A DNA stretch of 64,000 nucleotides from the NCBI RefSeq assembly GCF_000231405.2, contig NZ_CP007032.1, positions 2,914,001 to 2,978,000 on the forward strand, in the 5' to 3' direction. Below, one piece after another: positions 1 through 64,000 of this stretch; the first letter of the stretch is position 1, and every line of letters begins with the position of its first letter. The stretch is from Desulfitobacterium metallireducens DSM 15288. GTDB lineage: Bacteria; Bacillota; Desulfitobacteriia; Desulfitobacteriales; Desulfitobacteriaceae. The notes under the pieces were generated by a model, which saw nothing but the letters and a program-made list of their open reading frames with translations, searched no databases and was not told where the DNA came from. The translations under genes and the position numbers were made by a program.

Positions 1-84
1 AACAATCCTCTATAAACAATCCTCTACCCTTTAATCGCATCTTTCTATCTCTGTTATATTCCCTTTAAATGTTCTGCTTCTCTT

Positions 85-1854
85 TTAACGGATTGGATAT
101 TTTTCTTTCGCAATCACTGCATTGGCGATGTCTTGACGAAGTTCAATCATATCGACATTTGGACGGCGAACCAGTTTGCGCAAACCTGCCAACACCGTGC
201 TCAGTGAATCTCCTTTTTCGACAGCACAGAGAACCTCTTTCCCCTGTTGCTCGAGTACATTCATCGCCTCAAATGCTCCTAAGGTTGCCGCTTTTTCAAC
301 AAAACGTTTATGCTCCTCTGAAACGTTTAATTCTTGAACCTTCAGCGCTCTGAGAATTCCACTTTCCATGGTATAGATTTGGAGAACCATTTCCGCCAGG
401 CCGAGAAGGACATATTGGTTATCCTTAAGTTCATTCCCTAGGTTTTGAGTGGCCAACCCTGCAGCCAAAAGGAAGACTTTTTTCGCTTTTTGCGTCATTT
501 GAAGCAGTCCCGCAAGACCTTCTCCTTCTGAGCTCAACCCCCCTGATAGGAGATCTTTACTGACGGCTTTAGCTGCTGCTAAGAGAGGCAATTCACCAGT
601 AAGGGCACGTTTCAAAAGGGTTCCTGGAACAAGCAAACGGTTGATTTCATTCGTCCCTTCAAAGAGCCGATTGATGCGGGAATCTCGGTACATTCTTTCG
701 ATTGGATACTCTTGAATGAAACCATAGCCGCCATGAATTTGGACACCTTCATCAACGGAAAGATCCAGCACTTCTGAGGCAAGGACTTTATTTAAAGAAC
801 ATTCAATCGCATATTCTTCTAAGGCCTTACCTGCCTCTTTACGGCAATCCCCGGTTAAATCCAGCCCGTAGAAACCTTCTTCCATCAGCCCTGCGGTTCG
901 GTAGACGACACTTTCGGCAAGATAGGACTGAGTCGCGACCTCAGCGAGCTTTGTTTGGATCGCGCCAAAACGACTTAAGGGCGTTCCAAATTGTTTGCGC
1001 TCACCTGCATATTTCACCGAGACTTCTAAGGCGAGTTGGGCACTGCCGATCGCTGCAGCAGCAAGCTTAAAGCGGCCCACATTGAGAATATTAAAGGCGA
1101 CAACATGCCCACGTCCGACTTCCCCGACCACATTTTCCACCGGAACTTTCACGTCTTCCAAAATCACCTGTCGCGTCGAAGAACCTTTAATCCCCATCTT
1201 TTTCTCTTCTGGTCCAAAGGAGACCCCAGGGTATTCCCGTTCCACGATGAAGTTCGTCAATTTGCCGTCCACTTTAGCATAGATGAGAAAAATATCAGCA
1301 AAACCCGCATTAGTGATAAATTGTTTGGTTCCATTCAAGATATAATGCGTTCCTTCAGGATTCAGAACGGCAGTTGATTTTGCCCCCAAAGCATCTGAGC
1401 CTGAACCCGGTTCAGTTAAGCAATATGCTGCAATTTTCTCTCCACTCGCTAGGCTAGGCAGGTATTTTGCCTTCTGTTCAGGAGTTCCGAAATAGACAAT
1501 CGGCAACGTTCCAATTCCAGTATGTGCCGCAAAGGAGACAGCAAAGGAGGCGCCCCGAGGGACTTCTTCCCCGACCACGACCGTCGAGAATTTATCCATA
1601 CCTGATCCCCCGAATTCTTCAGGGACTTCTAAACCGAGGAGACCTAATTCTCCCGCTTGATGCAGGAATTCCTTCATCAGTCCATCTTCCTGCTCTTCGA
1701 TTTTTTCAATCTTCGGAGCGATTTCTTTCTCCACAAAGTTATGTGCCATCGTCTTTAGCTGGAGATGATCTTCATTTAATTCCTCTGGGACAAATACTTG
1801 ATCAGGCGTCACTTCAGCTAGCAAAAATCCGCCACCTTTTAAAGCTAATTCCAT
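85..1854 (-). CDS. fadE: Acyl-CoA dehydrogenase (FadE type)
   Basis: Catalyses FAD-dependent alpha,beta-dehydrogenation of acyl-CoA, the first step of beta-oxidation, passing electrons presumably to ETF. The 589-residue protein has the N-terminal helical ACAD domain (about 30-140), the flavin-contact stretch CLTEPGSGSDA (145-155) and a YRDSRI..FEGTNEI segment near residue 400 with the likely catalytic glutamate. A C-terminal extension of roughly 170 residues makes it much longer than the ~380-aa short-chain enzymes and matches Bacillus FadE (YusJ). The ATG is preceded by a strong GGGGGAG ribosome site. It is the last gene of the fadN-fadA-fadE operon, 26 bp after fadA. No ETF or acyl-CoA ligase gene lies in the window. 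Confidence 0.93.
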   Translation of the reverse strand: MELALKGGGFLLAEVTPDQVFVPEELNEDHLQLKTMAHNFVEKEIAPKIEKIEEQEDGLMKEFLHQAGELGLLGLEVPEEFGGSGMDKFSTVVVGEEVPRGASFAVSFAAHTGIGTLPIVYFGTPEQKAKYLPSLASGEKIAAYCLTEPGSGSDALGAKSTAVLNPEGTHYILNGTKQFITNAGFADIFLIYAKVDGKLTNFIVEREYPGVSFGPEEKKMGIKGSSTRQVILEDVKVPVENVVGEVGRGHVVAFNILNVGRFKLAAAAIGSAQLALEVSVKYAGERKQFGTPLSRFGAIQTKLAEVATQSYLAESVVYRTAGLMEEGFYGLDLTGDCRKEAGKALEEYAIECSLNKVLASEVLDLSVDEGVQIHGGYGFIQEYPIERMYRDSRINRLFEGTNEINRLLVPGTLLKRALTGELPLLAAAKAVSKDLLSGGLSSEGEGLAGLLQMTQKAKKVFLLAAGLATQNLGNELKDNQYVLLGLAEMVLQIYTMESGILRALKVQELNVSEEHKRFVEKAATLGAFEAMNVLEQQGKEVLCAVEKGDSLSTVLAGLRKLVRRPNVDMIELRQDIANAVIAKEKYPIR

Positions 1855-1880
1855 CGTTTTCTCCCCCTTAATTTTTAATT

Positions 1881-3023
1881 TTATAGAAGCTCATACACTC
1901 CCGCGGCCCCCATGCCGCCCCCGATGCACATGGTAACCATTCCATATTTGAGACCTCGGCGTTTTAACTCATGAAGAAGTGTCGCAGTCAACTTCGCACC
2001 CGTACACCCCAGAGGATGACCGAAAGCTATGGCTCCCCCGTTGGGATTCACTTTGGCTGGGTCGATACCGAGCGTTTTAATCACCGCTAAACCTTGAGCT
2101 GCAAAAGCTTCATTAAGTTCAAATAGATCAATCTGATCTAGGGTAAGCCCGACTTGTTTTAACACTTTGGGGATCGCTTTAAGGGGACCGATCCCCATGA
2201 GCTCCGGTTCAACACCAGCTACGGCAAAGCCACGCCAGACAGCCAGAGGCTTAAGTTCGAGTTCCTTGACTTTTTGCTCGGACATGAGCAAGGTTGCTGC
2301 TGCCCCATCACTGGTCTGAGACGAGTTCCCAGCCGTGACCGTTCCGCCGCTTAAGAAGGCAGGTTTAAGCTTAGCGAGTGAGGATAGGCTCGTTTCTGGA
2401 CGAATTCCTTCATCCTGTGAGAACTCCCTTTCTCCGAATAGAGGAACAGGTACGATTTCTTCCGTAAACCGTCCACTCATTTGAGCTGCATAAGCTTTTT
2501 GATGACTCGCTACCGCGAATTCGTCTTGCTGTTCCCGAGTTACTTCATATTTACGAGCCACATTTTCTGCGGTAAGTCCCATTGAAAGGTAGACTTCCGG
2601 CGCATGCTGCATCATATAGGGATTCGGTGCGGGTTTCAATCCGCCTAACGGGACCATGGACATGCTCTCCGCTCCGCCGCTAAGAATGACATCGGCTTCC
2701 CCGAGGCGGATCCGATCTGCCCCTAAGGAAATCGCTTGTAATCCAGAAGAACAGAACCGATTGATCGTCATGCCTGGGACTTCGATAGGTAACCCTGCCC
2801 TTAAAGCCATGACTCGTCCCATATTCATCCCTTGCTCTCCTTCTGGAAAAGAACATCCGATGATACAATCATCAATCTCCGCTGGATTTAATTGAGGAAT
2901 ACGTTTTAGAATATCTTGAAGAACATAAGCTCCCAGATCATCCGGACGCACCTGAGCTAATGAACCTTTAACTGCTTTTCCTATCGCTGTCCGTCTGCTA
3001 TCAACAATTAATGCTTCTCTCAT
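1881..3023 (-). CDS. fadA: Acetyl-CoA C-acyltransferase (thiolase)
   Basis: 3-ketoacyl-CoA thiolase that cleaves 3-ketoacyl-CoA with CoA in the last step of each beta-oxidation cycle. All thiolase landmarks are present: nucleophilic Cys91 in [10 protein letters not shown], His336 in [16 protein letters not shown] and the acid/base Cys366 in [11 protein letters not shown]. The 380-residue length is typical. It sits 13 bp after fadN and 26 bp before fadE, the same fadN-fadA-fadE order as the B. subtilis fadNAE operon, which favours a degradative thiolase over a biosynthetic acetyl-CoA acetyltransferase. Confidence 0.94.
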
Positions 3024-3036
3024 TCCTCTTCACCTC

Positions 3037-5424
3037 CTAATTCCGTAAGGGTTTATTCTTAGTCAGCATATAACGAATCCGATCCTGAGTCTTTTGCTCA
3101 CCGGCTAAACTCAAGAAACCTTCACGCTCCTGATCGAGCAAGTATTGCTCGTCGACATAACTGCCTGCTGGCTTATCTCCACCGGTCATCACATAGGCCA
3201 ATTTTTTGGCAAGATGTTCATCATATTCTGAGATGTAACATCCTTCCTTCATCCCATAGAGGGCGAGTTCCAGCGTAGCACGTACTCCTGAGCCTGCTGT
3301 TTTTACCTTCTTGGGAAGGAGTGGTCGGAAGTTGCGCGCGAGATCGATCACGCGTGCTTTCGCGTCGAGAAGAATATGCTCTGCATTCATGCTGTAGCGA
3401 TCATGGTCGCGAAGAAAGCCAAGATTTCTAGCCATTTCTGCACTCGTCGAGACCTGCGCCAGCGCAACCGTTTCAAATCGTTTCGCAAAGAAGAAATCGG
3501 GGGATACTTGAACGCCCGGCAAAATCCCTTCCATTGCGCGAACAGCCATTTCTTTCGTTCCACCGCCACCAGGGAGGAGACCCACTCCGAGTTCAACGAG
3601 TCCCATATATGTCTCAGCCGATGCTTGGATGCCATGAGAATGGAGACAAACTTCAGTTCCACCGCCTAAAGTCATTCCAAACGGCGCGGCAACCACAGGT
3701 CTTTTCGCATATTTCAAAGCCATTGTTCCTCTTTGGAATTCACGAACCATAAAGTCGAGCTCATCCCAATTTTCATCTTCAGCTTCCATTAAAATGAGCA
3801 TCAGGTTCGCACCGACACAGAAATTCTTACCTTGACTGCCGATAACGAGGCCAAGATAGTTCTTTTCGACTTCGTCCAGAGATTTATGAATCATTGTCAT
3901 AATATCCGCACCAATAGAGTTATTCGGAGAATGAAACTCCAAGCAAGCTACTCCGTCGCCAAGGTCAACCAAGCTTGCTCCCGCATTTCCAAAAATCACT
4001 TTGCCCTGTTGATGGGCTTGTTTTAAGGAGAAGGAATACGGGCTGATCCGTTGAGCTTGGTATTCCCCGTCAGCATAAAAGGCGATATTCCCGTCTACTG
4101 CTTTTTCATAGAAGCGTGTTTTTCCTTCGGCAAGAAGTTTTTCCACGATCGGCGGAAGCAAATCTCCTTCAGCAACAATGCGCTCCGCTGTCGCTTTGAC
4201 ACCCAAGGCATCCCAGGTCTCAAACGGGCCCATTTCCCAATTAAACCCAAGACGCATTCCCTCGTCAACTGCCGTAATATCGTCGGCAACTTGTGGAGCG
4301 ACCTTCGCTGCATAGAGCAAAACAGGTTTCAGGACACTCCAAGCAAATTGTGAACCCACATCTTTGCCACTGATCAAGGTCCGAATTTTGTCTTTGAGCG
4401 ATCCCGCGTTTTTGGCCTTATCTAAGGATGGGAATTTTACCTTTTTTTTCGGGACATAGGTCAGAGTCTTCGGCTCTAAAACTTCAACCGCTTTGCCTTC
4501 CGCCGTTTTGACTTTCTTATAAAATCCTTGTTTTGATTTGTCTCCAAGCCACCCCTTGTCAAGCATCGATTGAACAAAATCGGGAAGAACAAAAAGTGCT
4601 TTTTCCTCAGGTACTCCTTCAGCAACATTAGCTGCAACATGGACGAACGTATCCAGCCCGACCATATCCACCGTGCGGAAAGAAGCCGATTTAGGGCGCC
4701 CCATTACAGGACCGGTTAAGGCATCTACCTCGTCAATCGTAAGACCATAGCGCATCATTTCTTGAAGAGTCACGGTCAAACCATAAACACCGATGCGGTT
4801 AGCGATAAAATTCGGGGTATCTTTACCCAAAACAACGCCCTTACCCAAAACCCGTTCCCCAAAATCAGCCATAAACTTCAAAATTTCCGGATCTGTATTG
4901 GGTCCAGGGATAATTTCTAAAAGTTTCATATAGCGGGGTGGATTAAAAAAGTGCGTCCCTAAGAAAAAGCGTGTAAACTCAAGCGGGAGCCCCTCGACCA
5001 TAGACTTTAAGGATATCCCTGAAGTATTCGAGCTAACAATCGTCCCTGGTCGGATATGAGCTGCGACTTTTGCAAACAAGTCAACTTTAACCTCAAGCCG
5101 CTCCACTACGACCTCAATGACCCAGTCAACTTCCTTTAAACGCTCGAGATCATCCGTTAAATTACCCACCTCAATGCGCTCCGCAAATTCAGAAACAAAG
5201 AGCGGAGCTGGATTCACTTTTAAGAGTTTTGCCTTACTTGAGGTCGCAATACGATTCCGTACCTTACTACTCTCGAGGGTAAGTCCAGCAGCTTCCTCCT
5301 CTGGGAGTAAAGCAGTGGGGATAATATCCAACAGTAAGCTAGGAATCCCTGCATTCGCTAAATGAGCTGCAATTGTGCTGCCCATCACTCCTGAGCCAAG
5401 AACAGCCACTTTGTTGATTTGCAT
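3037..5424 (-). CDS. fadN: 3-hydroxyacyl-CoA dehydrogenase / enoyl-CoA hydratase fusion (FadN)
   Basis: Bifunctional beta-oxidation enzyme of 795 residues. The N-terminal half is an NAD-dependent 3-hydroxyacyl-CoA dehydrogenase with Rossmann motif VLGSGVMGSTIAAHLANAG (8-26) and the catalytic-region signature GTHFFNPPRYMKLLEI near 155-170. The C-terminal half is a crotonase domain with an oxyanion-hole region GMTLGGGTEVCLH and a GVGLLPGGGGTKE loop. Domain order (dehydrogenase first) is that of Bacillus FadN (YusL) and opposite to E. coli FadB. First gene of fadN-fadA-fadE; a FadR-like operator lies about 100 bp upstream of its start, so it is probably repressed in the absence of long-chain acyl-CoA. 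Confidence 0.94.
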   Translation of the reverse strand: MQINKVAVLGSGVMGSTIAAHLANAGIPSLLLDIIPTALLPEEEAAGLTLESSKVRNRIATSSKAKLLKVNPAPLFVSEFAERIEVGNLTDDLERLKEVDWVIEVVVERLEVKVDLFAKVAAHIRPGTIVSSNTSGISLKSMVEGLPLEFTRFFLGTHFFNPPRYMKLLEIIPGPNTDPEILKFMADFGERVLGKGVVLGKDTPNFIANRIGVYGLTVTLQEMMRYGLTIDEVDALTGPVMGRPKSASFRTVDMVGLDTFVHVAANVAEGVPEEKALFVLPDFVQSMLDKGWLGDKSKQGFYKKVKTAEGKAVEVLEPKTLTYVPKKKVKFPSLDKAKNAGSLKDKIRTLISGKDVGSQFAWSVLKPVLLYAAKVAPQVADDITAVDEGMRLGFNWEMGPFETWDALGVKATAERIVAEGDLLPPIVEKLLAEGKTRFYEKAVDGNIAFYADGEYQAQRISPYSFSLKQAHQQGKVIFGNAGASLVDLGDGVACLEFHSPNNSIGADIMTMIHKSLDEVEKNYLGLVIGSQGKNFCVGANLMLILMEAEDENWDELDFMVREFQRGTMALKYAKRPVVAAPFGMTLGGGTEVCLHSHGIQASAETYMGLVELGVGLLPGGGGTKEMAVRAMEGILPGVQVSPDFFFAKRFETVALAQVSTSAEMARNLGFLRDHDRYSMNAEHILLDAKARVIDLARNFRPLLPKKVKTAGSGVRATLELALYGMKEGCYISEYDEHLAKKLAYVMTGGDKPAGSYVDEQYLLDQEREGFLSLAGEQKTQDRIRYMLTKNKPLRN

Positions 5425-5527
5425 ATTTCTCCTCCTCTCTCGATTTGACTCTTTTCTACTCTTGATTTAGCTCTTCGTATTCTCTTTATTCTGATTTTTC
5501 TGACTTTTTTGATTGTAAAAAGCCATG

Positions 5528-5545
5528 TGAGTGACCATTCAGTCA
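5528..5545. promoter_or_regulatory. FadR-like operator upstream of fadN
   Basis: The 18-mer TGAGTGACCATTCAGTCA is an imperfect palindrome of the form TGANTGA-N4-TCANTCA. It lies between the fadR stop and the fadN start. A TACAAT that could serve as a -10 lies just downstream on the minus strand, so the box would overlap the -35 region. It shares its layout with two more boxes at 6193 and 6324 and resembles the Bacillus FadR (YsiA) consensus as I remember it. Confidence 0.75.
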
Positions 5546-5574
5546 TTTTGTGTCGAACAGGAGGAAATCCTCCT

Positions 5575-6168
5575 TTATTCCTTTTCAGGTAAGCATAAAG
5601 CCCGAGCCAATAATTCGAGGATAGGGTCAACTTCATCAAGTAAGTTACGCTCGGTTCGAGCCAAAAGCCAATCGGTCGTTGCTTCATCAAGCGTCCCAAA
5701 AATCATCTGGCGAGCGACCTTAATATTGATCGGAGTAACCTCTTGACACTCAATTCCTTCTTGAATCACCTCCTCAATCAATCGAAAATAATCGCGCAGG
5801 GGGCCGGAAATTGCTGCCCGCAAACTGGGATCGGATTGCCTTAACTCAAGCTGGGTGACTACCGCTAAAGATCGGTCATTCACCATGTTAGAAAAGTGCG
5901 TTTGAATTATCGTTCTGAGTCGCATTCTCGTCGTCTCGCAAGACTCCAGTCCGCTACGAATTCGGTCGATAAAATGCCCCATGCGCACTTCGAAAAGCCG
6001 GATCAAGATTTCTTCTTTATTTTTAAAATAAAGATAGATTGTGCCATCCGCGACACCGGCTAACCGAGCAATTTTAGACACTTGACATTGATAGTATCCG
6101 GACTCAGCAAAAGCCTCAGTCGCTGCATCCAGAATTCTTTGGAATTTTTCTTCACGTGATGCGATCAT
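5575..6168 (-). CDS. fadR: TetR-family regulator of fatty-acid degradation (FadR type)
   Basis: TetR repressor of 197 residues. The N-terminal 60 residues form the DNA-binding domain, with the recognition stretch SKIARLAGVADGTIYLYFKN typical of TetR proteins. The C-terminal part would bind the inducer, probably long-chain acyl-CoA by analogy with Bacillus FadR (YsiA). It lies between the fadNAE operon and a divergent enoyl-CoA hydratase gene, and each of the three transcription units has a near-identical palindrome upstream, including one 25 bp from this gene's own start, so autorepression is likely. A short hairpin (5559-5574) abuts the stop codon but has no U-tract. The regulatory assignment is inferred from context. 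Confidence 0.85.
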   Translation of the reverse strand: MIASREEKFQRILDAATEAFAESGYYQCQVSKIARLAGVADGTIYLYFKNKEEILIRLFEVRMGHFIDRIRSGLESCETTRMRLRTIIQTHFSNMVNDRSLAVVTQLELRQSDPSLRAAISGPLRDYFRLIEEVIQEGIECQEVTPINIKVARQMIFGTLDEATTDWLLARTERNLLDEVDPILELLARALCLPEKE

Positions 6169-6192
6169 ATTTATGCCATCCCTTTATCTATT

Positions 6193-6210
6193 TGAATGAA
6201 TACTCATTCA
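6193..6210. promoter_or_regulatory. FadR-like operator upstream of fadR
   Basis: TGAATGAATACTCATTCA is a perfect 7-bp inverted repeat with a 4-bp spacer. It lies 25 bp before the fadR ATG and fits the Bacillus FadR box as remembered (TGAATGA-N4-TCATTCA). It is the best of the three boxes in this region. Confidence 0.85.
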
Positions 6211-6323
6211 TTTTGTGTCTCTATCTTATCATTTCTTCTTTCAAAAATAAATAGTCTTTTTCAGAATTTTATAAAATATTCTGTTTTCAATGTTTCCCTT
6301 TCATGGTATGCTAAAAGAAAAAT

Positions 6324-6341
6324 TGGATGAATGGTCATTCA
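6324..6341. promoter_or_regulatory. FadR-like operator upstream of the enoyl-CoA hydratase gene
   Basis: TGGATGAATGGTCATTCA follows the same TGNNTGA-N4-TCATTCA layout, and 15 of 18 positions match the reverse complement of the box at 5528. It lies just downstream of a possible promoter (TTTTCA, 17 bp, TATGCT at 6307-6312), a position suited to repression. Confidence 0.75.
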
Positions 6342-6376
6342 TTTAAGGAGTTATGTTCAAGAAAGGAGCAATAAAT

Positions 6377-7159
6377 GTGAGTTACAGAGATTTTAACCTC
6401 GAGTTTAAAAATCAAGTTGCCCTTGTCACCCTCAACCGTCCGGAGAAGGGAAATTCTTGGACGAAAGAAACCTATCTCGAGATGGAGGAACTTCAAACCG
6501 AACTCCAGAGAAATGAGGAAGTACGTGCAATTGTCTTCACAGGCGCAGGTGATAAATTTTTCTGTGCTGGCGCAGATTTGGCCCTCCTTTCTGAACTAAA
6601 CTCACATTGGATTTCCTTAGAACTTTCCCGCTTTCAAGCGATTAACACGCGCTGGGAACGCCACATCAAGCCTGTCATCATGGCTGTCAACGGAATTACC
6701 GTCGGGAGCGGTCTCGAGCTTGCCCTTAGCGGAGATATCCGGATCGCTTCGAGTGAAGCCACCTTTTCAATTAACGAAGTGCGTTTAGGCCTCAATCCTG
6801 ATATGGGTGGAACACAGCGTTTAACCCGAGTTGTCGGTCCCAGCCAAGCTAAGCGCCTCATTCTCACTGCAGAAACCCTCGATGCTCAAGAGGCCGCTCG
6901 CATTGGACTCGTCGATTGTGTTGTCCCTGCCAAGAATTTGATAAGCGAAGCGTTAAAGATGGCCGAACGAATTACCTATATGCCCCCGCTCGCCGTCCGC
7001 TTTGCTAAAAAGGCCATCAACCTTGCTGTGGATACCCCTCTTGAAATGGGTCTAATGTATGAAGAAGTTGCCTCCACCTTTTGCATGGGAACGGAGGATA
7101 AAAAAGAAGCCGTTCAGTCTGTTTTGGAAAAGCGACAGCCTGAATTCTATGGAAAATAG
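6377..7159 (+). CDS. Enoyl-CoA hydratase/isomerase (crotonase family)
   Basis: Hydrates trans-2-enoyl-CoA in beta-oxidation. Both catalytic glutamates of classical crotonases appear conserved, in GSGLELALSGD and in NEVRLGLNPDMGGTQRL. I chose GTG 6377 because AAAGGAG lies 8 bp upstream and the resulting 260 residues match the family; an in-frame ATG at 6353 adds eight residues but has its purine-rich site only 2 bp away. Transcribed divergently from fadR with its own FadR-like box. It is probably the equivalent of the Bacillus fadB hydratase, which is also in the FadR regulon. A strong terminator follows. Confidence 0.9.
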   Translation: MSYRDFNLEFKNQVALVTLNRPEKGNSWTKETYLEMEELQTELQRNEEVRAIVFTGAGDKFFCAGADLALLSELNSHWISLELSRFQAINTRWERHIKPVIMAVNGITVGSGLELALSGDIRIASSEATFSINEVRLGLNPDMGGTQRLTRVVGPSQAKRLILTAETLDAQEAARIGLVDCVVPAKNLISEALKMAERITYMPPLAVRFAKKAINLAVDTPLEMGLMYEEVASTFCMGTEDKKEAVQSVLEKRQPEFYGK

Positions 7160-7173
7160 CTTTTCCTTATACT

Positions 7174-7206
7174 AAAAGGGGCTGTTTTGCGACAGCCCCT
7201 TTTTTT
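7174..7206 (+). terminator. Rho-independent terminator after the enoyl-CoA hydratase gene
   Basis: A 12-bp stem (AAAAGGGGCTGT paired with ACAGCCCCTTTT) followed by a T run, 15 bp after the stop codon. Confidence 0.95.
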
Positions 7207-7212
7207 CTCCTA

Positions 7213-7584
7213 TTAGCCTTTACGACGCGCCAGGAAATTACTAATTAAGGCTTTAATCCCTCCCCCTTTGGCAAAAGTCTGCGGTGATTGTTGCTGTAAA
7301 GTTTGGGCTTGAGGTTGGACTTGGGCTTGAGATAGAGGTTGATACGAGGGTTGAACATTCAGGGTATTATTTAGGTTTCCGCCGTACCCACCTGCCCCCA
7401 TCCCTTTCATGAGAAAATTAACCACGGGTGGTATAGGAACCCCTGCTTGGGATAGATAGGGCATAACCTGTTGTATACCCCTCAGAACAGTCTTGCCCGT
7501 ATTCAACCAGTTGGGTTGCCCAAAGGAGTTCATATTCTGGCGGTTAGGAGGGGGATTACCTCCTCTGAAATGACTAAGTGGCAT
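7213..7584 (-). CDS. YqfQ/VrrA-like hypothetical protein
   Basis: A 123-residue protein of low complexity: N-terminal Gly/Pro/Asn-rich region, a middle helix (about 30-60) and a Gln-rich segment (75-103) before a basic C-terminus ending LARRKG. This composition resembles the YqfQ (VrrA) family of spore-formers, but the similarity is by impression only. GGGAGGAG precedes the ATG. It stands alone, convergent with the enoyl-CoA hydratase gene and divergent from two YjcZ-type genes, so a sporulation role is possible but unproven. Confidence 0.6.
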   Translation of the reverse strand: MPLSHFRGGNPPPNRQNMNSFGQPNWLNTGKTVLRGIQQVMPYLSQAGVPIPPVVNFLMKGMGAGGYGGNLNNTLNVQPSYQPLSQAQVQPQAQTLQQQSPQTFAKGGGIKALISNFLARRKG

Positions 7585-7787
7585 AATTTCTCCTCCCTAT
7601 TATTGGTATTATATGGTATGTTGTAGAATATTCTTCCTCTTGTACTTTGGACACCCTGTTTCCAACTTCAATCCATTTAAATTTCTTTAAGACAATCCTG
7701 TTTTTAGTAAATATTGGAACCCTTTTTCCACACTGACATAAGTTATATCAAGCCCGGAAAACCAGATTATGGAAGGAGGAAAACATT

Positions 7788-7895
7788 ATGGCATTCGGAG
7801 GAGCAGCAGTTGCAGGGGGTCCTGGATTTGGAGCCGGAATTGCGATCGTTGTCGTTATCATTCTTTTGCTCATCGCATTAGGTATCGTTTTCTAA
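7788..7895 (+). CDS. YjcZ-family small sporulation-type membrane protein
   Basis: A 35-residue protein: Gly/Ala-rich N-terminus followed by one hydrophobic helix (IAIVVVIILLLIALGIVF) at the extreme C-terminus. This is the layout of the YjcZ family, small proteins common in endospore formers. GGAAGGAGG lies 8 bp before the ATG, so translation is well supported. It is too short for most gene finders. A related 48-residue gene follows 79 bp downstream. Confidence 0.8.
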   Translation: MAFGGAAVAGGPGFGAGIAIVVVIILLLIALGIVF

Positions 7896-7974
7896 AAAAT
7901 CTAAGAAACACAAAAAACACATTTCGTTTCTATAAATGAATTATTCTTGATTAACTCTAATGGAGGTGAATCTT

Positions 7975-8121
7975 ATGTACGGAGTTGGCGGATATGGCGT
8001 TGGATATGGCGCTGGATGTGGAGTTCCTGTTGCTCCTGTTGGTGGAGTAGGCGTTGGCGTTGGTGCTGGCATCATCGCAATCGCAATTTTGATCTTAATC
8101 GCTCTTGCTGTTATCTTCTAA
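7975..8121 (+). CDS. YjcZ-like glycine-rich small membrane protein
   Basis: A 48-residue protein with a Gly/Val/Tyr repeat N-terminus (GYGVGYGAGCG), a VPVAPVGGV linker and a C-terminal membrane helix (IIAIAILILIALAVIF). It is a paralogue-like neighbour of the 35-residue protein upstream and has its own TGGAGGTGA ribosome site. The pair probably forms one transcript ending at the hairpin at 8130. Expression during sporulation is an inference from the family. Confidence 0.75.
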   Translation: MYGVGGYGVGYGAGCGVPVAPVGGVGVGVGAGIIAIAILILIALAVIF

Positions 8122-8129
8122 TTAAAGCA

Positions 8130-8157
8130 AAGTTCCCGGGCTTCAGCCCGGGAACTT
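8130..8157. terminator. Hairpin between convergent genes
   Basis: Perfect 12-bp stem AAGTTCCCGGGC / GCCCGGGAACTT with loop TTCA. No long T run follows on either strand, but it sits between the YjcZ-like gene and the convergent aldehyde dehydrogenase gene and probably serves both. Confidence 0.7.
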
Positions 8158-8187
8158 CTGATTTACCTATAATCCACTTTCATTGAT

Positions 8188-9567
8188 CTATTTCATCAAA
8201 AAACGAATGGCTTGTAACGCATACTTAAAAGAGGGATAGCGAACCGGCAAATCGAACTGGGTACTCTGGCTTAAGATACTTTTTTGATGAGAAAACGCTT
8301 CAAAACTGCTTTTTCCATGATAAGCCCCATTCCCACTGTTTCCCACTCCGCCAAAGGGAAGGTAGGGTGTGACAATGTGCATCACGGTGTCATTAAAGCA
8401 TCCTCCTCCAAAGGAGATTCCCTGAAGGATTCTATCTTGCAAGCCCTTATTCTCTGAGAAAAAATAGAGAGCCAAGGGCTTTTCGTGTTCGTTGACCTGC
8501 GCAATGACCTCCTCCAAGTCTTCATACTCGAGCACCGGTAGGATAGGTCCAAAAATCTCCTCCTGCATCACCGGATGATTCCAATCGACTTGGTCCAGAA
8601 TTGTCGGCTCGATAAACCTCCGTTTTTCGTCATAACCCCCGCCGGCTAAAACATGAGCCCTCTCCAAATAAGTGATTAGTCTCTGAAAATGTCTATCATT
8701 AACAATGACCGTCAAATCATTATTTTGAAGCATCGTCTGGCTGTCTTGACCATAAAAATTTCGAATATAGCCTTGCATGTGCTCAACCAGTTCTTCTTTG
8801 ACGTCTTTGTGAACGAAGAGATAATCTGGGGCAATACACGTTTGTCCCGCATTTAAGAATTTTCCCCAAACAATGCGTTTCGCCGCTAAATCCAACTTCG
8901 CATCCTTATGTACAATACAGGGACTCTTTCCTCCAAGCTCCAAGGTTACCGGAGTTAGATATTGGGCAGCCGCTTGTGCTACAATTTTTCCGACCACGAC
9001 ACTCCCTGTAAAAAAGATTTTATCAAACTTAAGGTTCAAAAGTTCTGTACTTGCTTCTGCTCCCCCCTCGATAACGGCTATATATTCGCTTGGAAACTGC
9101 GAACTCATCATCTCAGCTATAACTCGAGAAACATGGGGACTTAGCTCGGAGGGTTTAAGAATCGCACAGTTGCCCGCAGCCATCGCACCGAGAAGGGGAG
9201 CAAGGGTTAACTGAAAGGGATAATTCCAAGGTGAGATAATCAATGCAACGCCGTAAGGTTCAGGGTAAATAAAACTTCTTGAGCCGATATGCGTCAGGGG
9301 AGTCTTGACCCGCTTTGCTTTCATCCAAGAAACAAGATTCTTTGTGAGGTAGTTAATTTCCGAAAGGACCATCCCCAGCTCGGTCGAATAAGTATCAAGT
9401 TCTGATTTATTTAAGTCATGATGAAGCGCTTCCAAGATTGCAGGTTCAAAACGCTGAATCACCTGTTTCAATTTGTTAAGTTGCTCCAGACGAAAGCTCG
9501 CCTCTTGCGTGACCCCTGTGGCAAAAAAATCCCTTTGTTTTTTCAGGATCTTTTCAGATTGATTCAT
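8188..9567 (-). CDS. NAD(P)-dependent aldehyde dehydrogenase, class 3 type
   Basis: Oxidises aldehydes to carboxylic acids. The 459-residue length and order of motifs match the short class 3 ALDHs (YwdH/AlkH type): SPWNYPFQL and KPSELSPHVS for nucleotide binding, GSVVVGK, LELGGKSP with the conserved Glu, and the catalytic cysteine in NAGQTCIAPDY. The C-terminal region shows hydrophobic and basic residues (FKYALQAIRFLMK) that might contact the membrane, as in fatty-aldehyde dehydrogenases; with the fad genes nearby a fatty-aldehyde substrate is plausible but not shown. GGGAGGGG precedes the ATG. Monocistronic. Confidence 0.9.
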   Translation of the reverse strand: MNQSEKILKKQRDFFATGVTQEASFRLEQLNKLKQVIQRFEPAILEALHHDLNKSELDTYSTELGMVLSEINYLTKNLVSWMKAKRVKTPLTHIGSRSFIYPEPYGVALIISPWNYPFQLTLAPLLGAMAAGNCAILKPSELSPHVSRVIAEMMSSQFPSEYIAVIEGGAEASTELLNLKFDKIFFTGSVVVGKIVAQAAAQYLTPVTLELGGKSPCIVHKDAKLDLAAKRIVWGKFLNAGQTCIAPDYLFVHKDVKEELVEHMQGYIRNFYGQDSQTMLQNNDLTVIVNDRHFQRLITYLERAHVLAGGGYDEKRRFIEPTILDQVDWNHPVMQEEIFGPILPVLEYEDLEEVIAQVNEHEKPLALYFFSENKGLQDRILQGISFGGGCFNDTVMHIVTPYLPFGGVGNSGNGAYHGKSSFEAFSHQKSILSQSTQFDLPVRYPSFKYALQAIRFLMK

Positions 9568-9704
9568 TCTGCCCCTCCCGATTACACTTTGTTCACGGAT
9601 AACAAGTAAATAGGCTCAATTTTGTAGTTTGCACCAATTGGCATGACCAACTGACCGGTGTACAATAGTCATATTATAAAAATCAAAGGGGCGTGTCAGT
9701 TCCG

Positions 9705-9851
9705 ATGGAACAACTGCAAGTTAGAATCGAAAAAGTACGCTTATCCTTATATAAAATTGCGGAAGAGAGATCCCTCACGGATCCAGAAGTTGTTCGAATA
9801 AGTCAGTGCTTGGATAATTTACTGAATGAATATCAACAGATAGCAAGTTAA
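9705..9851 (+). CDS. Spo0E-family aspartyl phosphatase-like protein
   Basis: A 48-residue two-helix protein with the Spo0E signature SQCLDNLLNEY (33-43), in which S-Q-x-L-D is the core of the family that dephosphorylates phospho-Spo0A. The first half (LQVRIEKVRLSLYKIAEE) is the partner helix. The ATG has AAGGGG 13 bp upstream; an in-frame GTG at 9693 is too close to that site, so the exact start is uncertain. It is followed by a strong bidirectional hairpin. If it acts as the family does, it would delay sporulation. Confidence 0.8.
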   Translation: MEQLQVRIEKVRLSLYKIAEERSLTDPEVVRISQCLDNLLNEYQQIAS

Positions 9852-9883
9852 GGGAATTATAGCATTCTTCCCTATTGCAAACA

Positions 9884-9927
9884 AATAATCAGTTCCTTGG
9901 TAGCAAACCAAGAAACTGATTATTTTT
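9884..9927. terminator. Bidirectional terminator between spo0E-like and hcp genes
   Basis: A 17-bp stem with one mismatch (AATAATCAGTTCCTTGG against CCAAGAAACTGATTATT), 7-nt loop, T-rich on both flanks. It serves the plus-strand small gene and the convergent hcp gene. Confidence 0.92.
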
Positions 9928-9963
9928 GTAATATAAGATTTCTAATAAAAACTGAGGAATAGA

Positions 9964-11613
9964 TTATTCTCCCAAGAAGATTTTCAGGTCATCTTCCACA
10001 TTCGTAATTCCGGCAATACCGAAGTTCTTGACGAGAACGTTGGCTACATTTGCGGAAAGGAAGCCGGGCAAAGTCGGTCCAAGGTGGATGTTCTTCACGC
10101 CGAGGTAGAGAAGAGCTAAGAGCACGATAACTGCCTTTTGCTCATACCAAGCAATGTTGTAGGAGATGGGAAGCTCATTAACATCGTCTAAGCCAAAGAT
10201 CTCTTTCAACTTGAGGGCTGTAACCGCTAAAGAGTATGAATCGTTACATTGTCCAGCATCGATGACTCTGGGAATTCCACCGATATCCCCTAGATTGAGT
10301 TTGTTATATTTATATTTCGCACAACCCGCGGTCAGGATCACAGTGTCTTGAGGAATGGCTTGCGCAAAATCAGCATAGTATTCGCGGCTCTTCATCCGTC
10401 CGTCACAACCTGCCATGACGAAGAAGTGTTTAATCGCGCCACTCTTCACCGCATCAACGATTTTATCGGCTACAGCAAAGATTTGGTCATGTGCAAAACC
10501 GCCCACGATTTCACCAGTTTCGATTTCGGTTGGAGCTGGGCATTTTTTAGCCAGTTCAATAATGGCAGAGAAATCTTTCGCTTGGCCCTCTTCACGAGCA
10601 GAGATGTGTTTTACCCCTTCGTAACCCACGACACTTGTCGTAAAGAGACGATCTTTATAGCTATCCTTCGGAGGAACTAAGCAGTTTGTGGTCAGAAGAA
10701 TCGGACCATTGAAGGAATCAAATTCTTTGTCTTGTTTCCACCAAGCGTTTCCATAGTTACCGGCGAAGTGAGCATATTTCTTAAAGGCGGGATAGTAGTG
10801 CGCAGGAAGCATTTCACCATGGGTATAGATATCAATGCCTGTCCCTTCGGTTTGGATCAAAATTTCCTCAAGGTCTTTCAAATCATGACCACTGACCAAG
10901 ATACCTGGGTTGTGACGAACGCCAATGTTTACTTTGGTCACTTCAGGGCTGCCATAAGTTGAGGTGTTCGCTTTGTCCAACAGGGCCATGACATCAACGC
11001 CATATTTTCCTGCTTCAAGCACTAAACCGACGAGTTCATCCACAGACAGATTATCATTCGTGACTGCTGCTAGTCCTTTGACGATAAATCCAAAAATACT
11101 GGGATCATTGTAACCTAACGTAAATGCATGCTCAGCATAAGCAGCCATTCCTTTGAGTCCGTAAGTCAAGAGCTCACGCAAAGAACGAATATCTTCGTTT
11201 TCCGTAGCGAGAACACCGACTTGGGCTGCTTTTTGTTCAAATACTTCAACCGAATCAGCTGTCCACGTTGCAGAATCATGGAGTTGGGCTGGAATTACAC
11301 CGCCAGCTTTCACGATTTCTTGTTTCAGTTCTTCGCGAAGTTTCAACCCTTCACGAACCATTTCGACGAAACGGTCTTTATCAAAATTTGCATTCGTGAT
11401 GGTCGCAAATAAACCTTCCATAATGAATTTATCAATGTCTTGACGAATGATTCCAAGCTCACGAGCTTGAACCGCGTAGATGGAGATCCCTTTCAGAACA
11501 AAGATTAAAAGGTCTTGCAAATTAGCAACGTTTTCAGTTTTTCCGCAGACGCCTCGCAATGTACAACCGGTTCCTTTTGATGTTTCTTGGCATTGATAGC
11601 AGAACATACTCAT
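9964..11613 (-). CDS. hcp: Hybrid cluster protein (hydroxylamine reductase / NO detoxification)
   Basis: Hcp carries a [4Fe-4S] and a hybrid Fe-S-O cluster; it reduces hydroxylamine in vitro and is linked to NO stress and protein S-nitrosylation. The N-terminal cysteines are Cys5, Cys8, Cys17 and Cys23 (CX2CX8CX5C), the class I spacing of strict anaerobes. Hybrid-cluster ligand regions are visible as [43 protein letters not shown] and [11 protein letters not shown]. Full length at 549 residues. Monocistronic; no hcr reductase is adjacent. A promoter with a poor -35 and an upstream Crp/Fnr-like palindrome suggests activation by a regulator such as HcpR. Confidence 0.96.
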
Positions 11614-11692
11614 AATTTGAAACCCTCCTAATTATTATTTAATATTTTTATAACTTTGAGTAGCGTGATGTTTAACTCCGACTGACAGGTTC

Positions 11693-11761
11693 ATTATATC
11701 GAGGTTCACTTTCTTATTCCGTGACCACAGCGTTGGTTTCAGTGTGATAATAAGCACACTG
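11693..11761 (-). promoter_or_regulatory. hcp promoter with upstream Crp/Fnr-like palindrome
   Basis: On the minus strand a TATAAT (11693-11698) has no good -35 (CGGAAT at 17 bp). At 11740-11761 a 22-bp element has arms CAGTGTG and CACACTG around 8 bp. Read as TGTGC-N6-TCACA it matches 9 of 10 positions of the Crp/Fnr-type core TGTGA-N6-TCACA. Its centre is about 60-65 bp before the expected transcription start, typical for a class I activator. HcpR, a Crp/Fnr-family regulator of hcp in anaerobes, is the obvious candidate. Confidence 0.65.
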
Positions 11762-11802
11762 ATTTTTTCTTCTTTAAAAATTATCATGCGCGTTGATACA
11801 AA

Positions 11803-11850
11803 AGAAAAAGACGCAGTCGTTTTCCTTATTGAAAATGAAACGACTGCGTC
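11803..11850 (-). terminator. Terminator after the NlpC/P60 gene
   Basis: Perfect 13-bp stem GACGCAGTCGTTT / AAACGACTGCGTC, followed on the minus strand by TTTTTCTTTTG. Confidence 0.9.
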
Positions 11851-11885
11851 CTTAATGCCTTTGTCAAAAAGAGTAAGACGCAATC

Positions 11886-12356
11886 CTAGAGAACACGTCT
11901 TGCCCCTGCATAATGTTGCCACCAATAGGAGCTAAACTTCGAAATGGTAACTCCTTTACTCGAGGTTGCATTGATAAATCGGCCGTCGCCGATATAAATC
12001 CCGACATGACTTACTTGATGATTTGAAGTGAAACTAAAGAATACGAGATCTCCCGGTTTAAGGTCTTTAGCCGCAACAGAACTTCCAACATTATATTGAT
12101 CCCGGCTCACCCGCGGAAGATTAATTCCCGCTGCCTGGAATGCTTTCTGTGTTAAAGCTGAGCAATCAATACCCGTAGATGTTGTACCACCCCATAAATA
12201 AGGTGTACCCATATATGTTTCAGCCGATGCGATAACATTTTGAGCCTGCTGTCCACTTGTCAGCGTTGACGCTTCAGCTACAGGCGCGAAATAAAGAGTC
12301 CCCATTAACGCCACTGATGAAAGCATTGATGTAAAAAGGAAAAATTTCTTTTTCAT
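11886..12356 (-). CDS. Secreted NlpC/P60 cell-wall peptidase
   Basis: A secreted cysteine peptidase expected to cut peptidoglycan stem peptides (gamma-D-Glu-DAP bond). Residues 1-29 form a signal peptide ending VAEA. The remainder is a single NlpC/P60 domain with catalytic Cys65 in GIDCSALT, His117 in VSHVGIYIG and a third polar residue in FINATS. There is no separate SH3 or LysM wall-binding domain, so at 156 residues it is a minimal enzyme. ATG 12356 is preferred because GAGGAG lies 9 bp upstream; a TTG at 12365 would add three residues. Monocistronic. Confidence 0.9.
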   Translation of the reverse strand: MKKKFFLFTSMLSSVALMGTLYFAPVAEASTLTSGQQAQNVIASAETYMGTPYLWGGTTSTGIDCSALTQKAFQAAGINLPRVSRDQYNVGSSVAAKDLKPGDLVFFSFTSNHQVSHVGIYIGDGRFINATSSKGVTISKFSSYWWQHYAGARRVL

Positions 12357-12495
12357 ATAGACCAACTCCTCTATAACGATGATTTTGTTTCATTTTTCCT
12401 TTGGAGCTAGTCCTAGTATAGCATCTCACAACCCGATAACCAATGGTGGGTTGTTGGTTTACTAACCTGTTTTTTCCTGAGTTAATGCAATTAGA

Positions 12496-12535
12496 AAATC
12501 CCGGGTAATTTCCAAAAGGAAATAGCCCGGGATTT
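12496..12535 (-). terminator. Terminator of the molybdenum hydroxylase operon
   Basis: Stem AAATCCCGGG / CCCGGGATTT with an inner TTTCC-AAAA-GGAAA stem, then TTTTCTAA on the minus strand, 27 bp after the last gene of the operon. Confidence 0.88.
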
Positions 12536-12562
12536 CGCTGTGGATAATGTATTTGTCAAAGC

Positions 12563-14905
12563 TTAATTTTTCTTCTGCAACATCCCCATAAACACCTTCT
12601 CTGGTGTAATTGGAAGATGCGTGACCCTTACGCCTACAGCATTATAGACCGCTTCCGTAATCGCAGGAGCAGGGGTATTCGCCACAACTTCCCCTACGGA
12701 TTTGGCGCCAAATGGGCCTGTTGGCTCATAACTCTCTTCAAAAGCAACCCGAATCTTTCCAACATCTCTCCGTGTGGGGATTTTATATTGCATAAAGGAA
12801 TCGCTTTGCATTCTTCCTTGCTCATCGTATTTTACATCTTCATAGAGAGCCATGCCAATTCCCTGCGCAATTCCTCCCTCCACTTGGATGCGAGCAAGAT
12901 TTGGATTAATCACTGTCCCACAGTCGGCCACTGCAACAAATTGAAGAAGATCGACCTTGCCTGTCTCTTGATCAACTTCGACTTCAGCAAAACCCGCAAC
13001 ATAGGGTGGCGGAGAAACTGGACTGCCAAAGGTAGCCTGACCGACGAGTTGACTTTTCCCTATACCCAAAACGGACTGTTCGGCTAACTCCGATAAACTC
13101 ACTTCTTTTCGCTCTGAGTTCCTGACTGTTTTAGATTTCTCAATCGTTCCTGATTCTTGCTTCGGGATCCACCGCACAGCTTTGCTTGTGAGCTCAACTT
13201 CCTCGATCGGAACCTCTAGATATTTAGCCCCAAACTCAAGGATTTTTGCTTTCAAATCCTCAGCCGCTTTCATAACCGCTGAACCACTGACATACGTTCC
13301 GCTGGAGGCGTAAGCGCCTGGATCAAAGGGTGAAAGATCCGTATCCACTGAATGCACAATGATATTGTCTACCTCTGTCTCAAGAACCTCAGCTGCCATT
13401 TGGGCGAGAATCGTATCAGCACCCATCCCATTATCGGTTGCACCATGCATGAGAACATAGCCACCGACATCGTTTAAGCGAACCTCGGCAGAAGCTGTGT
13501 CAATATGGGCAATTCCTGAACCCTGCATCGTGACTGCCATACCCAAAGCGCGTACCTTATGCGGTCCTGCCTGGCGGCGAAGTCCCTTCTCGTCCCAGCC
13601 AATCATTTCTTTTCCTTTGAGGATGCAGCGGTCAAGTGCGCTACTTCCCAAACGCTGGCCATCCTCCCAATGGAGGGCCTTTTCGCCCTCACGGATAATA
13701 TTCTTAAGCCTCAATTCTGTCGGATCCATTCCTAATTTGCGGGCCAATTTGTTTACCGTTGATTCGACGGCAAACGTTCCTTGCGTCGCTCCGTAGCCAC
13801 GAAATGCTCCTGCTGGCATCTTGTTTGTATAAACGGCATGACCCACGAACCGAATCGCCCGGGTCTTATTATAGAGAGGCAAAGTATAATGCCCAACACA
13901 CCCTAAAACGGTGGAGGAATGTTCTCCATAGGCTCCAGTATCAGATAAGACTTCTAAATCGAGTGCCCGGATGATCCCTTCACAGTTAGCTCCCATGCGA
14001 ACTTTTAAGCGCATGGCATGCCGGCTAGTGGTACAAGCAAAGGTTTCCTGGCGAGTATAAATAATCTTGGCGGATTTTCCAGTCTTTAAGGTTACAAAAG
14101 CCGCAAAGATATCACCTGCGCTCGTTTGTTTACCGCCAAAGCCTCCCCCGATTCTCGGCTTAACCACGCGGACTTTGCTTGCTGGCAATTCCAGCGCACG
14201 TGCCACGTGCCGACGAACATGGAAAGGAACCTGTGTCGAGCTGACCACCACTATTCTTCCATGCGGATCCATATAGGTATATGCCCGATAGGTTTCCATC
14301 ATGGCATGGGCTTGAGCTTGCGGATAATAAACGCCTTCGACAACAACGTCACATTCACTCAATTCTTTTTCAATATCGCCAACAACCTGAATATCGGTAG
14401 CCACGATATTTTTCGACTTCTCCATACCAATCTCAAAATTTAAATGAAGATCTTCTTCCGGATGAACTACCGAAGGATTGTCTATCGCTTCTTCAAAGTT
14501 AAGCACCGGTTTTAAGATTTCATACTCAACCTTGATCAAGTTCATCGCTTTAACGGCTGTCTTTTCATCGACAGCAGCAATAATTGCAACTTCATCCCCG
14601 ACATAGCGGACGAGATCTTCCAAAATCAAATGATCATAGGGGGAGGGTTCAGGATTCGATTGCCCGGCTAATGTAAAACGCGCTTTCGGAACATCCTTAT
14701 AAGTAAAGACGCCCTCGACCCCTTCAACCTTTTCCGCGCGTGAGGTATCGATGGATTTAATCCGCGCAAAGGCATGCGGACTGCGCAGGATTTTAACGAC
14801 GAGCGCGTTTGAGTCTGCGAGATCATCAGTGTAAGCGGGCTTTCCCGTTGCTAAAGCCATGCCATCAATTTTTGCGATTTTTTGACCAATCATTTTCTTC
14901 ATCAT
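12563..14905 (-). CDS. Xanthine-dehydrogenase-type molybdenum hydroxylase, Mo-binding large subunit
   Basis: Molybdopterin-binding subunit (780 residues) of a three-subunit hydroxylase of the xanthine oxidase family, probably acting on xanthine or hypoxanthine. Family landmarks are visible: GGGFGGKQ, the substrate-channel loop PAGAFRGYGATQG, and GPFGAKSVGE with the conserved catalytic glutamate near the C-terminus. The gene overlaps the [2Fe-2S] subunit gene by 4 bp (ATGATG). A purine permease and a guanine-class riboswitch upstream support a purine substrate; nearby yqeC raises the possibility of the selenium-dependent subtype. It would be named xdhA or pucD depending on the scheme, so no symbol is given. 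Confidence 0.9.
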   Translation of the reverse strand: MMKKMIGQKIAKIDGMALATGKPAYTDDLADSNALVVKILRSPHAFARIKSIDTSRAEKVEGVEGVFTYKDVPKARFTLAGQSNPEPSPYDHLILEDLVRYVGDEVAIIAAVDEKTAVKAMNLIKVEYEILKPVLNFEEAIDNPSVVHPEEDLHLNFEIGMEKSKNIVATDIQVVGDIEKELSECDVVVEGVYYPQAQAHAMMETYRAYTYMDPHGRIVVVSSTQVPFHVRRHVARALELPASKVRVVKPRIGGGFGGKQTSAGDIFAAFVTLKTGKSAKIIYTRQETFACTTSRHAMRLKVRMGANCEGIIRALDLEVLSDTGAYGEHSSTVLGCVGHYTLPLYNKTRAIRFVGHAVYTNKMPAGAFRGYGATQGTFAVESTVNKLARKLGMDPTELRLKNIIREGEKALHWEDGQRLGSSALDRCILKGKEMIGWDEKGLRRQAGPHKVRALGMAVTMQGSGIAHIDTASAEVRLNDVGGYVLMHGATDNGMGADTILAQMAAEVLETEVDNIIVHSVDTDLSPFDPGAYASSGTYVSGSAVMKAAEDLKAKILEFGAKYLEVPIEEVELTSKAVRWIPKQESGTIEKSKTVRNSERKEVSLSELAEQSVLGIGKSQLVGQATFGSPVSPPPYVAGFAEVEVDQETGKVDLLQFVAVADCGTVINPNLARIQVEGGIAQGIGMALYEDVKYDEQGRMQSDSFMQYKIPTRRDVGKIRVAFEESYEPTGPFGAKSVGEVVANTPAPAITEAVYNAVGVRVTHLPITPEKVFMGMLQKKN

Positions 14906-15360
14906 TGTTCCGAATTCACCCCCAGATAGGTCTTAACCGCCCGCAACTGTCCCATATAGCCTGTACAGCGGCAAAGGTTCCCGATCAGGTAATGGATGAT
15001 TTCTTCCTCAGTAGGATTTTTGAGTTCATTTTTCATGGCCAAGACATTCATGACAAATCCTGGGCTACAGAAGCCACACTGCTCCGCTCCTTCAGCCGTT
15101 AAAACTTGAGCAAATTCTGCTGCTTCTTTTTGAACCCCTTCCAGCGTCGTGATCTTTTTCCCGTTTACCCGCACCGAAAGCATGGAGCAGGAAAGGATGG
15201 GTTGACCCTCTACCCAAACGGTACATAGTCCGCAGCAACTCGTATCACACGCTTTTTTTACGCTTAAATAACCATGGGCCCGTAAGGTGTCCGCTAAAAA
15301 ATCCTCAGCAGCAACCTCCCAGGTCACCTTTTTATCATTGATGGTGAGTTCGATTTGCAT
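14902..15360 (-). CDS. Molybdenum hydroxylase [2Fe-2S] subunit
   Basis: Electron-transfer subunit (152 residues) with two [2Fe-2S] clusters. The N-terminal plant-ferredoxin-type domain has Cys residues in KKACDTSCCGLCTVWVEG and later GQPILSC; the C-terminal helical domain has QCGFCSPGF and NLCRCTGY, the signature of xanthine dehydrogenase/CO dehydrogenase small subunits. It overlaps the large-subunit gene by 4 bp and directly abuts the FAD-subunit gene, indicating tight translational coupling and equimolar synthesis. Confidence 0.93.
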   Translation of the reverse strand: MQIELTINDKKVTWEVAAEDFLADTLRAHGYLSVKKACDTSCCGLCTVWVEGQPILSCSMLSVRVNGKKITTLEGVQKEAAEFAQVLTAEGAEQCGFCSPGFVMNVLAMKNELKNPTEEEIIHYLIGNLCRCTGYMGQLRAVKTYLGVNSEQ

Positions 15361-16188
15361 TTAAAGTACCTCCATAATGGCTCTTTTAACCAATACTGGA
15401 CAAAGAGCTTGACGATATTCAGCACTTCCCCGTAGATTCGTTCCAAACGAAAGCTCCTCAGCAGCAAGCTTAGCAATGGTCTCAATCGTCTCCATAGACT
15501 TTTCATCACTCGATAAGAGAGCTTCGTTTGTGCTAGCGAGTTCGGACAACTTCTGAGACGCCTTATCCGCAACCCTAGCGCATTGCGGCCTAGCTCCAAC
15601 GACGATTCGCCATTGACCTTCAAATTCAGAAACTGCGACATTCAGAATCGCATAATCACTGACGGAATTCCGCAAGCTTTGATAGGATGATTTCCGAGCA
15701 TTCTTTGGAATCCAGACCTTCGTTAAAATATCTTTTGCATAGGGTTGCTCTAAAAAGGTTTGCAACCTCATTCGCCCACCATGATATAACTCTACTTCAG
15801 CGTCAAGGGCGAGCAAGGCTGTGATTAAATCTGAAAAGCCGTACTTGGAAAAAACGGAAGCTCCCACCGTCACGCCATTGCGGAACTGCACGCCAATGAT
15901 ACTCCGAACTGCTTGGGGAAGAATACCCTGAAAATATTTCTGGAACGCGGGATAGGTTTCCACTTCTCGAAAGGTTGTCATCGCTCCAATTTCAAAGCTT
16001 TCCTCATGCTCACGAATTCCCTTAAGGTCCAAATTAGGGCTCGATAAATCAATTGCTGTTCCAATTCGCTTTGATCCCATCTTTAAGAACGCGCAACCGC
16101 CCAAAACCGTATTCGGTTTGCGGTTCATCAGCGTCGTATAAGCTTCTTCAAGTGTTTCTGGTTGAACTAAGTCACGTATTGTGAACAC
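15361..16188 (-). CDS. Molybdenum hydroxylase FAD-binding subunit
   Basis: FAD subunit (275 residues) that passes electrons from the iron-sulfur clusters to NAD or another acceptor. The FAD-contact motif VLGGCAFLKMG replaces the common AGGT version, and SIIGVQFRNGVTVGASV matches the IRNxATxGGN region. GTG 16188 is chosen because AAAAGGAGAGA ends 7 bp upstream; an in-frame ATG at 16218 would lie upstream of that site. The length is normal for this subunit. It stands between the MobA-like transferase gene and the [2Fe-2S] subunit gene. Confidence 0.87.
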   Translation of the reverse strand: MFTIRDLVQPETLEEAYTTLMNRKPNTVLGGCAFLKMGSKRIGTAIDLSSPNLDLKGIREHEESFEIGAMTTFREVETYPAFQKYFQGILPQAVRSIIGVQFRNGVTVGASVFSKYGFSDLITALLALDAEVELYHGGRMRLQTFLEQPYAKDILTKVWIPKNARKSSYQSLRNSVSDYAILNVAVSEFEGQWRIVVGARPQCARVADKASQKLSELASTNEALLSSDEKSMETIETIAKLAAEELSFGTNLRGSAEYRQALCPVLVKRAIMEVL

Positions 16189-16240
16189 CAAAAATCTCTC
16201 CTTTTCGGATTCATTCATTCATATTATCGACGATTCAACT

Positions 16241-16873
16241 TCAAAAATCAAACAATCGCTCATAATCTTGAATCGTATCCACATCCTCTAAAAATTCCGC
16301 TGGAATGGCAAACCTCTGCCAGCGCTCAGGGTAACGATGAAGAACAACCCTACCCCCTTGCTCGCCTTGGAGAGAGCGCAATTCCTCCAAATAGCGGCGA
16401 TGAAAGAATACAGGAGAACCTTTAATCCCTTCGGAGGACTCCACCCAGGGAATCAAAAAGTCAGGTTGATTCTCTAAAAAACGCTCCATCAACTGAGTAA
16501 ATTGAATAGGCTCCAAACCCACCTGATCCCCGGGTACGAAACAAATCCCCTGGATTCTTTCCGACAGATCATCCAGTCCTAAACGCAATGTTGTCGAAAG
16601 AGGGTGTGGCTGAGGCTCTTTGATCCAGACTCGCTTTACCTGATCTGGGTCCCCCCAGTTTTCACTTAGCTGCGCTGGATTCATATATTGCCTCATCGAT
16701 TTGCGTGCCACTACCCAAACCTCACAAGGAATATCTAAGCTAAACCCTTTAAGCGTTTGGAAGATAACCTCAAGTACATATCCTAGAACCGTGGTGTTTC
16801 TCCAGGGCAAGGCTAATTTATCTTGACCCATCCGCGTTGCTTGCCCTGAGGCCATCACCACAAATCGTACCAC
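16241..16873 (-). CDS. MobA-like nucleotidyltransferase (molybdopterin cytidylyl/guanylyl transferase)
   Basis: Transfers a nucleotide, most likely CMP, to molybdopterin to make the cofactor used by xanthine-oxidase-family enzymes. The N-terminal nucleotide-binding motif is VMASGQATRMGQDK with the usual RMGxxK; the middle contains CFVPGDQVGL and a substrate-like SEGIKGSPVFFHR loop, as in MocA/YgfJ/PucB proteins. Length 210. It begins with GTG (GGAGGG 9 bp upstream) and overlaps the end of yqeC by 19 bp. The operon position directly before the hydroxylase subunits makes it a dedicated maturation factor. Confidence 0.85.
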   Translation of the reverse strand: MVRFVVMASGQATRMGQDKLALPWRNTTVLGYVLEVIFQTLKGFSLDIPCEVWVVARKSMRQYMNPAQLSENWGDPDQVKRVWIKEPQPHPLSTTLRLGLDDLSERIQGICFVPGDQVGLEPIQFTQLMERFLENQPDFLIPWVESSEGIKGSPVFFHRRYLEELRSLQGEQGGRVVLHRYPERWQRFAIPAEFLEDVDTIQDYERLFDF

Positions 16874-17631
16874 TGAAGATTTCCCTCCTTCGCATTCCCT
16901 GAAGCGATTCGCAAATGTTGAGGTCGATGTGAATCAGAAAGATGCTCTCGCCCAAGAAATTCTTCTCCCACTTTGATTAGTCCACGAAGTTCGTCATTTC
17001 CTAAGTCCTGACTCGATCTTCTTCCTGGGTCACCCCACCTATTAAAGAGAACAGACCAGGAAATCTTCTGGTACTCTGAGTAAAACATCGGGGAGGTCAA
17101 AATATATTGCCAAGCCAGCTCTGGCCTCCAAATTTCTCCTATAAGGTGAGGATAAAGTTCAGGACGATGGATCTCCCTCGCCTGGAGCTTTTTACCCCAT
17201 AATCGTCCATCAATTACGAGTACAGCGCTTTCCGTTAAATGGGGAATTTGGGGTTCGTATGATGCCCAACATTTGAGTTGACGTTCCCGTGCTCCATCCC
17301 CTTCAATCACCCAAAAACTCTTACCGAACTCTTTCTGAATGGCCTGGTCGAGAATATCTACAGGGATCCCCATCCATTTTCCACTCTCTGCCTCGAGATT
17401 CGCATACCAGAAACAGGGCATACCCGTTTTCGGAGGCGAAAATCCGTCCGCATTTTGCCAAAGCGAAGAAAAAGCGAGGGGATAAACTTTTGTCGTGGTT
17501 GTGGCAATCACAGGCTTCTCAGCCTGCGAAATCTCCTCGGTTAAACGGCTTAGGCACGTTGTTTTACCACCTGCTCCGATGAAGGTCACCACCCGCGCCT
17601 TACCCACCATGTCCCAAAGACATCTTTCCAT
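16855..17631 (-). CDS. yqeC: YqeC-type molybdenum hydroxylase accessory protein
   Basis: A P-loop protein (258 residues) with VVTFIGAGGKTT near the N-terminus and ATTTTKVYP shortly after, the hallmark of the YqeC family. YqeC is known by genome context as an accessory factor for selenium-dependent molybdenum hydroxylases; its chemistry is not established. ATG 17631 has GGAGG 5 bp upstream; an ATG at 17661 would lie inside the terminator stem preceding this gene. No selD or yqeB is present in the window, so selenium dependence is only a hypothesis. Confidence 0.85.
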   Translation of the reverse strand: MERCLWDMVGKARVVTFIGAGGKTTCLSRLTEEISQAEKPVIATTTTKVYPLAFSSLWQNADGFSPPKTGMPCFWYANLEAESGKWMGIPVDILDQAIQKEFGKSFWVIEGDGARERQLKCWASYEPQIPHLTESAVLVIDGRLWGKKLQAREIHRPELYPHLIGEIWRPELAWQYILTSPMFYSEYQKISWSVLFNRWGDPGRRSSQDLGNDELRGLIKVGEEFLGREHLSDSHRPQHLRIASGNAKEGNLQWYDLW

Positions 17632-17652
17632 GCTAACCTCCGCAACCGCCAA

Positions 17653-17687
17653 AAAATTCAAGCTAGCTTAATCCTAAGCTAGCTTGA
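17653..17687 (-). terminator. Terminator between purine permease and yqeC
   Basis: Perfect 13-bp stem TCAAGCTAGCTTA / TAAGCTAGCTTGA, loop of 4, followed on the minus strand by ATTTTTT. It ends the permease transcript and would limit read-through into the hydroxylase operon. Confidence 0.92.
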
Positions 17688-17727
17688 TTATCTCAAAGAA
17701 ATAGGTTATTGACCAGATTACGTTAGA

Positions 17728-19089
17728 TTAATGTTGCATCATTCCTGTATTACCGGATAACTTCTTTTTCATTTCGTCATCGGTGTCATTTTTTCCACTG
17801 CCGTTAAAGAATGCATTTAAGATGATAGCGGTTAACGAACCGAGCGTAATTCCACTATGAAGCACGGTTTGGCTCCAGTTCGGGAACAGTTTAAAGAAGT
17901 CAGGAGCAACTAAAGGAATAAGGCCGATACCAATACTGATTGCGACAATAAAAAGATTATGAGAATTCTTGTCAAAATCAACTTTGGATAAGGTTTTAAT
18001 CCCACTTGCCGCAACAATTCCAAACATGGCAATCCCTGCACCCCCAAGGACTGCATTTGGTAGGGAAGCAATAATCGTTGCTAATTTAGGAAACAGCCCC
18101 ATAGCGACTAAAATAATACCGGACATCGCTACCACAAACCGGCTTTTTACTCCAGTAAGGCCGACTAGCCCTACATTTTGAGCAAAGGCTGTGTACGGGA
18201 ATGCATTAAATATACCGCCCAGCATTGTGGCAGCGCCATCAGCCCGAAGTCCCCGAGTCAATTCTTCTTCACCAATATGCTTGTCCACCATTTCCCCGAT
18301 CGCCAAGAAGTCACCTGTTGATTCGACCATAACGACTAACATGACTAAGATCATAGCAATGATAGAACCCATATCAAACACTGGCACTCCAAAATAGAAG
18401 GGGGTATCGATCCCCATCCAAGGTGCAGTGCTCACTCCGGAGAAATCCACAAGTCCGAGAGGAATCGCCACAACCATACCCACCAAGAGTCCAATTAAAA
18501 CCCCAATATTAGCAAGAAAACCTTTAAGATACTTATTGATTAGAAGAATCGTCACCAACACAATACCCGCAACTGCTAAAAACGTTAATGACCCATAATT
18601 CTTATTACCGACTCCCCCAGCTGCCCAGTTCACACCGACAGGAAGAAGCGAAACTCCAATAACTGTGATGACACTTCCCGTGACGACGGGAGGGAAAAAT
18701 CGAAGGAGTTTACTAAAAAATGGAGCTAGTAAAAACGTCACTAAACCCGCTATGATGACTGAACCAAAAATCATGGGCATACCCCCTGCTTTTGCCATCA
18801 TCACCATCGGTGTCACTGCCGCAAAGGTAACGCCTTGAATAACTGGGAGTCGAATTCCTAATTTCCAGATTCCTAACGTTTGAAGAAGAGTTGCAATACC
18901 ACATGTAAATAAGTCCGCATTGATTAGAAAAGCAGTTTGTTCTTTGGTGAGACCTGCTGCTGCTGCAATAATTAAAGGAACAGCGACTGCTCCAGCGTAC
19001 ATCGCTAGAACATGTTGTAATCCATACAGGAAGAGTCTCCCTGCAGGCAGCATCTCATCAACTGGATGTTTACCCGTTACATTAGCCAT
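17728..19089 (-). CDS. NCS2-family xanthine/uracil-type purine permease
   Basis: Integral membrane proton symporter (453 residues) of the nucleobase-cation symporter-2 family (UacT/PbuX/UraA). Family features are the GLQHVLAMYAGAVAVPLII segment in the first helix, VIQGVTFAAVTPM, and the ESTGDFLAIGEM motif in helix 8, where the conserved acidic residue contacts the base. About 12-14 hydrophobic segments can be counted. It precedes the xanthine-dehydrogenase-type operon and follows a guanine-class riboswitch, so xanthine, guanine or urate is a more likely substrate than uracil. Confidence 0.9.
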   Translation of the reverse strand: MANVTGKHPVDEMLPAGRLFLYGLQHVLAMYAGAVAVPLIIAAAAGLTKEQTAFLINADLFTCGIATLLQTLGIWKLGIRLPVIQGVTFAAVTPMVMMAKAGGMPMIFGSVIIAGLVTFLLAPFFSKLLRFFPPVVTGSVITVIGVSLLPVGVNWAAGGVGNKNYGSLTFLAVAGIVLVTILLINKYLKGFLANIGVLIGLLVGMVVAIPLGLVDFSGVSTAPWMGIDTPFYFGVPVFDMGSIIAMILVMLVVMVESTGDFLAIGEMVDKHIGEEELTRGLRADGAATMLGGIFNAFPYTAFAQNVGLVGLTGVKSRFVVAMSGIILVAMGLFPKLATIIASLPNAVLGGAGIAMFGIVAASGIKTLSKVDFDKNSHNLFIVAISIGIGLIPLVAPDFFKLFPNWSQTVLHSGITLGSLTAIILNAFFNGSGKNDTDDEMKKKLSGNTGMMQH

Positions 19090-19135
19090 TTTAATATTTT
19101 CCTCCTCTTGTTCTTCGTCTTTTCCATATTTATAA

Positions 19136-19211
19136 AATAAAAAACCCCAGGCGGTAGATTTCGACTCATCTCATCAAAAATGTGAGAGAAACCTACCCGC
19201 CTGGGTTTTTA
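19136..19211 (-). terminator. Riboswitch-controlled terminator before the permease gene
   Basis: A long hairpin whose arms contain AAAACCCAGGCGGGTAGGTT and AATCTACCGCCTGGGGTTTT on the minus strand, followed by a T run. It lies between the purine aptamer and the permease ATG, the expected position of an attenuator. Confidence 0.93.
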
Positions 19212-19289
19212 TCCCTTCGGTGTAATTCAGATCGACTCTGAATCTGTACCACTTGGATTAGGCTTGACCTCAACCCTAGGTACACTTTC

Positions 19290-19358
19290 GCTCATAGTCA
19301 GGCCATTTACGGCAGCCCGGTAGAAACTTACAGACCCTATCTCTGCTATTATATGAAC
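19290..19358 (-). promoter_or_regulatory. Purine riboswitch, guanine class
   Basis: Minus-strand aptamer of 69 nt. P1 is GUUCAUA/UAUGAGC, P2 is GCAGA/UCUGU, the J2/3 core is GUUUCUACC, and the loop-L3 CCGUAAA is followed by GACUAUG. The pyrimidine in GAC-UAUG is C, which specifies guanine/hypoxanthine rather than adenine in this RNA family. Ligand binding should favour the downstream terminator and switch off the permease. Confidence 0.95.
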
Positions 19359-19403
19359 ACTCTATTCCATTAAAAAACGATTTTTCGTTCAACGACGTAT
19401 TTT

Positions 19404-19432
19404 ATATTACATTATCCTCCTCAGATGGTCAA
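19404..19432 (-). promoter_or_regulatory. Promoter for the purine riboswitch-permease transcript
   Basis: TTGACC, 17-bp spacer, TATATT-like TAATAT on the minus strand. Transcription would start about 40 nt before the aptamer. Confidence 0.75.
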
Positions 19433-19496
19433 CCCTTTTTCGAACAATATTTTATTATAGGCCATAATTGTTCGGTATTTTTCAAGATACTCACTC

Positions 19497-21098
19497 CTAT
19501 GAACGAGAAACTGACCAAGAAATTGTGAATTTCGTTCCTACCCCTTTTTTACTCTGAACTGAAATCTTTCCTTTGTGGTTTTGGATAATCCGGTAGGTAA
19601 TCGTCAACCCTAGACCTGTCCCTTTTTCTTTCGTCGAAAAGAACGGAGTACCTAATTTTTTGATAACATCTTTATCCATTCCTGGACCCGTATCCTCAAC
19701 TGTGATTATGACTTCCTCCCCTTGTCGCCTCGCCTGAATCGTAACCGTCCCCTTATTTTCGATAGCCTCAATCGCATTCTTAATCAAGTTAATAAAAACT
19801 TGCTTTAATTGTCCAACAACACCTTCAATGTAAAGCGTCCCCGGTTCAACGTTTAAGACTAATTGAACTTCTTTCAGGTTAGCTTGATAACTCATCAAAT
19901 TTACCGAATCCTGCAATACTTTATCGAGATCAACCTTCCTTTTCGTTTCCGGGGCGGGTTTCGCGAGAACCACCATTTCTCCCACGATGAGATCGATACG
20001 ATCCAGTTCCTCAAGAATGGTCTCATAATAAAAAGGAGGAAGATCTTGTCCTCTTTTTTCATAGATCAATTGTGCGAATCCTTTTATAGACGTCAAAGGA
20101 TTACGAATTTCGTGAGCAATTCCCGCAGCGAGTTCACCAACAAGTGCCAATTTCTCCGTTTGCTTATTTTTCTCAGCATTCTCCATATCTCTAAGGATAA
20201 GAAGATAGTGAGTGATGATCACCAAAAAGAGGATCAATAAAATGAGTATCGTGAAATTCCGTTCCCTCTGCTGGTTTATTGCAAAATTAAACTCTTCAAG
20301 AGGCTGTACAAGAATAACCACCCAGGGCGCTTCCTTTAAGGTGATAAAGGAATGCACATTCTGTTCCTGATCATTTTCGAAATAACCGTTTGTTAATTTC
20401 TTAACCCTAATTTCCTGATAAAGCGGTGAATCTTCAAATGAGTAGGTTTTACGATATTGTTCCAGCTCCGGATGGCTTAAGACTTGTCCATCTTCGTAAT
20501 TGACCAAAGCTGCATAACCGGGTTGATCCTCCATAACGTTATCCAATATATTCTGGAGCTCACTCAAGGGAACTGACATTCCAACAAGCCCTACTACTTT
20601 GTTATCTCGATAATAGGGCACTGTGATTATAATAACCTCTTTTCCCGTAATCCGTCCTTTATAAGGCCCACTTACAGTGGTCTTTCCTTTCATGGCTTCC
20701 TTAAAATAATCACGATCTAGAATGTTTTGATCCGCTTTAGTATCAGGATATTTACCCACCACTGTTCCCTTTTCATTAGCAACCCAGAACAGAGTCGCTT
20801 TCGATTGAGCGAGCGCGATATCCTGCAAAGTCTGCGTAATCTCCGTTCGCCGTTCCTGTTTGACGGAATCAAGTGAAGCCAGTCTCTGAAGCACAACCTT
20901 ATGACTTATCAAAAAGTCATCCACAGAAGTGGCTGCCATGTCTGTGAAATGTTCTTTCTTATCAATTTCAGCCTGATGCTCCTGTTTGAGTTGCTGAAAA
21001 AGGAGAATATAGCTCATGATGAAAACAAAGCTGATAATTAGAAGAATACTGATCACTCTAACTCGTATATGATGGTTTACGAATAAATGTGCTTTCAA
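19497..21098 (-). CDS. Membrane sensor histidine kinase with extracellular Cache domain
   Basis: A 533-residue sensor kinase: transmembrane helix at about 10-32, an extracellular double-Cache-like sensor (roughly 45-285, with DYFKEAMKGKT and VVGLVGMSVP), a second helix near 290-308, an H-box AAGIAHEIRNPLTSIKGF carrying the phospho-accepting His, and an ATPase domain with the N-box NLIKNAIEAI and GTGLGLTITYRI. No response regulator is adjacent, so it is an orphan whose partner lies elsewhere; Firmicute kinases of this kind often feed Spo0A. TTG 21098 has AGGAGAGA 7 bp upstream and is preferred to GTG 21122. Confidence 0.88.
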   Translation of the reverse strand: MKAHLFVNHHIRVRVISILLIISFVFIMSYILLFQQLKQEHQAEIDKKEHFTDMAATSVDDFLISHKVVLQRLASLDSVKQERRTEITQTLQDIALAQSKATLFWVANEKGTVVGKYPDTKADQNILDRDYFKEAMKGKTTVSGPYKGRITGKEVIIITVPYYRDNKVVGLVGMSVPLSELQNILDNVMEDQPGYAALVNYEDGQVLSHPELEQYRKTYSFEDSPLYQEIRVKKLTNGYFENDQEQNVHSFITLKEAPWVVILVQPLEEFNFAINQQRERNFTILILLILFLVIITHYLLILRDMENAEKNKQTEKLALVGELAAGIAHEIRNPLTSIKGFAQLIYEKRGQDLPPFYYETILEELDRIDLIVGEMVVLAKPAPETKRKVDLDKVLQDSVNLMSYQANLKEVQLVLNVEPGTLYIEGVVGQLKQVFINLIKNAIEAIENKGTVTIQARRQGEEVIITVEDTGPGMDKDVIKKLGTPFFSTKEKGTGLGLTITYRIIQNHKGKISVQSKKGVGTKFTISWSVSRS

Positions 21099-21174
21099 AT
21101 AGCGATCTCTCCTAATCCACACCTTGTTATATTATAACCTCTTTAATTCGACCTATTTTTCACAAATCCTTCCT

Positions 21175-21213
21175 AAAAAAAGAGTAGCTATAAGTTCTTA
21201 CCTATCACTACTC
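21175..21213 (-). terminator. Terminator of the amino-acid ABC transporter operon
   Basis: GAGTAG/CTACTC outer stem with a partly paired interior, followed on the minus strand by TTTTTTT. Confidence 0.8.
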
Positions 21214-21234
21214 ATTAATTACTCTAATATTTAC

Positions 21235-22008
21235 TTATTTCGCCACAACATTTAAGAAAGACTGTGTTCTTTGTTGTGAAGGCTTTTCAAAAATTTCTTC
21301 AGGGGTACCTTCTTCGAGAATCTCCCCTTTGTCCATAAATATGACGCGATTTGCGACTTCCCGAGCAAAGCCCATTTCGTGAGTCACCACAATCATCGTC
21401 ATATGCTCTTCCGCTAATTGTCGCATGGCTTTTAGCACTTCACCGGTCAACTCTGGATCTAAGGCTGAGGTTGGCTCATCAAAAAGCATGATATCTGGTT
21501 TCATGGCCAGAGCCCGAGCAATCGCCACCCGTTGTTTCTGCCCGCCGGATAAGCGGGAAGGATAATTGTTCATTTTATCCTCCAGCCCGACTTTGCGCAA
21601 GAGTTCTTGAGCCACAGGCAATATCTCGGGATATTTAACCCCTTTGACGGTCATCGGCGCTTCGACCACGTTCTGAAGGACCGTTAAGTGAGGGAAGAGA
21701 TTAAATTGCTGAAATACCATACCCATTTTCCGACAGATCAGTCGTGCCTCAGGTTCGTTCGCATACTGAATTTTCCCCTCAGCATTTGTCGTTACGAGTT
21801 CTTCTCCTTCAATAACGATGGAGCCTTCATCAATCATCTCCAACCGATTTAAGCAGCGTAAAAAAGTGCTTTTTCCTGAACCTGAGGGTCCAATGATCGC
21901 CACAACTTCGCCTTTGGCAACCTCGAGCGAAATGCCTTTCAGCGCTTCAAACTGCTTGAACCGTTTATGAATATTCGTGGCTTGTATCATGATTTCTTTA
22001 TTTTCCAT
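21235..22008 (-). CDS. glnQ: Polar amino-acid ABC transporter, ATP-binding protein
   Basis: Cytoplasmic ATPase (257 residues) of a polar amino-acid importer. Walker A is GPSGSGKST, the Q-loop follows in [13 protein letters not shown], the ABC signature is LSGGQKQR, Walker B is [15 protein letters not shown] and the switch His is in VTHEMGF. The sequence is of the GlnQ/HisP/TcyC type. Last gene of a glnH-glnP-glnQ operon, 17 bp after the permease gene. Substrate is not determined by sequence; glutamine, histidine, arginine and cystine importers all look alike. Confidence 0.92.
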
Positions 22009-22025
22009 CTTTGATCACCTTTCCC

Positions 22026-22679
22026 CTACTCGTCGTATGCACTATAGCGCTGTTCAAGCTTTTGGAAAACTTTAGTCAGGACAAGCGTCATTGCCAGATA
22101 AAAAATGGCAGCTACAACAAACGGCATCATACTGAAATCCCGCTGCACGAGGGCACGAGTCGTCCTTAGCAAATCATTCATCGCTAAAACGTAAATCAAG
22201 GAGGTATCTTTAACGAGCGTGATCGTTTCATTACTGACTGGAGGTAAAACATTCTTAATGACTTGAGGCAAAACGATCCGGCGCATCGTTTGACCATATG
22301 TCATTCCTAGCACCTTCGCGCCTTCAAACTGCCCTCGGTCTATCGACTGGATTCCCGCACGGAAAATCTCAGCAAAATATGCCCCATAATTTAAGACAAA
22401 CGCAAGTAACGCAGCTTGAAAGTCAGTCAGTGTAATGCTAACGCCTGGGATGAACGGTAACGCGTAATAGACGAATAAAAGTTGCAACATCAACGGCGTT
22501 CCTCGGAACAACCAAATATAAAATCCAATGAAGGACTTTAACGGCTTGAAGCGAGAAATTCGTCCTAAGGCAACGAACAATCCTAAGGGCAAAGAAAGAA
22601 TAATTGTTGCGAAAAACATTTGTAGCGTGACAGTTGTGCCTTCAAGCATAGGCCCAATTATAGCTGATAGATATTCCAT
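22026..22679 (-). CDS. glnP: Polar amino-acid ABC transporter, permease
   Basis: Membrane permease (217 residues, about five helices) of the His/Glu/Gln/Arg/opine family. The EAA coupling loop is present as FEGAKVLGMTYGQTMRRIVLPQ. The N-terminal stretch LEGTTVTLQMFFATIILSLPLG is typical of GlnP/TcyB. A single permease gene implies a homodimer. The gene follows the binding-protein gene after a hairpin that could lower permease and ATPase levels relative to the binding protein. GGGGAG precedes the ATG. Confidence 0.92.
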   Translation of the reverse strand: MEYLSAIIGPMLEGTTVTLQMFFATIILSLPLGLFVALGRISRFKPLKSFIGFYIWLFRGTPLMLQLLFVYYALPFIPGVSITLTDFQAALLAFVLNYGAYFAEIFRAGIQSIDRGQFEGAKVLGMTYGQTMRRIVLPQVIKNVLPPVSNETITLVKDTSLIYVLAMNDLLRTTRALVQRDFSMMPFVVAAIFYLAMTLVLTKVFQKLEQRYSAYDE

Positions 22680-22713
22680 CGTTTCTCCCCAACTCTCTGA
22701 TTTACTAAAAGAA

Positions 22714-22739
22714 GGCCAATGGTGTATTAACCATCGGCC
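22714..22739 (-). terminator. Intra-operon attenuator hairpin between glnH and glnP
   Basis: GGCCGATGGT / ACCATTGGCC stem (one mismatch) followed on the minus strand by TTCTTTT. Probably a partial terminator or RNA-stabilising hairpin. Confidence 0.6.
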
Positions 22740-22770
22740 AGCCTAATGAACTTAATCCTTTTACAATACC

Positions 22771-23574
22771 TTATTTTACAATATTTTTGCCAAACCATTT
22801 CTCGGAAATTTTAGCAGCAGAACCATCTGCTTTCATATCCTTAAGCGTTTTTTGGACTTTGTTCAGAAGTTCTGTATCATCCTTCCGGAATCCTACTCCA
22901 TAATCTTCAGTCCCAAAGGTTTCAGTTAAAACTGTATATACCCCTGGTTTTTTAGCGGTGTAGTACCGTCCGAAAACTTCATCAATAACAACCGCATCTA
23001 AACGGCTTGTTTGTAAATCCATTAACGCTTGCGAAAAATCGCCATAAAGCTTGAGTTCCTTAAACGATTTTTGAACGTCAGGTTCATTCGCAATTGCATC
23101 AACACTCGTACTTCCGTCCTGAGTTCCTACAACTTTACCCTTAAGATCGGCTTTCGTCTTAATTGAAGAATTTGCGGGTACAATGATAATTTGTTGGTTT
23201 GCCATATAAGGCTCAGTGAAAGCGATATTTTTCTTTCTTTCCTCTGTAATCGTTAAACCATTCCAAAGGGCATCCACTTTCTTACTGTTCAACTCGACTT
23301 CCTTACTGTTCCAATCAATCGGTTTGAATTCCACTTCCATATTTAAGCGTGAGGCCGCTTCTTTAGCCATGTCAACATCAAAACCGACGAGATTATTCTG
23401 CTCATCCCGGAAGCCCATCGGCGCAAAGGTATCATCCAAGCCGATTACGATTTTTTGCGGAGTTGCAGGAGCGGCAGGTTCCGTGGTCTTAGCCGAATCC
23501 TTCGTATTTCCACAACCTGTTAATAATAAGCCACTCATGACAACAAAAGCAATTGCACTTACTAACTTTTTCAT
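22771..23574 (-). CDS. glnH: Polar amino-acid ABC transporter, substrate-binding lipoprotein
   Basis: Extracellular binding lipoprotein (267 residues). The lipobox is LLLTGCGN, after a lysine-rich signal start MKKL. The bilobed family-3 fold is recognised by GLDDTFAPMGFRDEQNNLVGFDVDM, the segment typical of amino-acid binding proteins. ATG 23574 has AGGGG 8 bp upstream; the in-frame start at 23595 is less likely. A perfect short palindrome lies upstream in the promoter region. The amino-acid racemase operon directly upstream makes histidine a candidate substrate, but this is speculative. Confidence 0.9.
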   Translation of the reverse strand: MKKLVSAIAFVVMSGLLLTGCGNTKDSAKTTEPAAPATPQKIVIGLDDTFAPMGFRDEQNNLVGFDVDMAKEAASRLNMEVEFKPIDWNSKEVELNSKKVDALWNGLTITEERKKNIAFTEPYMANQQIIIVPANSSIKTKADLKGKVVGTQDGSTSVDAIANEPDVQKSFKELKLYGDFSQALMDLQTSRLDAVVIDEVFGRYYTAKKPGVYTVLTETFGTEDYGVGFRKDDTELLNKVQKTLKDMKADGSAAKISEKWFGKNIVK

Positions 23575-23622
23575 TCGCCTATCCCCTATTCTCAATATAT
23601 ATCCTCAACGCTTATTATTTTA

Positions 23623-23638
23623 CTTTAGCATACTAAAG
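23623..23638. promoter_or_regulatory. Palindrome upstream of glnH
   Basis: CTTTAGCATACTAAAG has perfect 6-bp arms around 4 bp. It lies 49 bp before the glnH ATG, in the only promoter space for this operon, so it is a candidate operator. The binding factor is unknown. Confidence 0.5.
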
Positions 23639-23750
23639 AGGTAAAGAGATGAAATGGCGCATTATTAACGATCTTCATTAACCTGTCCCTAAATCCTCCG
23701 ATTTACTCTCCTTTTCTTGAATTCTAAAAATCCTTCAAGTTAACGTTTCT

Positions 23751-24560
23751 TTAACACTCAACTTCTATCTTTCTTAGAATTCCATCGGTATAAACCTTAC
23801 CCGATATGATTGCATCCACTAACTCCCGATTTTTTAAGGAAACGCTTGTATGGATGGCCTGTCCCGAGGGCTGTAAAACTTCTAACGTCTGATATGCGCT
23901 TTGATTTAGGCTCTTCAAAATTCCTAAAGCAACGGTTCCACTTCCGCACGCCGTTTCATAAAACAAGGTGTCAATGGATCTTACCCAAACTATGGGATGT
24001 ATTTTCAACTGTCGATCCATCTCCTCCAAGAATATCACTCCAACCGCTTCTGCTTCATCAATCTGAACTTGCCTTATTAGTTTCATCCCCGACTCTTTCA
24101 GTTTCTTTTTATCTTCCAGATATCTTTTGGCCGGTTCCGCTTCCACAATGATATGAATAATTCCTTTCATCTTGACCTTATAAATTCCGGGTTCAAGAAC
24201 GGTAACAACATCATCTCCTGAATAAATCGGCATTTGAGACCACGCGTTCCCTTCCTCATCTACCCCAGCCTTTAAGATTTCCTCTGCTCCAGAGACCTCA
24301 ATTTGAATTTCACCCGTTTTACCTTTTAGGTAATAATAGGCTGCACTTCGTGTGGCATTACCGCAAAACTCACCCCCAGCCATAACTAACTTAGGGGTTC
24401 CCTCGTTCTCAACAAAGCCAACCTGCTCAATATTTGTATCTACTTTCATTATTTCGTCATTGATTCTCTTTTTTAATTCACGACTATATCCTACCCCTTG
24501 CACTAATGCCGTATCATTACCACCAGGGCTGTAAATTTGATATTTAATTTTTCGTGTCAT
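23751..24560 (-). CDS. DapF-fold amino-acid racemase, CntK (histidine racemase)-like
   Basis: A PLP-independent two-cysteine racemase of the diaminopimelate epimerase fold, 269 residues. The catalytic pair is Cys66 in MAGGEFCGNATRS and Cys205 in YETACGSGTVALG. The N-terminus YSPGGNDTALV and the segment EQVGFVENEG resemble staphylococcal CntK, which makes D-histidine for staphylopine, more than housekeeping DapF, whose N-terminus has F-x-K-x-x-G-x-G-N-D. ATG 24560 has GGGAG 7 bp upstream. It is the third gene of an operon after a HisC-like aminotransferase and a TDT transporter. Its substrate is unproven; DapF itself is the main alternative. Confidence 0.75.
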   Translation of the reverse strand: MTRKIKYQIYSPGGNDTALVQGVGYSRELKKRINDEIMKVDTNIEQVGFVENEGTPKLVMAGGEFCGNATRSAAYYYLKGKTGEIQIEVSGAEEILKAGVDEEGNAWSQMPIYSGDDVVTVLEPGIYKVKMKGIIHIIVEAEPAKRYLEDKKKLKESGMKLIRQVQIDEAEAVGVIFLEEMDRQLKIHPIVWVRSIDTLFYETACGSGTVALGILKSLNQSAYQTLEVLQPSGQAIHTSVSLKNRELVDAIISGKVYTDGILRKIEVEC

Positions 24561-24573
24561 ATTAAGACTCCCT

Positions 24574-25731
24574 TTAAGACTCCCTGCTCTGAAGTGAGGA
24601 ATGACCATACACCTCAAGATGAGGTATCGGCGTCCCCGTGAACAGCTTACCGTTTATCGCACCTAACAGGGTTTGGCTAAAGGTATAGAGCCAAAGAAGA
24701 ACTAAAAGCACAATTAAGAAAGCGGTGTAGCCAAAGATCAGCGGGCTCTCAAAGATGGCCACAATCTTTTGACTAGCAAGAGTATACGCTGCCAAGGGAA
24801 AGATGAAGGCCCACCACGCCATACTGAACGGAATCCCCCCTCTGCGAATCTGGTATAAACAAATGAGGATAATCATCCCCAAAATCCAAATTCCAAATCC
24901 CCAAATCGCAACAGCTATAAGATCCGAAAGCTGGGTAGAGGCTAAGAGGCCCATTGAGTGGGCATTTTTCGAAGCATCAATAATCGCGCTAACCGCAAGC
25001 CCGACTGCACTCAAAAAGATCCCGAAAGAGGGTGTTGTTCCTGCGGAAGGGAGCGGATGGATAGCCAAGCGTACAAAAACAAGAGCACTGATGAAGATAA
25101 AGAGAAAAAAACCAATCCCAAATAAGGCTGTATTCACGATCAGAACGGATAAACTCCAGTTAGGGTGAAATTCTATCGTGAGTGTAAGCAAAGGATTTCC
25201 AATCAAAGAAACTGCCATGTTCGCTATGGGAGCCATAATCCAGGAAAAGTTAATCATTTCTGGTTCAGGTGTTTTCTCCAGCCTCATCATTTGAAATGTC
25301 GTGTAAAAGGTGAAAAAGGTTACTCCGACAATCGCAATGATCCAAAGCGCAAAAATCAGCGTATAGGTAAGGGCTTCCCCTAAATACTGACTCCAGATGA
25401 GGTAAATATTTGTTCCAAAAATGGCGGTCCCCACAGCCATCGTGACAAAGAAATTACCCGTAAGCGGGTGTAGCAAGTCACGGCGAGCATATTCATAGTA
25501 CTTGAACCAACGAAAGGTCCAAGGAATTAAGACGATAAAATAGAGAAGATCCGCCAGAGCCGCGATAGACATTCCAAAAAAATGACCCAAGGGTAAGGAA
25601 TTTTGCCAGAGATATAAGATGTTAGCTAGCCCGCCTGTGCCCATAATCACAGCGAACCAGGCTGGAGCTAAATATTTAATGTAATGACGTTCTTGCACTG
25701 CGAGTAACCACCTTTCGAAGTGATGAAACAT
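24574..25731 (-). CDS. TDT-family (TehA/Mae1/SLAC1) membrane transporter
   Basis: Integral membrane protein of 385 residues with about ten helices, recognised as the tellurite-resistance/dicarboxylate transporter family by the LAPAWFAVIMGTGGLANILY start and repeated helix-hairpin pattern. Members are anion channels or export dicarboxylates and sulfite. It is the middle gene of a three-gene operon, 13 bp after the aminotransferase gene and 13 bp before the racemase gene, so an organic anion made by this pathway is a reasonable cargo. The start is uncertain: GTG 25698 has a better ribosome site (AAAGGTGG, 9 bp) than ATG 25731. A duplicated GGGAGTCTTAA marks the junction with the next gene. Confidence 0.82.
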   Translation of the reverse strand: MFHHFERWLLAVQERHYIKYLAPAWFAVIMGTGGLANILYLWQNSLPLGHFFGMSIAALADLLYFIVLIPWTFRWFKYYEYARRDLLHPLTGNFFVTMAVGTAIFGTNIYLIWSQYLGEALTYTLIFALWIIAIVGVTFFTFYTTFQMMRLEKTPEPEMINFSWIMAPIANMAVSLIGNPLLTLTIEFHPNWSLSVLIVNTALFGIGFFLFIFISALVFVRLAIHPLPSAGTTPSFGIFLSAVGLAVSAIIDASKNAHSMGLLASTQLSDLIAVAIWGFGIWILGMIILICLYQIRRGGIPFSMAWWAFIFPLAAYTLASQKIVAIFESPLIFGYTAFLIVLLVLLWLYTFSQTLLGAINGKLFTGTPIPHLEVYGHSSLQSRES

Positions 25732-25744
25732 ATATGACCCAATA

Positions 25745-26806
25745 TCATCCGGCCGTTATCTTTCGCACTGCTTCGAGAAAGCGATCCATCTCGATATCGC
25801 TGCCAATACTGACTCGGAGGTAATTATCGATTCTCGGTTGTTTAAAATATCGGACAAGGATCGCTTCTTCTTTTAACTTCAAGAATAGTTCTTCTGCCTT
25901 GACGGTAGGATGACTTATGAAAATAAAGTTCGTCTTCGAGGGGATCACCTTAAAGCCCATTTTACCCAGTTCGTCTGATACCCTTTCTCGGGTCCGGATG
26001 ATTTTATTTCTCGTCGCTTGAAAATATGCTTCATCCTTAATGGCCTCAACTGCCCCAGCGAGAGCTAAGCGATCTAAGGTATAGGAATTGATCGAATTCT
26101 TGATTCTCTCTAAGCCCTGAATTAGCTCCTCCTGCCCTAGCGCAAAACCAACTCTTAAGCCGGCTAAAGATCGCGACTTAGAAAAAGTCTGAACGACCAA
26201 AAGATTAGGATATTGATCAATTAAGCTCTGTGCTGACTCACCGCCAAAATCAACATACGCTTCATCAACGATGACGACATGGTCCTGATTATGGTGCAAT
26301 ATTTCCTCAATCGCTTCAACCGTTATATATTCACCCGTAGGCGCATTGGGATTAGGAAAGATAATGCCGCCGTTAGGCTTAAAAAACTGCTCAACAGGGA
26401 GAGTAAAATCATCCTTTAACGGAATCAACTCATAATCAATTTTGAACAAGTTTGCGTACACAGGATAAAAGCTATAGGTTATGTCAGGGAATAAGACGGG
26501 AACCTCAGGATCAAAAAAAGCCATAAAAGCAAAGGCTAAGACTTCATCGGAACCATTGCCGAAGAAAATTTGCTCCTTCTTTAACCCACAATAATTGGCT
26601 AAGGTGCGCTTTAATTCCTCGCCATTAGGGTCAGGGTATAACTTTAAACTTTCATTCGCTGTAGCTTTGATCGCCTCAAGTACTTGAGTAGAGGGGGGAT
26701 ATGGGTTTTCATTCGTATTCAGTTTGACATAATTTCTATCTTTAGGCTGTTCTCCTGGCACATAAGGTTCAACACTAGCCACTAGTTTACTCCAATATTT
26801 GCTCAT
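25745..26806 (-). CDS. hisC: Histidinol-phosphate aminotransferase-like PLP enzyme
   Basis: Class I/II aminotransferase of 353 residues in the HisC subgroup. The PLP lysine is Lys210 in TFSKSRSLAGLRVG; other landmarks are NTNENPYPPS (31-40), GNGSDEVL (83-90), PNPNAPTGE (151-159) and the C-terminal LRVSIGSD. HisC catalyses transamination between imidazole-acetol phosphate and histidinol phosphate, and Firmicute versions also accept aromatic 2-oxo acids. No other histidine-biosynthesis gene is nearby. Instead it is first in an operon with a TDT transporter and a CntK-like racemase, so a specialised imidazole or aromatic amino-acid role is possible. Confidence 0.85.
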   Translation of the reverse strand: MSKYWSKLVASVEPYVPGEQPKDRNYVKLNTNENPYPPSTQVLEAIKATANESLKLYPDPNGEELKRTLANYCGLKKEQIFFGNGSDEVLAFAFMAFFDPEVPVLFPDITYSFYPVYANLFKIDYELIPLKDDFTLPVEQFFKPNGGIIFPNPNAPTGEYITVEAIEEILHHNQDHVVIVDEAYVDFGGESAQSLIDQYPNLLVVQTFSKSRSLAGLRVGFALGQEELIQGLERIKNSINSYTLDRLALAGAVEAIKDEAYFQATRNKIIRTRERVSDELGKMGFKVIPSKTNFIFISHPTVKAEELFLKLKEEAILVRYFKQPRIDNYLRVSIGSDIEMDRFLEAVRKITAG

Positions 26807-26944
26807 GATTGTCTGGTCTCCTTCACGAACTTAATCTTTCTTACCATGTATTTCTAGAATATCAGATTCGCTCAAATATTGTCTAGGAATTTCACCTACA
26901 CTCCCCCTAATGTATACAACATACTTTTTTTCATTCAATAACGA

Positions 26945-26996
26945 AAACCCCCTAAAGTCAAAGTCTTCTTCTCAGAAGATTCCTCTTTAGGGGGTT
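26945..26996 (-). terminator. Terminator after rex
   Basis: AACCCCCTAAAG pairs with CTTTAGGGGGTT around an inner AATCTTCTGAGAAGA stem; followed by a short T run on the minus strand. It separates rex from the hisC-like operon. Confidence 0.92.
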
Positions 26997-27026
26997 CTCT
27001 CATGCACTCTAATTCGTCGCTATTTC

Positions 27027-27689
27027 TTAAAAGTTTGCAGGCCGTGAGCTTGCAAAACCCTGCCTCTGCATTTCCATATGAAAGGTAAGAACCTCAAGGT
27101 TAACTGCTAAATCAACTTCGCGAAGTTCAATCGTTTCAGGCACCGACAAGTGAACCGGAGCAAAGTTCAAGATCGCTTGAACGCCAGCTCTCACCAAAGA
27201 ATCAGCTATGGCTTGAGCCGAATCAGCTGGAGTCGTGATTATACCAATACGAGTATGATTTTGAGCTACAACTTTTTCAAGCTGTTCCATGGGTAAAATT
27301 TCGATGTCTTTCACCTTTGTCCCTATTTTCTCAGGATCTCTATCAAAAATACTGGTAAAATTAAAGCCCCGCTCTTTAAAGACGCGATGCATTGCTACCG
27401 CATGACCTAGATGGCCAAACCCTACCAATGCGACACTCCATTCTTCGTCTAAGGAAAGAATTTTTAAAACATCCCAATTTAATTGTTCGACATTATAACC
27501 TACGCCCCGTGTTCCAAATTCTCCGAAGAAGGATAGGTCTTTCCTGACTTGAGCAGGATTTACCCCAGCTCCTTGCGCAATATCGGGGGAAGAGGTCGTT
27601 ATTTTCCCCTGACGTTTCATTTTCATTAAATAACGTGAATACACCGAAAGACGTGTTATTGTTGCTTCTGGAATTTTAGGTGCTCTCAT
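27027..27689 (-). CDS. rex: Redox-sensing transcriptional repressor Rex
   Basis: Global repressor that senses the NADH/NAD ratio and controls fermentation and anaerobic respiration genes in Firmicutes. Residues 1-75 form the winged helix (VYSRYLMKMKRQG, GVNPAQVRKDLSFFGEFGTRGVGY), and residues about 80-180 form the Rossmann domain with VALVGFGHLGHA. A C-terminal helix for domain swapping follows. The 220-residue length is typical. Monocistronic and well terminated. It links to the redox theme of the window; I did not find a convincing Rex operator near it. Confidence 0.96.
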   Translation of the reverse strand: MRAPKIPEATITRLSVYSRYLMKMKRQGKITTSSPDIAQGAGVNPAQVRKDLSFFGEFGTRGVGYNVEQLNWDVLKILSLDEEWSVALVGFGHLGHAVAMHRVFKERGFNFTSIFDRDPEKIGTKVKDIEILPMEQLEKVVAQNHTRIGIITTPADSAQAIADSLVRAGVQAILNFAPVHLSVPETIELREVDLAVNLEVLTFHMEMQRQGFASSRPANF

Positions 27690-27959
27690 TGAAAATCCCG
27701 CTCTCTCATTAAATTTTTCTATATTTCGACATTTCTAAAGTTTACGCTTTTAAAATGTGTTTAAATTGTCTTCATTGTATAACAAAAGGACATTTTTTAT
27801 CAAGTAGATACTGTAAAGTTCCTTAGTTTCAAAAAGGTATCTAGTATCTAAATCTAGCATTATGGTTACTTTAATCCCAAATGTGCTATACTTTAAAGAT
27901 AGCAGTCGTAAATTCACTGTTTATACTTGCTAAATTGGTACTATGGGGATGATTCAATT

Positions 27960-28340
27960 ATGAGTGCACCGATGCAAATCACAAATCACCATGAGCAATG
28001 TCATATGAATGAACAATGTCTCCGATACGAAAAGTGCCCGATGGTTTTAGTCCAAGAACTTCTCGCCGGTAAGTGGAAAATCCTCATCTTATGGTATTTA
28101 AGTTACAACACGCTCCGCTTTAGCGATATCAAAAGGTTGCTCCCTCAAGTGACTCAAAAAATGCTGACGCAACAATTACGAAGCTTAGAGGAAGACAAGC
28201 TAATCTATCGAAAAGTCTATCCTGTTGTCCCCCCCAAAGTAGAATATGGACTAACCGAAGTCGGTAAGGGTATCCTGCCTATTCTTAAACTCATGCACGG
28301 TTTTGGTTCTTCCTACTTAAAAGCTGGTCTGGATAAATAA
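27960..28340 (+). CDS. HxlR-family transcriptional regulator
   Basis: Small winged-helix regulator of 126 residues. The family signature is visible as CPMVLVQELLAGKWKILILWYL, followed by LRFSDIKRLLPQVTQKMLTQQLRSLEEDKLI and the wing VPPKVEYGLTEVG. Two N-terminal cysteines (CLRYEKCPM) may sense reactive electrophiles or oxidants, as in HypR/YodB relatives. ATG 27960 has GGGG 11 bp upstream; a TTG at 27927 is less likely. It is followed 43 bp later by a TraB-family gene in the same direction, a possible target or cotranscribed partner. Confidence 0.88.
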   Translation: MSAPMQITNHHEQCHMNEQCLRYEKCPMVLVQELLAGKWKILILWYLSYNTLRFSDIKRLLPQVTQKMLTQQLRSLEEDKLIYRKVYPVVPPKVEYGLTEVGKGILPILKLMHGFGSSYLKAGLDK

Positions 28341-28383
28341 GTTGTATAATGGTAGAAATTATCATTACAAAGGAAGGTAATCT

Positions 28384-29556
28384 ATGTCTGAAGAAAACGA
28401 ATACTTGACGCGAATCTTTTTAGAGGGTAAGGAAATTATTCTTATTGGAACAGCGCACGTATCCAAGCAGAGCGCGGAACAAGTCAGGGAAGTTATCGAA
28501 GCCGAACAACCTGACTCTGTCTGTATCGAGTTAGATGAACCGCGATATCAATCGCTCATGGACGAAAATAAGTGGAAAGAGACTGATATCTTTAAGGTGA
28601 TTAAAGAAAAGAAAGCCACCTTGCTTTTAATCAATCTTGCTCTTTCTTCCTTTCAAAAACGTATGGCCAAACAATTGGGTACAAATCCGGGGCAAGAAAT
28701 GGTTGAAGGGATTAAATCTGCTCAAGAAGTCGGGGCTGATCTTGTACTTGCAGATCGAGATATTCAAATCACCTTTTCTCGGGTTTGGCATAATGTTGGA
28801 TTCTGGGGTAAAGTAAAACTTCTGATGGAAATTATCGTAAGTATTTTCGATGATGAAAGTATTTCCGATGAAGAACTGGAAAAAATGAAATCTCAGGATA
28901 TGCTAAACTCGATGCTTCAAGATTTCTCAGTCAACTTTCCTAAATTAAAAGCTCCTTTGATTGATGAACGAAATGAATATTTAGCTCAAAAAATTAAAGA
29001 AGCGCCTGGAAATAAGATTGTTGCCGTCTTAGGAGCTGCTCATGTCCCAGGAATTAAAGAAGAGCTCCCTAAAGAGCATGATTTAGACCGTCTATCCCAG
29101 CTCCCTCCTAAATCGAAGATTACTCCCATTTTAGGTTGGACGATTCCCCTTCTTATTGTTGCCCTTATTGCCTACACCTTTTATATGAATCCTTCAGCTG
29201 GAGTCCAGCAAACCTTAAGCTGGGTGCTATGGACGGGATCTCTTTCCGCTATCGGAACTGCGCTTGCTTTTGGCCATCCGCTGGCCATTATTACGGCCTT
29301 TATCGCAGCGCCGATATCTGCTTTACATCCACTCATCGCAGCAGGTTGGTTTGCCGGATTTGTTCAGGCCTATTTCCGTCGACCCAATGTTGGCGACTTT
29401 GAAACGCTTTCCGAGGATGTGTTAAGCGTCAAAGGGTTTTGGAATAATAAAGTGACACGTGTTCTCCTGATCGTCGTTTTCGCCAACATAGGAAGCGCCA
29501 CCGGCTCTATTATTGGGGGAGCTGATATCGCCCGTTTATTCCTTCAAAATTTGTAA
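28384..29556 (+). CDS. TraB/PrgY-family membrane protein
   Basis: A 390-residue protein with an N-terminal TraB domain and three or four C-terminal membrane helices (about 245-265, 275-325 and 355-385). The two conserved GxxH-type motifs are present, LIGTAHVSKQSAEQV near the start and LGAAHVPGI near residue 220, as is a conserved Glu in SVCIELDEPR. The domain resembles Tiki/GumN metalloproteases; enterococcal PrgY shuts down sex pheromone. The bacterial chromosomal members have no agreed function, so a membrane-linked peptidase role is only suggested. AAGGAAGG precedes the ATG. Confidence 0.88.
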   Translation: MSEENEYLTRIFLEGKEIILIGTAHVSKQSAEQVREVIEAEQPDSVCIELDEPRYQSLMDENKWKETDIFKVIKEKKATLLLINLALSSFQKRMAKQLGTNPGQEMVEGIKSAQEVGADLVLADRDIQITFSRVWHNVGFWGKVKLLMEIIVSIFDDESISDEELEKMKSQDMLNSMLQDFSVNFPKLKAPLIDERNEYLAQKIKEAPGNKIVAVLGAAHVPGIKEELPKEHDLDRLSQLPPKSKITPILGWTIPLLIVALIAYTFYMNPSAGVQQTLSWVLWTGSLSAIGTALAFGHPLAIITAFIAAPISALHPLIAAGWFAGFVQAYFRRPNVGDFETLSEDVLSVKGFWNNKVTRVLLIVVFANIGSATGSIIGGADIARLFLQNL

Positions 29557-29602
29557 AAGAGAGTTGGATAACGCCTCACTTAAAGCCTTCATTCTTAACA
29601 TG

Positions 29603-29644
29603 GAAACAGCCGATTTCTAGCAATGCTAAAATCGGCTGTTTCTT
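29603..29644 (+). terminator. Terminator after the TraB-family gene
   Basis: Perfect 14-bp stem GAAACAGCCGATTT / AAATCGGCTGTTTC with a 12-nt loop, then TTG; lies between two convergent genes. Confidence 0.88.
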
Positions 29645-29699
29645 GTAAAATCTATTTTGTATTTTCTCATAACAAGAAGCCAGTTTTAATAACAGCTTA

Positions 29700-30134
29700 T
29701 CACCACTGATTTTCTTTTTTCTCCGTTAATCGTCCTAGAATACTTAAAATAACGAATCCCAAAATAAAAATCCCAGCGAGGAATCCACTAATTATAGGCG
29801 CTTTTATTGCAGAACTTCCGGCCCTACCATAAATAGCAATCCCGAATATTACTGTACCCACAAGTGAAAATATAGCGCTATATTTTAAATTGCTTTGTAT
29901 TGATGGTCTACTGTTATCGTAATTCCATAGGCCACTATTTGCATATCCCCAAATAACCCAAATACCTCCACATAAAAGTATGACGTTTTCTCCAATTAAT
30001 TGCTGAAAAGTTGCTTTCATGAATAAGAGTTGAATTAAAATCATAATCACCGATACAGAGAACATTATTTGAAACCCCGCATGGTCGCGTTTTAATAACT
30101 CTTGTTCTTGACGCTCATCAATCTTATTTTTCAT
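29700..30134 (-). CDS. Four-helix membrane protein paired with an XRE regulator
   Basis: Unrecognised 144-residue membrane protein with a charged N-terminus (MKNKIDERQEQELLKRD) and four hydrophobic segments at roughly 20-40, 50-68, 83-103 and 113-133. ATG 30134 overlaps the end of the XRE gene by 11 bp and has GGGAGG upstream. A small HTH regulator followed by a short polytopic protein of this kind (DUF2178-like in appearance) is a recurrent Firmicute pair whose function is unknown. It could be a stress or antimicrobial-peptide responsive membrane protein; nothing in the sequence settles this. Confidence 0.75.
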   Translation of the reverse strand: MKNKIDERQEQELLKRDHAGFQIMFSVSVIMILIQLLFMKATFQQLIGENVILLCGGIWVIWGYANSGLWNYDNSRPSIQSNLKYSAIFSLVGTVIFGIAIYGRAGSSAIKAPIISGFLAGIFILGFVILSILGRLTEKKENQW

Positions 30135-30333
30135 AATCATCATCCTCCCAAAAAATATCATTTAGTGTTTTACCTAACGCTTTACATATAGCTATACATA
30201 ACTTTAGAGATGGGTTGAATTTTCCGGCTTCAATCATTCCGATGGTTTTCCTTGTTACGCCAACTGCTTCTGCTAACTGCTCTTGAGACATATCTAATAT
30301 AGCTCTTGCTGATTTCATTTTGAGATTCTTCAA
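30124..30333 (-). CDS. Small XRE-family helix-turn-helix regulator
   Basis: A 69-residue protein consisting of one Cro/C1-type HTH: ARAILDMSQEQLAEAVGVTRKTIGMIEAG followed by NPSLKLCIAICKALGKTLNDIF, close to the YgzD/phage-like small regulators. The start is TTG with AAGGAGG 9 bp upstream. It is translated together with the overlapping membrane-protein gene and probably represses the pair through an inverted repeat in the promoter (30381-30400). Confidence 0.9.
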   Translation of the reverse strand: MKNLKMKSARAILDMSQEQLAEAVGVTRKTIGMIEAGKFNPSLKLCIAICKALGKTLNDIFWEDDDYEK

Positions 30334-30380
30334 ATTATCTGCCCTCCTTGCATTACATATTATACTTTATAATACTCAAT

Positions 30381-30400
30381 ATGGGAAGTATATATCCCAT
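30381..30400. promoter_or_regulatory. Candidate operator of the XRE/membrane-protein pair
   Basis: ATGGGA and TCCCAT arms around AGTATATA, about 50 bp upstream of the TTG start. A TATAAT on the minus strand lies between it and the gene, so the repeat is near the -35 region. The binding factor is inferred to be the XRE protein. Confidence 0.5.
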
Positions 30401-30451
30401 TTATTTTGTAATTATAGCCTGCTTGTAGCAAAATGGTGGCATAAAATAGTA

Positions 30452-30485
30452 ATAGCCCATTCCTGTTTCCAGCAGGAAGGGCTAT
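30452..30485 (-). terminator. Hairpin in the intergenic space upstream of the XRE gene
   Basis: ATAGCCCTTCCTG / CAGGAATGGGCTAT stem on the minus strand with TATTTTATG after it. It is about 250 bp past the trpZ-type gene and may be the distal terminator of that operon. The remainder of 30334-30732 has no coding potential that I can support. Confidence 0.6.
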
Positions 30486-30541
30486 CTACAAAATTTACGA
30501 AGTCAATAATTTAACCGTCCATTCTGACGTATAGTTGTGCA

Positions 30542-30562
30542 GGCGCTTTATGCGCCTTTTTT
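30542..30562 (+). terminator. Orphan plus-strand terminator-like hairpin
   Basis: GGCGC-TTTAT-GCGCC followed by TTTTTT. No plus-strand gene precedes it (neighbours on both sides are on the minus strand), which hints at a small unannotated plus-strand transcript or a decayed element. Confidence 0.55.
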
Positions 30563-30732
30563 CTACTACAATTACACTGAAATGATTTTAAGAGACAAGA
30601 AAATTTACACCAATTTCTATTTGAAATAAAGTATATCCGCAATTTCCAATCATTGCTGGAGTTAAGACCCGTACTTTTATTGCGCTAAAAACTTTGTGAA
30701 AAATCTATCTGATTTTGATTTTTGCACCCTCA

Positions 30733-31527
30733 TTATCCCAAAAGCATCCGATCATTATCCATTTCTGAGCCACTTCGTTGTTCAAATTGCTCGATGAGCT
30801 TATCGATAGTCATATTGTTCCGCTCTTCGCCCTGAAGATCCAGGATAATTCGTCCTTCATGCATCATGATCGTACGTGTTCCGAATTCTAGAGAAGCCTT
30901 CATATTATGAGTAATCATAAGCGTACAAAGGTTTTCTTCGGTGACGAACTTCTGAGTTAAGCTCATTACCTTTTTAGCCGTTGCGGGATCAAGCGCTGCA
31001 GTGTGCTCATCAAGAAGGAGAAGTTTAGGCTTAACAATCGTCGCCATAAGCAAAGTTAACGCCTGTCGTTGCCCTCCGGAAAGCAATCCAACCTTCGACT
31101 TCAGTCGATTTTCCAGTCCCATATCCAAAAGTTCAAGACGCTCCTGTAATCGGTGGCTGTCCTTTTTGCGAAGTCCAGGTCTTAGACTTAAAGGTTCACC
31201 TTTAGCAAGAGCAATAGCCAAATTTTCCTCGATCGTCATATCAAAGGCAGTTCCTTTGAGGGGATCTTGAAAAACCCGACCAATCAGACGAGACCGTTTA
31301 TATTCCGAGTCAAACGTGACATCGTCTGCATCGAGCAAAATTTTGCCCTCATCAATCGAAAAAACCCCGGCAATACCGTTGAAAAGCGTCGACTTACCGG
31401 CACCATTGCCACCGATGACGGTCACAAACTCCCCTTCTTTTAGTGAAAGGTTAACCTTCTGAAGTGCTCGTTTCTCATTGATGCTTCCTTGAGCAAACGT
31501 TTTGCTGATGGATTTAATTTCTAGCAT
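30733..31527 (-). CDS. trpZ: ABC transporter ATP-binding protein (TrpZ type)
   Basis: ATPase (264 residues) of a LivF-like, TrpXYZ-type importer. Walker A is GGNGAGKST, the ABC signature is LSGGQRQALTL, Walker B is KLLLLDEHTAALDP with His in place of the common Pro after DE, and the switch His is in MITHNMKASLEFG. Located 21 bp after the permease gene. The T-box upstream of the operon and its apparent UGG specifier support tryptophan as substrate, which is the basis for the name. Confidence 0.75.
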   Translation of the reverse strand: MLEIKSISKTFAQGSINEKRALQKVNLSLKEGEFVTVIGGNGAGKSTLFNGIAGVFSIDEGKILLDADDVTFDSEYKRSRLIGRVFQDPLKGTAFDMTIEENLAIALAKGEPLSLRPGLRKKDSHRLQERLELLDMGLENRLKSKVGLLSGGQRQALTLLMATIVKPKLLLLDEHTAALDPATAKKVMSLTQKFVTEENLCTLMITHNMKASLEFGTRTIMMHEGRIILDLQGEERNNMTIDKLIEQFEQRSGSEMDNDRMLLG

Positions 31528-31548
31528 AAGGCTCTTTCCTCCCTTTCA

Positions 31549-32439
31549 CTATTGATGGTTATATTTGCGTCTCAACATAGAATAGCTATTTTTAAGCACA
31601 GGCATGGATAATGCAAGTGCGACAATTATAGCCGAGACAAGCTTGAGGTCCGTCGGAGGCATTCCTAGTTCCAAGGCAAAGGCAATAATCAGGCGGTAGA
31701 GAATTGAACCGAGGATAACAGCGACTAATCGGCGAAACAGCGTATTCACTCCGAAAACGGCTTCTCCAATAATCACCGATGCTAGACCGATAACCACCAT
31801 GCCGATTCCCATGCCCACATCGACAAAGGATTGTTCCTGAGCAATCAAGGCACCTGAAAGAGAAACAAGTGCATTTGAAAGGGCCATTCCAATCAAGATA
31901 ATTAAATCCGTATTTACCCCTTGGGAACGAACCATTTGGTCATTGTCCCCTGTCGCCCTCAGGGCAAAGCCGAGACGAGTTTTCAAGAAAAGATAGAATA
32001 AGAAGAGTACCCCAAGTAGAATGATCACATCGAAGATGAGACGAGCATAATTACCCGGTATGAGCTCTTCCACAAAGCTATACACCGTCGGTTTATTGAG
32101 AAGCGGAATATTGGCTTTGCCACCCATTACCTTAAGGTTAATGGAGTAGAGTCCCAGCATCGTTAAAATTCCCGCGAGCAGCGGTTGAATTTTGAGTTTC
32201 GTATGAAGAAGACCCGTGACACACCCTGCGCCTCCGCCTGCAATAAAGGCGAGAAGCAGACCCAAAAAGGGATGACCGCTGACACTCATAATCACGGAAA
32301 CTGCCGCACCCAGGGTAAAACCGCTATCCACCGTTAAATCTGGCATATTAAGCGAACGGAAGGAGAGAAAAACCCCCAGCGCTAAGATTGCATAGATAAT
32401 TCCCAGTTCTAAAGATCCCTGGAAAGCAGTGAGTGTCAT
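31549..32439 (-). CDS. trpY: ABC transporter permease (TrpY type)
   Basis: Membrane permease (296 residues, eight or nine helices) of the branched-chain-amino-acid/TrpY permease family (LivH-like). The N-terminal LELGIIYAILALGVFLSFRSLNMPDLTVDSGF and the EAA-like region LGFALRATGDNDQMVRSQGVNTD are typical. A single permease gene suggests a homodimer. It lies between the binding-protein and ATPase genes with short gaps (34 and 21 bp), consistent with one operon under the T-box. Confidence 0.8.
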   Translation of the reverse strand: MTLTAFQGSLELGIIYAILALGVFLSFRSLNMPDLTVDSGFTLGAAVSVIMSVSGHPFLGLLLAFIAGGGAGCVTGLLHTKLKIQPLLAGILTMLGLYSINLKVMGGKANIPLLNKPTVYSFVEELIPGNYARLIFDVIILLGVLFLFYLFLKTRLGFALRATGDNDQMVRSQGVNTDLIILIGMALSNALVSLSGALIAQEQSFVDVGMGIGMVVIGLASVIIGEAVFGVNTLFRRLVAVILGSILYRLIIAFALELGMPPTDLKLVSAIIVALALSMPVLKNSYSMLRRKYNHQ

Positions 32440-32473
32440 CAGTCTAATCCCCTTTACTTACTTGATTGATTTC

Positions 32474-33490
32474 TTATTTTCCAAAAATTTGAGCCGCTTG
32501 CTTTAGTACATCCTCTGGAAGCTTAATCCCGATCGTATCCGCTGTTTTTTGATTTACATAGATATCCATATCTGTCATAGTCTTCACAGGAATGTCTCCT
32601 GCTTTTTTACCCTTTAAGACCTCAACAGCCATTTTTGCCGTTTCTTTACCCAGAACCGTGTAGTTAATACCATAGGTTGCAAGTCCGCCATCCTTAACCA
32701 TGGAATCCGCTCCGACATAGACAGGAATTTTAGCTGCATTTGCGGTTTGCGCAACAAGGGGCATCGCTGAGGCAATGGTGTTATCAATTGGCGAGAAAAT
32801 CGCATCTACTTTACCGACTAGAGAATTCATCGCTTGCTGAACTTCAGAGGAGTTCGTAACCGTCGCATTAACAACGGTTATATTGTTTTTCTGAGCATAT
32901 TCCTTTAAATTGTCGATTACTGATACGGAATTCGTTTCACTGGTATTATACAAAGCGCCAACAGTCTTAACATTAGGTGTAATCCGCTTCGCAAGCTCCA
33001 TAATCTCTTCAGCAGAGACGCGATCTGAAGTACCCGTAACATTACCGCCGGGGTTATTCATATCCTTCACCAAACCTGAACCGACTGGATCGGTTGCAGC
33101 GGAAAAGATAATCGGAATGTTCTTGGTTTCGCTGACAACAGCTTGAGCAGACGGCGTTGCAATGGCGATAATTAAATCATATTTATTATTTACAAACTTT
33201 TGAGAAATAGTTTTTAAATTAGATTGATCACCTTGAGCATTTTGATAGTCAATGGTAATATTTTCACCATCTTTGTATCCTTGTGCTGCTAATTCGTTGA
33301 TAATTGATTCGCGAATCTGATTTAACGAAGGATGTTCAACGATTTGGATGATCCCTATTTTCTTAGGTGCTGAAGAATTCGCTGTATTACTGGATTTTGA
33401 TTGAGACTGAGTTGTTCCACAGCCTGCCACTGATAATACCAAAGCAAGCATTAAAATCACAGATACCATAGCCGTTAATTTCTTTTTCAT
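32474..33490 (-). CDS. trpX: ABC transporter substrate-binding lipoprotein (TrpX type)
   Basis: Extracellular binding lipoprotein (338 residues) of the PF04392 type. The lipobox is LSVAGCGT after a classical signal peptide, followed by a Ser/Asn-rich linker (about 24-42). Characteristic segments are GIIQIVEHPSLNQIR, IPIIFSAATDPVGSGLV and DAIFSPIDNTIASAMPLV, with the ligand pocket between two lobes. This family is the predicted tryptophan/tyrosine importer TrpXYZ of Firmicutes. It is the first gene after a T-box leader. GGAGG precedes the ATG. Confidence 0.8.
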   Translation of the reverse strand: MKKKLTAMVSVILMLALVLSVAGCGTTQSQSKSSNTANSSAPKKIGIIQIVEHPSLNQIRESIINELAAQGYKDGENITIDYQNAQGDQSNLKTISQKFVNNKYDLIIAIATPSAQAVVSETKNIPIIFSAATDPVGSGLVKDMNNPGGNVTGTSDRVSAEEIMELAKRITPNVKTVGALYNTSETNSVSVIDNLKEYAQKNNITVVNATVTNSSEVQQAMNSLVGKVDAIFSPIDNTIASAMPLVAQTANAAKIPVYVGADSMVKDGGLATYGINYTVLGKETAKMAVEVLKGKKAGDIPVKTMTDMDIYVNQKTADTIGIKLPEDVLKQAAQIFGK

Positions 33491-33596
33491 TTGAAAAAAC
33501 CTCCTCTTTCCATTTCAATTCGACGATTCAATGGATTCGGGTCTTCTCTGCAGTTTCGCTCCATCCGCGGAAATGGGCGGAACAGGTTTGTACCAA

Positions 33597-33885
33597 ACTA
33601 AAAAATGCCTGTCCTTAAACCTAAATTTAAGGACAGGCATTATAACCTGCGGTACCACCTTAATTGATGCATATCATTTCAATTCGACATATGCATCCTC
33701 TTGTGCAGAGTGCCATCACACCCTTAGCCCAATAACGCTGGCTATGCGTCGGTAGCTACTTAAGCATCTTGTACTTTTTCGCTCCGCCCTCAAAGGCCCA
33801 TTTACCCGCTCCGTTACCTGTCAGGCTCCCACCTACCCTGACTCTCTAAGAAGTTGGTCTTGCGGTTTTACTTCCTCATCAACGG
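33597..33885 (-). promoter_or_regulatory. T-box leader, probably tryptophan-specific
   Basis: On the minus strand a stem I with an AGAGAG element (near 33845) is followed by the T-box AAGGUGGUACCGCAGG (33647-33662) and a terminator AUGCCUGUCCUUAAA / UUUAAGGACAGGCAU with a U run (33597-33640). In the 3' side of stem I, AAAUGGGCC lies opposite a GAAGUAAA segment, so UGG (Trp) is the likely specifier. Uncharged tRNA-Trp would stabilise the antiterminator and turn on trpXYZ. The specifier was assigned by eye. Confidence 0.88.
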
Positions 33886-33893
33886 TTTTATAT

Positions 33894-33922
33894 ATCATAA
33901 CATTTTAAAATATGGAATTCAA
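33894..33922 (-). promoter_or_regulatory. Promoter of the T-box/trpXYZ transcript
   Basis: TTGAAT, 17-bp spacer, TATGAT on the minus strand, ending about 10 bp before the leader begins. Confidence 0.7.
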
Positions 33923-33941
33923 GGGTTTATGCTATTTTAGT

Positions 33942-34955
33942 TCACGCTGATTTGTAAACCCTATTCTTGATACTCTTAGCTTCATACATCGCCTTATCCG
34001 CCATACCAATCAATTTATCGATAGGCTCCTCGATTCCGGGATGAGAAGTTGCCACTCCGAAGCTTCCGGTAATTTTGATTTGCGAGTCTTCATATACCAT
34101 AACCAATTCTTCCACACTCTGTCTCATCCGCTCAGCAATCTGATAAGCATCCTGAATTTCTGTATCAGGAAGGCAAATCATAAACTCTTCTCCTCCAAAG
34201 CGGCCGATAAAATCATAGGTACGTATTCCTCGGTTCAAGCATTTTGAAAACTGTCGTAAGACGTAATCGCCGGCTAAATGGCCATAAAAATCATTGATTG
34301 ATTTAAAGTCATCGATATCGACGAGTATCATTGAAAGGTTGGACTGATTCCGCATAGCCCTCGCCAATTCTTCCTCCAGCCGGATCATAAAAGCTCTTCG
34401 ATTAAGGCAGCCTGTAAGATAGTCAATGCTTGCTAAGGTTTCTGCCTCAATTTTTGCCTTTTTCAACGCTTCTTCCGCTCGCTTCGTTTGGGTAATATCT
34501 TGGATCTGAGTGACGAAAAACTTCGGATTTTGACCTTCGTCCCGTACCAACGTAACTGTAGCTTTCGCCCAAACAATGTGCCCTTGTTTATGAATGTAGC
34601 GCTTAATGGATTGGAAAGTATCGTACCTACCCAGAAACAAATCACGGATATAGGGCGTATCATTTTCACGATCTTCGGGATAAATGAAGTCTTTATGGAT
34701 CATATTCATGAGCTCATCTTTAGAATAGCCCACAAGATTGCAATATGAGGGATTAATATCAATATACGATAAGTCAGGTCGTGCAATACACATTCCTAAG
34801 GCCGTCTTGTCAAAAGCGATCTCGGTGATCACTGCTTCATCTTGAGCATCCTTAAGAATTTGATTATATCTTCTCTTGAGGATAAAGATATAAGCTATTA
34901 CGAGAATAATGGTTAAGATTAAAACACCATCTAAAAAGGCATCCCATAAATTCAC
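33942..34955 (-). CDS. PAS-GGDEF diguanylate cyclase
   Basis: Membrane-anchored diguanylate cyclase (337 residues) making c-di-GMP from GTP. One N-terminal helix (10-27), a PAS/PAC sensor domain (about 40-160), a short coiled linker and a GGDEF domain (175-335). The active-site motif GGEEF is at 254-258, and an inhibitory I-site RTYD lies at 245-248, exactly five residues upstream, so product inhibition is expected. Monocistronic between the T-box promoter and a terminator of the next operon. The signal sensed by the PAS domain is unknown. Confidence 0.93.
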   Translation of the reverse strand: MNLWDAFLDGVLILTIILVIAYIFILKRRYNQILKDAQDEAVITEIAFDKTALGMCIARPDLSYIDINPSYCNLVGYSKDELMNMIHKDFIYPEDRENDTPYIRDLFLGRYDTFQSIKRYIHKQGHIVWAKATVTLVRDEGQNPKFFVTQIQDITQTKRAEEALKKAKIEAETLASIDYLTGCLNRRAFMIRLEEELARAMRNQSNLSMILVDIDDFKSINDFYGHLAGDYVLRQFSKCLNRGIRTYDFIGRFGGEEFMICLPDTEIQDAYQIAERMRQSVEELVMVYEDSQIKITGSFGVATSHPGIEEPIDKLIGMADKAMYEAKSIKNRVYKSA

Positions 34956-35071
34956 TTCAACTTCACCTGTTTCTTAAATTTTCCATGAATTAGGTATAAT
35001 GCCTATATTCTATAATCGTCTGTCAAATCCTTCTATTTTCTATATTTAATTTTTTTCTTTGTTCCTTCATA

Positions 35072-35109
35072 AAAGCAAACCCAAATACGAAATCGTTTGG
35101 GTTTGCTTT
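35072..35109 (-). terminator. Terminator of the NitT/TauT-type ABC operon
   Basis: Perfect 14-bp stem AAAGCAAACCCAAA / TTTGGGTTTGCTTT with a 10-nt loop, followed on the minus strand by TATGAAGG after the closing T run. Confidence 0.9.
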
Positions 35110-35136
35110 ACGAGGTGATTTTGCTTGATCCTTGCT

Positions 35137-36138
35137 CTATTTAATATTTTTAATCGCCATCTCGCCAAACGTTGTCGTTATAATTTTATCATAGGGAGCC
35201 GTTTTATTGATAACCCCCGCATCCTGCAAGGCTTTTTGCAAGGTATCTAAGTCTTTCTCTAAGAGAATCGGATCTGTCTTCCACGTATTTTGTTCCTTAT
35301 AACGTTTGACCACTGCCGTGAGAATTTCGTCATTTGCATCGGGAAATTGAGATTTAATCGCTTTGGCAATTTCTTCAGGAGTATGGCTATCTACCCAAAG
35401 CTGCCCTTTATAAATGGCATTCGTAAATTTTTGCACGGTCTGTGGATTCTTCTCGAGATAACTTTTCTTCGCAAAATAAGCAGTATAGGGAACCGGGCCA
35501 CTTGACTTACCCATCGATGCGACGATGAAGGCCTTTCCTTCCTTTTCCATCTCAGACGCTGTCGGTTCATAAACGATGACATAATCGCCTTGGCCTCCCA
35601 TAAAAGCACCTGGCATCGCAGCAAACTGCATGGTCGTGTCAATAAATACATCTTTGCCAGGATTCAGACCATTTTTACGTAAAACGTATTGCAGAATAAT
35701 TTCCGGCATGCCGCCTTTGCGTCCGCCGATGATGGTTTTTCCTTTAAGGTCGCTCCACTTAAAATTGGGATTCGGTTGGCGTGCCAACAGGAAGGTTCCA
35801 TCCCCATTCGTCAATTGGGCAAATACTACAGAGTGATCTTCTTTTCCTTCGTTATAGACATAGATACTTGCTTCCGGTCCGGCAAAGCCGATGTCCACTT
35901 GATCTGTCAGAACAGCCGTCATCACCTTGTCGGCCCCTTGACCGTTTGAGAGCTCAACCTCTAATCCTTCTTCTTTAAAGAACCCTTGAGTCAAGGCTAC
36001 ATATTGCGGAGCATAGAAAATAGAATGGGTTACCTCAGAAAGTTGTACTTTAGTTAGGTTCGTTTGCTTCCCGCATCCGCTTAATACGAGTGACATCCCT
36101 AATAGAGCCACGCTAAGTAAGAGTATAAACCGTTTCAT
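35137..36138 (-). CDS. NitT/TauT-type ABC transporter substrate-binding lipoprotein
   Basis: Lipoprotein (333 residues) of the SsuA/ThiY/NMT1-like group. The lipobox is LVLSGCGK; the mature protein has HSIFYAPQYVALTQGFFKEEGLEVEL and GQGADKVMTAVLTDQVDIGFAGPEASIYV, hallmarks of this fold. Relatives import sulfonates, taurine, nitrate, pyrimidine precursors or riboflavin, and the sequence does not decide between them. Last gene of an ATPase-permease-binding-protein operon, an order that places the binding protein most distal. Confidence 0.88.
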   Translation of the reverse strand: MKRFILLLSVALLGMSLVLSGCGKQTNLTKVQLSEVTHSIFYAPQYVALTQGFFKEEGLEVELSNGQGADKVMTAVLTDQVDIGFAGPEASIYVYNEGKEDHSVVFAQLTNGDGTFLLARQPNPNFKWSDLKGKTIIGGRKGGMPEIILQYVLRKNGLNPGKDVFIDTTMQFAAMPGAFMGGQGDYVIVYEPTASEMEKEGKAFIVASMGKSSGPVPYTAYFAKKSYLEKNPQTVQKFTNAIYKGQLWVDSHTPEEIAKAIKSQFPDANDEILTAVVKRYKEQNTWKTDPILLEKDLDTLQKALQDAGVINKTAPYDKIITTTFGEMAIKNIK

Positions 36139-36189
36139 GTTAATCCTCCCTTTTAATTTAACTCTAACTCAAAGGCAAAGTCTTTCCCT

Positions 36190-37011
36190 TTAGCCCCTGT
36201 GTTTCACCAGCCACTTTTCCAAGATAACCACACCTTGATACATCAGAGCTGCCGCTACTCCAAGAATGATGACACTGGCCATGACTAAGTCCAACTTAAA
36301 GACTTGCCCGCCATAAACGATGAGGTAACCCAACCCCGACTTCGAAACTAAGAACTCACCCACGATGACACCAACCCAGGATAGGCCAACGTTAATCTTT
36401 AAAGCATTGATAATGGTCGGTAACGATGCCGGGAGTAAAACTTTAGTGAGGACCTGATATTTTGTGCCGCCGAAGGTCTGAACCAACTTAATCTTTTCTT
36501 GGTCAATCGCCAAGAATCCATTGAGTACTTCCATAATCGTCACAATCAAGGAAATAGCTAGAGTCATGACGATGATCGCCGCTGGACCTGCTCCGATCCA
36601 GACAATAAACACGGGACCCAGTGCAATTTTGGGCAGGCTATTTAGGATGACAAGATAAGGCTCCGAAACTTTAGATAAAAATTTCGACCACCACAAGATG
36701 ATAGCGATAATCGTGCCCAAAAAAGTACCCAGCCCAAATCCGACGATCGTTTCCCAACATGTTACGGCAATATGCCCAAATAACGCTCCTTCTTGATAAA
36801 GTTGGACGATTGTTTTAATGACTCGGGAGGGTTGGCTTGTAATAAAAGGGTCAATAATCCGCGCATTGGCGAGAATTTCCCATAAAGCAAACGCTACAAA
36901 AAGGATGATCAGTTGCGTTAATCGGACCTCCATTTTCTCTCTACGAACGCTCTTTAAAAAATCCAGATGTTCTTTTGATGAGCTCAATCCATTGAGATCA
37001 AACATGGACAT
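36190..37011 (-). CDS. NitT/TauT-type ABC transporter permease
   Basis: Permease of 273 residues with about six helices, the SsuC/TauC type. The coupling segment is TFGGTKYQVLTKVLLPASLPTIINALK, and GLSWVGVIVGEFLVSKSGLGYLI is the conserved C-terminal motif. The N-terminal 30 residues are cytoplasmic and charged. Its start overlaps the ATPase gene by 14 bp, showing translational coupling. Substrate unknown. Confidence 0.92.
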   Translation of the reverse strand: MSMFDLNGLSSSKEHLDFLKSVRREKMEVRLTQLIILFVAFALWEILANARIIDPFITSQPSRVIKTIVQLYQEGALFGHIAVTCWETIVGFGLGTFLGTIIAIILWWSKFLSKVSEPYLVILNSLPKIALGPVFIVWIGAGPAAIIVMTLAISLIVTIMEVLNGFLAIDQEKIKLVQTFGGTKYQVLTKVLLPASLPTIINALKINVGLSWVGVIVGEFLVSKSGLGYLIVYGGQVFKLDLVMASVIILGVAAALMYQGVVILEKWLVKHRG

Positions 37012-37765
37012 CCAACTCCTTCCAAATATCCTGGAAGTAATGTCTGAATTCTGGAGCTTCTCTTGAGGCTAAAGGCGTCCTGGGTTCACAACTTAAGTCA
37101 ATCGAATAAATCTTTTTTACAGTTCCCGGCCGCTTGGATAAAACAACGATACGGTCTGCCATACTGATACTTTCCGAAATATCATGAGTGACTAAAATAG
37201 CAGTCTTTTTTTCCTTCCTAATAATGGAATGAATATCCTCATTTACAGCAAGCCGCGTCTGATAATCTAGCGCGGAAAATGCTTCATCTAAAAGTAGAAT
37301 TTTCGGATCGGTTACTAACGTCCTAATTAGTGCGACTCTTTGTCTCATCCCCCCAGAAAGCTGACTGGGATAAGCGTTACGAAATTCATAGAGCCCATAG
37401 GTCTTAAGTAGAGCTATGGCATATTCTTTCGTTTCCGTCGATACATTCTTCTGAATTTCTAGCCCAAGGAGGACATTTTGATAAATGGTCCGCCACTCAA
37501 ATAGATGATCCTTTTGGAGCATATACCCAATCTGCCGCGAGGCTCCATTGATCTTCTCACCATTAAGCAAGACCCTTCCCGTAGTTGCGGGGAGCAATCC
37601 GGAGATTATCGATAAAAGCGTGGATTTGCCACACCCGCTCGGACCAACAATACTTAAAAACTCCCCATCCTGAACAGAGAAATTGATATTTTCAAGAGCT
37701 GTTATTTCCTCATCAAGGGATTGATACTTCATTCCGATGTTATGTATCTCTAAAACATCATTCAT
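36998..37765 (-). CDS. NitT/TauT-type ABC transporter ATP-binding protein
   Basis: ATPase (255 residues) of the SsuB/TauB type. Walker A GPSGCGKST, Q-loop GYMLQKDHLFEWRTI, signature LSGGMRQR, Walker B KILLLDEAFSALD and switch VTHDISESISMADR are all present. ATG 37765 has GGGGGG 7 bp upstream; a GTG at 37771 is the alternative. First gene of the operon. A strong terminator-like hairpin 110 bp upstream and a long hairpin-rich segment beyond it separate the operon from dapL. Confidence 0.92.
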   Translation of the reverse strand: MNDVLEIHNIGMKYQSLDEEITALENINFSVQDGEFLSIVGPSGCGKSTLLSIISGLLPATTGRVLLNGEKINGASRQIGYMLQKDHLFEWRTIYQNVLLGLEIQKNVSTETKEYAIALLKTYGLYEFRNAYPSQLSGGMRQRVALIRTLVTDPKILLLDEAFSALDYQTRLAVNEDIHSIIRKEKKTAILVTHDISESISMADRIVVLSKRPGTVKKIYSIDLSCEPRTPLASREAPEFRHYFQDIWKELDVHV

Positions 37766-37876
37766 TCGCACACCCCCCTGTCCCTGCTTCAGAGCGCTTT
37801 GTCTGTATTAGTGTATTGAGGCAGGGCCAAATCGGTGAGCCAATTGGAACTGGTTATCTCTGCCAATAGACAGAAA

Positions 37877-37913
37877 GAGACCCTACGTTCACTTTTCGCG
37901 AATGTAGGGTCTC
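37877..37913 (-). terminator. Terminator-like hairpin upstream of the NitT/TauT-type operon
   Basis: GAGACCCTACATTC / GAACGTAGGGTCTC, 14 pairs with one mismatch, followed on the minus strand by TTTCTGTC. It may end transcription through the hairpin-rich element, or act as an attenuator for the ABC operon. Confidence 0.75.
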
Positions 37914-37919
37914 ATCTTA

Positions 37920-38230
37920 CTGGCTTTATAAAAGAGTCTAGGGTCGTGTAGCTTTTCCCCTTCGAGGATAAGTCGACTAGGGCTTGAGTTTCGTTCCTCA
38001 CCTCTAAGCCAAGTCTCCTATATCGCACATCCGTTCACTCAACGCTCTAGGGCTGGCAGCGCCTTTTCCTATCCATGGAGGCGCTTGCACTAGGCACGTC
38101 CATGCGCCCGCGACATCAGTCCATCCATGGACAAGTCCTGTGGCGCCGCTAACCCACGGAAGCGTCGTGCGCGATAGCGCCCTTCCGCGAAATCGTTCAC
38201 TCCTATACGAGAAGCTACGCTTTTGGGTCT
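37920..38230. other. GC-rich, hairpin-rich intergenic element of unknown function
   Basis: About 300 bp without a supported gene between dapL and the ABC operon. It is richer in GC than its neighbours and holds several compact inverted repeats: AGCGCC/GGCGCT (38058-38085), GTCCAT-CC-ATGGAC (38119-38132), and GGAAG..GCGC-GATA-GCGC..CTTCC (38158-38186). Short motifs recur: CTAGGG at 37939, 37978 and 38047, and CGTTCAC at 37886, 38031 and 38194. It resembles a multi-copy intergenic repeat or a structured RNA, but matches no family I can name. Confidence 0.55.
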
Positions 38231-38263
38231 TTCATAGCCATTGGTAATCAATTTGCTTAGGAT

Positions 38264-39493
38264 TTACATTTTCGTTTTAATTCGTTCGATGGCTCTTACT
38301 GTGTTTTCACGGGTACCAAAAGCGGTAAGGCGGAAGTAGCCTTCGCCATTTGCTCCAAAACCTGCACCCGGAGTTCCCACGATATTGACTTCTTTCATGA
38401 GTTTATCGAAGAACTCCCAAGATCCCATATTATCTGGTGTTTTCATCCAGATATAGGGTGCGTTGATTCCGCCAAAGACTTTATAGCCTGCTTGCTCTAA
38501 GCCTTCACGAATAATTCGAGCATTTTCCATGTAATAATCGATCGTTTCTTTAACCTGCTTTTGGCCTTCTTCAGTATAGACAGCTGCCGCCGCGACCTGC
38601 ACAGGATAAGAAACACCGTTAAATTTAGTCGTCTGACGTCTCAACCACAAGGAATTCAAGCTATGGTCTTCCCCTTTAGCATCATATACCTTCACTTCTT
38701 TAGGAACAACAGTATAACCACAACGTGTTCCCGTAAATCCGGCTGTTTTCGAGAAGCTTCTGAATTCAACCGCAACTTCCCGCGCACCTTCGATTTCGAA
38801 GATACTATGAGGAACATTTTCTTCACGGATAAATGATTCGTAGGCGGCATCAAATAAAATGATCGATTGATTTTCTCGAGCATAATCAACCCATTGTTTC
38901 AGTTCCTCTTTGGAAAGGGTCACGCCGCTTGGATTATTGGGGAAACATAAATAGATCATATCGACATGAGTCTGAGGAAGAATCGGTTTCATCCCATTTT
39001 CTTCTGTACAAGGGAGATAAACCAGCTTTTCAAATTGTCCCAGCTCATTCGGAAAACCTGTACGTCCAGCCATTACATTCGTATCGACATAAACGGGATA
39101 AACCGGATCAGTGACCGCAATTGTGTTATTAACGCCGAAAAGTTCCTGAAAATTAGCCGTATCACTCTTCGCTCCATCACTGATAAATACTTCGTCAGGA
39201 GACAGTTTCACTCCGCGCGGGGTAAAGTCATTATCAATAATCGTTTGACTTAAAAACTCATACCCTTGTTCTGGACCATATCCGCGAAAAGTCTCAGCTT
39301 GACCCATCTCATCAACAGCTTTTTTCATTGCTTCTACAACTGCCGTGGGTAGAGGCCGGGTCACGTCTCCAATTCCGAGACGGATAATATCTGCCATAGG
39401 GTTTTCTTCTTTAAATTGGTTAACCCGACGCGCAATTTCAGAAAACAAATAACTTCCCGGCAACTTTAAATAGTCTTCGTTAACTTGTGCCAT
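38264..39493 (-). CDS. dapL: LL-diaminopimelate aminotransferase
   Basis: PLP enzyme (409 residues) that converts tetrahydrodipicolinate directly to LL-diaminopimelate for lysine and peptidoglycan synthesis, bypassing the acylated DapD/C/E route. The DapL subgroup is recognised by the N-terminus [46 protein letters not shown], and the PLP-lysine motif [16 protein letters not shown]. Monocistronic. DapL products need a DapF epimerase; the DapF-fold protein at 23.8 kb looks more like a histidine racemase, so a separate dapF is expected elsewhere. Confidence 0.95.
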
Positions 39494-39651
39494 AGTCTAT
39501 GTAACCCCTTTCTTTACCCACGATTTCACTAATATTAAAATTATATTTTTTCGAAGCGTATTTTGCAACTTTTTAGGCGGAGTATACAATATCCCTACTT
39601 CACAATATGAACAGGTACTTTTAATTGTTTAATATTACGCTATTAATTCAG

Positions 39652-39683
39652 CAAAAGGACGCCGAAATGACTGACGGCGTCCT
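39652..39683 (-). terminator. Terminator after the first rubrerythrin gene
   Basis: AGGACGCCG / CGGCGTCCT stem followed by TTTTGC on the minus strand. Confidence 0.88.
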
Positions 39684-39714
39684 AAGTTCTGCACTTTTAA
39701 TTTTTCAATCCATT

Positions 39715-40260
39715 TTATTTGAAATATCGATTGAGTAATCCTAAGAAGGCCTTGCCATGGCGGGCTTCGTCTTTACACATTTCATGGACGGTGTCATGAA
39801 TTGCATCATAGTTGAGCTTTTTCGCAAGTGTTGCCAGATCTTTCTTTCCTTGAGTAGCGCCATATTCAGCTTCGACTCTTAACTCAAGATTCTTTTTCGT
39901 GTCAGCATTAACGACTTCACCTAAGAGTTCAGCAAATTTAGCAGCATGCTCTGCTTCTTCAAATGCAATCCGTTTGTAAGCTTCAGCGACTTCCGGAAAA
40001 CCTTCACGATCCGCTTGACGGCTCATAGCCAAGTACATTCCAACTTCAGTGCACTCGCCTGTGAAATTCGCTCTTAAACCTTCGAGAACTTCAGGATCAA
40101 CACCTTGAGCCACTCCGATTTTATGCTCATCAGCCCATTGGCGAGTTCCTTCGACTAATTCAGAAAACTTTTCCTTAGGAGCATGGCATTGAGGGCATTG
40201 TTCTGGAGCCTCGTTTCCTTCATAAATGTAACCGCATACTGCACAAACAAATTTTTTCAT
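39715..40260 (-). CDS. Rubrerythrin (N-terminal rubredoxin domain), copy 1
   Basis: Reduces hydrogen peroxide in anaerobes using a di-iron site and electrons from a rubredoxin-type iron. Residues 1-40 are the rubredoxin-like domain with Cys6, Cys9, Cys22 and Cys25, and residues about 50-181 are the four-helix di-iron domain with [10 protein letters not shown] and DEARHGKAF. The rubredoxin domain is N-terminal, the reverse of classical rubrerythrin. The 181-residue protein is identical to the one encoded at 40551, with only silent differences between the genes. A sigma-A-type promoter with a PerR-like box in its spacer lies upstream. Confidence 0.95.
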
Positions 40261-40332
40261 TAGAAATCCTCTCCTTTTTTTACTTTATTGTTTTTATCTT
40301 TGAGGTAAATATAAACGTTGTTTACATGTTTT

Positions 40333-40360
40333 ATTATATTATAATTATTCTAAATGTCAA
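40333..40360 (-). promoter_or_regulatory. Rubrerythrin copy 1 promoter with PerR-like box in the spacer
   Basis: TTGACA (40355-40360), 16-bp spacer, TATAAT (40333-40338). The spacer contains TTATAATTATTCTAA on the plus strand (40339-40353), which matches 14 of 15 positions of the PerR consensus TTATAATNATTATAA. Peroxide derepression by PerR is the expected control. Confidence 0.85.
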
Positions 40361-40484
40361 GCGCCTTTTTAAACTTTTTCATTAATCTTTTCTAAACTGC
40401 GGATCGTATTTACTCATTTTAGCCTAATTCTCGCCTAAATCTTCGATAAATCAAGTATAAACTAAATTAAGCATATGAATCAAT

Positions 40485-40512
40485 AGGACGCCGAAATTAT
40501 ATTCAGCGTCCT
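40485..40512 (-). terminator. Terminator after the second rubrerythrin gene
   Basis: AGGACGCTGAA / TTTCGGCGTCCT stem with one wobble pair; similar to the terminator after copy 1. Confidence 0.75.
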
Positions 40513-40550
40513 TAAAATCACCTAATTTAGGTTATCTCCGTCTTATTGAA

Positions 40551-41096
40551 TTATTTGAAGTAACGGTTGAGTAATCCTAAGAAGGCCTTACCATGACGGG
40601 CTTCATCTTTACACATTTCATGGACGGTGTCATGAATCGCATCATAGTTGAGTTTTTTCGCAAGTGTTGCCAGATCTTTCTTTCCTTGGGTAGCGCCATA
40701 TTCAGCTTCGACTCTTAACTCAAGATTCTTTTTCGTGTCAGCATTAACGACTTCACCTAAGAGTTCAGCAAATTTAGCAGCATGCTCTGCTTCTTCAAAT
40801 GCAATCCGTTTGTAAGCTTCAGCGACTTCCGGGAAACCTTCACGATCCGCTTGACGGCTCATAGCCAAGTACATTCCAACTTCAGTGCACTCGCCTGTGA
40901 AATTCGCTCTTAAACCTTCGAGAACTTCAGGATCAACACCTTGAGCCACTCCGATTTTATGCTCATCAGCCCATTGGCGAGTTCCTTCGACTAATTCAGA
41001 AAACTTTTCCTTAGGAGCATGGCATTGAGGGCATTGTTCTGGAGCCTCGTTTCCTTCATAAATGTAACCGCATACTGCACAAACAAATTTTTTCAT
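40551..41096 (-). CDS. Rubrerythrin (N-terminal rubredoxin domain), copy 2
   Basis: Encodes the same 181 residues as copy 1, with the same rubredoxin-like Cys6/9/22/25 set and di-iron helices. This copy lies upstream in the direction of transcription. Both copies have complete promoters and their own terminators, so they are independent transcription units and would simply double the dose, or be maintained by gene conversion. Ribosome site GGAGAGGA lies 6 bp before the ATG in both. Confidence 0.95.
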
Positions 41097-41168
41097 TAGA
41101 AATCCTCTCCTTTTTTTACTTTATTGTTTTTATCTTCGAGGTAAATATAAACGTTGTTTACATGTTTT

Positions 41169-41196
41169 ATTATATTATAATTATTCTAAATGTCAA
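41169..41196 (-). promoter_or_regulatory. Rubrerythrin copy 2 promoter with PerR-like box in the spacer
   Basis: Same arrangement as copy 1: TTGACA (41191-41196), 16 bp, TATAAT (41169-41174), with the PerR-like TTATAATTATTCTAA at 41175-41189. Confidence 0.85.
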
Positions 41197-41267
41197 GCGC
41201 CTATTTAAACTTTTTCAAATAACTCTCTCAACCTGTAAACTCATAGTACACACAAGGTTATGATAAT

Positions 41268-41301
41268 AAAAGGGCTGCCCTAGAACTTCTAGAGCAGCCT
41301 T
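41268..41301 (-). terminator. Terminator after the GltD-like gene
   Basis: AAGGCTGC / GCAGCCCTT arms with an inner TCTAGAAGTTCTAG stem, then TTTTATTATC on the minus strand. Confidence 0.85.
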
Positions 41302-41357
41302 CTCATAGAACGAAAGTGGAAGGAGAAACCTGTCCCCTCGTTCCACTTTGCTGAATC

Positions 41358-42665
41358 TCAAGCTCTATTTTTTCTCAAAAGGTAGGCATGTATCTCAATC
41401 GCGATTCTTCGTCCTTCTCCCATGGCCATAACCACTGTTGCTGGTCCATGAACAACATCTCCGGCGGCAAAAACGCCTTCGCGGGTCGTCATTCCGTGCT
41501 CATCGCTGATCAAGAGCCCTCCCTTATTTACTTCGAAGCCTTCAGAAGTTGAGACAATTCGAGCAAAAGGACGCTGCCCGATCGCTATATAGACTATGTC
41601 TGCAGGAAGGATAAAGCTTTCCTCTTCTATAAGCCTTAGTTGTCCATTCTCCATTACTTCAGTAGGTGCGCACTTCACTCCAGTGATGTCTTCCTCACCC
41701 AAAATCTCCAGAGGTGCAATGAAGGGGATAATCTTAACCCCTTCAGCAACTGCCTCATCCCGCTCCTTATCGCGAGCCGTCATTTGGTCAATCCCTCGAC
41801 GCGCAAGAACCGTAACCTCAGCCCCCAACCGGCAGGAAGTTCGAGCTGCATCCATTGCTACATTACCTGCACCAATCACGATTACTTTATCGCCCTGTTT
41901 AACCGGTAATTCATTTTCAGGCAATTGCCCTAGCTTATAGAGATTGATCATTTGCAACGCATAAATCGCAGACATAACTCCATTCGCATCTTCCCCTGGT
42001 ATGTTGAGCTTTCGGGGTAGACCCGCACCGGTTCCTATAAAGACGGCTTGAAAACCCATCGTGAAAAGATCATCTAAGAGTAAGTCTACACCGATTAAGG
42101 TATTTAATCGGAACTCAACACCAAGATTTTTGATCTTTTCGATCTCATGCCTGACGACTTCCTTAGGTAAACGATATTCTGGTATTCCGTAAAGAAGAAC
42201 GCCACCCGGTTCTGATTCTCCTTCAAAGACCGTTACAGCATATCCTAACTGAGCTAACTGAACTGCCGCTGCTAGCCCGGCAGGACCAGAACCGATAACG
42301 GCGACGGCGCCCATCGTTGAGACCACTTTTGTAAACTCAACATCTTTCCCCTGCTCGGCGATAAACTGTTCGAGCTTACCGATGCGAAGAGCCTTCCCTT
42401 TCCGAGCTAAGATGCAACCTGCTTCACATTGCTTTTCTTGAGGACAAACTCGTCCGCAAACAGCAGGTAAATAACTATGACGATAAATGGCATCAAGGCC
42501 TGTCTCATAACTTTCTTCTTTGATCGCTTTTATAAATTGTGGAATAGCATTATTCACAGGACAACCCTTGCGACACGTCGGCTTTTTGCATTGAAGGCAA
42601 CGTGAGGCCTCAGCTAAAGCTTCTTCTTTGCTAAACCCTGGTTCAAATTCAAGTTGATTTTCCAC
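41358..42665 (-). CDS. GltD-like FAD/4Fe-4S NAD(P)H oxidoreductase
   Basis: A 435-residue flavoprotein of the glutamate synthase small-subunit family. The N-terminal domain has two four-cysteine sets (CLQCKKPTCRKGC and CGRVCPQEKQCEAGC) for [4Fe-4S] clusters. An FAD-binding VIGSGPAGLAAAVQL lies near 125-140 and a second Rossmann motif VIGAGNVAMDAAR near 265-278 binds NAD(P)H. Such stand-alone proteins can serve GltB, the electron-bifurcating NfnAB complex or other partners; neither gltB nor nfnA is adjacent, so the partner is unknown. Monocistronic. Confidence 0.9.
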   Translation of the reverse strand: MENQLEFEPGFSKEEALAEASRCLQCKKPTCRKGCPVNNAIPQFIKAIKEESYETGLDAIYRHSYLPAVCGRVCPQEKQCEAGCILARKGKALRIGKLEQFIAEQGKDVEFTKVVSTMGAVAVIGSGPAGLAAAVQLAQLGYAVTVFEGESEPGGVLLYGIPEYRLPKEVVRHEIEKIKNLGVEFRLNTLIGVDLLLDDLFTMGFQAVFIGTGAGLPRKLNIPGEDANGVMSAIYALQMINLYKLGQLPENELPVKQGDKVIVIGAGNVAMDAARTSCRLGAEVTVLARRGIDQMTARDKERDEAVAEGVKIIPFIAPLEILGEEDITGVKCAPTEVMENGQLRLIEEESFILPADIVYIAIGQRPFARIVSTSEGFEVNKGGLLISDEHGMTTREGVFAAGDVVHGPATVVMAMGEGRRIAIEIHAYLLRKNRA

Positions 42666-42868
42666 AAGTATCCCCTCTATTTCTATTTTTGATCTTATTA
42701 TTTATTTAGATTCTTATTATATATAGAATTCTAAAATCTATAAATTCTCTATGATTATAGCATACTTGTTTCAAAATTGGCGTGTATACATGCAGTCAAG
42801 TTTCTCCAAGTGAAACAGCAAGACATTTTACCTTACAAAAAACGGAATGTAACACAGACCATACCCAT

Positions 42869-42911
42869 AAAAATAGGAGCTGCCATCTTTGATGACAACT
42901 CCTATTTTTTA
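42869..42911 (-). terminator. Terminator of the DMSO-reductase-type operon
   Basis: AAATAGGAG-TTGTCATC / GATGGCAG-CTCCTATTT with an AAA loop, followed on the minus strand by TT and a T-rich stretch, 21 bp after the anchor-subunit gene. Confidence 0.9.
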
Positions 42912-42931
42912 AAACGGATTTACTTCTCCTC

Positions 42932-43804
42932 TTATCCTCCAATGATCGGCGAAATACCACAGGCGTAGAAGAGATAACGACCCATAAATTCTCCAGCTAT
43001 AACTAGGACTAGCGCCAGGATAATTGCACTCACAGGAAAGCTTTGCGCCTTGTTCCCCTGTTTTCTCAGCAGATAAACCAGCAATACTGCACCAAGCACC
43101 GAGAGAAGGGCTCTCAAGATCAGCATCCCCATATTTCCTGTTAGGATCTGGGCTGATGCTTCAGCTGTTACGCCACCCGCCTTTAGACTGGATAGGTAAA
43201 TAGGAAAATAAGCAAGAGGTAAAGCAACTGCTGCAATACCAATATAGCTTACTGTCGATAGGGCCTTGGTCACGGATTCGGAAAGACTCCCCTTCATCCC
43301 CAACCCAAAGGCACTAACAGCTCCTAAAACGCCCATTGCAAAGGTTGCTCCGAAAAAAGCGATATACGTGTTCGTATTGTCCCAAGCCGGACGAACTGAC
43401 GAACTATAGATATGAGCCATACTAAAAATCGCCGCTAATCCTACAAGGGCTGTGACCCAGCCCAAGGCCTTACTTTCTTTCCCTTTACGTGATAGCCACC
43501 AAGAGACAATCCAAAGGGCGAAGAAACCGCCCGTCGTTAAAATCTCACGGCTCAACCAGGAAGATGCGAGATTCAAGATGGAACGCGGAGCCCCTAAGGG
43601 ATCCCCCAAGTGAAATACGGAAAAAATTAAGGCTAACACCGTAACTGGGCCCACTACCGTAAAGCCAAAGCTCAGTGCTTTTGAAGCTTGAGAATCTTGA
43701 TTCCCGATGAACGTTTTAAGAACCATGAGAATAATAAACGTACCGATACTTAGCTGTGCTAAGAGTGTAAACGTCATTAAGGGCCACTCTTCGGCAAATA
43801 TCAT
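42932..43804 (-). CDS. DmsC-type membrane anchor subunit of a molybdopterin oxidoreductase
   Basis: Membrane anchor (290 residues, about eight helices) of the DmsC family, which oxidises menaquinol and hands electrons to the iron-sulfur subunit. The N-terminus WPLMTFTLLAQLSIGTFIIL and the FSVFHLGDPLGAPRSILNLASSWLSREIL stretch are typical; the conserved His in VFHLG is a candidate quinol-site residue. Third structural gene after the catalytic and ferredoxin subunits. AAGGAGG precedes the ATG. Confidence 0.88.
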   Translation of the reverse strand: MIFAEEWPLMTFTLLAQLSIGTFIILMVLKTFIGNQDSQASKALSFGFTVVGPVTVLALIFSVFHLGDPLGAPRSILNLASSWLSREILTTGGFFALWIVSWWLSRKGKESKALGWVTALVGLAAIFSMAHIYSSSVRPAWDNTNTYIAFFGATFAMGVLGAVSAFGLGMKGSLSESVTKALSTVSYIGIAAVALPLAYFPIYLSSLKAGGVTAEASAQILTGNMGMLILRALLSVLGAVLLVYLLRKQGNKAQSFPVSAIILALVLVIAGEFMGRYLFYACGISPIIGG

Positions 43805-43840
43805 TTTTCCTTACCTCCTTACACTTAATGAGGATACGAT

Positions 43841-44389
43841 CTAGTGTTTCTTAACATTAATAATAAGATTGGGATGAGTCGTTGCAGAGCTAGGTAGACC
43901 AGGCGCATCCGCATTTGTGCCATATTTCTGACGAAGTTCAACGATATCGCCAAATTCTAAACACCGCATCACACACGCATCAACGCAGGCCGGATTTTCC
44001 CCTTTAGCGACTAAGTCTGAACACCCATCACATTTGCCCACTTTACCTTCATCCTCTTTATATTGAGGAGCTCCATAGGGGCAAGACCAAGTGCAAAGAC
44101 GGCAACCAATACACTTAGCATGGTCATGGATTACAATGCCATCTTCTTTCCGCTTTTGGAGAGCACCTGTAGGACAGTTTTCAACACACTTCGGATTTTC
44201 GCAATGATTACAGCTAATCGAAAAATGCGCGCGGTGAGGGTTGGGGAATTTGCCGATTTCGATATCATAAACTCGGCGATAGCGCGGTCCCACTTTCAAA
44301 TTGTTTTTATCCTTACAGGCCACCTGACATGCCTTACACCCGATACAACTGGTTTGATCATAATAAAAGCCTTTTTGTGCCAATGTCAT
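43841..44389 (-). CDS. DmsB-type 4x[4Fe-4S] ferredoxin subunit
   Basis: Electron-transfer subunit (182 residues) with four cysteine clusters: CIGCKACQVAC, CNHCENPKCVENC, CIGCRLCTWSC and CDGCSDLVAKGENPACVDAC. This gives 16 cysteines for four [4Fe-4S] centres as in DmsB/PhsB. No Tat signal is present, so it should be exported together with the Tat-bearing catalytic subunit. ATG 44389 lies only 3 bp after GGAG; a TTG at 44383 has better spacing (9 bp) and is a possible start. It follows the catalytic gene after 10 bp. Confidence 0.92.
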   Translation of the reverse strand: MTLAQKGFYYDQTSCIGCKACQVACKDKNNLKVGPRYRRVYDIEIGKFPNPHRAHFSISCNHCENPKCVENCPTGALQKRKEDGIVIHDHAKCIGCRLCTWSCPYGAPQYKEDEGKVGKCDGCSDLVAKGENPACVDACVMRCLEFGDIVELRQKYGTNADAPGLPSSATTHPNLIINVKKH

Positions 44390-44399
44390 TCACTCCTTT

Positions 44400-46973
44400 C
44401 TAGAGAACAATCCGCAGCGGCCATTTGCTATCTTCTTCAAGGGGGGTTCCCGTCCATTTTTCAATTTGACAAAGGGTGGAGTTCCAGCCTCCGATCCCTT
44501 GCCCTGTTGTGATTGGACCGGTCAGCATGTTATCTGATCCCGCTTTATCAACTTGATTTTTCTCATCCATTTCAACCCAGGCGCCATGAGGAAGACCTAC
44601 AACGCCCGGCATAAAGCATTCCGTTACATGAGCAGGACGTAAGGTTTGACCATGACTACTCTTCAGAAGGACTGTGTCCCCTTCTTTAATTCCCCGTTCT
44701 TCAGCATCTTTCGTAGATATGAACACAGGGTTCGGCCAAGCTTCCCGCAACCAGGGGATATTATTAAGAATACTGTGGGAACGTCTCAGATAGTGCGGAT
44801 TGATAACTTGGAGAGGGTAATCACCTTTAACTTGACCCTTGAAATCTTTAAAGGTCGCTTCGTAACCCTCAACTGCCGGACTATACGTGGGGATAGGTTT
44901 AATCTCGGTAAATCCTTTGCTTTTCACAAAATCAGCTAAAGCTTGACAATGAATCTCTAGTTTACCACTCGCTGTTTTCAATGGATTAGCCACAGGATCT
45001 TTGACGAAGTTTTCGTAGGCGATAAACCCTAGATTGTCACCTGGTTTACGTTCGACTGTGTAAACTCCTTTTTGTTTTAATTCTTGATACGTCATCCGAC
45101 CTTGTTGGGGTTTACCCGTTGCTCCGATTTCTTGAATATCCGCCTCAGTCAGCGTGACTAAAGGCTCCATCGTTTTACCATCCGAAGCTACAACTTTAGC
45201 ACCTGCAATTTGATTAAAGAATTGCTGTTTTTCATTAACGGGTAAAATCTTAGAGGCATCAAGGCCAAGGCGCTTCGCCAGCTCTTGTGCAATCCACATT
45301 TCACTCTTAGCTTCATATAGGGGTTCAGTCACTTTGCGCCAGAACACAAGACTCTCGCGATTGATAAACGATCCAAACCCACCTACTTTTTCCCACTCGG
45401 TGATAATTGGGAGGACGACATCAGAATATTTACTATTGGTCGTCAAAAAGTGGCTGACGGAAAGTACAAATTCAACTTTGCGATGCGCTTCAATCCCTAA
45501 AGATTGCGCCGATCGTGTCTGAAGGTGAGATTCATAGCCATGATAGATCATCTGAATATTAACATCTTGAATTTTTTGATAGCCTGCGGTGTATTTACCC
45601 TCTAAAGTGGCCTTCCACATTTCAATATCATTGATTGTTTCTTTAATTGGATTAGCAATAGGCGGTAATCCTGCTGCTCCCGGAGTAACAAGGCTAGGTC
45701 CGCCATTCGCTGTTGAATAATGACAGCTGACCCCTGTCATGCAGCCTGATTTACCTATGTTCCCTGTCATTGCGCCAAAGGTCATGAACATTTGCGGCCA
45801 AGAATCCGAATTTTGAATACGTGCAGCTCCCCATGCTGTGAGTAAGGCGACACGCTCTGTTTTCGCAATTTGAAGCGCCAATTCACGAATTGTAGCAGCT
45901 GACACACCACTAATTTGTTCAGCCCATTCAGGAGTTTTCGGTGTATTATCATTGACCCCTAAAACATAGTCCTTAAAGTTATCTTTCGGATCAGCTCCAG
46001 CCGGCATATGATCCATATCGAAGCCCACTGTGTACTTATTAAGAAAATCCCAGTCAATCAGCGGATTGGTTGTTGGGTTATCTTCCTTCAGCAGCGCATA
46101 CGCCATACCCAAAAACATAGCATGGTCCGTTCCCGGATGAATCGGTACCCACTGGGCATCTAAGATTTCAACGGTATCTGAGAAGGAAGGATCGATGACT
46201 ACAAATTTGGCACCGGCTTTTTTCGCTTGCAAGTAATGGTACGTCGGATTGCCAGGAGCACTCCAGGCTGCATTACCTCCCACAATCACGATCAGTTGTG
46301 AATTACGCAGATCCATTCGGTCGTTGATGCTTTGTATAAAAAATCCTTCAGCCATACCGAATTTTTCAGGTCCCCAACGCCAAGACCCCCAAGAAGAAGT
46401 TCCCCAGGAACCAATATAGCCACCGGCCAAAGAAAAGGCACGACCAAGATCACCTGCATTCGAAGCAAAAATTCCCCGATTGGTGTATTTCTCCTGAATA
46501 CGTTTGAACTCACTAGCGACAATATCTAAAGCCTCATCCCAGGAAATACGGACCCACTCATCCTTGCCTCGTAATTCCTTTTTACCGCCGCCTGGCTCCC
46601 AATTTTTCCGCTTCATAGGATATTTCAAACGATCGACACCAAAGACTTGCATCCGTTGTGAACGGCCTCGGTTACAACCGCGTTGTTGCGGATAATCCGG
46701 AGAATCCGGATGAGTGTCATCTGTCTTTTGACGAACAACCACACCTTCCACCACATAAGCCTTGTTTGAACAACGTCCACCGCAATTATGCCAACAGGCT
46801 GCAGGGATCCATTCCCCTTCTTTATTGGCCAAATTTGCCGCTGCCGTAGTCGAATCTACTTTGGTCAGTCCGCAGCCCGGAAGTGTAATTGCTGCTGCCG
46901 CACCGGCCGATAAACCGAGAAAAGACCTTCTGTTCATCGAGTAACTTTTTGCCTTCTCAATGAGATTTGCCAC
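44400..46973 (-). CDS. Tat-exported DMSO-reductase-family molybdopterin oxidoreductase, catalytic subunit
   Basis: Catalytic bis-MGD subunit (857 residues) of a DmsA-type terminal reductase. A Tat signal MNRRSFLGLSAGAAAAITLPGCG near residues 14-35 predicts an extracytoplasmic location. The [4Fe-4S] site is CWHNCGGRC with RGCNRGRS following. The GTSSWGSWRWG segment lies where the Mo ligand is expected, so Ser is the probable ligand. Start GTG with GGAGG 9 bp upstream. DMSO, TMAO or another N/S-oxide is possible, but Desulfitobacterium-type genomes hold many divergent members and the substrate cannot be read from sequence. Confidence 0.9.
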   Translation of the reverse strand: MANLIEKAKSYSMNRRSFLGLSAGAAAAITLPGCGLTKVDSTTAAANLANKEGEWIPAACWHNCGGRCSNKAYVVEGVVVRQKTDDTHPDSPDYPQQRGCNRGRSQRMQVFGVDRLKYPMKRKNWEPGGGKKELRGKDEWVRISWDEALDIVASEFKRIQEKYTNRGIFASNAGDLGRAFSLAGGYIGSWGTSSWGSWRWGPEKFGMAEGFFIQSINDRMDLRNSQLIVIVGGNAAWSAPGNPTYHYLQAKKAGAKFVVIDPSFSDTVEILDAQWVPIHPGTDHAMFLGMAYALLKEDNPTTNPLIDWDFLNKYTVGFDMDHMPAGADPKDNFKDYVLGVNDNTPKTPEWAEQISGVSAATIRELALQIAKTERVALLTAWGAARIQNSDSWPQMFMTFGAMTGNIGKSGCMTGVSCHYSTANGGPSLVTPGAAGLPPIANPIKETINDIEMWKATLEGKYTAGYQKIQDVNIQMIYHGYESHLQTRSAQSLGIEAHRKVEFVLSVSHFLTTNSKYSDVVLPIITEWEKVGGFGSFINRESLVFWRKVTEPLYEAKSEMWIAQELAKRLGLDASKILPVNEKQQFFNQIAGAKVVASDGKTMEPLVTLTEADIQEIGATGKPQQGRMTYQELKQKGVYTVERKPGDNLGFIAYENFVKDPVANPLKTASGKLEIHCQALADFVKSKGFTEIKPIPTYSPAVEGYEATFKDFKGQVKGDYPLQVINPHYLRRSHSILNNIPWLREAWPNPVFISTKDAEERGIKEGDTVLLKSSHGQTLRPAHVTECFMPGVVGLPHGAWVEMDEKNQVDKAGSDNMLTGPITTGQGIGGWNSTLCQIEKWTGTPLEEDSKWPLRIVL

Positions 46974-46989
46974 GTAAATTCACCTCCAG

Positions 46990-47694
46990 TTATTTTGAGA
47001 CACTTTCATAATCCATATCTAAAAGCTCTACTAGAGCTTCAAGATCTAAAGTGAGATAACCGTTAAGAATCTTAGCCATTCCTGGATAGAAACTCAGGTT
47101 TGAACTATCCAAAATTTTTGCAGTCAGCTCAGGAACCCACTTCAATAAATGCTCTTGCAAAAAGGTTTTTTGATCGGTCAGGACTTTCCTTAGTCCCATG
47201 AAATCCTGATGTTGCAAATAATTCAAAGAGAGTTCGCTGAGTTGGTACATAAAATCCAGTTCTAAGCCTAAATGGTCATCAGCTTCTTGTCGGAAATACT
47301 TAGGCAAGAATTGATATTCTAAATAAGCGTGTCTAACCTTAAGCGTTTGTTCTTGAAAAAGGAGCCGTTCTTTGTTCAAATAAGCTGATTCCCAAAGGGG
47401 AGCAGGCAACTTATCCGGCCCAATAAACAGGCGTGTATAATCCCAGAGCAAGTCATTGTATTCTTTTTCACTTTTTAGATCATGCTCTTGCAAAAATACA
47501 GCGATTTGGGCAATTCCCTCATGAATCTCTTCATTTTCCTCCGCAAAGGGAAACTCTTCTGTAAATTCTTTGTCCATAATGAGGTTCAAAAACTCTTTCG
47601 TGGGTTCTTCTAAGAAGGTTCTCCTCAATATGTCATAAACAAGAACTCGCATTTCTAACAAAGGTTGAGCTTTTGAGCCGTTTTCTTGGTTCAT
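46990..47694 (-). CDS. TorD/DmsD-type molybdoenzyme chaperone
   Basis: An all-helical cytoplasmic chaperone (234 residues) that would bind the Tat signal of the DmsA-type subunit and hold it until cofactor insertion. Family features are the N-terminal VYDILRRTFLEEPTKEFL, the EYNDLLWDYTRLFIGPDKLPAPLWESAY motif (the YxxLFxGP..P.ESVY-like signature of this family) and HLGLELDFMYQLSEL. ATG 47694 has GGGGGT upstream and excludes a longer N-terminus that would overlap the operator at 47724. First gene of the torD-dmsA-dmsB-dmsC-type operon. Confidence 0.88.
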   Translation of the reverse strand: MNQENGSKAQPLLEMRVLVYDILRRTFLEEPTKEFLNLIMDKEFTEEFPFAEENEEIHEGIAQIAVFLQEHDLKSEKEYNDLLWDYTRLFIGPDKLPAPLWESAYLNKERLLFQEQTLKVRHAYLEYQFLPKYFRQEADDHLGLELDFMYQLSELSLNYLQHQDFMGLRKVLTDQKTFLQEHLLKWVPELTAKILDSSNLSFYPGMAKILNGYLTLDLEALVELLDMDYESVSK

Positions 47695-47723
47695 TGGTAA
47701 CACCCCCTTTTCATGTCCATTAT

Positions 47724-47743
47724 TGCACAAAGCACTTTGTACA
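47724..47743. promoter_or_regulatory. 20-bp palindrome upstream of the torD-type gene
   Basis: TGCACAAAGCACTTTGTACA has arms TGYACAAAG / CTTTGTRCA around CA. It lies between the terminator of the upstream operon and the torD-type ATG, so it is a candidate operator of the DMSO-reductase-type operon. The factor is unknown. Confidence 0.6.
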
Positions 47744-47773
47744 CAGATACAAAAATAATGTCGTTTTTTTGTA

Positions 47774-47803
47774 TAAAAAAGCACCTCGCTGAGCGAAGTG
47801 CGT
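47774..47803 (-). terminator. Terminator between the two molybdoenzyme operons
   Basis: GCACTTCGC-TCA-GCGAGGTGC, 9 bp with one G-U pair, followed by TTTTTTATAC on the minus strand, starting right at the end of the ferredoxin gene. Confidence 0.9.
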
Positions 47804-48349
47804 TTAACTATTCTTTAACCAATATCTTTTCTTCGGCCTAGCTGGATAAAAACGAATCGAGGGCTTCGTCAAACGAATGTCTGGAAACCCGTCCACCGTA
47901 GCTACAGTATCCGCCTTTAAATCTATGCTGAGATCCAACACTTGAAGAGCACCTGTCGGGCAAGCAGTGACACAAGCAGGGAGTAAACCGGCTTTTTGGC
48001 GCGCAATACAGTAGTTGCATTTACTGGTTCTATTCTGAACTGGATCAAACTGAGGAGCATGATAAGGACAAGCTGAAACACAAGTCTTACATCCCGCACA
48101 GCGGTTGGGATCAATGAGGACTATGCCATCCCGTCTTTTCGTATACGCATGTTGAGGGCAAACCCTGAAGCACTCTGGGCTAGCACAATGATTACAGGAA
48201 ATGGACAAATACGTTCCATCTCTGTTCTCTGTAACTTTCCGCCACTGCACCCCACTCGCTGTCTTATTTTCATTCTTGCAGGCCAATTCACAGGAATGAC
48301 AGCCGATACAACGATCCACATTGAAAAGAAATCCTTTCGTACTTAACAT
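47804..48349 (-). CDS. 4x[4Fe-4S] ferredoxin subunit of the second molybdopterin oxidoreductase
   Basis: A 181-residue DmsB/PhsB-like protein with four cysteine clusters: CIGCHSCELAC, CNHCASPECFRVC, CAGCKTCVSAC and CNYCIARQKAGLLPACVTAC. It follows the catalytic gene by 9 bp. Unlike the neighbouring system no membrane anchor and no Tat signal are encoded in this operon, so it should work in the cytoplasm or with an anchor from elsewhere. It is terminated immediately downstream. Confidence 0.9.
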   Translation of the reverse strand: MLSTKGFLFNVDRCIGCHSCELACKNENKTASGVQWRKVTENRDGTYLSISCNHCASPECFRVCPQHAYTKRRDGIVLIDPNRCAGCKTCVSACPYHAPQFDPVQNRTSKCNYCIARQKAGLLPACVTACPTGALQVLDLSIDLKADTVATVDGFPDIRLTKPSIRFYPARPKKRYWLKNS

Positions 48350-48358
48350 GGCTTATCC

Positions 48359-50440
48359 TCACATCCCCTCTCTCTTAAAACCCCTTTCGACTTCGACCCA
48401 AGCATCATAATAAGCTGCACCCCTTGACCCCGCGTATTGAGTACCCATATCTGCAGATTGCTTTGCTAATAGTTGATTGACTGAGTCTTTACCACTTTGG
48501 GCAATCACAATAACCCCTTGTGGAATGCGATCATTCAACTTCACTTTCCGTTGACAATTTCCCCAGTCATTAAAAACAGATACACTCTCTTTCTCCTTTA
48601 TACCTCTAATCTCCGCATCATAAGGATTCATTTCCACGACTTCCGCCCCTTGATCCTGGCTCAACCAAGAAACAGTTCGATATTGGGAATGAATTCGAAA
48701 CAAGCTCTGCGGAGTAAGAAGACGTAAAGAATATAACGAATTCTTTCCCTGCTCTAGAAATCTAGCCAAAGCAGGAAGTTGATGTTCCTTTGCTTCTGGA
48801 GAATAGAGTTTCAATTTCCCCATCTCCGTCTGAAAACCTTGATCATACCCAATCCCTTCCGAAATCTTAAGTTTGCGCGGACCCTGAAGGAGTTCTTGCC
48901 ACTCAGCTATCCCTAGCCTTTCAAGAATTTCTGGTGTGAATTCAGCAGCGATCCAATCTAAAGCTGTGAGTTGATCAGGAAAGCTCGAGAAATTAGGCTG
49001 GAGCTTATTTAACACCTTCGTCAAACTTCGAGCGATCTCCAAGTCACTTTTGGCTTCAAAAAAAGGAGGAATTGCTTTCTGATTGATCGCAATCCATTGA
49101 TGCCAGTAACTTTGGTGTAGATCATACTCTTCAAAGGGGCTCGCCGCGGGTAGAACAATATCCGCTTGGGCTGTCGTTTCATTCATAAATAAATCCACCG
49201 CCACGACGAGTTCTAATTGATTCAAGAGTTTCTGCCAATTCTGCTGATCTTGATCCTGACTAAGCGGATTTCGACCCGCAATCCATAAGAATTTTAACGG
49301 AGGATCGGTTAAAGCTAAGGCCTCTTGTGCAAAGGAATTAATATCGATGCTCCGCTCGATGATCACTTCTTGATTCATCGGTCTCGGGAAATTCAAAAGG
49401 CCATTCTTAAAGACGTCATCCATTAGATTATTATAGTAAAGCCCGCCGCCCTTTAGCTCATGGTTACCACTGAGGGCCACTAAAGCATCGATGCAGCGTA
49501 TATTTTGCCCTCCATTTGAATACCGTTGGAGACCAAATCCTACCCATGTGGCACAGGGTTTTTCCTTATAAAAAGACGATAAATCATAAATTCCCTCTTG
49601 GGGTACCCCCGTTACCTTACTCGCCTCTTCAAGGGTCACCTTTTCTTGAAGATAACTCTGAAAAGACTCCCAGCCGTAGATGTTTCCACCGAAATACTCT
49701 GGGTTAAGCTTTCCTTCTTCGAGAAGAATCTTAAGCACTGCCATAGCGAGTAACCCATCTGTTCCCGGGTTAATTTGAAGATAGATATCCGCTTGGGCAG
49801 CTGAAGGAGTGTACAAGGGATCAATAACCAGAATCTGAGCACCTTTGTCCCGGGCTTGATTAATAAAATTCCATTGATGAACTGCCGTTCGTGCGGGATT
49901 AACCCCCCAGAGAACGATTGCTTTCGATTTCGCCATGTCTTCAGGATCATGGAAAATGAGCTGTCCGCGATTGTAAGCTACAGCATCACTCCCCGCAGCT
50001 AAGCAAGCATTGCCAGAGAGCTTGGTATGGGAGCCTAAGCCTCTAAACATGCCCTCTGTCGCATTATGAAGTACTCCTAAATTTCCTGAAAATTTATTAT
50101 AAGCACAAGCCAAGGAAGATCCATAGCGGTGATGAAGCTCGAGAATCTTATTTGCAATATCCTCCAAAGCTTCTTCCCAACTTATGCGATACCAATTTCC
50201 TGACCCTCTTGGGACTTGTCTTAACGGATGACGTAAACGCTGGGGACTATAAACATATTCTGTATAGGCATACCCTTTAGCACACAGCTTACCTTGAGTA
50301 TAGCCATGATGAGGATCTCCTTCTACTTTAATTAAACGTCCATTCTGCACATGCGATATTAATCCACACGTCTCATAGCAATTGCGCGGGCAGATACTCA
50401 AAAACATCTCATTCTCTTTCTTGATATCGTCTTTATCCAT
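48359..50440 (-). CDS. Cytoplasmic molybdopterin oxidoreductase, catalytic subunit
   Basis: Bis-MGD enzyme of 693 residues of the DMSO reductase superfamily. The [4Fe-4S] motif is CPRNCYETCGL plus GKLCAKG. No Tat signal precedes it, and it is shorter than the exported paralogue. In LSGNACLAAGSDAV a Cys lies where thiosulfate/polysulfide reductases and acetylene hydratase carry the Mo ligand, but the alignment is by eye. Substrate unknown. It follows a PucR-type regulator gene by 34 bp and is cotranscribed with a ferredoxin subunit. Confidence 0.88.
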   Translation of the reverse strand: MDKDDIKKENEMFLSICPRNCYETCGLISHVQNGRLIKVEGDPHHGYTQGKLCAKGYAYTEYVYSPQRLRHPLRQVPRGSGNWYRISWEEALEDIANKILELHHRYGSSLACAYNKFSGNLGVLHNATEGMFRGLGSHTKLSGNACLAAGSDAVAYNRGQLIFHDPEDMAKSKAIVLWGVNPARTAVHQWNFINQARDKGAQILVIDPLYTPSAAQADIYLQINPGTDGLLAMAVLKILLEEGKLNPEYFGGNIYGWESFQSYLQEKVTLEEASKVTGVPQEGIYDLSSFYKEKPCATWVGFGLQRYSNGGQNIRCIDALVALSGNHELKGGGLYYNNLMDDVFKNGLLNFPRPMNQEVIIERSIDINSFAQEALALTDPPLKFLWIAGRNPLSQDQDQQNWQKLLNQLELVVAVDLFMNETTAQADIVLPAASPFEEYDLHQSYWHQWIAINQKAIPPFFEAKSDLEIARSLTKVLNKLQPNFSSFPDQLTALDWIAAEFTPEILERLGIAEWQELLQGPRKLKISEGIGYDQGFQTEMGKLKLYSPEAKEHQLPALARFLEQGKNSLYSLRLLTPQSLFRIHSQYRTVSWLSQDQGAEVVEMNPYDAEIRGIKEKESVSVFNDWGNCQRKVKLNDRIPQGVIVIAQSGKDSVNQLLAKQSADMGTQYAGSRGAAYYDAWVEVERGFKREGM

Positions 50441-50474
50441 TGACTGCTCCTCTTAGATCCTCATAAATAGCAAC

Positions 50475-51683
50475 CTAAAGCTTTTGTAAATATTTTATCT
50501 TAAAGGCAACCATGAAAGACAAAATCGTATCAAAGTCCTTAATGTCAATCTCTAAGACTTCTTCAATTCGCTTTAGCCGGTAGCGAAGAGTATTCGGATG
50601 CAAGAAAAGGGCTTCAGCCGTTTCCTTCAGGTCACAACGATTCGCAATATATTTTTCCAAAGTCTCCATCAACTCATTCTTCTGGGACTTATCGTATTGT
50701 TCTAAAGCCTCAAGCGTCTCCCCATAAAACGCTTCTAATTCCTGCCGATCATGATTATAAAGAATTCGCGCTATGCCCAAGTCCCTAAAAAAAGAAGTAT
50801 GATTTTGATCGTTAAGCAAACTGCCTAATTTTGAAGCGACTTTTGCTTCTTGATAGCTCCGAAATAGCTCTGTTGGGTTGGTATACTTCTTTCCTATTCC
50901 CACTCGAACCTCGCGTGAGTTTAGGTGTTCTTCGCTCAAAGCCCTCATTTTATTAATGATCATCTTGAAAATTGCTTTTCCCTCATGATAATCTTTATTC
51001 TCCAGGGGTAGAGCAAGAACAACCTCTTCATTCTTCTGAAAAAGGATAGCCTTCATATCCAAAGCTTCGATCACCGTTTGGACTATTTCACAAAGTATTT
51101 TAAGAAGATGTCGATCTGTAGAATAGAGTTCAAAGTCTTCTAGCTCAAATACAGCCACAACCTGGGGTAACTGGAGGTCCCACCCCCAAAATTTACCCCG
51201 GGTAATGATCTCTGCAGGATCATCCATGTTACCATAGAGCAAATCAAAAAGGAAAGCATCTCTGTATTGTCGGTTGCTCTCGAGCAGCTCCTCTTGTTTT
51301 TGGAGTTCTAAGACACAAGCGACTCGGGCTTGATGAGCCACCGTCTTGATCTGACTATTCTCATCCAATCCCGGCTCGCAAACCAAAAGAAAACCCCATC
51401 TTTTCTCCGCATTACTGAGTTCACAAACAAGAACTTCAACCTCCTGCTCCCCTATGAAGATTTTAGTTCGATCTGGAATGGGTACAACCATCGCCATTTT
51501 GAGCAGTTTCCCTTGGCTAAAATCCTCGTTAGAGATTGTGGAGACAAGCACACGATGAGAGGGATTAATAATGAGTACTTCTTTTTTCAAAAACGTTGAT
51601 ATGTGTTGAGCTAGTTCCCTTAGTCCACCACCCGATACGAGCTTATCTAATAGTTCATTCTGAAAATTTAGCAGCTCATCCAT
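50475..51683 (-). CDS. PucR/CdaR-type transcriptional regulator
   Basis: A 402-residue regulator: an N-terminal domain of unknown ligand, a central GGDEF-like CdaR domain (about 150-290) and a C-terminal PucR-type HTH with LFLHPNTLRYRLKRIEEVL. Relatives activate purine catabolism, sugar-diacid and other pathways in response to small molecules. It lies directly upstream of and codirectional with the cytoplasmic molybdopterin oxidoreductase gene, so it may control that enzyme in response to its substrate. ATG 51683 has GAGGAG 10 bp upstream; a longer start at 51728 lacks a ribosome site. Confidence 0.87.
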   Translation of the reverse strand: MDELLNFQNELLDKLVSGGGLRELAQHISTFLKKEVLIINPSHRVLVSTISNEDFSQGKLLKMAMVVPIPDRTKIFIGEQEVEVLVCELSNAEKRWGFLLVCEPGLDENSQIKTVAHQARVACVLELQKQEELLESNRQYRDAFLFDLLYGNMDDPAEIITRGKFWGWDLQLPQVVAVFELEDFELYSTDRHLLKILCEIVQTVIEALDMKAILFQKNEEVVLALPLENKDYHEGKAIFKMIINKMRALSEEHLNSREVRVGIGKKYTNPTELFRSYQEAKVASKLGSLLNDQNHTSFFRDLGIARILYNHDRQELEAFYGETLEALEQYDKSQKNELMETLEKYIANRCDLKETAEALFLHPNTLRYRLKRIEEVLEIDIKDFDTILSFMVAFKIKYLQKL

Positions 51684-51766
51684 TATCCTAAATCTCCTCT
51701 TCTTTATTAGAAAGAATATTTGAGCCATCTCACTAAGATTAACTCTATTATACTCATGAAAATGGA

Positions 51767-51796
51767 AATAGCCAGTACTTAAGAGTACTGGCTATT
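51767..51796 (-). terminator. Terminator after the HD-domain gene
   Basis: AATAGCCAGTACT / AGTACTGGCTATT stem with a tiny loop, followed by TCCATTTTC on the minus strand. Confidence 0.88.
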
Positions 51797-51813
51797 GCTC
51801 TAAGGATATCTGA

Positions 51814-52407
51814 TTATTTTGCGACTTCAACATTCCCCTCAAGTCCTATTTCTGAAGCGACCTTTTTCATTCCTTCGATGGTCTGCTCAATAACATAATC
51901 CAACTCCATATTCAGCATGGAAGCTCCATTTTCGATGACCTCACGGTTAACCCCTTCGGCGAAGCTCTTCTGCTTCCATTTCTTTTTAACGGATTTTACG
52001 GTTAAATCAAAAAGGCTCTTGCTCGGTCTAAGCAACGCCGTTGCTGAAATAAGCCCGGTCAGTTCATCAATCGTATAAAGAACTTTTTCTTGAGGTGTAA
52101 TCGGTTCAACATCACTGCAAAGCTTATAGCCATGACTTTCAATTGCCCGAATGAAGGACTCTGGCCACTTTCTCGGTTCAAGAATAGTCCTCGTTTTATG
52201 ACAATGCTCTTCCGGATACATCTCGAAATCGATATCATGTAATAAGCCGATGATTCCCCACTCTTCAACGTCTTCCTTAAGCAAAGCTGCAAAATGACGC
52301 ATAACGGCTTCAACGGTCATCGCATGTTTGATGAGACTCTCACTTTTGACATATTCGTGGAGAAGCTGTTCTGCAGCTACTCGGTCATGCCCCTGCTCTA
52401 GTGGCAT
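51814..52407 (-). CDS. HD-domain (HDIG-type) metal-dependent phosphohydrolase
   Basis: A 197-residue HD-superfamily protein. Metal ligands appear as the His in IKHAMTVEAVMRHF, the HD pair in GLLHDIDFEM, His in RAIESHGY and Asp in TIDELTGL. Such small HD proteins hydrolyse nucleotides or phosphoesters; specificity is unknown. It follows metA by 40 bp in the same direction, so it may share the SAM-riboswitch transcript. Confidence 0.85.
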   Translation of the reverse strand: MPLEQGHDRVAAEQLLHEYVKSESLIKHAMTVEAVMRHFAALLKEDVEEWGIIGLLHDIDFEMYPEEHCHKTRTILEPRKWPESFIRAIESHGYKLCSDVEPITPQEKVLYTIDELTGLISATALLRPSKSLFDLTVKSVKKKWKQKSFAEGVNREVIENGASMLNMELDYVIEQTIEGMKKVASEIGLEGNVEVAK

Positions 52408-52447
52408 TAAAATTCCTTCTTTCTTTTATTGCTTATATTATTTGACC

Positions 52448-53365
52448 TTACTCGATTTCGTTGACATTGTATGGTGTTTCCTGATAGACATAATAATTGA
52501 GCCAGTTGGCAAAGAGTAGATTGGAGTGGCTTCGCCATTTGACGATCGGAGGTTGTTTCGGATCATCATCAGGAAAGTAATTCTGCGGGATATTAATAGG
52601 AAGACCGCCGGCGACATCCCGGTCATACTCAGCTTTCAAGGTAAGAGGATCGTATTCTGAGTGTCCTGTCACAAAAATTTGACGACCGCCTTTCGTCGCG
52701 ATCAGATAAACTCCAGACCCCTCAGATTCTGATAAAATCTCTAGCTCTGGAACCTTTTCGATGTCTTCCCTGCGAACTTCTGTATGCCTGGAATGAGGAA
52801 CATAGAAAATATCATCAAAGCCCCTCATAAGTCTAACATGCTTATGATTAAGCGTATGCGGAAAAACGCCAAACATTTTTGCGTTTAGCGGATACTTCGG
52901 CACCCCAAAATGATGGTAGAGCCCTGCCTGCGCCCCCCAACAGATATAGAGGGTTGAATAAACATTGTGTTGGCTCCAGTCCATAATCTTCACGAGTTCA
53001 GACCAGAAATCAACCTCTTCAAAGTCCATTTTCTCAATTGGCGCGCCCGTAATAATCATGCCGTCAAATTTTCGATTCTTAATATGATCATAGGTTTCGT
53101 AGTATTTAACCAGATATTCTTCCTGTGTATTCTTAAAATTATGGGTTTCAGGATAAAGCAGAGTAATATCAACTTGTAAAGGAGAATTACTCAAAAGCCT
53201 TAAAATCTGCGTTTCCGTCACAATTTTATCGGGCATGAGATTTAAAATAACAATGCTGAGCGGACGAATATCTTGGTGAGCTGCTCGCCCCTCATTCATT
53301 GCAAAAATGTTTTCTTGGTTTAAGATCCCTAGTGCTGGCAGTCCATCGGGTATATTAATCGGCAC
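52448..53365 (-). CDS. metA: Homoserine O-acetyltransferase (MetA family)
   Basis: Acylates homoserine in the first committed step of methionine synthesis. From GTG 53365 (AAAGGGG 8 bp upstream) the protein starts MPINIPDG as MetA proteins do and is 305 residues; an ATG at 53383 has no ribosome site. In this numbering the catalytic cysteine is Cys142 (ICWGAQAG) and residue 111 is Glu (TGAPIEKM). Glu at 111 is associated with acetyl-CoA and Gly with succinyl-CoA, so the enzyme is predicted to be an acetyltransferase despite the usual succinyl name. A SAM-I riboswitch precedes it. Confidence 0.93.
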
Positions 53366-53398
53366 AAAACTATCCCCTTTCATTAGTCGAAAAAAATA

Positions 53399-53548
53399 AA
53401 ACCTCTTTCATAAGAAAGAGGTTTATTCGCAATACTTCCTCTCTCATCTATCAATGTTTCCATCGCAGGAATTGGCACCGCTGTATTACAAAATACCGGT
53501 TGCCGGGTTTCATCGGGCCAGTCCCTCCACCACTCTTGATAAGAAGTT
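53399..53548 (-). promoter_or_regulatory. SAM-I riboswitch (S-box) with terminator
   Basis: Minus-strand leader with S-box core elements CUUAUCAAGAG, GGUGGAGGGACUGGCCC, GAUGAAACCCGGCAACC and GGUGCCAAUUCCUGC; P1 closes with GAUGAG near 53443. The terminator AAACCUCUUUC / GAAAGAGGUUU (53399-53428) and its T run end 15 bp before the first metA in-frame ATG. SAM should switch off metA and possibly the HD gene. Confidence 0.96.
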
Positions 53549-53584
53549 GAATTCATGATTCATATTCAGTTAACCAACGAAACT

Positions 53585-53613
53585 ATACTATAACATTTAT
53601 AAGTTTTAGTCAA
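53585..53613 (-). promoter_or_regulatory. Promoter of the S-box/metA transcript
   Basis: TTGACT, 17-bp spacer, TAGTAT on the minus strand, about 37 bp before the aptamer. Confidence 0.75.
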
Positions 53614-53635
53614 CTATTACCCGATAGATCTGCCG

Positions 53636-54874
53636 TTAGTTTAACTCATGAATGAATAAGCCGCTTCTCAGCTTCGGTTCGAACCAAGTCGACTTGGGTG
53701 GCATCAAGAGCCCTGCATCGGAAACGTCAAACAGCTCAACAATTGAAGTGGGATACATCGAAAAAGCCAGCTTCATATCCGTATTCGCTCTTTTTTCGAG
53801 TTCTTTAAGTCCTCTGATGCCGCCCACAAAATCTATTCTCTTATCCGTTCGGATGTCTTTTATATTAAGAATAGACGTTAAAACATGATTCTGAAGCAAG
53901 GAGACATCGAGTCCTTCAACGGGATCGTTAGACCGGATCTCTTCCTTGGCGGTTAACTTATACCAGGCACCTTCTAAGTATAAACCGAAGGTTGCTTTAG
54001 CAGTCGGCTTATAAGGCTCTTGCCCTATTTTCTCAACAGCAAAGGCTTTGGCGACCTCATTTAAGAATTCGTCGGGAGTATACCCATTTAAATCTTTAAC
54101 CACCCGATTATAATCTAAAATCATCAATTGATCATGAGGGAAAAGCACCGACAGGAAGAAATTGAATTCCTCATCTCCCGTATATCCCGGATTAGCCTCT
54201 CTTCGTTTTAAGCCCACCTTCACTGCTGATGCAGCCCGGTGATGGCCATCAGCAATATAGATATTTTGGATATTTTTAAAACCCGTCTCGATGGTTACGA
54301 TCTCTTTTTCTTGATCGATCTTCCAGACCGCATGTCGAATTCCATCAGGAGCGACAAAATTGTATAAAGGAGTCCCCTGCTTCACCTTATCCACAACATC
54401 GTTGATGATTTGTTGAGAGCGATAGGCCAAAAAAATCGGTCCGGTTTGTGCATTACATATATCCACATGGTTGATGCGATCGACTTCTTTATCCTCTCTC
54501 GTTTTCTCATGCTTTTTGATGACATTATTAAGGTAATCATCAATTGCTGAACAACCGACTAAACCCGTCTGAGAACGGCCGTTCATCGTTAATTCATAGA
54601 CATAATAACAATTCTTGCCTTCTTGAACCAAGATTCCTTCTTCTCTCATTTGCTGAAGGATATCTCTTGCTTTTTCATAGACCAATGCATCATAAGGGTT
54701 GAAATCCGGAGTAAACTGAGTCTCTGCTCGGTCCACTTTCAAAAAGGATAAGGGCTCTTTTAAAACTTCTGCTAACGCTTCTTCACGATTATAAACATCA
54801 TAGGGAAGTGCTGCCACTTTACTGGCAACATCCTCGCGCGGTCTTACGGCATTAAAAGGTCTGAACGTAGCCAA
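53636..54874 (-). CDS. DUF1015-family protein
   Basis: A 412-residue protein of the DUF1015 family, recognised by the N-terminus FRPFNAVRPREDVASKVAALPYDVYNREEA and by the YIADGHHRAASAVK segment near 210-225. The conserved His-rich DGHHR motif suggests a metal or phosphate site, but no activity is established. It lies 32 bp after serA and is the third gene of a serC-serA-DUF1015 operon, an association often seen in Clostridia, which suggests a role near serine or 3-phosphohydroxypyruvate metabolism. Cytoplasmic. Confidence 0.9.
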   Translation of the reverse strand: MATFRPFNAVRPREDVASKVAALPYDVYNREEALAEVLKEPLSFLKVDRAETQFTPDFNPYDALVYEKARDILQQMREEGILVQEGKNCYYVYELTMNGRSQTGLVGCSAIDDYLNNVIKKHEKTREDKEVDRINHVDICNAQTGPIFLAYRSQQIINDVVDKVKQGTPLYNFVAPDGIRHAVWKIDQEKEIVTIETGFKNIQNIYIADGHHRAASAVKVGLKRREANPGYTGDEEFNFFLSVLFPHDQLMILDYNRVVKDLNGYTPDEFLNEVAKAFAVEKIGQEPYKPTAKATFGLYLEGAWYKLTAKEEIRSNDPVEGLDVSLLQNHVLTSILNIKDIRTDKRIDFVGGIRGLKELEKRANTDMKLAFSMYPTSIVELFDVSDAGLLMPPKSTWFEPKLRSGLFIHELN

Positions 54875-54906
54875 AATAACTCCTCCATTTACTTATCTAG
54901 CACATC

Positions 54907-56076
54907 TTACTTAATAACTCTTACCTTCAAAACGCCATCAATTGCTTCCAGTTTTTTAATCATTTGATCCGCGGTCGGGGATTCAATATCGATCATGGTA
55001 TAGGCCCATTCTCCTCGACTCTTATTGATCATATCGGAAATATTGAAGTTTTCTTTAGCCAATGTCGCGGTAAATTGACCCAGCATATTCGGCGTATTTT
55101 TGTGGTTTATAGCAATCCGTCCTGCTTGAGCACATACTCCCATGTCACAAGCCGGATAGTTGACTGAGTTCTTGATATTCCCATTTTCGAGGTAGTCCCT
55201 TAACTGGTTCACAGCCATGATTGCACAGTTATCTTCAGATTCATTGGTCGAGGCGCCTAGATGAGGAATCGCGATGACCCCTTCCACATCCACCATCTTA
55301 GGAGTGGGGAAATCGGTGATGTAACGACCGACCTTTCCGGTTTTTAAGGCTTCAATCATATCCTCCTCATTAACCAAAGAATCTCTGGAGAAGTTGAGGA
55401 TTTTAATTCCCTCTTTCATGATATCAAAAGCTTCTTGATTGAACATTCCTTTAGTCGAATCAATTGAAGGTACATGAACCGTAATATAATCACATTCTCT
55501 AAAGATCTCGTCGAGAGACTGGGTATGCTTAATATATTTGGAAAGTTTCCAAGCCGCATCCACGGAAATGAAAGGATCATATCCGTAAACTTCCATCTCA
55601 AGCTTGTTCGCTGCATTAGCGACTAGAACCCCAATTGCGCCAAGACCAATGACTCCCAGCTTTTTCCCTTTGATTTCCGTTCCAGCAAACTTCGATTTTT
55701 TCTTTTCAACAAGTTTAGCAACCTCTGGGTCATCTTTAACCGAAGTTACCCAATTCACGCCCCCGATAATGTCGCGAGAAGCTAAGATTAGGGCTGCCAT
55801 GATGATTTCTTTTACTCCATTGGCATTCGCGCCAGGTGTATTAAAGACAACAATCCCATTTTCTGCACATTTATCAAGCGGGATATTATTCACCCCTGCC
55901 CCAGCGCGTGCAATCGCGGCTAAGGACTGAGGTAACTCTAAATCATGAATACTGGCACTTCTAACGAGTACAGCATCTGCGTCATTGAACTCATCGACCA
56001 GCTGATAGTTATCCGAAAATAAGTCTAATCCTACATTGGCGATATTATTTAAACAATTGACCTTAAACATTTGCAT
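54907..56076 (-). CDS. serA: D-3-phosphoglycerate dehydrogenase
   Basis: Oxidises 3-phosphoglycerate to 3-phosphohydroxypyruvate with NAD, the first step of serine synthesis. The Rossmann motif is VIGLGAIGVLVANAA near 140-155, active-site residues are in NFSRDSLVNEEDM (Arg) and PHLGASTNESEDN (His), and a C-terminal ACT domain (about 315-389) is present, so allosteric control by serine is likely. At 389 residues it is the shorter SerA type. Second gene of the T-box-controlled operon, 35 bp after serC. Confidence 0.95.
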   Translation of the reverse strand: MQMFKVNCLNNIANVGLDLFSDNYQLVDEFNDADAVLVRSASIHDLELPQSLAAIARAGAGVNNIPLDKCAENGIVVFNTPGANANGVKEIIMAALILASRDIIGGVNWVTSVKDDPEVAKLVEKKKSKFAGTEIKGKKLGVIGLGAIGVLVANAANKLEMEVYGYDPFISVDAAWKLSKYIKHTQSLDEIFRECDYITVHVPSIDSTKGMFNQEAFDIMKEGIKILNFSRDSLVNEEDMIEALKTGKVGRYITDFPTPKMVDVEGVIAIPHLGASTNESEDNCAIMAVNQLRDYLENGNIKNSVNYPACDMGVCAQAGRIAINHKNTPNMLGQFTATLAKENFNISDMINKSRGEWAYTMIDIESPTADQMIKKLEAIDGVLKVRVIK

Positions 56077-56111
56077 CTTCTCCTCTTTTCATCATTGAGC
56101 TTCTTATTCTC

Positions 56112-57194
56112 TTATTGATTTTCCACTTCAAACTTCTTCATAAATTCGACTAAGGCCTTAACCCCATCCATTGGCATTGCATTGTAGATACTTGCTCTCA
56201 TCCCGCCAACTGTTCTGTGTCCCTTTAGGTTTTCAAAGCCAGCCGCTTTCGCTTCTTTAACAAATTTAGCATCCAATTCTTCCGAGCCCGTGACAAAAGG
56301 TACATTCATTAAAGAGCGATCCTTTTTAACTACAGTCCCTTTAAACATTTTACTGGCATCAAGATAATCATAAAGAATTGCTGCTTTTTCTTCATTTCTC
56401 TTTTTCATGGCTTCGAGGCCGCCTAGCTTCTTAACCCACTTAAATACCTTGCCGCAAATATAAATGCCGTAAGCTGGCGGAGTATTATAAAGCGAATCAT
56501 TATCAGCATGAGTTTTATATTTCAGCATCGTTGGGGTTCCGGGCAAAACGTCATCGGTAATGAGATCTTCGCGAATGATAACAACAACCACTCCTGCTGG
56601 TCCAATATTCTTTTGAGCACCTGCGAAAATAAGACCGTATTTAGTCACATCAACAGGTTCAGATAAAATATCGGAAGACATATCGGCCACTAAGATTTTA
56701 TCCCCTGTCTCAGGCAACTCATTATATTTTGTGCCATAAATTGTATTATTGTGACAGATGTAAACGTAGTCAGCATCCTCAGAGATTTTCAAATTTTTCA
56801 GGTCGGGAATATAAGTAAAGGTCTTATCTTCCGAAGAAGCAATGACATTGACCTTACCATAGATTTTCCCTTCAGCGATTGCTTTTTTGGCCCACTGTCC
56901 TGTTTTTATATAATCAGCAACCTTATTTTTCATTAAGTTCATAGGAATCATCGCGAACTGCTGAGAGCCGCCTCCTTGAAGAAACAAGACTCTGTAATTA
57001 TCGGGAATATTCATCAAATCTCTTAAATCTTTTTCAGCATCCTGAATGATTTGTTCGAATGCTTTAGAACGATGACTCATCTCCATCACAGACATCCCTG
57101 TATCCTTGTAATCTAACATTTCCTCTCCTGCTTCTCTAAGCACCTCTTCGGGTAATACCGCTGGTCCTGCTGCAAAATTAAATACTCTTTTCAT
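56112..57194 (-). CDS. serC: Phosphoserine aminotransferase
   Basis: PLP enzyme (360 residues) that transaminates 3-phosphohydroxypyruvate to phosphoserine. Landmarks are FAAGPAVLPEEVLREA at the N-terminus, MSHRSKAFEQI, LFLQGGGSQQFAMIPMNL and the PLP lysine in GLIFAGAQKNIGPAGVV. First gene after the double T-box leader, so serC, serA and the DUF1015 gene probably respond together to uncharged tRNA-Ser. No serB phosphatase is in the window. Confidence 0.96.
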   Translation of the reverse strand: MKRVFNFAAGPAVLPEEVLREAGEEMLDYKDTGMSVMEMSHRSKAFEQIIQDAEKDLRDLMNIPDNYRVLFLQGGGSQQFAMIPMNLMKNKVADYIKTGQWAKKAIAEGKIYGKVNVIASSEDKTFTYIPDLKNLKISEDADYVYICHNNTIYGTKYNELPETGDKILVADMSSDILSEPVDVTKYGLIFAGAQKNIGPAGVVVVIIREDLITDDVLPGTPTMLKYKTHADNDSLYNTPPAYGIYICGKVFKWVKKLGGLEAMKKRNEEKAAILYDYLDASKMFKGTVVKKDRSLMNVPFVTGSEELDAKFVKEAKAAGFENLKGHRTVGGMRASIYNAMPMDGVKALVEFMKKFEVENQ

Positions 57195-57224
57195 TTAAAT
57201 AGCCTCCCTATTCCTTTTTATGTG

Positions 57225-57540
57225 AAAAAAAAGCAAAACCCACCCCAGTATTGGGGCGGGAATTTTCCGCGGTGCCACCCAAGTTCTGACCAATTATAGG
57301 TACATGTATAGGGACGCCTGAAAATAAACAAACCCCTCATCCCAAATAGGGACGAGAGGTATTCCCGCGTTGCCACCCATGTTGCCGTAACGGCCAACTC
57401 TTGTCCGCGCTATCGGGCGGAACCCGTCACAATTCATCATTGGCCACTCCAGGATGGAATTCTTCAGCCTGTTAGACTGACTTGCACCGACCGTCAGCTC
57501 TCTAACTAACAAAAACTTTGAACTTCCCTTCATCGTGTTA
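57225..57540 (-). promoter_or_regulatory. Serine-type T-box leader with two antiterminator/terminator modules
   Basis: Minus-strand leader with one stem I (AGAGAG element near 57500; likely specifier UCC in AAUUCCAUCC). A first T-box GGGUGGCAACGCGGG (57364-57378) is followed by terminator CCUCUCGUCCC / GGGAUGAGGGG with UUUGUUUAUUUU (57321-57360). A second T-box GGGUGGCACCGCGG (57267-57280) is followed by terminator CCCGCCCCA / UGGGGUGGG with UUUU (57225-57260). Only about 50 nt separate the modules, too little for a second stem I. Confidence 0.9.
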
Positions 57541-57571
57541 AAGTTTAAAGCATTTCCTGTTGTTGAAATTG

Positions 57572-57600
57572 ATTCTAATCCTTAATCAGAGAGATGTCAA
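57572..57600 (-). promoter_or_regulatory. Promoter of the serC-serA-DUF1015 transcript
   Basis: TTGACA, 17-bp spacer, TAGAAT on the minus strand, about 30 bp before the T-box stem I. Confidence 0.85.
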
Positions 57601-57650
57601 GCATCTGTTATAATATTTTTTCAAAAAGTTAATCTTTATTATTACACATT

Positions 57651-59186
57651 TTACATTAACGGAGCAAAAGCTCGTAAAACAATACGACCTAACCGGGTAT
57701 ACCATTTGACTGACCGGCAATCCTCAAGCGTAATGACTTGGCTTTGTTCTAAGGTTTTTAAGAAATCTTCCTTTACTTCAAAGATACTTTTCGTCTGATA
57801 GAGCCAAACTCCGCATTCAAAATGCAAAAATAAACTTCGGTAATCAAGATTGATCGTTCCAACGACTCCTAGCTCATCATCTACAGCAAACGATTTGGCA
57901 TGATTGAAGCCTGGCGTATACTCATAGATTTTTACACCGCTTTCCACAAGGATCTCATAGTTTGCCCGAGTTACAGCATGAACGTACCATTTATCCGGGA
58001 TATGAGGAGTCACAATGCGGACATCGACACTTCGCTTGGCCGCTGAGCTCAGTGCGGTAATCATCTCTGTGTCCAAAATAAGATAAGGCGTGTTGATATA
58101 GACATAACGCTTCGCATTATTGATCAGATTGAGATAGATGGTTTCACCTATGGATTCATCATCTAAAGGACTATCCGTAAACGGCTGAACATATCCATCA
58201 GAAGAAAATTCTTCATCTTGCTGGGTCAAGGGCCGAAATCGTTCATAATCCTCCTCTGTTTTTCTATGGTAATTCCAGAGTGACAAGAACATCACGGTAA
58301 AACTCCAGACACCCTCTCCTTGGATGATAATAGAAGAATCTTTCCAATGTCCATACTTCTCATAGACATTGATGTATTCATCCGCAAGGTTGATTCCCCC
58401 GGTAAACGCAGTACAGCCGTCAATCACGGCAATTTTACGATGATCCCGATTATTCAAGTGGGCGGACAAGATCGGAACAAATCGATTAAATACACAACAC
58501 TGAATTCCCATTTTCTCAAGATGCTTATCATAGTCATACGGCAAGGTGAAAAGACACCCCACATCATCATAAATGACACGAACATCCACGCCTTGCTTGA
58601 CCTTTTCGACAAGTATCTCAAGAATTGAATTCCACATTACCCCTTTTTCAATAATAAAATACTCTAGGAAAATATAGTGTTTCGCTTTCTTTAGTTTCTC
58701 AAGGAAACGTTCATACATTTGTTCTCCGGGTGACAAATATTCTGACGTGGTATTTTTATAAACCGGACAGAATGAATAGTTTTCAATATAGCGTGACTGA
58801 TTGGCCGCACTTCGATCCTGAACTTGAATTTCCTGAATAACTATCCCGTTTTGGCCTAATGACTGAGTCATTTTTTCCTGAATCTCATGCATTTTCTGTT
58901 TCGTACGCTTACTTGATTTGTTACCGCCAAACAATAAATAAATGAGTCCTCCAAAGATAGGAAAAAGCATGATCGGAATAATCCAGGCAATCTTATAAGC
59001 GGGATTACTTCTTCCCGTTAAGACTTTTAAGACAGCGATAACACTAAGCAGCGTACAGATCGCATAAAAATATACAAAATAACTACTAAATTTCCAGATG
59101 AACATAACCAAAGCAAAAGCCTGGAGTAGGATCGGTACCCCGAATAACGCGACTCTGCTGGAGAGAAGTCTTACTAACTTATTCAT
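57651..59186 (-). CDS. cls: Cardiolipin synthase
   Basis: Phospholipase-D-superfamily enzyme (511 residues) joining two phosphatidylglycerols into cardiolipin at the membrane. Two N-terminal helices (about 12-30 and 36-55, then a third near 70-85), followed by two HKD motifs: HLNNRDHRKIAVID in the first half and FNHAKSFAVDD (an HAK variant of HxK) in the second. The length is typical of Firmicute Cls. Divergent from the marR-ftsH operon with about 117 bp between, so control by the MarR protein is possible. Confidence 0.94.
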   Translation of the reverse strand: MNKLVRLLSSRVALFGVPILLQAFALVMFIWKFSSYFVYFYAICTLLSVIAVLKVLTGRSNPAYKIAWIIPIMLFPIFGGLIYLLFGGNKSSKRTKQKMHEIQEKMTQSLGQNGIVIQEIQVQDRSAANQSRYIENYSFCPVYKNTTSEYLSPGEQMYERFLEKLKKAKHYIFLEYFIIEKGVMWNSILEILVEKVKQGVDVRVIYDDVGCLFTLPYDYDKHLEKMGIQCCVFNRFVPILSAHLNNRDHRKIAVIDGCTAFTGGINLADEYINVYEKYGHWKDSSIIIQGEGVWSFTVMFLSLWNYHRKTEEDYERFRPLTQQDEEFSSDGYVQPFTDSPLDDESIGETIYLNLINNAKRYVYINTPYLILDTEMITALSSAAKRSVDVRIVTPHIPDKWYVHAVTRANYEILVESGVKIYEYTPGFNHAKSFAVDDELGVVGTINLDYRSLFLHFECGVWLYQTKSIFEVKEDFLKTLEQSQVITLEDCRSVKWYTRLGRIVLRAFAPLM

Positions 59187-59252
59187 ATCTACACTCCCAG
59201 TCTAACCCCAATTCTCAAGCTATTGACAAAATTAATTGTATCATATAGCATC

Positions 59253-59286
59253 TATAGTGTAAATATATTATAAACTATACGCTATA
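59253..59286. promoter_or_regulatory. Candidate MarR operator between cls and marR
   Basis: Inverted repeat TATAGTGTA / TACGCTATA (8 of 9 pairs) around 16 AT-rich bp, 18 bp before the marR ATG; a TTGACA lies at 59223. Autoregulation by the adjacent MarR protein is the simplest reading. Confidence 0.55.
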
Positions 59287-59303
59287 TTCAGCGGAGGACA
59301 TAT

Positions 59304-59753
59304 ATGAAAAGCATAGTTTTTGAAAATGAACTCTGGGATTTCTTACGCACGGTTTCAGACTGTTTAGTCACTGATTTCCGTCCCATTGCAGAGGAACATG
59401 GTCTAACCCTAATGCAAACACGAATACTCATGGAAGTCAAAGAATGCGGACATCACACCGTAGGGAGTTTGGGAAACATCATCGGTCTTACAAGTGGTAA
59501 TGCTTCCTCCATGTGTAAGAAGTTAGAAAAAGGAGGTTTTTTAAAACGCCTTCGCAACCCCGAAGATGAACGTTATGTCCAACTCGCTCTTACCGAAGCC
59601 GGTCAGGAAACCCTTCAAAAAATCGGAGATGCTCTTGAATTCAAGTACGGCGTTTTTTTAGATAATACAAACGATGAAGAATTTCAAACCGTTTTTGAAT
59701 GTATGAAAAAATTAAGATCTTTCATTCAAGAAATGAGTGGAGTGAATATATGA
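59304..59753 (+). CDS. MarR-family transcriptional regulator
   Basis: Winged-helix regulator of 149 residues. The DNA-binding core is HHTVGSLGNIIGLTSGNASSMCKKLEKGGFLKR, followed by the wing with the conserved Asp-Arg pair (NPEDERYVQLALTEAGQE). A Cys in the recognition helix (SSMCKK) could sense oxidants. It heads an operon with ftsH-like, glycosyltransferase and zinc-ribbon genes: its stop overlaps the ftsH ATG by 4 bp. GCGGAGG precedes the ATG. Ligand unknown. Confidence 0.92.
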   Translation: MKSIVFENELWDFLRTVSDCLVTDFRPIAEEHGLTLMQTRILMEVKECGHHTVGSLGNIIGLTSGNASSMCKKLEKGGFLKRLRNPEDERYVQLALTEAGQETLQKIGDALEFKYGVFLDNTNDEEFQTVFECMKKLRSFIQEMSGVNI

Positions 59754-61591
59754 TGAATGACCCGATCAAACCTAAAAAGCCTCAAAAACCTAAAAAGCCC
59801 TTGATTGTTTATTACGCAATCACAATGCTAATTCTCTTTGCACTCAATGCTTTTGTTTTCCCCTCATTTTTAAAGCAACAGATCACTAAAGTAGATTATA
59901 GTACCTTTCTATCGCAAGTCGAAAAGGGTGCGGTCAGTCAGGTAGAAATCAATGATAATCAGATCAATTTCTTTGCCAATGACGAATCCGGAACGAAAAA
60001 GGCCTATACGACAGGTAAGGTTAGCGACCCAGAGCTGGTCAATCGTTTACTTGACAAAGGGGTGCAGTTTTCTCAGGTCTTTCCTCAAGAGACTTCCCCC
60101 ATCATGAGTTTTTTCTTAACTTGGATTTTGCCTATTGTGATCTTTTTCGGAATCGGGCAATTACTCACGAGTCAGATCCAAAAGAAAATGGGGGGCGGCA
60201 TGTCTCCGATGTCCTTCGGCAAGAGTAAAGCCAAAATCTACGTTGAGGCGCAAACGGGTAAAACCTTTGCAGACGTTGCCGGACAAGATGAAGCGAAAGA
60301 AGCCCTGATGGAGATTGTCGATTTTCTGCATAATCCTGCCAAATACACTGCGATTGGCGCTAATCTGCCTAAGGGTGCTCTGCTCGTTGGGCCTCCAGGA
60401 ACAGGGAAAACCTTACTCGCAAAATCTGTAGCGGGAGAAGCGAAGGTTCCCTTCTTCTCCATCTCAGGCTCTGAATTTGTCGAGATGTTTGTTGGAATGG
60501 GCGCCGCTAAAGTCCGCGATTTATTTCAACAAGCCAATGAAAAGGCTCCCTGTATTGTCTTCATTGATGAAATTGATACAATTGGGAAAAAGCGGGGTAA
60601 TGGCAATTTCGGCGGTAACGATGAACGTGAGCAGACCCTTAATCAGTTGCTCACTGAAATGGATGGTTTTGACGGAAGAAAGGGAGTTGTTATCCTTGCT
60701 GCTACAAACCGACCTGAATCCTTGGATGCGGCGCTCCTACGCCCAGGCCGATTTGACCGCCGGATCCCCGTTGAACTTCCAGACTTAGCTGGCCGGGAGG
60801 CTATTTTAAAAGTACATGCCAAGATCGTTAAGATGGAAGAAACGATTGATTACAACGCTATCGCACGAGCAACCTCGGGGGCTTCAGGTGCAGATTTAGC
60901 TAACATTATCAACGAAGGCGCTCTGCGCGCTGTCAAATTGGGCAGGACTCGTGTCAACCAAAGTGATTTAGAAGAATCGGTTGAAGTGGTTATCGCGGGT
61001 TACCAACGCAAAGGGGCTGTGATTTCCCAAAAAGAAAAGGAAATTATTGCCTATCACGAAATTGGGCATGCCTTAGTTGCAGCTAAGCAGACCGATTCAG
61101 CTCCCGTCCATAAAATTACGATTATCCCAAGAACCTCAGGCGCACTTGGCTATACCATGCAAGTGGATGAAAGCGAACGTGTCCTGATGAGCAAGGAAGA
61201 AGCGTTTAATAAAATCACGACCTTTACAGGGGGACGCGCGGCAGAGGAATTGATCTTCAATACCTTTACCTCAGGCGCTTCCAATGACATCGAACAAGCA
61301 ACGAAGATTGCACGATCGATGGTCACTCGTCTCGGCATGAGCAAAAACTTTGATATGATGGCACTGGAGACAGTAAACAATCCCTATCTTGGTGGAGATA
61401 CTTCTCTCAACTGTTCCTCAGAAACGGCAACCAAGATTGATGATGAGGTTCTATCCCTTATTAAGTATGCCCACGAGAAAGCCATCGGTATCCTGAACGC
61501 TAATATGGATAAGCTGCACGAGCTTGCACGCTATTTGTTGGAAAAAGAGACGATAACCGGAGAAGAATTTATGACTATTCTTTCGCGTTAG
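59750..61591 (+). CDS. FtsH-family membrane AAA+ zinc protease
   Basis: ATP-dependent membrane protease (613 residues). Two N-terminal helices (18-40 and 118-140) flank a short extracytoplasmic domain; Walker A GPPGTGKT is at 214-221, Walker B is CIVFIDEID, the second region of homology is RPGRFDRR, and the zinc site is HEIGH near 440 with the third ligand in SNDIEQAT. It lacks the longer C-terminal tail of housekeeping FtsH and stands in a marR operon, so it is probably a regulated second FtsH. ATG 59750 overlaps the marR stop and has GGAG 7 bp upstream. Confidence 0.92.
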
Positions 61592-61604
61592 GAGTAGGTG
61601 AATC

Positions 61605-62762
61605 ATGAAAGCGATTATTATTACGACTCCGCTGGGAAACGGACATAATTCGGTTGCGCAAGCGCTATCCACCTATTTAACAAAGCAGCATGTTGAAAAT
61701 ATCGTTCTCGATTTATATGAAAATATTCAGCCTATGCTCAAGGATATTATTTCCAAGGGCTACTATCTTTCCATGAAATCAATGACTCTCGTAAAAGACT
61801 TTGCCTCAGATATTTACGACCTGAATGAAAAACGCGATATGACCTCGGAGTACTCACTGAACCGCGTTCAAAACATCATGCTCGCTTCCAAACTGAATAA
61901 AGTCATTGATGAGTACAATCCTGATCTGATCATTTGTACCCAAGTTTATGCGGCTCAAGTTGTCGACGTCTTGAAGGAAAAAGGGAAAGTGTCAGCTACC
62001 GCAGTGGGCATCATCACTGACTTTACAGTTCAATCCTATTGGGAGGATGTCGAGCACTTTGAATATATCGTAGTTGGAAGTGAGCTATTAAGCTTCCAGC
62101 TCAAAAAGCGCAACATTCAACCAGAGCGAGTTTTGCCCTTCGGAATCCCGATCGCCGACAAATTCGCACTTCAAAGGAGCAAAACGCAAGCTTGCTCCCT
62201 GCTCAATCTCAGTGATCACACTAAGAATGTCCTAATTATGGGCGGCGGTATGGGCTTTGGCAATATCGATAAATATATTGAGGAAATCGATAAAAGCGTT
62301 TTGGACCTGCAGATGATCGTCGTCTGCGGAAGCAATAAAAGCTTATATAAAAAGCTTCAAGGAAAATCCACCCGTAAAAAGATGGTCGTCCTTGGTTACA
62401 TCAATTATGTAGATATCCTCATGGATGCCAGCGATTGTATTCTGTCCAAACCGGGCGGGATTACAACCTCTGAAACATTAGCCAAAGGGTTACCAATGAT
62501 TATGATTGACCAGCTTCCCGGCGTGGAAGATCGCAACGTTGAATTCTTGCTTAACAATGGAGCCGCTCTTTTCGTGACGAAGACTTTTTCGATCGATGAG
62601 GCATTGCATGTTCTGTTGGAATCCTCACAGCGGCAACGAACGATTAAAGCCACTATAAAAACCTTAGCTAAACCCGATTCTACCCAGCATTTATGTGATT
62701 TCTTGATTGATAAAATATCCTATCAGCAACATGCCAAATTGGCCAAAGGAGACCTCCAATGA
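61605..62762 (+). CDS. MGDG-synthase/UgtP-type glycosyltransferase
   Basis: A GT28-type glycosyltransferase of 385 residues resembling diacylglycerol glucosyltransferase UgtP and plant MGDG synthase. The N-terminus TTPLGNGHNSVAQALSTYL matches the acceptor-side G-x-GH motif; the C-terminal nucleotide-sugar site appears in VLIMGGGMGFGN and SKPGGITTSETLAKGLPMIM. It probably adds hexose to diacylglycerol to make glycolipid for the membrane or a lipoteichoic-acid anchor. It follows the FtsH-like gene by 13 bp and overlaps the next gene by 4 bp. A cardiolipin synthase gene lies across the divergent promoter. Confidence 0.87.
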   Translation: MKAIIITTPLGNGHNSVAQALSTYLTKQHVENIVLDLYENIQPMLKDIISKGYYLSMKSMTLVKDFASDIYDLNEKRDMTSEYSLNRVQNIMLASKLNKVIDEYNPDLIICTQVYAAQVVDVLKEKGKVSATAVGIITDFTVQSYWEDVEHFEYIVVGSELLSFQLKKRNIQPERVLPFGIPIADKFALQRSKTQACSLLNLSDHTKNVLIMGGGMGFGNIDKYIEEIDKSVLDLQMIVVCGSNKSLYKKLQGKSTRKKMVVLGYINYVDILMDASDCILSKPGGITTSETLAKGLPMIMIDQLPGVEDRNVEFLLNNGAALFVTKTFSIDEALHVLLESSQRQRTIKATIKTLAKPDSTQHLCDFLIDKISYQQHAKLAKGDLQ

Positions 62763-63151
62763 ATTGGTTTAAACAATTTATGGCAGGGAGATATGGAGTA
62801 GACCCATTATCTATTGCCTTACTGATTGCTTATCTACCCGTAACTTTAATCGCACAACTTTCAAATCTAAAGATACTTAATCTGCTTGCATTAGCTATTC
62901 TCTTCGTAAGCTACTTTAGAATCTTCTCACGCAATATTCCAAAACGCAGCCAAGAAAACCAGAAATTTTTACTCAAGTGGTATCCGGTAAAAAATTGGCT
63001 CACTCTCAAAATTTACCGAATTAAGGACAGAAAAATACATCGCTATTTCAAATGTCCAAACTGTGAACAAAACGTACGTGTGCCTAAAGGTAAAGGAAAA
63101 ATCCGCATTACCTGTCCCAAATGCAAAAAGAGCTTTGTCAAAAGGACTTAG
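62759..63151 (+). CDS. Membrane protein with C-terminal zinc ribbon
   Basis: Unrecognised 130-residue protein with two hydrophobic segments (about 18-36 and 38-56), a basic linker, and a C-terminal zinc ribbon (CPNC at about 99-102 and CPKC near 120-123). The ATG overlaps the glycosyltransferase stop by 4 bp, so the two are translationally coupled. Such zinc-ribbon membrane proteins are common small partners in Clostridia, but no function can be assigned. It ends the marR operon; I see no strong terminator in the 16 bp before the convergent gene. Confidence 0.75.
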   Translation: MNWFKQFMAGRYGVDPLSIALLIAYLPVTLIAQLSNLKILNLLALAILFVSYFRIFSRNIPKRSQENQKFLLKWYPVKNWLTLKIYRIKDRKIHRYFKCPNCEQNVRVPKGKGKIRITCPKCKKSFVKRT

Positions 63152-63167
63152 ACACTATACAGCCAGC

Positions 63168-64000
63168 CTAGTCTATACGCAAACACCCGCTTGCTCCTTT
63201 TGTAATTTCTTCAACCCAATGGAGTAATTCTAACAAATACCCTTTATTAGAGCCTGAATAACTGGGATCGGTTTCAATACGATTATGAATCAATGTGATA
63301 TGTTCCGTCGTCTCAAGATAAATCGAGGGGGCTACTGAAGCCTTGGGATCCATAATTAACGAGAGTAAATAAAAGCTTTCCGACAAGAGCTTTGTCAGAT
63401 CGCGCTCCAGTTCAGCTGAAAAAGGCCTTATCCATCCTTTACGAAGCGCTAGGATTTGCTCAACCGCAAAGCTCATTCGTTCTAACCGCTTCAACGGCTC
63501 GACATAAGATAATCGAAACGTTTCATCCGTTTTTCCCCGTAGATTCTCTTTTCCAGAAAGAGTCACCAGCTTTTTCGCATGGCTTATCGTATCGTTTAAA
63601 TTTTGGATAGACTCTTTTCTCACCGTTTTTTCGGAATCGAGCACTGCTCGGAAAACATGTCTATATATTTTTATCACCTGATCCCGTGCCTCATCAAAGG
63701 TGTTTTCCACCTGTTCTTTGTACTTTGGAGGGAAAATGAGCCAATTCACCATAAAGGCAATCGAAATACCGAGAGCGGTATCGATGAAGCGATTGAAAGC
63801 GTAATTCAAAGGTTCTCCCATGATGTTAAGCGTAATGGCAATAAAAACAACACTTGCGATTTGCATGGATGCATTCCAGCGCATATAGTTGAGCACCGCA
63901 AAGGTGACGATAATTCCAAGCCCTATCCATAACGGATTATTTATCGCCACTAAAGCAAAAAGATAGCCAAACACTGCTCCCACGAAAGTCCCTTTTAATC
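63168..64000 (-). CDS. Aromatic acid exporter (ArAE/FUSC-type) membrane protein, N-terminus beyond window
   Basis: At least 277 residues, with the reading frame open to the window edge, so the N-terminus is missing. The visible part begins in a helix-rich region (GTFVGAVFGYLFALVAINNPLW, ILGIIVTFAVLNYM-like, IASVVFIAITLNIMG, ALGISIAFMVNWLIFPP), followed by a soluble helical C-terminal domain (from about residue 95 of the visible part) with KYKEQVENTFDEARDQV. This is the layout of the aromatic acid exporter family of Firmicutes (DUF939/FUSC-like). The 3' end is convergent with the marR operon. An internal GTG at 63983 is unlikely to be the start. Confidence 0.82.
   Translation of the reverse strand, partial: LKGTFVGAVFGYLFALVAINNPLWIGLGIIVTFAVLNYMRWNASMQIASVVFIAITLNIMGEPLNYAFNRFIDTALGISIAFMVNWLIFPPKYKEQVENTFDEARDQVIKIYRHVFRAVLDSEKTVRKESIQNLNDTISHAKKLVTLSGKENLRGKTDETFRLSYVEPLKRLERMSFAVEQILALRKGWIRPFSAELERDLTKLLSESFYLLSLIMDPKASVAPSIYLETTEHITLIHNRIETDPSYSGSNKGYLLELLHWVEEITKGASGCLRID

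What the first reader, a model, noticed from the sequence alone, without database searches (positions are those of the whole stretch)
23751..26806. Operon of HisC-like aminotransferase, TDT transporter and CntK-like racemase: candidate undescribed imidazole/D-amino-acid system
Seen: three genes with 13-bp gaps in one direction. The racemase has the two-cysteine DapF fold with CntK-like N-terminus (SPGGNDTALV, EQVGFVE), and the aminotransferase is a stand-alone HisC. Known: CntK makes D-His for the metallophore staphylopine; HisC-type enzymes act on imidazole or aromatic keto acids; TDT proteins move organic anions. Inference: the operon could make and export a D-histidine-derived or imidazole-pyruvate/lactate-type compound, or salvage D-amino acids. 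A polar amino-acid importer operon follows in the same direction.
Basis: partly seen in the sequence, partly recalled or inferred. Interest (0 to 1): 0.7.

Follow-up and report, generated by a model that had tools for sequence, protein, structure and literature searches.

The report
Histidine-racemase-like gene behind lone hisC
Three neighbouring bacterial genes read as one exotic pathway turn out to be the genome's ordinary histidine-making aminotransferase, an unrelated anion transporter and a probable histidine racemase of a little-known branch, which sits beside a probable histidine importer and most likely recycles D-histidine.

Summary
The three genes are real, but they are not a conserved system. 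The HisC-like protein is the only one in the genome above the HisC cut-off, and the genome's his operon lacks hisC. Its 67-75% relatives in Dehalobacter-like genomes lie beside a hisC-less his operon, while other relatives keep a different hisC between hisD and hisB. So it is the ordinary histidine-biosynthesis enzyme. The TDT transporter is widespread in the class as a stand-alone gene. None of 59 racemase loci surveyed elsewhere has HisC or TDT nearby. The racemase is not DapF: it keeps every catalytic and proposed imidazole-contact residue of the histidine racemases CntK and HisR, and its model fits them best (Z 30 and 28.5, against 23-24 for HypE/DapF). It forms its own well-supported clade and falls far below both NCBIfam cut-offs. 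Next to it is an amino-acid ABC importer whose binding protein is 36% identical to a histidine-bound one (4ohn). Related racemases stand beside similar binding proteins in two other lineages, and in histidine-degradation operons in others. Best reading: a histidine racemase recovering imported D-histidine. Substrate and direction are unproven.

The parts
25745..26806 (-). hisC, histidinol-phosphate aminotransferase; the only HisC of the genome
   Evidence: TIGR01141 318.8 bits, cut-off 276.55; only gene above cut-off; his operon without hisC; orthologs beside hisC-less his operons
24574..25731 (-). TDT/SLAC1-family anion transporter (probable start GTG 25698); probably a passenger
   Evidence: PF03595 199.2 bits; below TIGR00816 cut-off; stand-alone orthologs in about 30 genomes of the class
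23751..24560 (-). cofactor-independent two-cysteine racemase, CntK/HisR-like, own subclade; probable histidine racemase
22771..23574 (-). solute-binding protein (family 3) of the adjacent polar amino-acid ABC importer; probable histidine binder
   Evidence: PF00497; 36% to histidine-bound 4ohn; shared IDW..KE.EL..WNG residues
22026..22679 (-). permease of the importer
   Evidence: PF00528, TIGR01726 above cut-off
21235..22008 (-). ATPase of the importer
   Evidence: PF00005; polar amino-acid type

Best explanation
The stretch joins three genes of different history. HisC (25745-26806) is the ordinary histidinol-phosphate aminotransferase that the genome's his operon lacks. TDT (24574-25731) is a transporter common in the class, with no demonstrated link to the other two. 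The third gene (23751-24560) encodes a cofactor-independent, two-cysteine racemase of the CntK/HisR superfamily, in a subclade of its own. Most likely it interconverts D- and L-histidine (Cys66 and Cys205 as the two acid/base thiols; Glu45, Glu64 and Glu202 around the imidazole) and, with the amino-acid ABC importer next to it, lets the cell use external D-histidine as L-histidine. Shown: gene identities, absence of hisC from the his operon, racemase clade and active-site residues, importer similarity to a histidine-bound protein. Inferred: histidine as substrate, the D-to-L direction, coupling with the importer.
For: HisC: only gene above TIGR01141 cut-off, his operon without hisC, orthologs beside hisC-less his operons in four genomes, different hisC inside the operon in five others. 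Racemase: best profiles CntK and HisR, invariant catalytic and imidazole-contact residues (residues named in PMC11602996), model nearest to CntK Z 30.1 and HisR Z 28.5 against HypE 24.2 and DapF 22.8, DapF elsewhere in the genome. Importer: binding protein like histidine-bound 4ohn. Racemase relatives beside such binding proteins in G429 and in ten genomes of another family, and in hut operons elsewhere.
Against: The racemase clade is separate from all characterised histidine racemases and scores far below their equivalog cut-offs (99.8 against 300, 89.2 against 400). Its nearest clade outside the class sits behind a MatE transporter, not a histidine gene. Importer orthologs occur without the racemase, so the pairing is not obligatory. 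The G429 binding protein is only 29% identical to the window's. Adding D-His did not restore the growth of the hisR mutant in Fusobacterium (PMC11602996).
Confidence: 0.55

Rival explanations
1. The racemase subclade acts on an amino acid other than histidine, and the importer carries that amino acid.
For: Own clade on a long stem; far below both histidine-racemase cut-offs; neighbours of the nearest clade are not histidine genes; binding proteins of this family take many ligands.
Against: All three glutamates proposed to hold the imidazole are kept (PMC11602996), the model is nearest to CntK and HisR, and the closest ligand-bound natural binding protein by sequence holds histidine.
Confidence: 0.27
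2. The racemase makes D-histidine from L-histidine as an end product or building block, in the way CntK does, rather than salvaging it.
For: CntK works this way (PMC7438024); relatives lie in cnt operons.
Against: No cntL/cntM-like genes beside it; no opine dehydrogenase found in the genome, although the control of that search was silent too; the importer next door points to uptake.
Confidence: 0.11
3. One reading: a dedicated operon in which HisC, TDT and racemase together make and export a D-histidine-derived or imidazole compound.
For: The three genes are adjacent, on one strand and closely spaced.
Against: None of 59 other racemase loci has HisC or TDT nearby; HisC and TDT are each explained without the others.
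Confidence: 0.05
4. The third gene is a DapF paralog acting on LL-diaminopimelate.
For: Shared fold and a weak DAP_epimerase hit (18.6 bits).
Against: Below Pfam and TIGR00652 cut-offs; a bona fide dapF lies elsewhere in the genome; DapF is separated from the whole racemase group with full support.
Confidence: 0.02

Closest known systems
HisR, histidine racemase of Fusobacterium nucleatum (PDB 9cr1, PMC11602996)
   Same: Fold (Z 28.5), two cysteines, proposed imidazole-contact glutamates; not in a metallophore cluster
   Different: About 29% identity, different clade, different neighbours; below the HisR equivalog cut-off
CntK, histidine racemase of staphylopine synthesis (PDB 6jiw)
   Same: Nearest structure (Z 30.1), same active-site residues
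   Different: About 26% identity (S. epidermidis CntK); window gene has no cntL/cntM or Opp-type importer beside it
HisC, histidinol-phosphate aminotransferase (TIGR01141)
   Same: Above cut-off; only copy; fills the gap of the his operon
   Different: Lies outside the his operon, with an unrelated transporter and a racemase behind it
4ohn, histidine-bound ABC solute-binding protein of Streptococcus pneumoniae
   Same: 36% identity, same fold, shared IDW..KE.EL..WNG residues
   Different: Ligand of the window protein untested; 3hv1 is equally close and its title names no ligand

Membership tests
CntK/HisR-like cofactor-independent histidine racemases (wider group) | Two catalytic cysteines and the glutamates proposed to contact imidazole | tested here: met
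   E45, E64, C66, E202, C205 invariant in 19 sequences including CntK and HisR (residues from PMC11602996)
CntK/HisR-like cofactor-independent histidine racemases (wider group) | Fold nearest to CntK and HisR among solved structures | tested here: met
   CntK Z 30.1, HisR Z 28.5, next group 24.2 and below
CntK/HisR-like cofactor-independent histidine racemases (wider group) | Racemises histidine | not testable with these tools
   Needs purified enzyme
CntK proper (NF033599) | Score above the equivalog cut-off; staphylopine gene cluster | tested here: not met
   99.8 against 300 bits; no cntL/cntM neighbours; outside the cnt clade
HisR proper (NF052224) | Score above the equivalog cut-off | tested here: not met
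   89.2 against 400 bits; outside the HisR clade
DapF | PF01678 and TIGR00652 cut-offs; groups with DapF | tested here: not met
   18.6 against 34.7 and 25.3 against 114.65 bits; separate in the tree
HisC (TIGR01141) | Score above cut-off | tested here: met
   318.8 against 276.55 bits
HisC (TIGR01141) | Genome makes histidine and has no other HisC | tested here: met
   Full his operon without hisC; no second gene above cut-off
SLAC1/TDT transporters | PF03595 domain over the whole protein | tested here: met
   199.2 bits, profile 2-331 of 331
TDT subfamily TIGR00816 | Score above cut-off | tested here: not met
   147.5 against 237.25 bits
   0 of 59 other racemase loci with HisC or TDT within 6.5 kb

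The most novel reading that the evidence does not exclude
The window racemase defines a third, undescribed branch of cofactor-independent histidine racemases. Across anaerobes the main job of this superfamily outside metallophore synthesis is D-histidine salvage, coupled to histidine-binding ABC importers or to histidine-degradation operons, which would answer the open question of why HisR exists.
Probability: 0.35. Interest if true: 0.5.

Novelty: new member of a known kind. Interest (0 to 1): 0.33.

Why it matters
Only two cofactor-independent histidine racemases have been characterised, and the authors of HisR state that its purpose is unclear (PMC11602996). The neighbourhoods found here (histidine-type binding proteins, hut operons) give a simple, testable role: returning D-histidine to the L-histidine pool. 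The hisC result also corrects a likely over-reading: a lone hisC in a genome whose his operon lacks one is displaced housekeeping, not a new pathway.

Tried and rejected
Conserved three-gene operon: rejected by the census of 59 racemase loci and by the separate distributions of racemase, HisC and TDT in 83 genomes. HisC as a special imidazole or aromatic aminotransferase: no need, since it is the only HisC and fills the gap in the his operon. DapF: rejected. Metallophore cluster: no cntL/cntM beside it; the genome-wide opine-dehydrogenase search found nothing, but its control was silent too, so absence is not shown. Histidine degradation in this genome: no HutH found, control rang. Obligatory racemase-importer pairing: not so, because importer orthologs occur without the racemase and in three relatives directly follow the ABC operon that lies at 30733-33490 in the window. 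Literature: one paper holds D-histidine, histidine ammonia-lyase and racemase together; I did not read it, its title concerns lyase kinetics; other searches found nothing. Base composition of the racemase gene (GC3 0.37) is within the range of its neighbours, so it gives no sign of recent transfer.

Full report
Observation. The three ORFs exist as described on the minus strand: hisC-like 25745-26806, TDT 24574-25731, racemase 23751-24617. The racemase start is most likely ATG 24560, which leaves 13 bp to TDT. TDT orthologs begin at the residues encoded from GTG 25698, so the hisC-TDT gap is probably 46 bp rather than 13. A complete amino-acid ABC importer follows 176 bp downstream (binding protein, permease, ATPase), with no terminator-like site between. 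rex lies upstream behind a hairpin with a T-run visible in the sequence. The window is part of a single-contig genome of 3.18 Mb.

HisC. The protein scores 318.8 bits against the HisC cut-off of 276.55 and is the only gene of the genome above it. The genome's histidine operon reads hisZ, hisG, hisD, hisB, hisH, hisA, hisF, hisIE and has no hisC (HisD hit; ORFs of L032; apart from HisD the gene names are my reading of sequence and order, and they match gene by gene across relatives). Orthologs with 67-75% identity occur in 12 genomes of the class. In four Dehalobacter-like genomes (the name is my inference from size and gene content) they lie divergently right beside hisZGDBHAF, which again lacks hisC. 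Five other relatives carry a different HisC (30-36% identity) between hisD and hisB. The window gene is therefore the histidine-biosynthesis aminotransferase that stands in for the in-operon hisC. No imidazole specialty pathway is needed to explain it.

TDT. The transporter is a full SLAC1/TDT family member (PF03595 199.2 bits), though below the TIGR00816 subfamily cut-off. Orthologs at 55-76% identity occur in about 30 genomes of the class. In the eight genomes inspected it stands next to LysR-type regulators, malic-enzyme-like or unrelated genes, never next to HisC or the racemase (neighbour names are my reading). It is probably a passenger. Its substrate cannot be told.

Racemase, what it is. 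It is not DapF: Pfam and TIGR cut-offs are missed, and a true dapF lies elsewhere in the genome. The best profile hits are the histidine racemases CntK (E 1.9e-28) and HisR (E 3.4e-25), but at 99.8 and 89.2 bits they are far below the equivalog cut-offs of 300 and 400. In a tree of 60 sequences it forms a clade (SH-aLRT 100) with one genome of its own family (G429, 46% identity) and five genomes of another family of the phylum (about 37%). This clade lies outside the group of CntK, HisR and most hut-associated racemases, and very far from DapF. The tree was a quick one, without bootstraps. Across 19 sequences including a CntK and a HisR, N15, T17, E45, E64, C66, G67, N68, E202 and C205 are invariant. 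These correspond to the catalytic cysteines and to all three glutamates that two studies propose as imidazole contacts (PMC11602996). The AlphaFold2 model (pLDDT 93.3) matches CntK at Z 30.1 and HisR at 28.5, then hydroxyproline epimerase at 24.2 and DapF at 22.8. The alignment behind the model held other members of the superfamily, so the model is not fully independent of the family choice.

Racemase, neighbours. In the class it occurs in only 2 of 83 genomes, and in a draw across the phylum in 16 of 398. I took 59 other racemase loci and looked within 6.5 kb, as far as contigs allowed. None has HisC or TDT. Eleven have a family-3 binding protein within 1.2 kb on the same strand: ten genomes of one family (50-52% identity to the window protein in the four aligned) and G429, where binding protein, permease, ATPase and racemase stand in one row. 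A twelfth has only a 26% match 3.6 kb away. Five have hut genes, among them a Cetobacterium plasmid with hutU-hutI-hutG-racemase; hut gene families were checked. Five have cnt genes, and five (the nearest clade) follow a MatE transporter. The ten genomes of one family are one event, so binding-protein neighbours have arisen about three times, counting the window.

Importer. The window binding protein is 36% identical to 4ohn, whose title states bound histidine. Both carry IDW..KE.EL..WNG, as do the binding proteins beside the other racemases, whereas the Arg/Gln-binding AncQR does not. A slightly relaxed pattern is found in 6 of 30 class relatives of the binding protein, the window's included. 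That these residues read histidine is inference. Importer orthologs occur in relatives without the racemase; in three of them they directly follow the ABC operon that lies at 30733-33490 in the window. The block from there to the racemase was thus inserted next to the importer in this lineage, or lost in the others.

Mechanism. Most likely two-base racemisation of histidine by Cys66 and Cys205, acting on D-histidine taken up by the adjacent importer and feeding the L-histidine pool that HisC also serves. No histidine ammonia-lyase was found in the genome, so degradation is probably not the purpose here. Histidine as substrate, the D-to-L direction and the coupling are inference; the family mechanism rests on published work on HisR (PMC11602996).

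Verdict. An ordinary hisC, a passenger transporter, and a new distant member of the CntK/HisR-like racemases. The claimed three-gene system is not supported. The salvage idea is plausible and testable by a simple NMR assay.

Noticed in passing
L042, L044, L049, L134, L198: CntK/HisR-like racemase genes lie inside or beside histidine-degradation (hut) operons in several anaerobes, including a Cetobacterium plasmid (hutU-hutI-hutG-racemase). This suggests D-histidine salvage as a role for HisR-type enzymes.
   Followed up: partly
L047, L171, L172, L175, L176, L197: In one family a NhaC-type antiporter gene, a racemase gene and a lone amino-acid binding-protein gene stand in a row, with no permease or ATPase seen next to the binding protein.
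   Followed up: partly
L036, L163-L166: The nearest clade of the window racemase sits directly behind a MatE transporter gene (with a kinase-type ATPase domain at its end in L036) and, in L036, before a Cache-HAMP-SpoIIE regulator.
   Followed up: partly
L032 7124-12556; L240, L241, L242, L243, L245: hisC displacement: relatives keep a 30-36% different hisC between hisD and hisB, while the window's genome has no hisC there and uses the gene at window 25745-26806.
   Followed up: yes
L049 8588-9896: A racemase gene seems cut short and runs into a partial extra copy of histidine ammonia-lyase, as if rearranged.
   Followed up: no
window 33626-33891, 53441-53545, 19275-19376 (minus): Rfam finds a T-box leader before the ABC operon at 30733-33490, a SAM riboswitch and a purine riboswitch.
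   Followed up: no
L129 7046-8152: A second TDT gene of the genome (42% identity) lies among genes that read like an arsenic-resistance cluster (ArsR-, ArsC- and ACR3-like, my reading of the sequences).
   Followed up: no
L037 3211-3897: The G429 racemase lacks about 28 residues in its second half and has CLSGT instead of CGSGT at the second cysteine; it may be altered or inactive.
   Followed up: no
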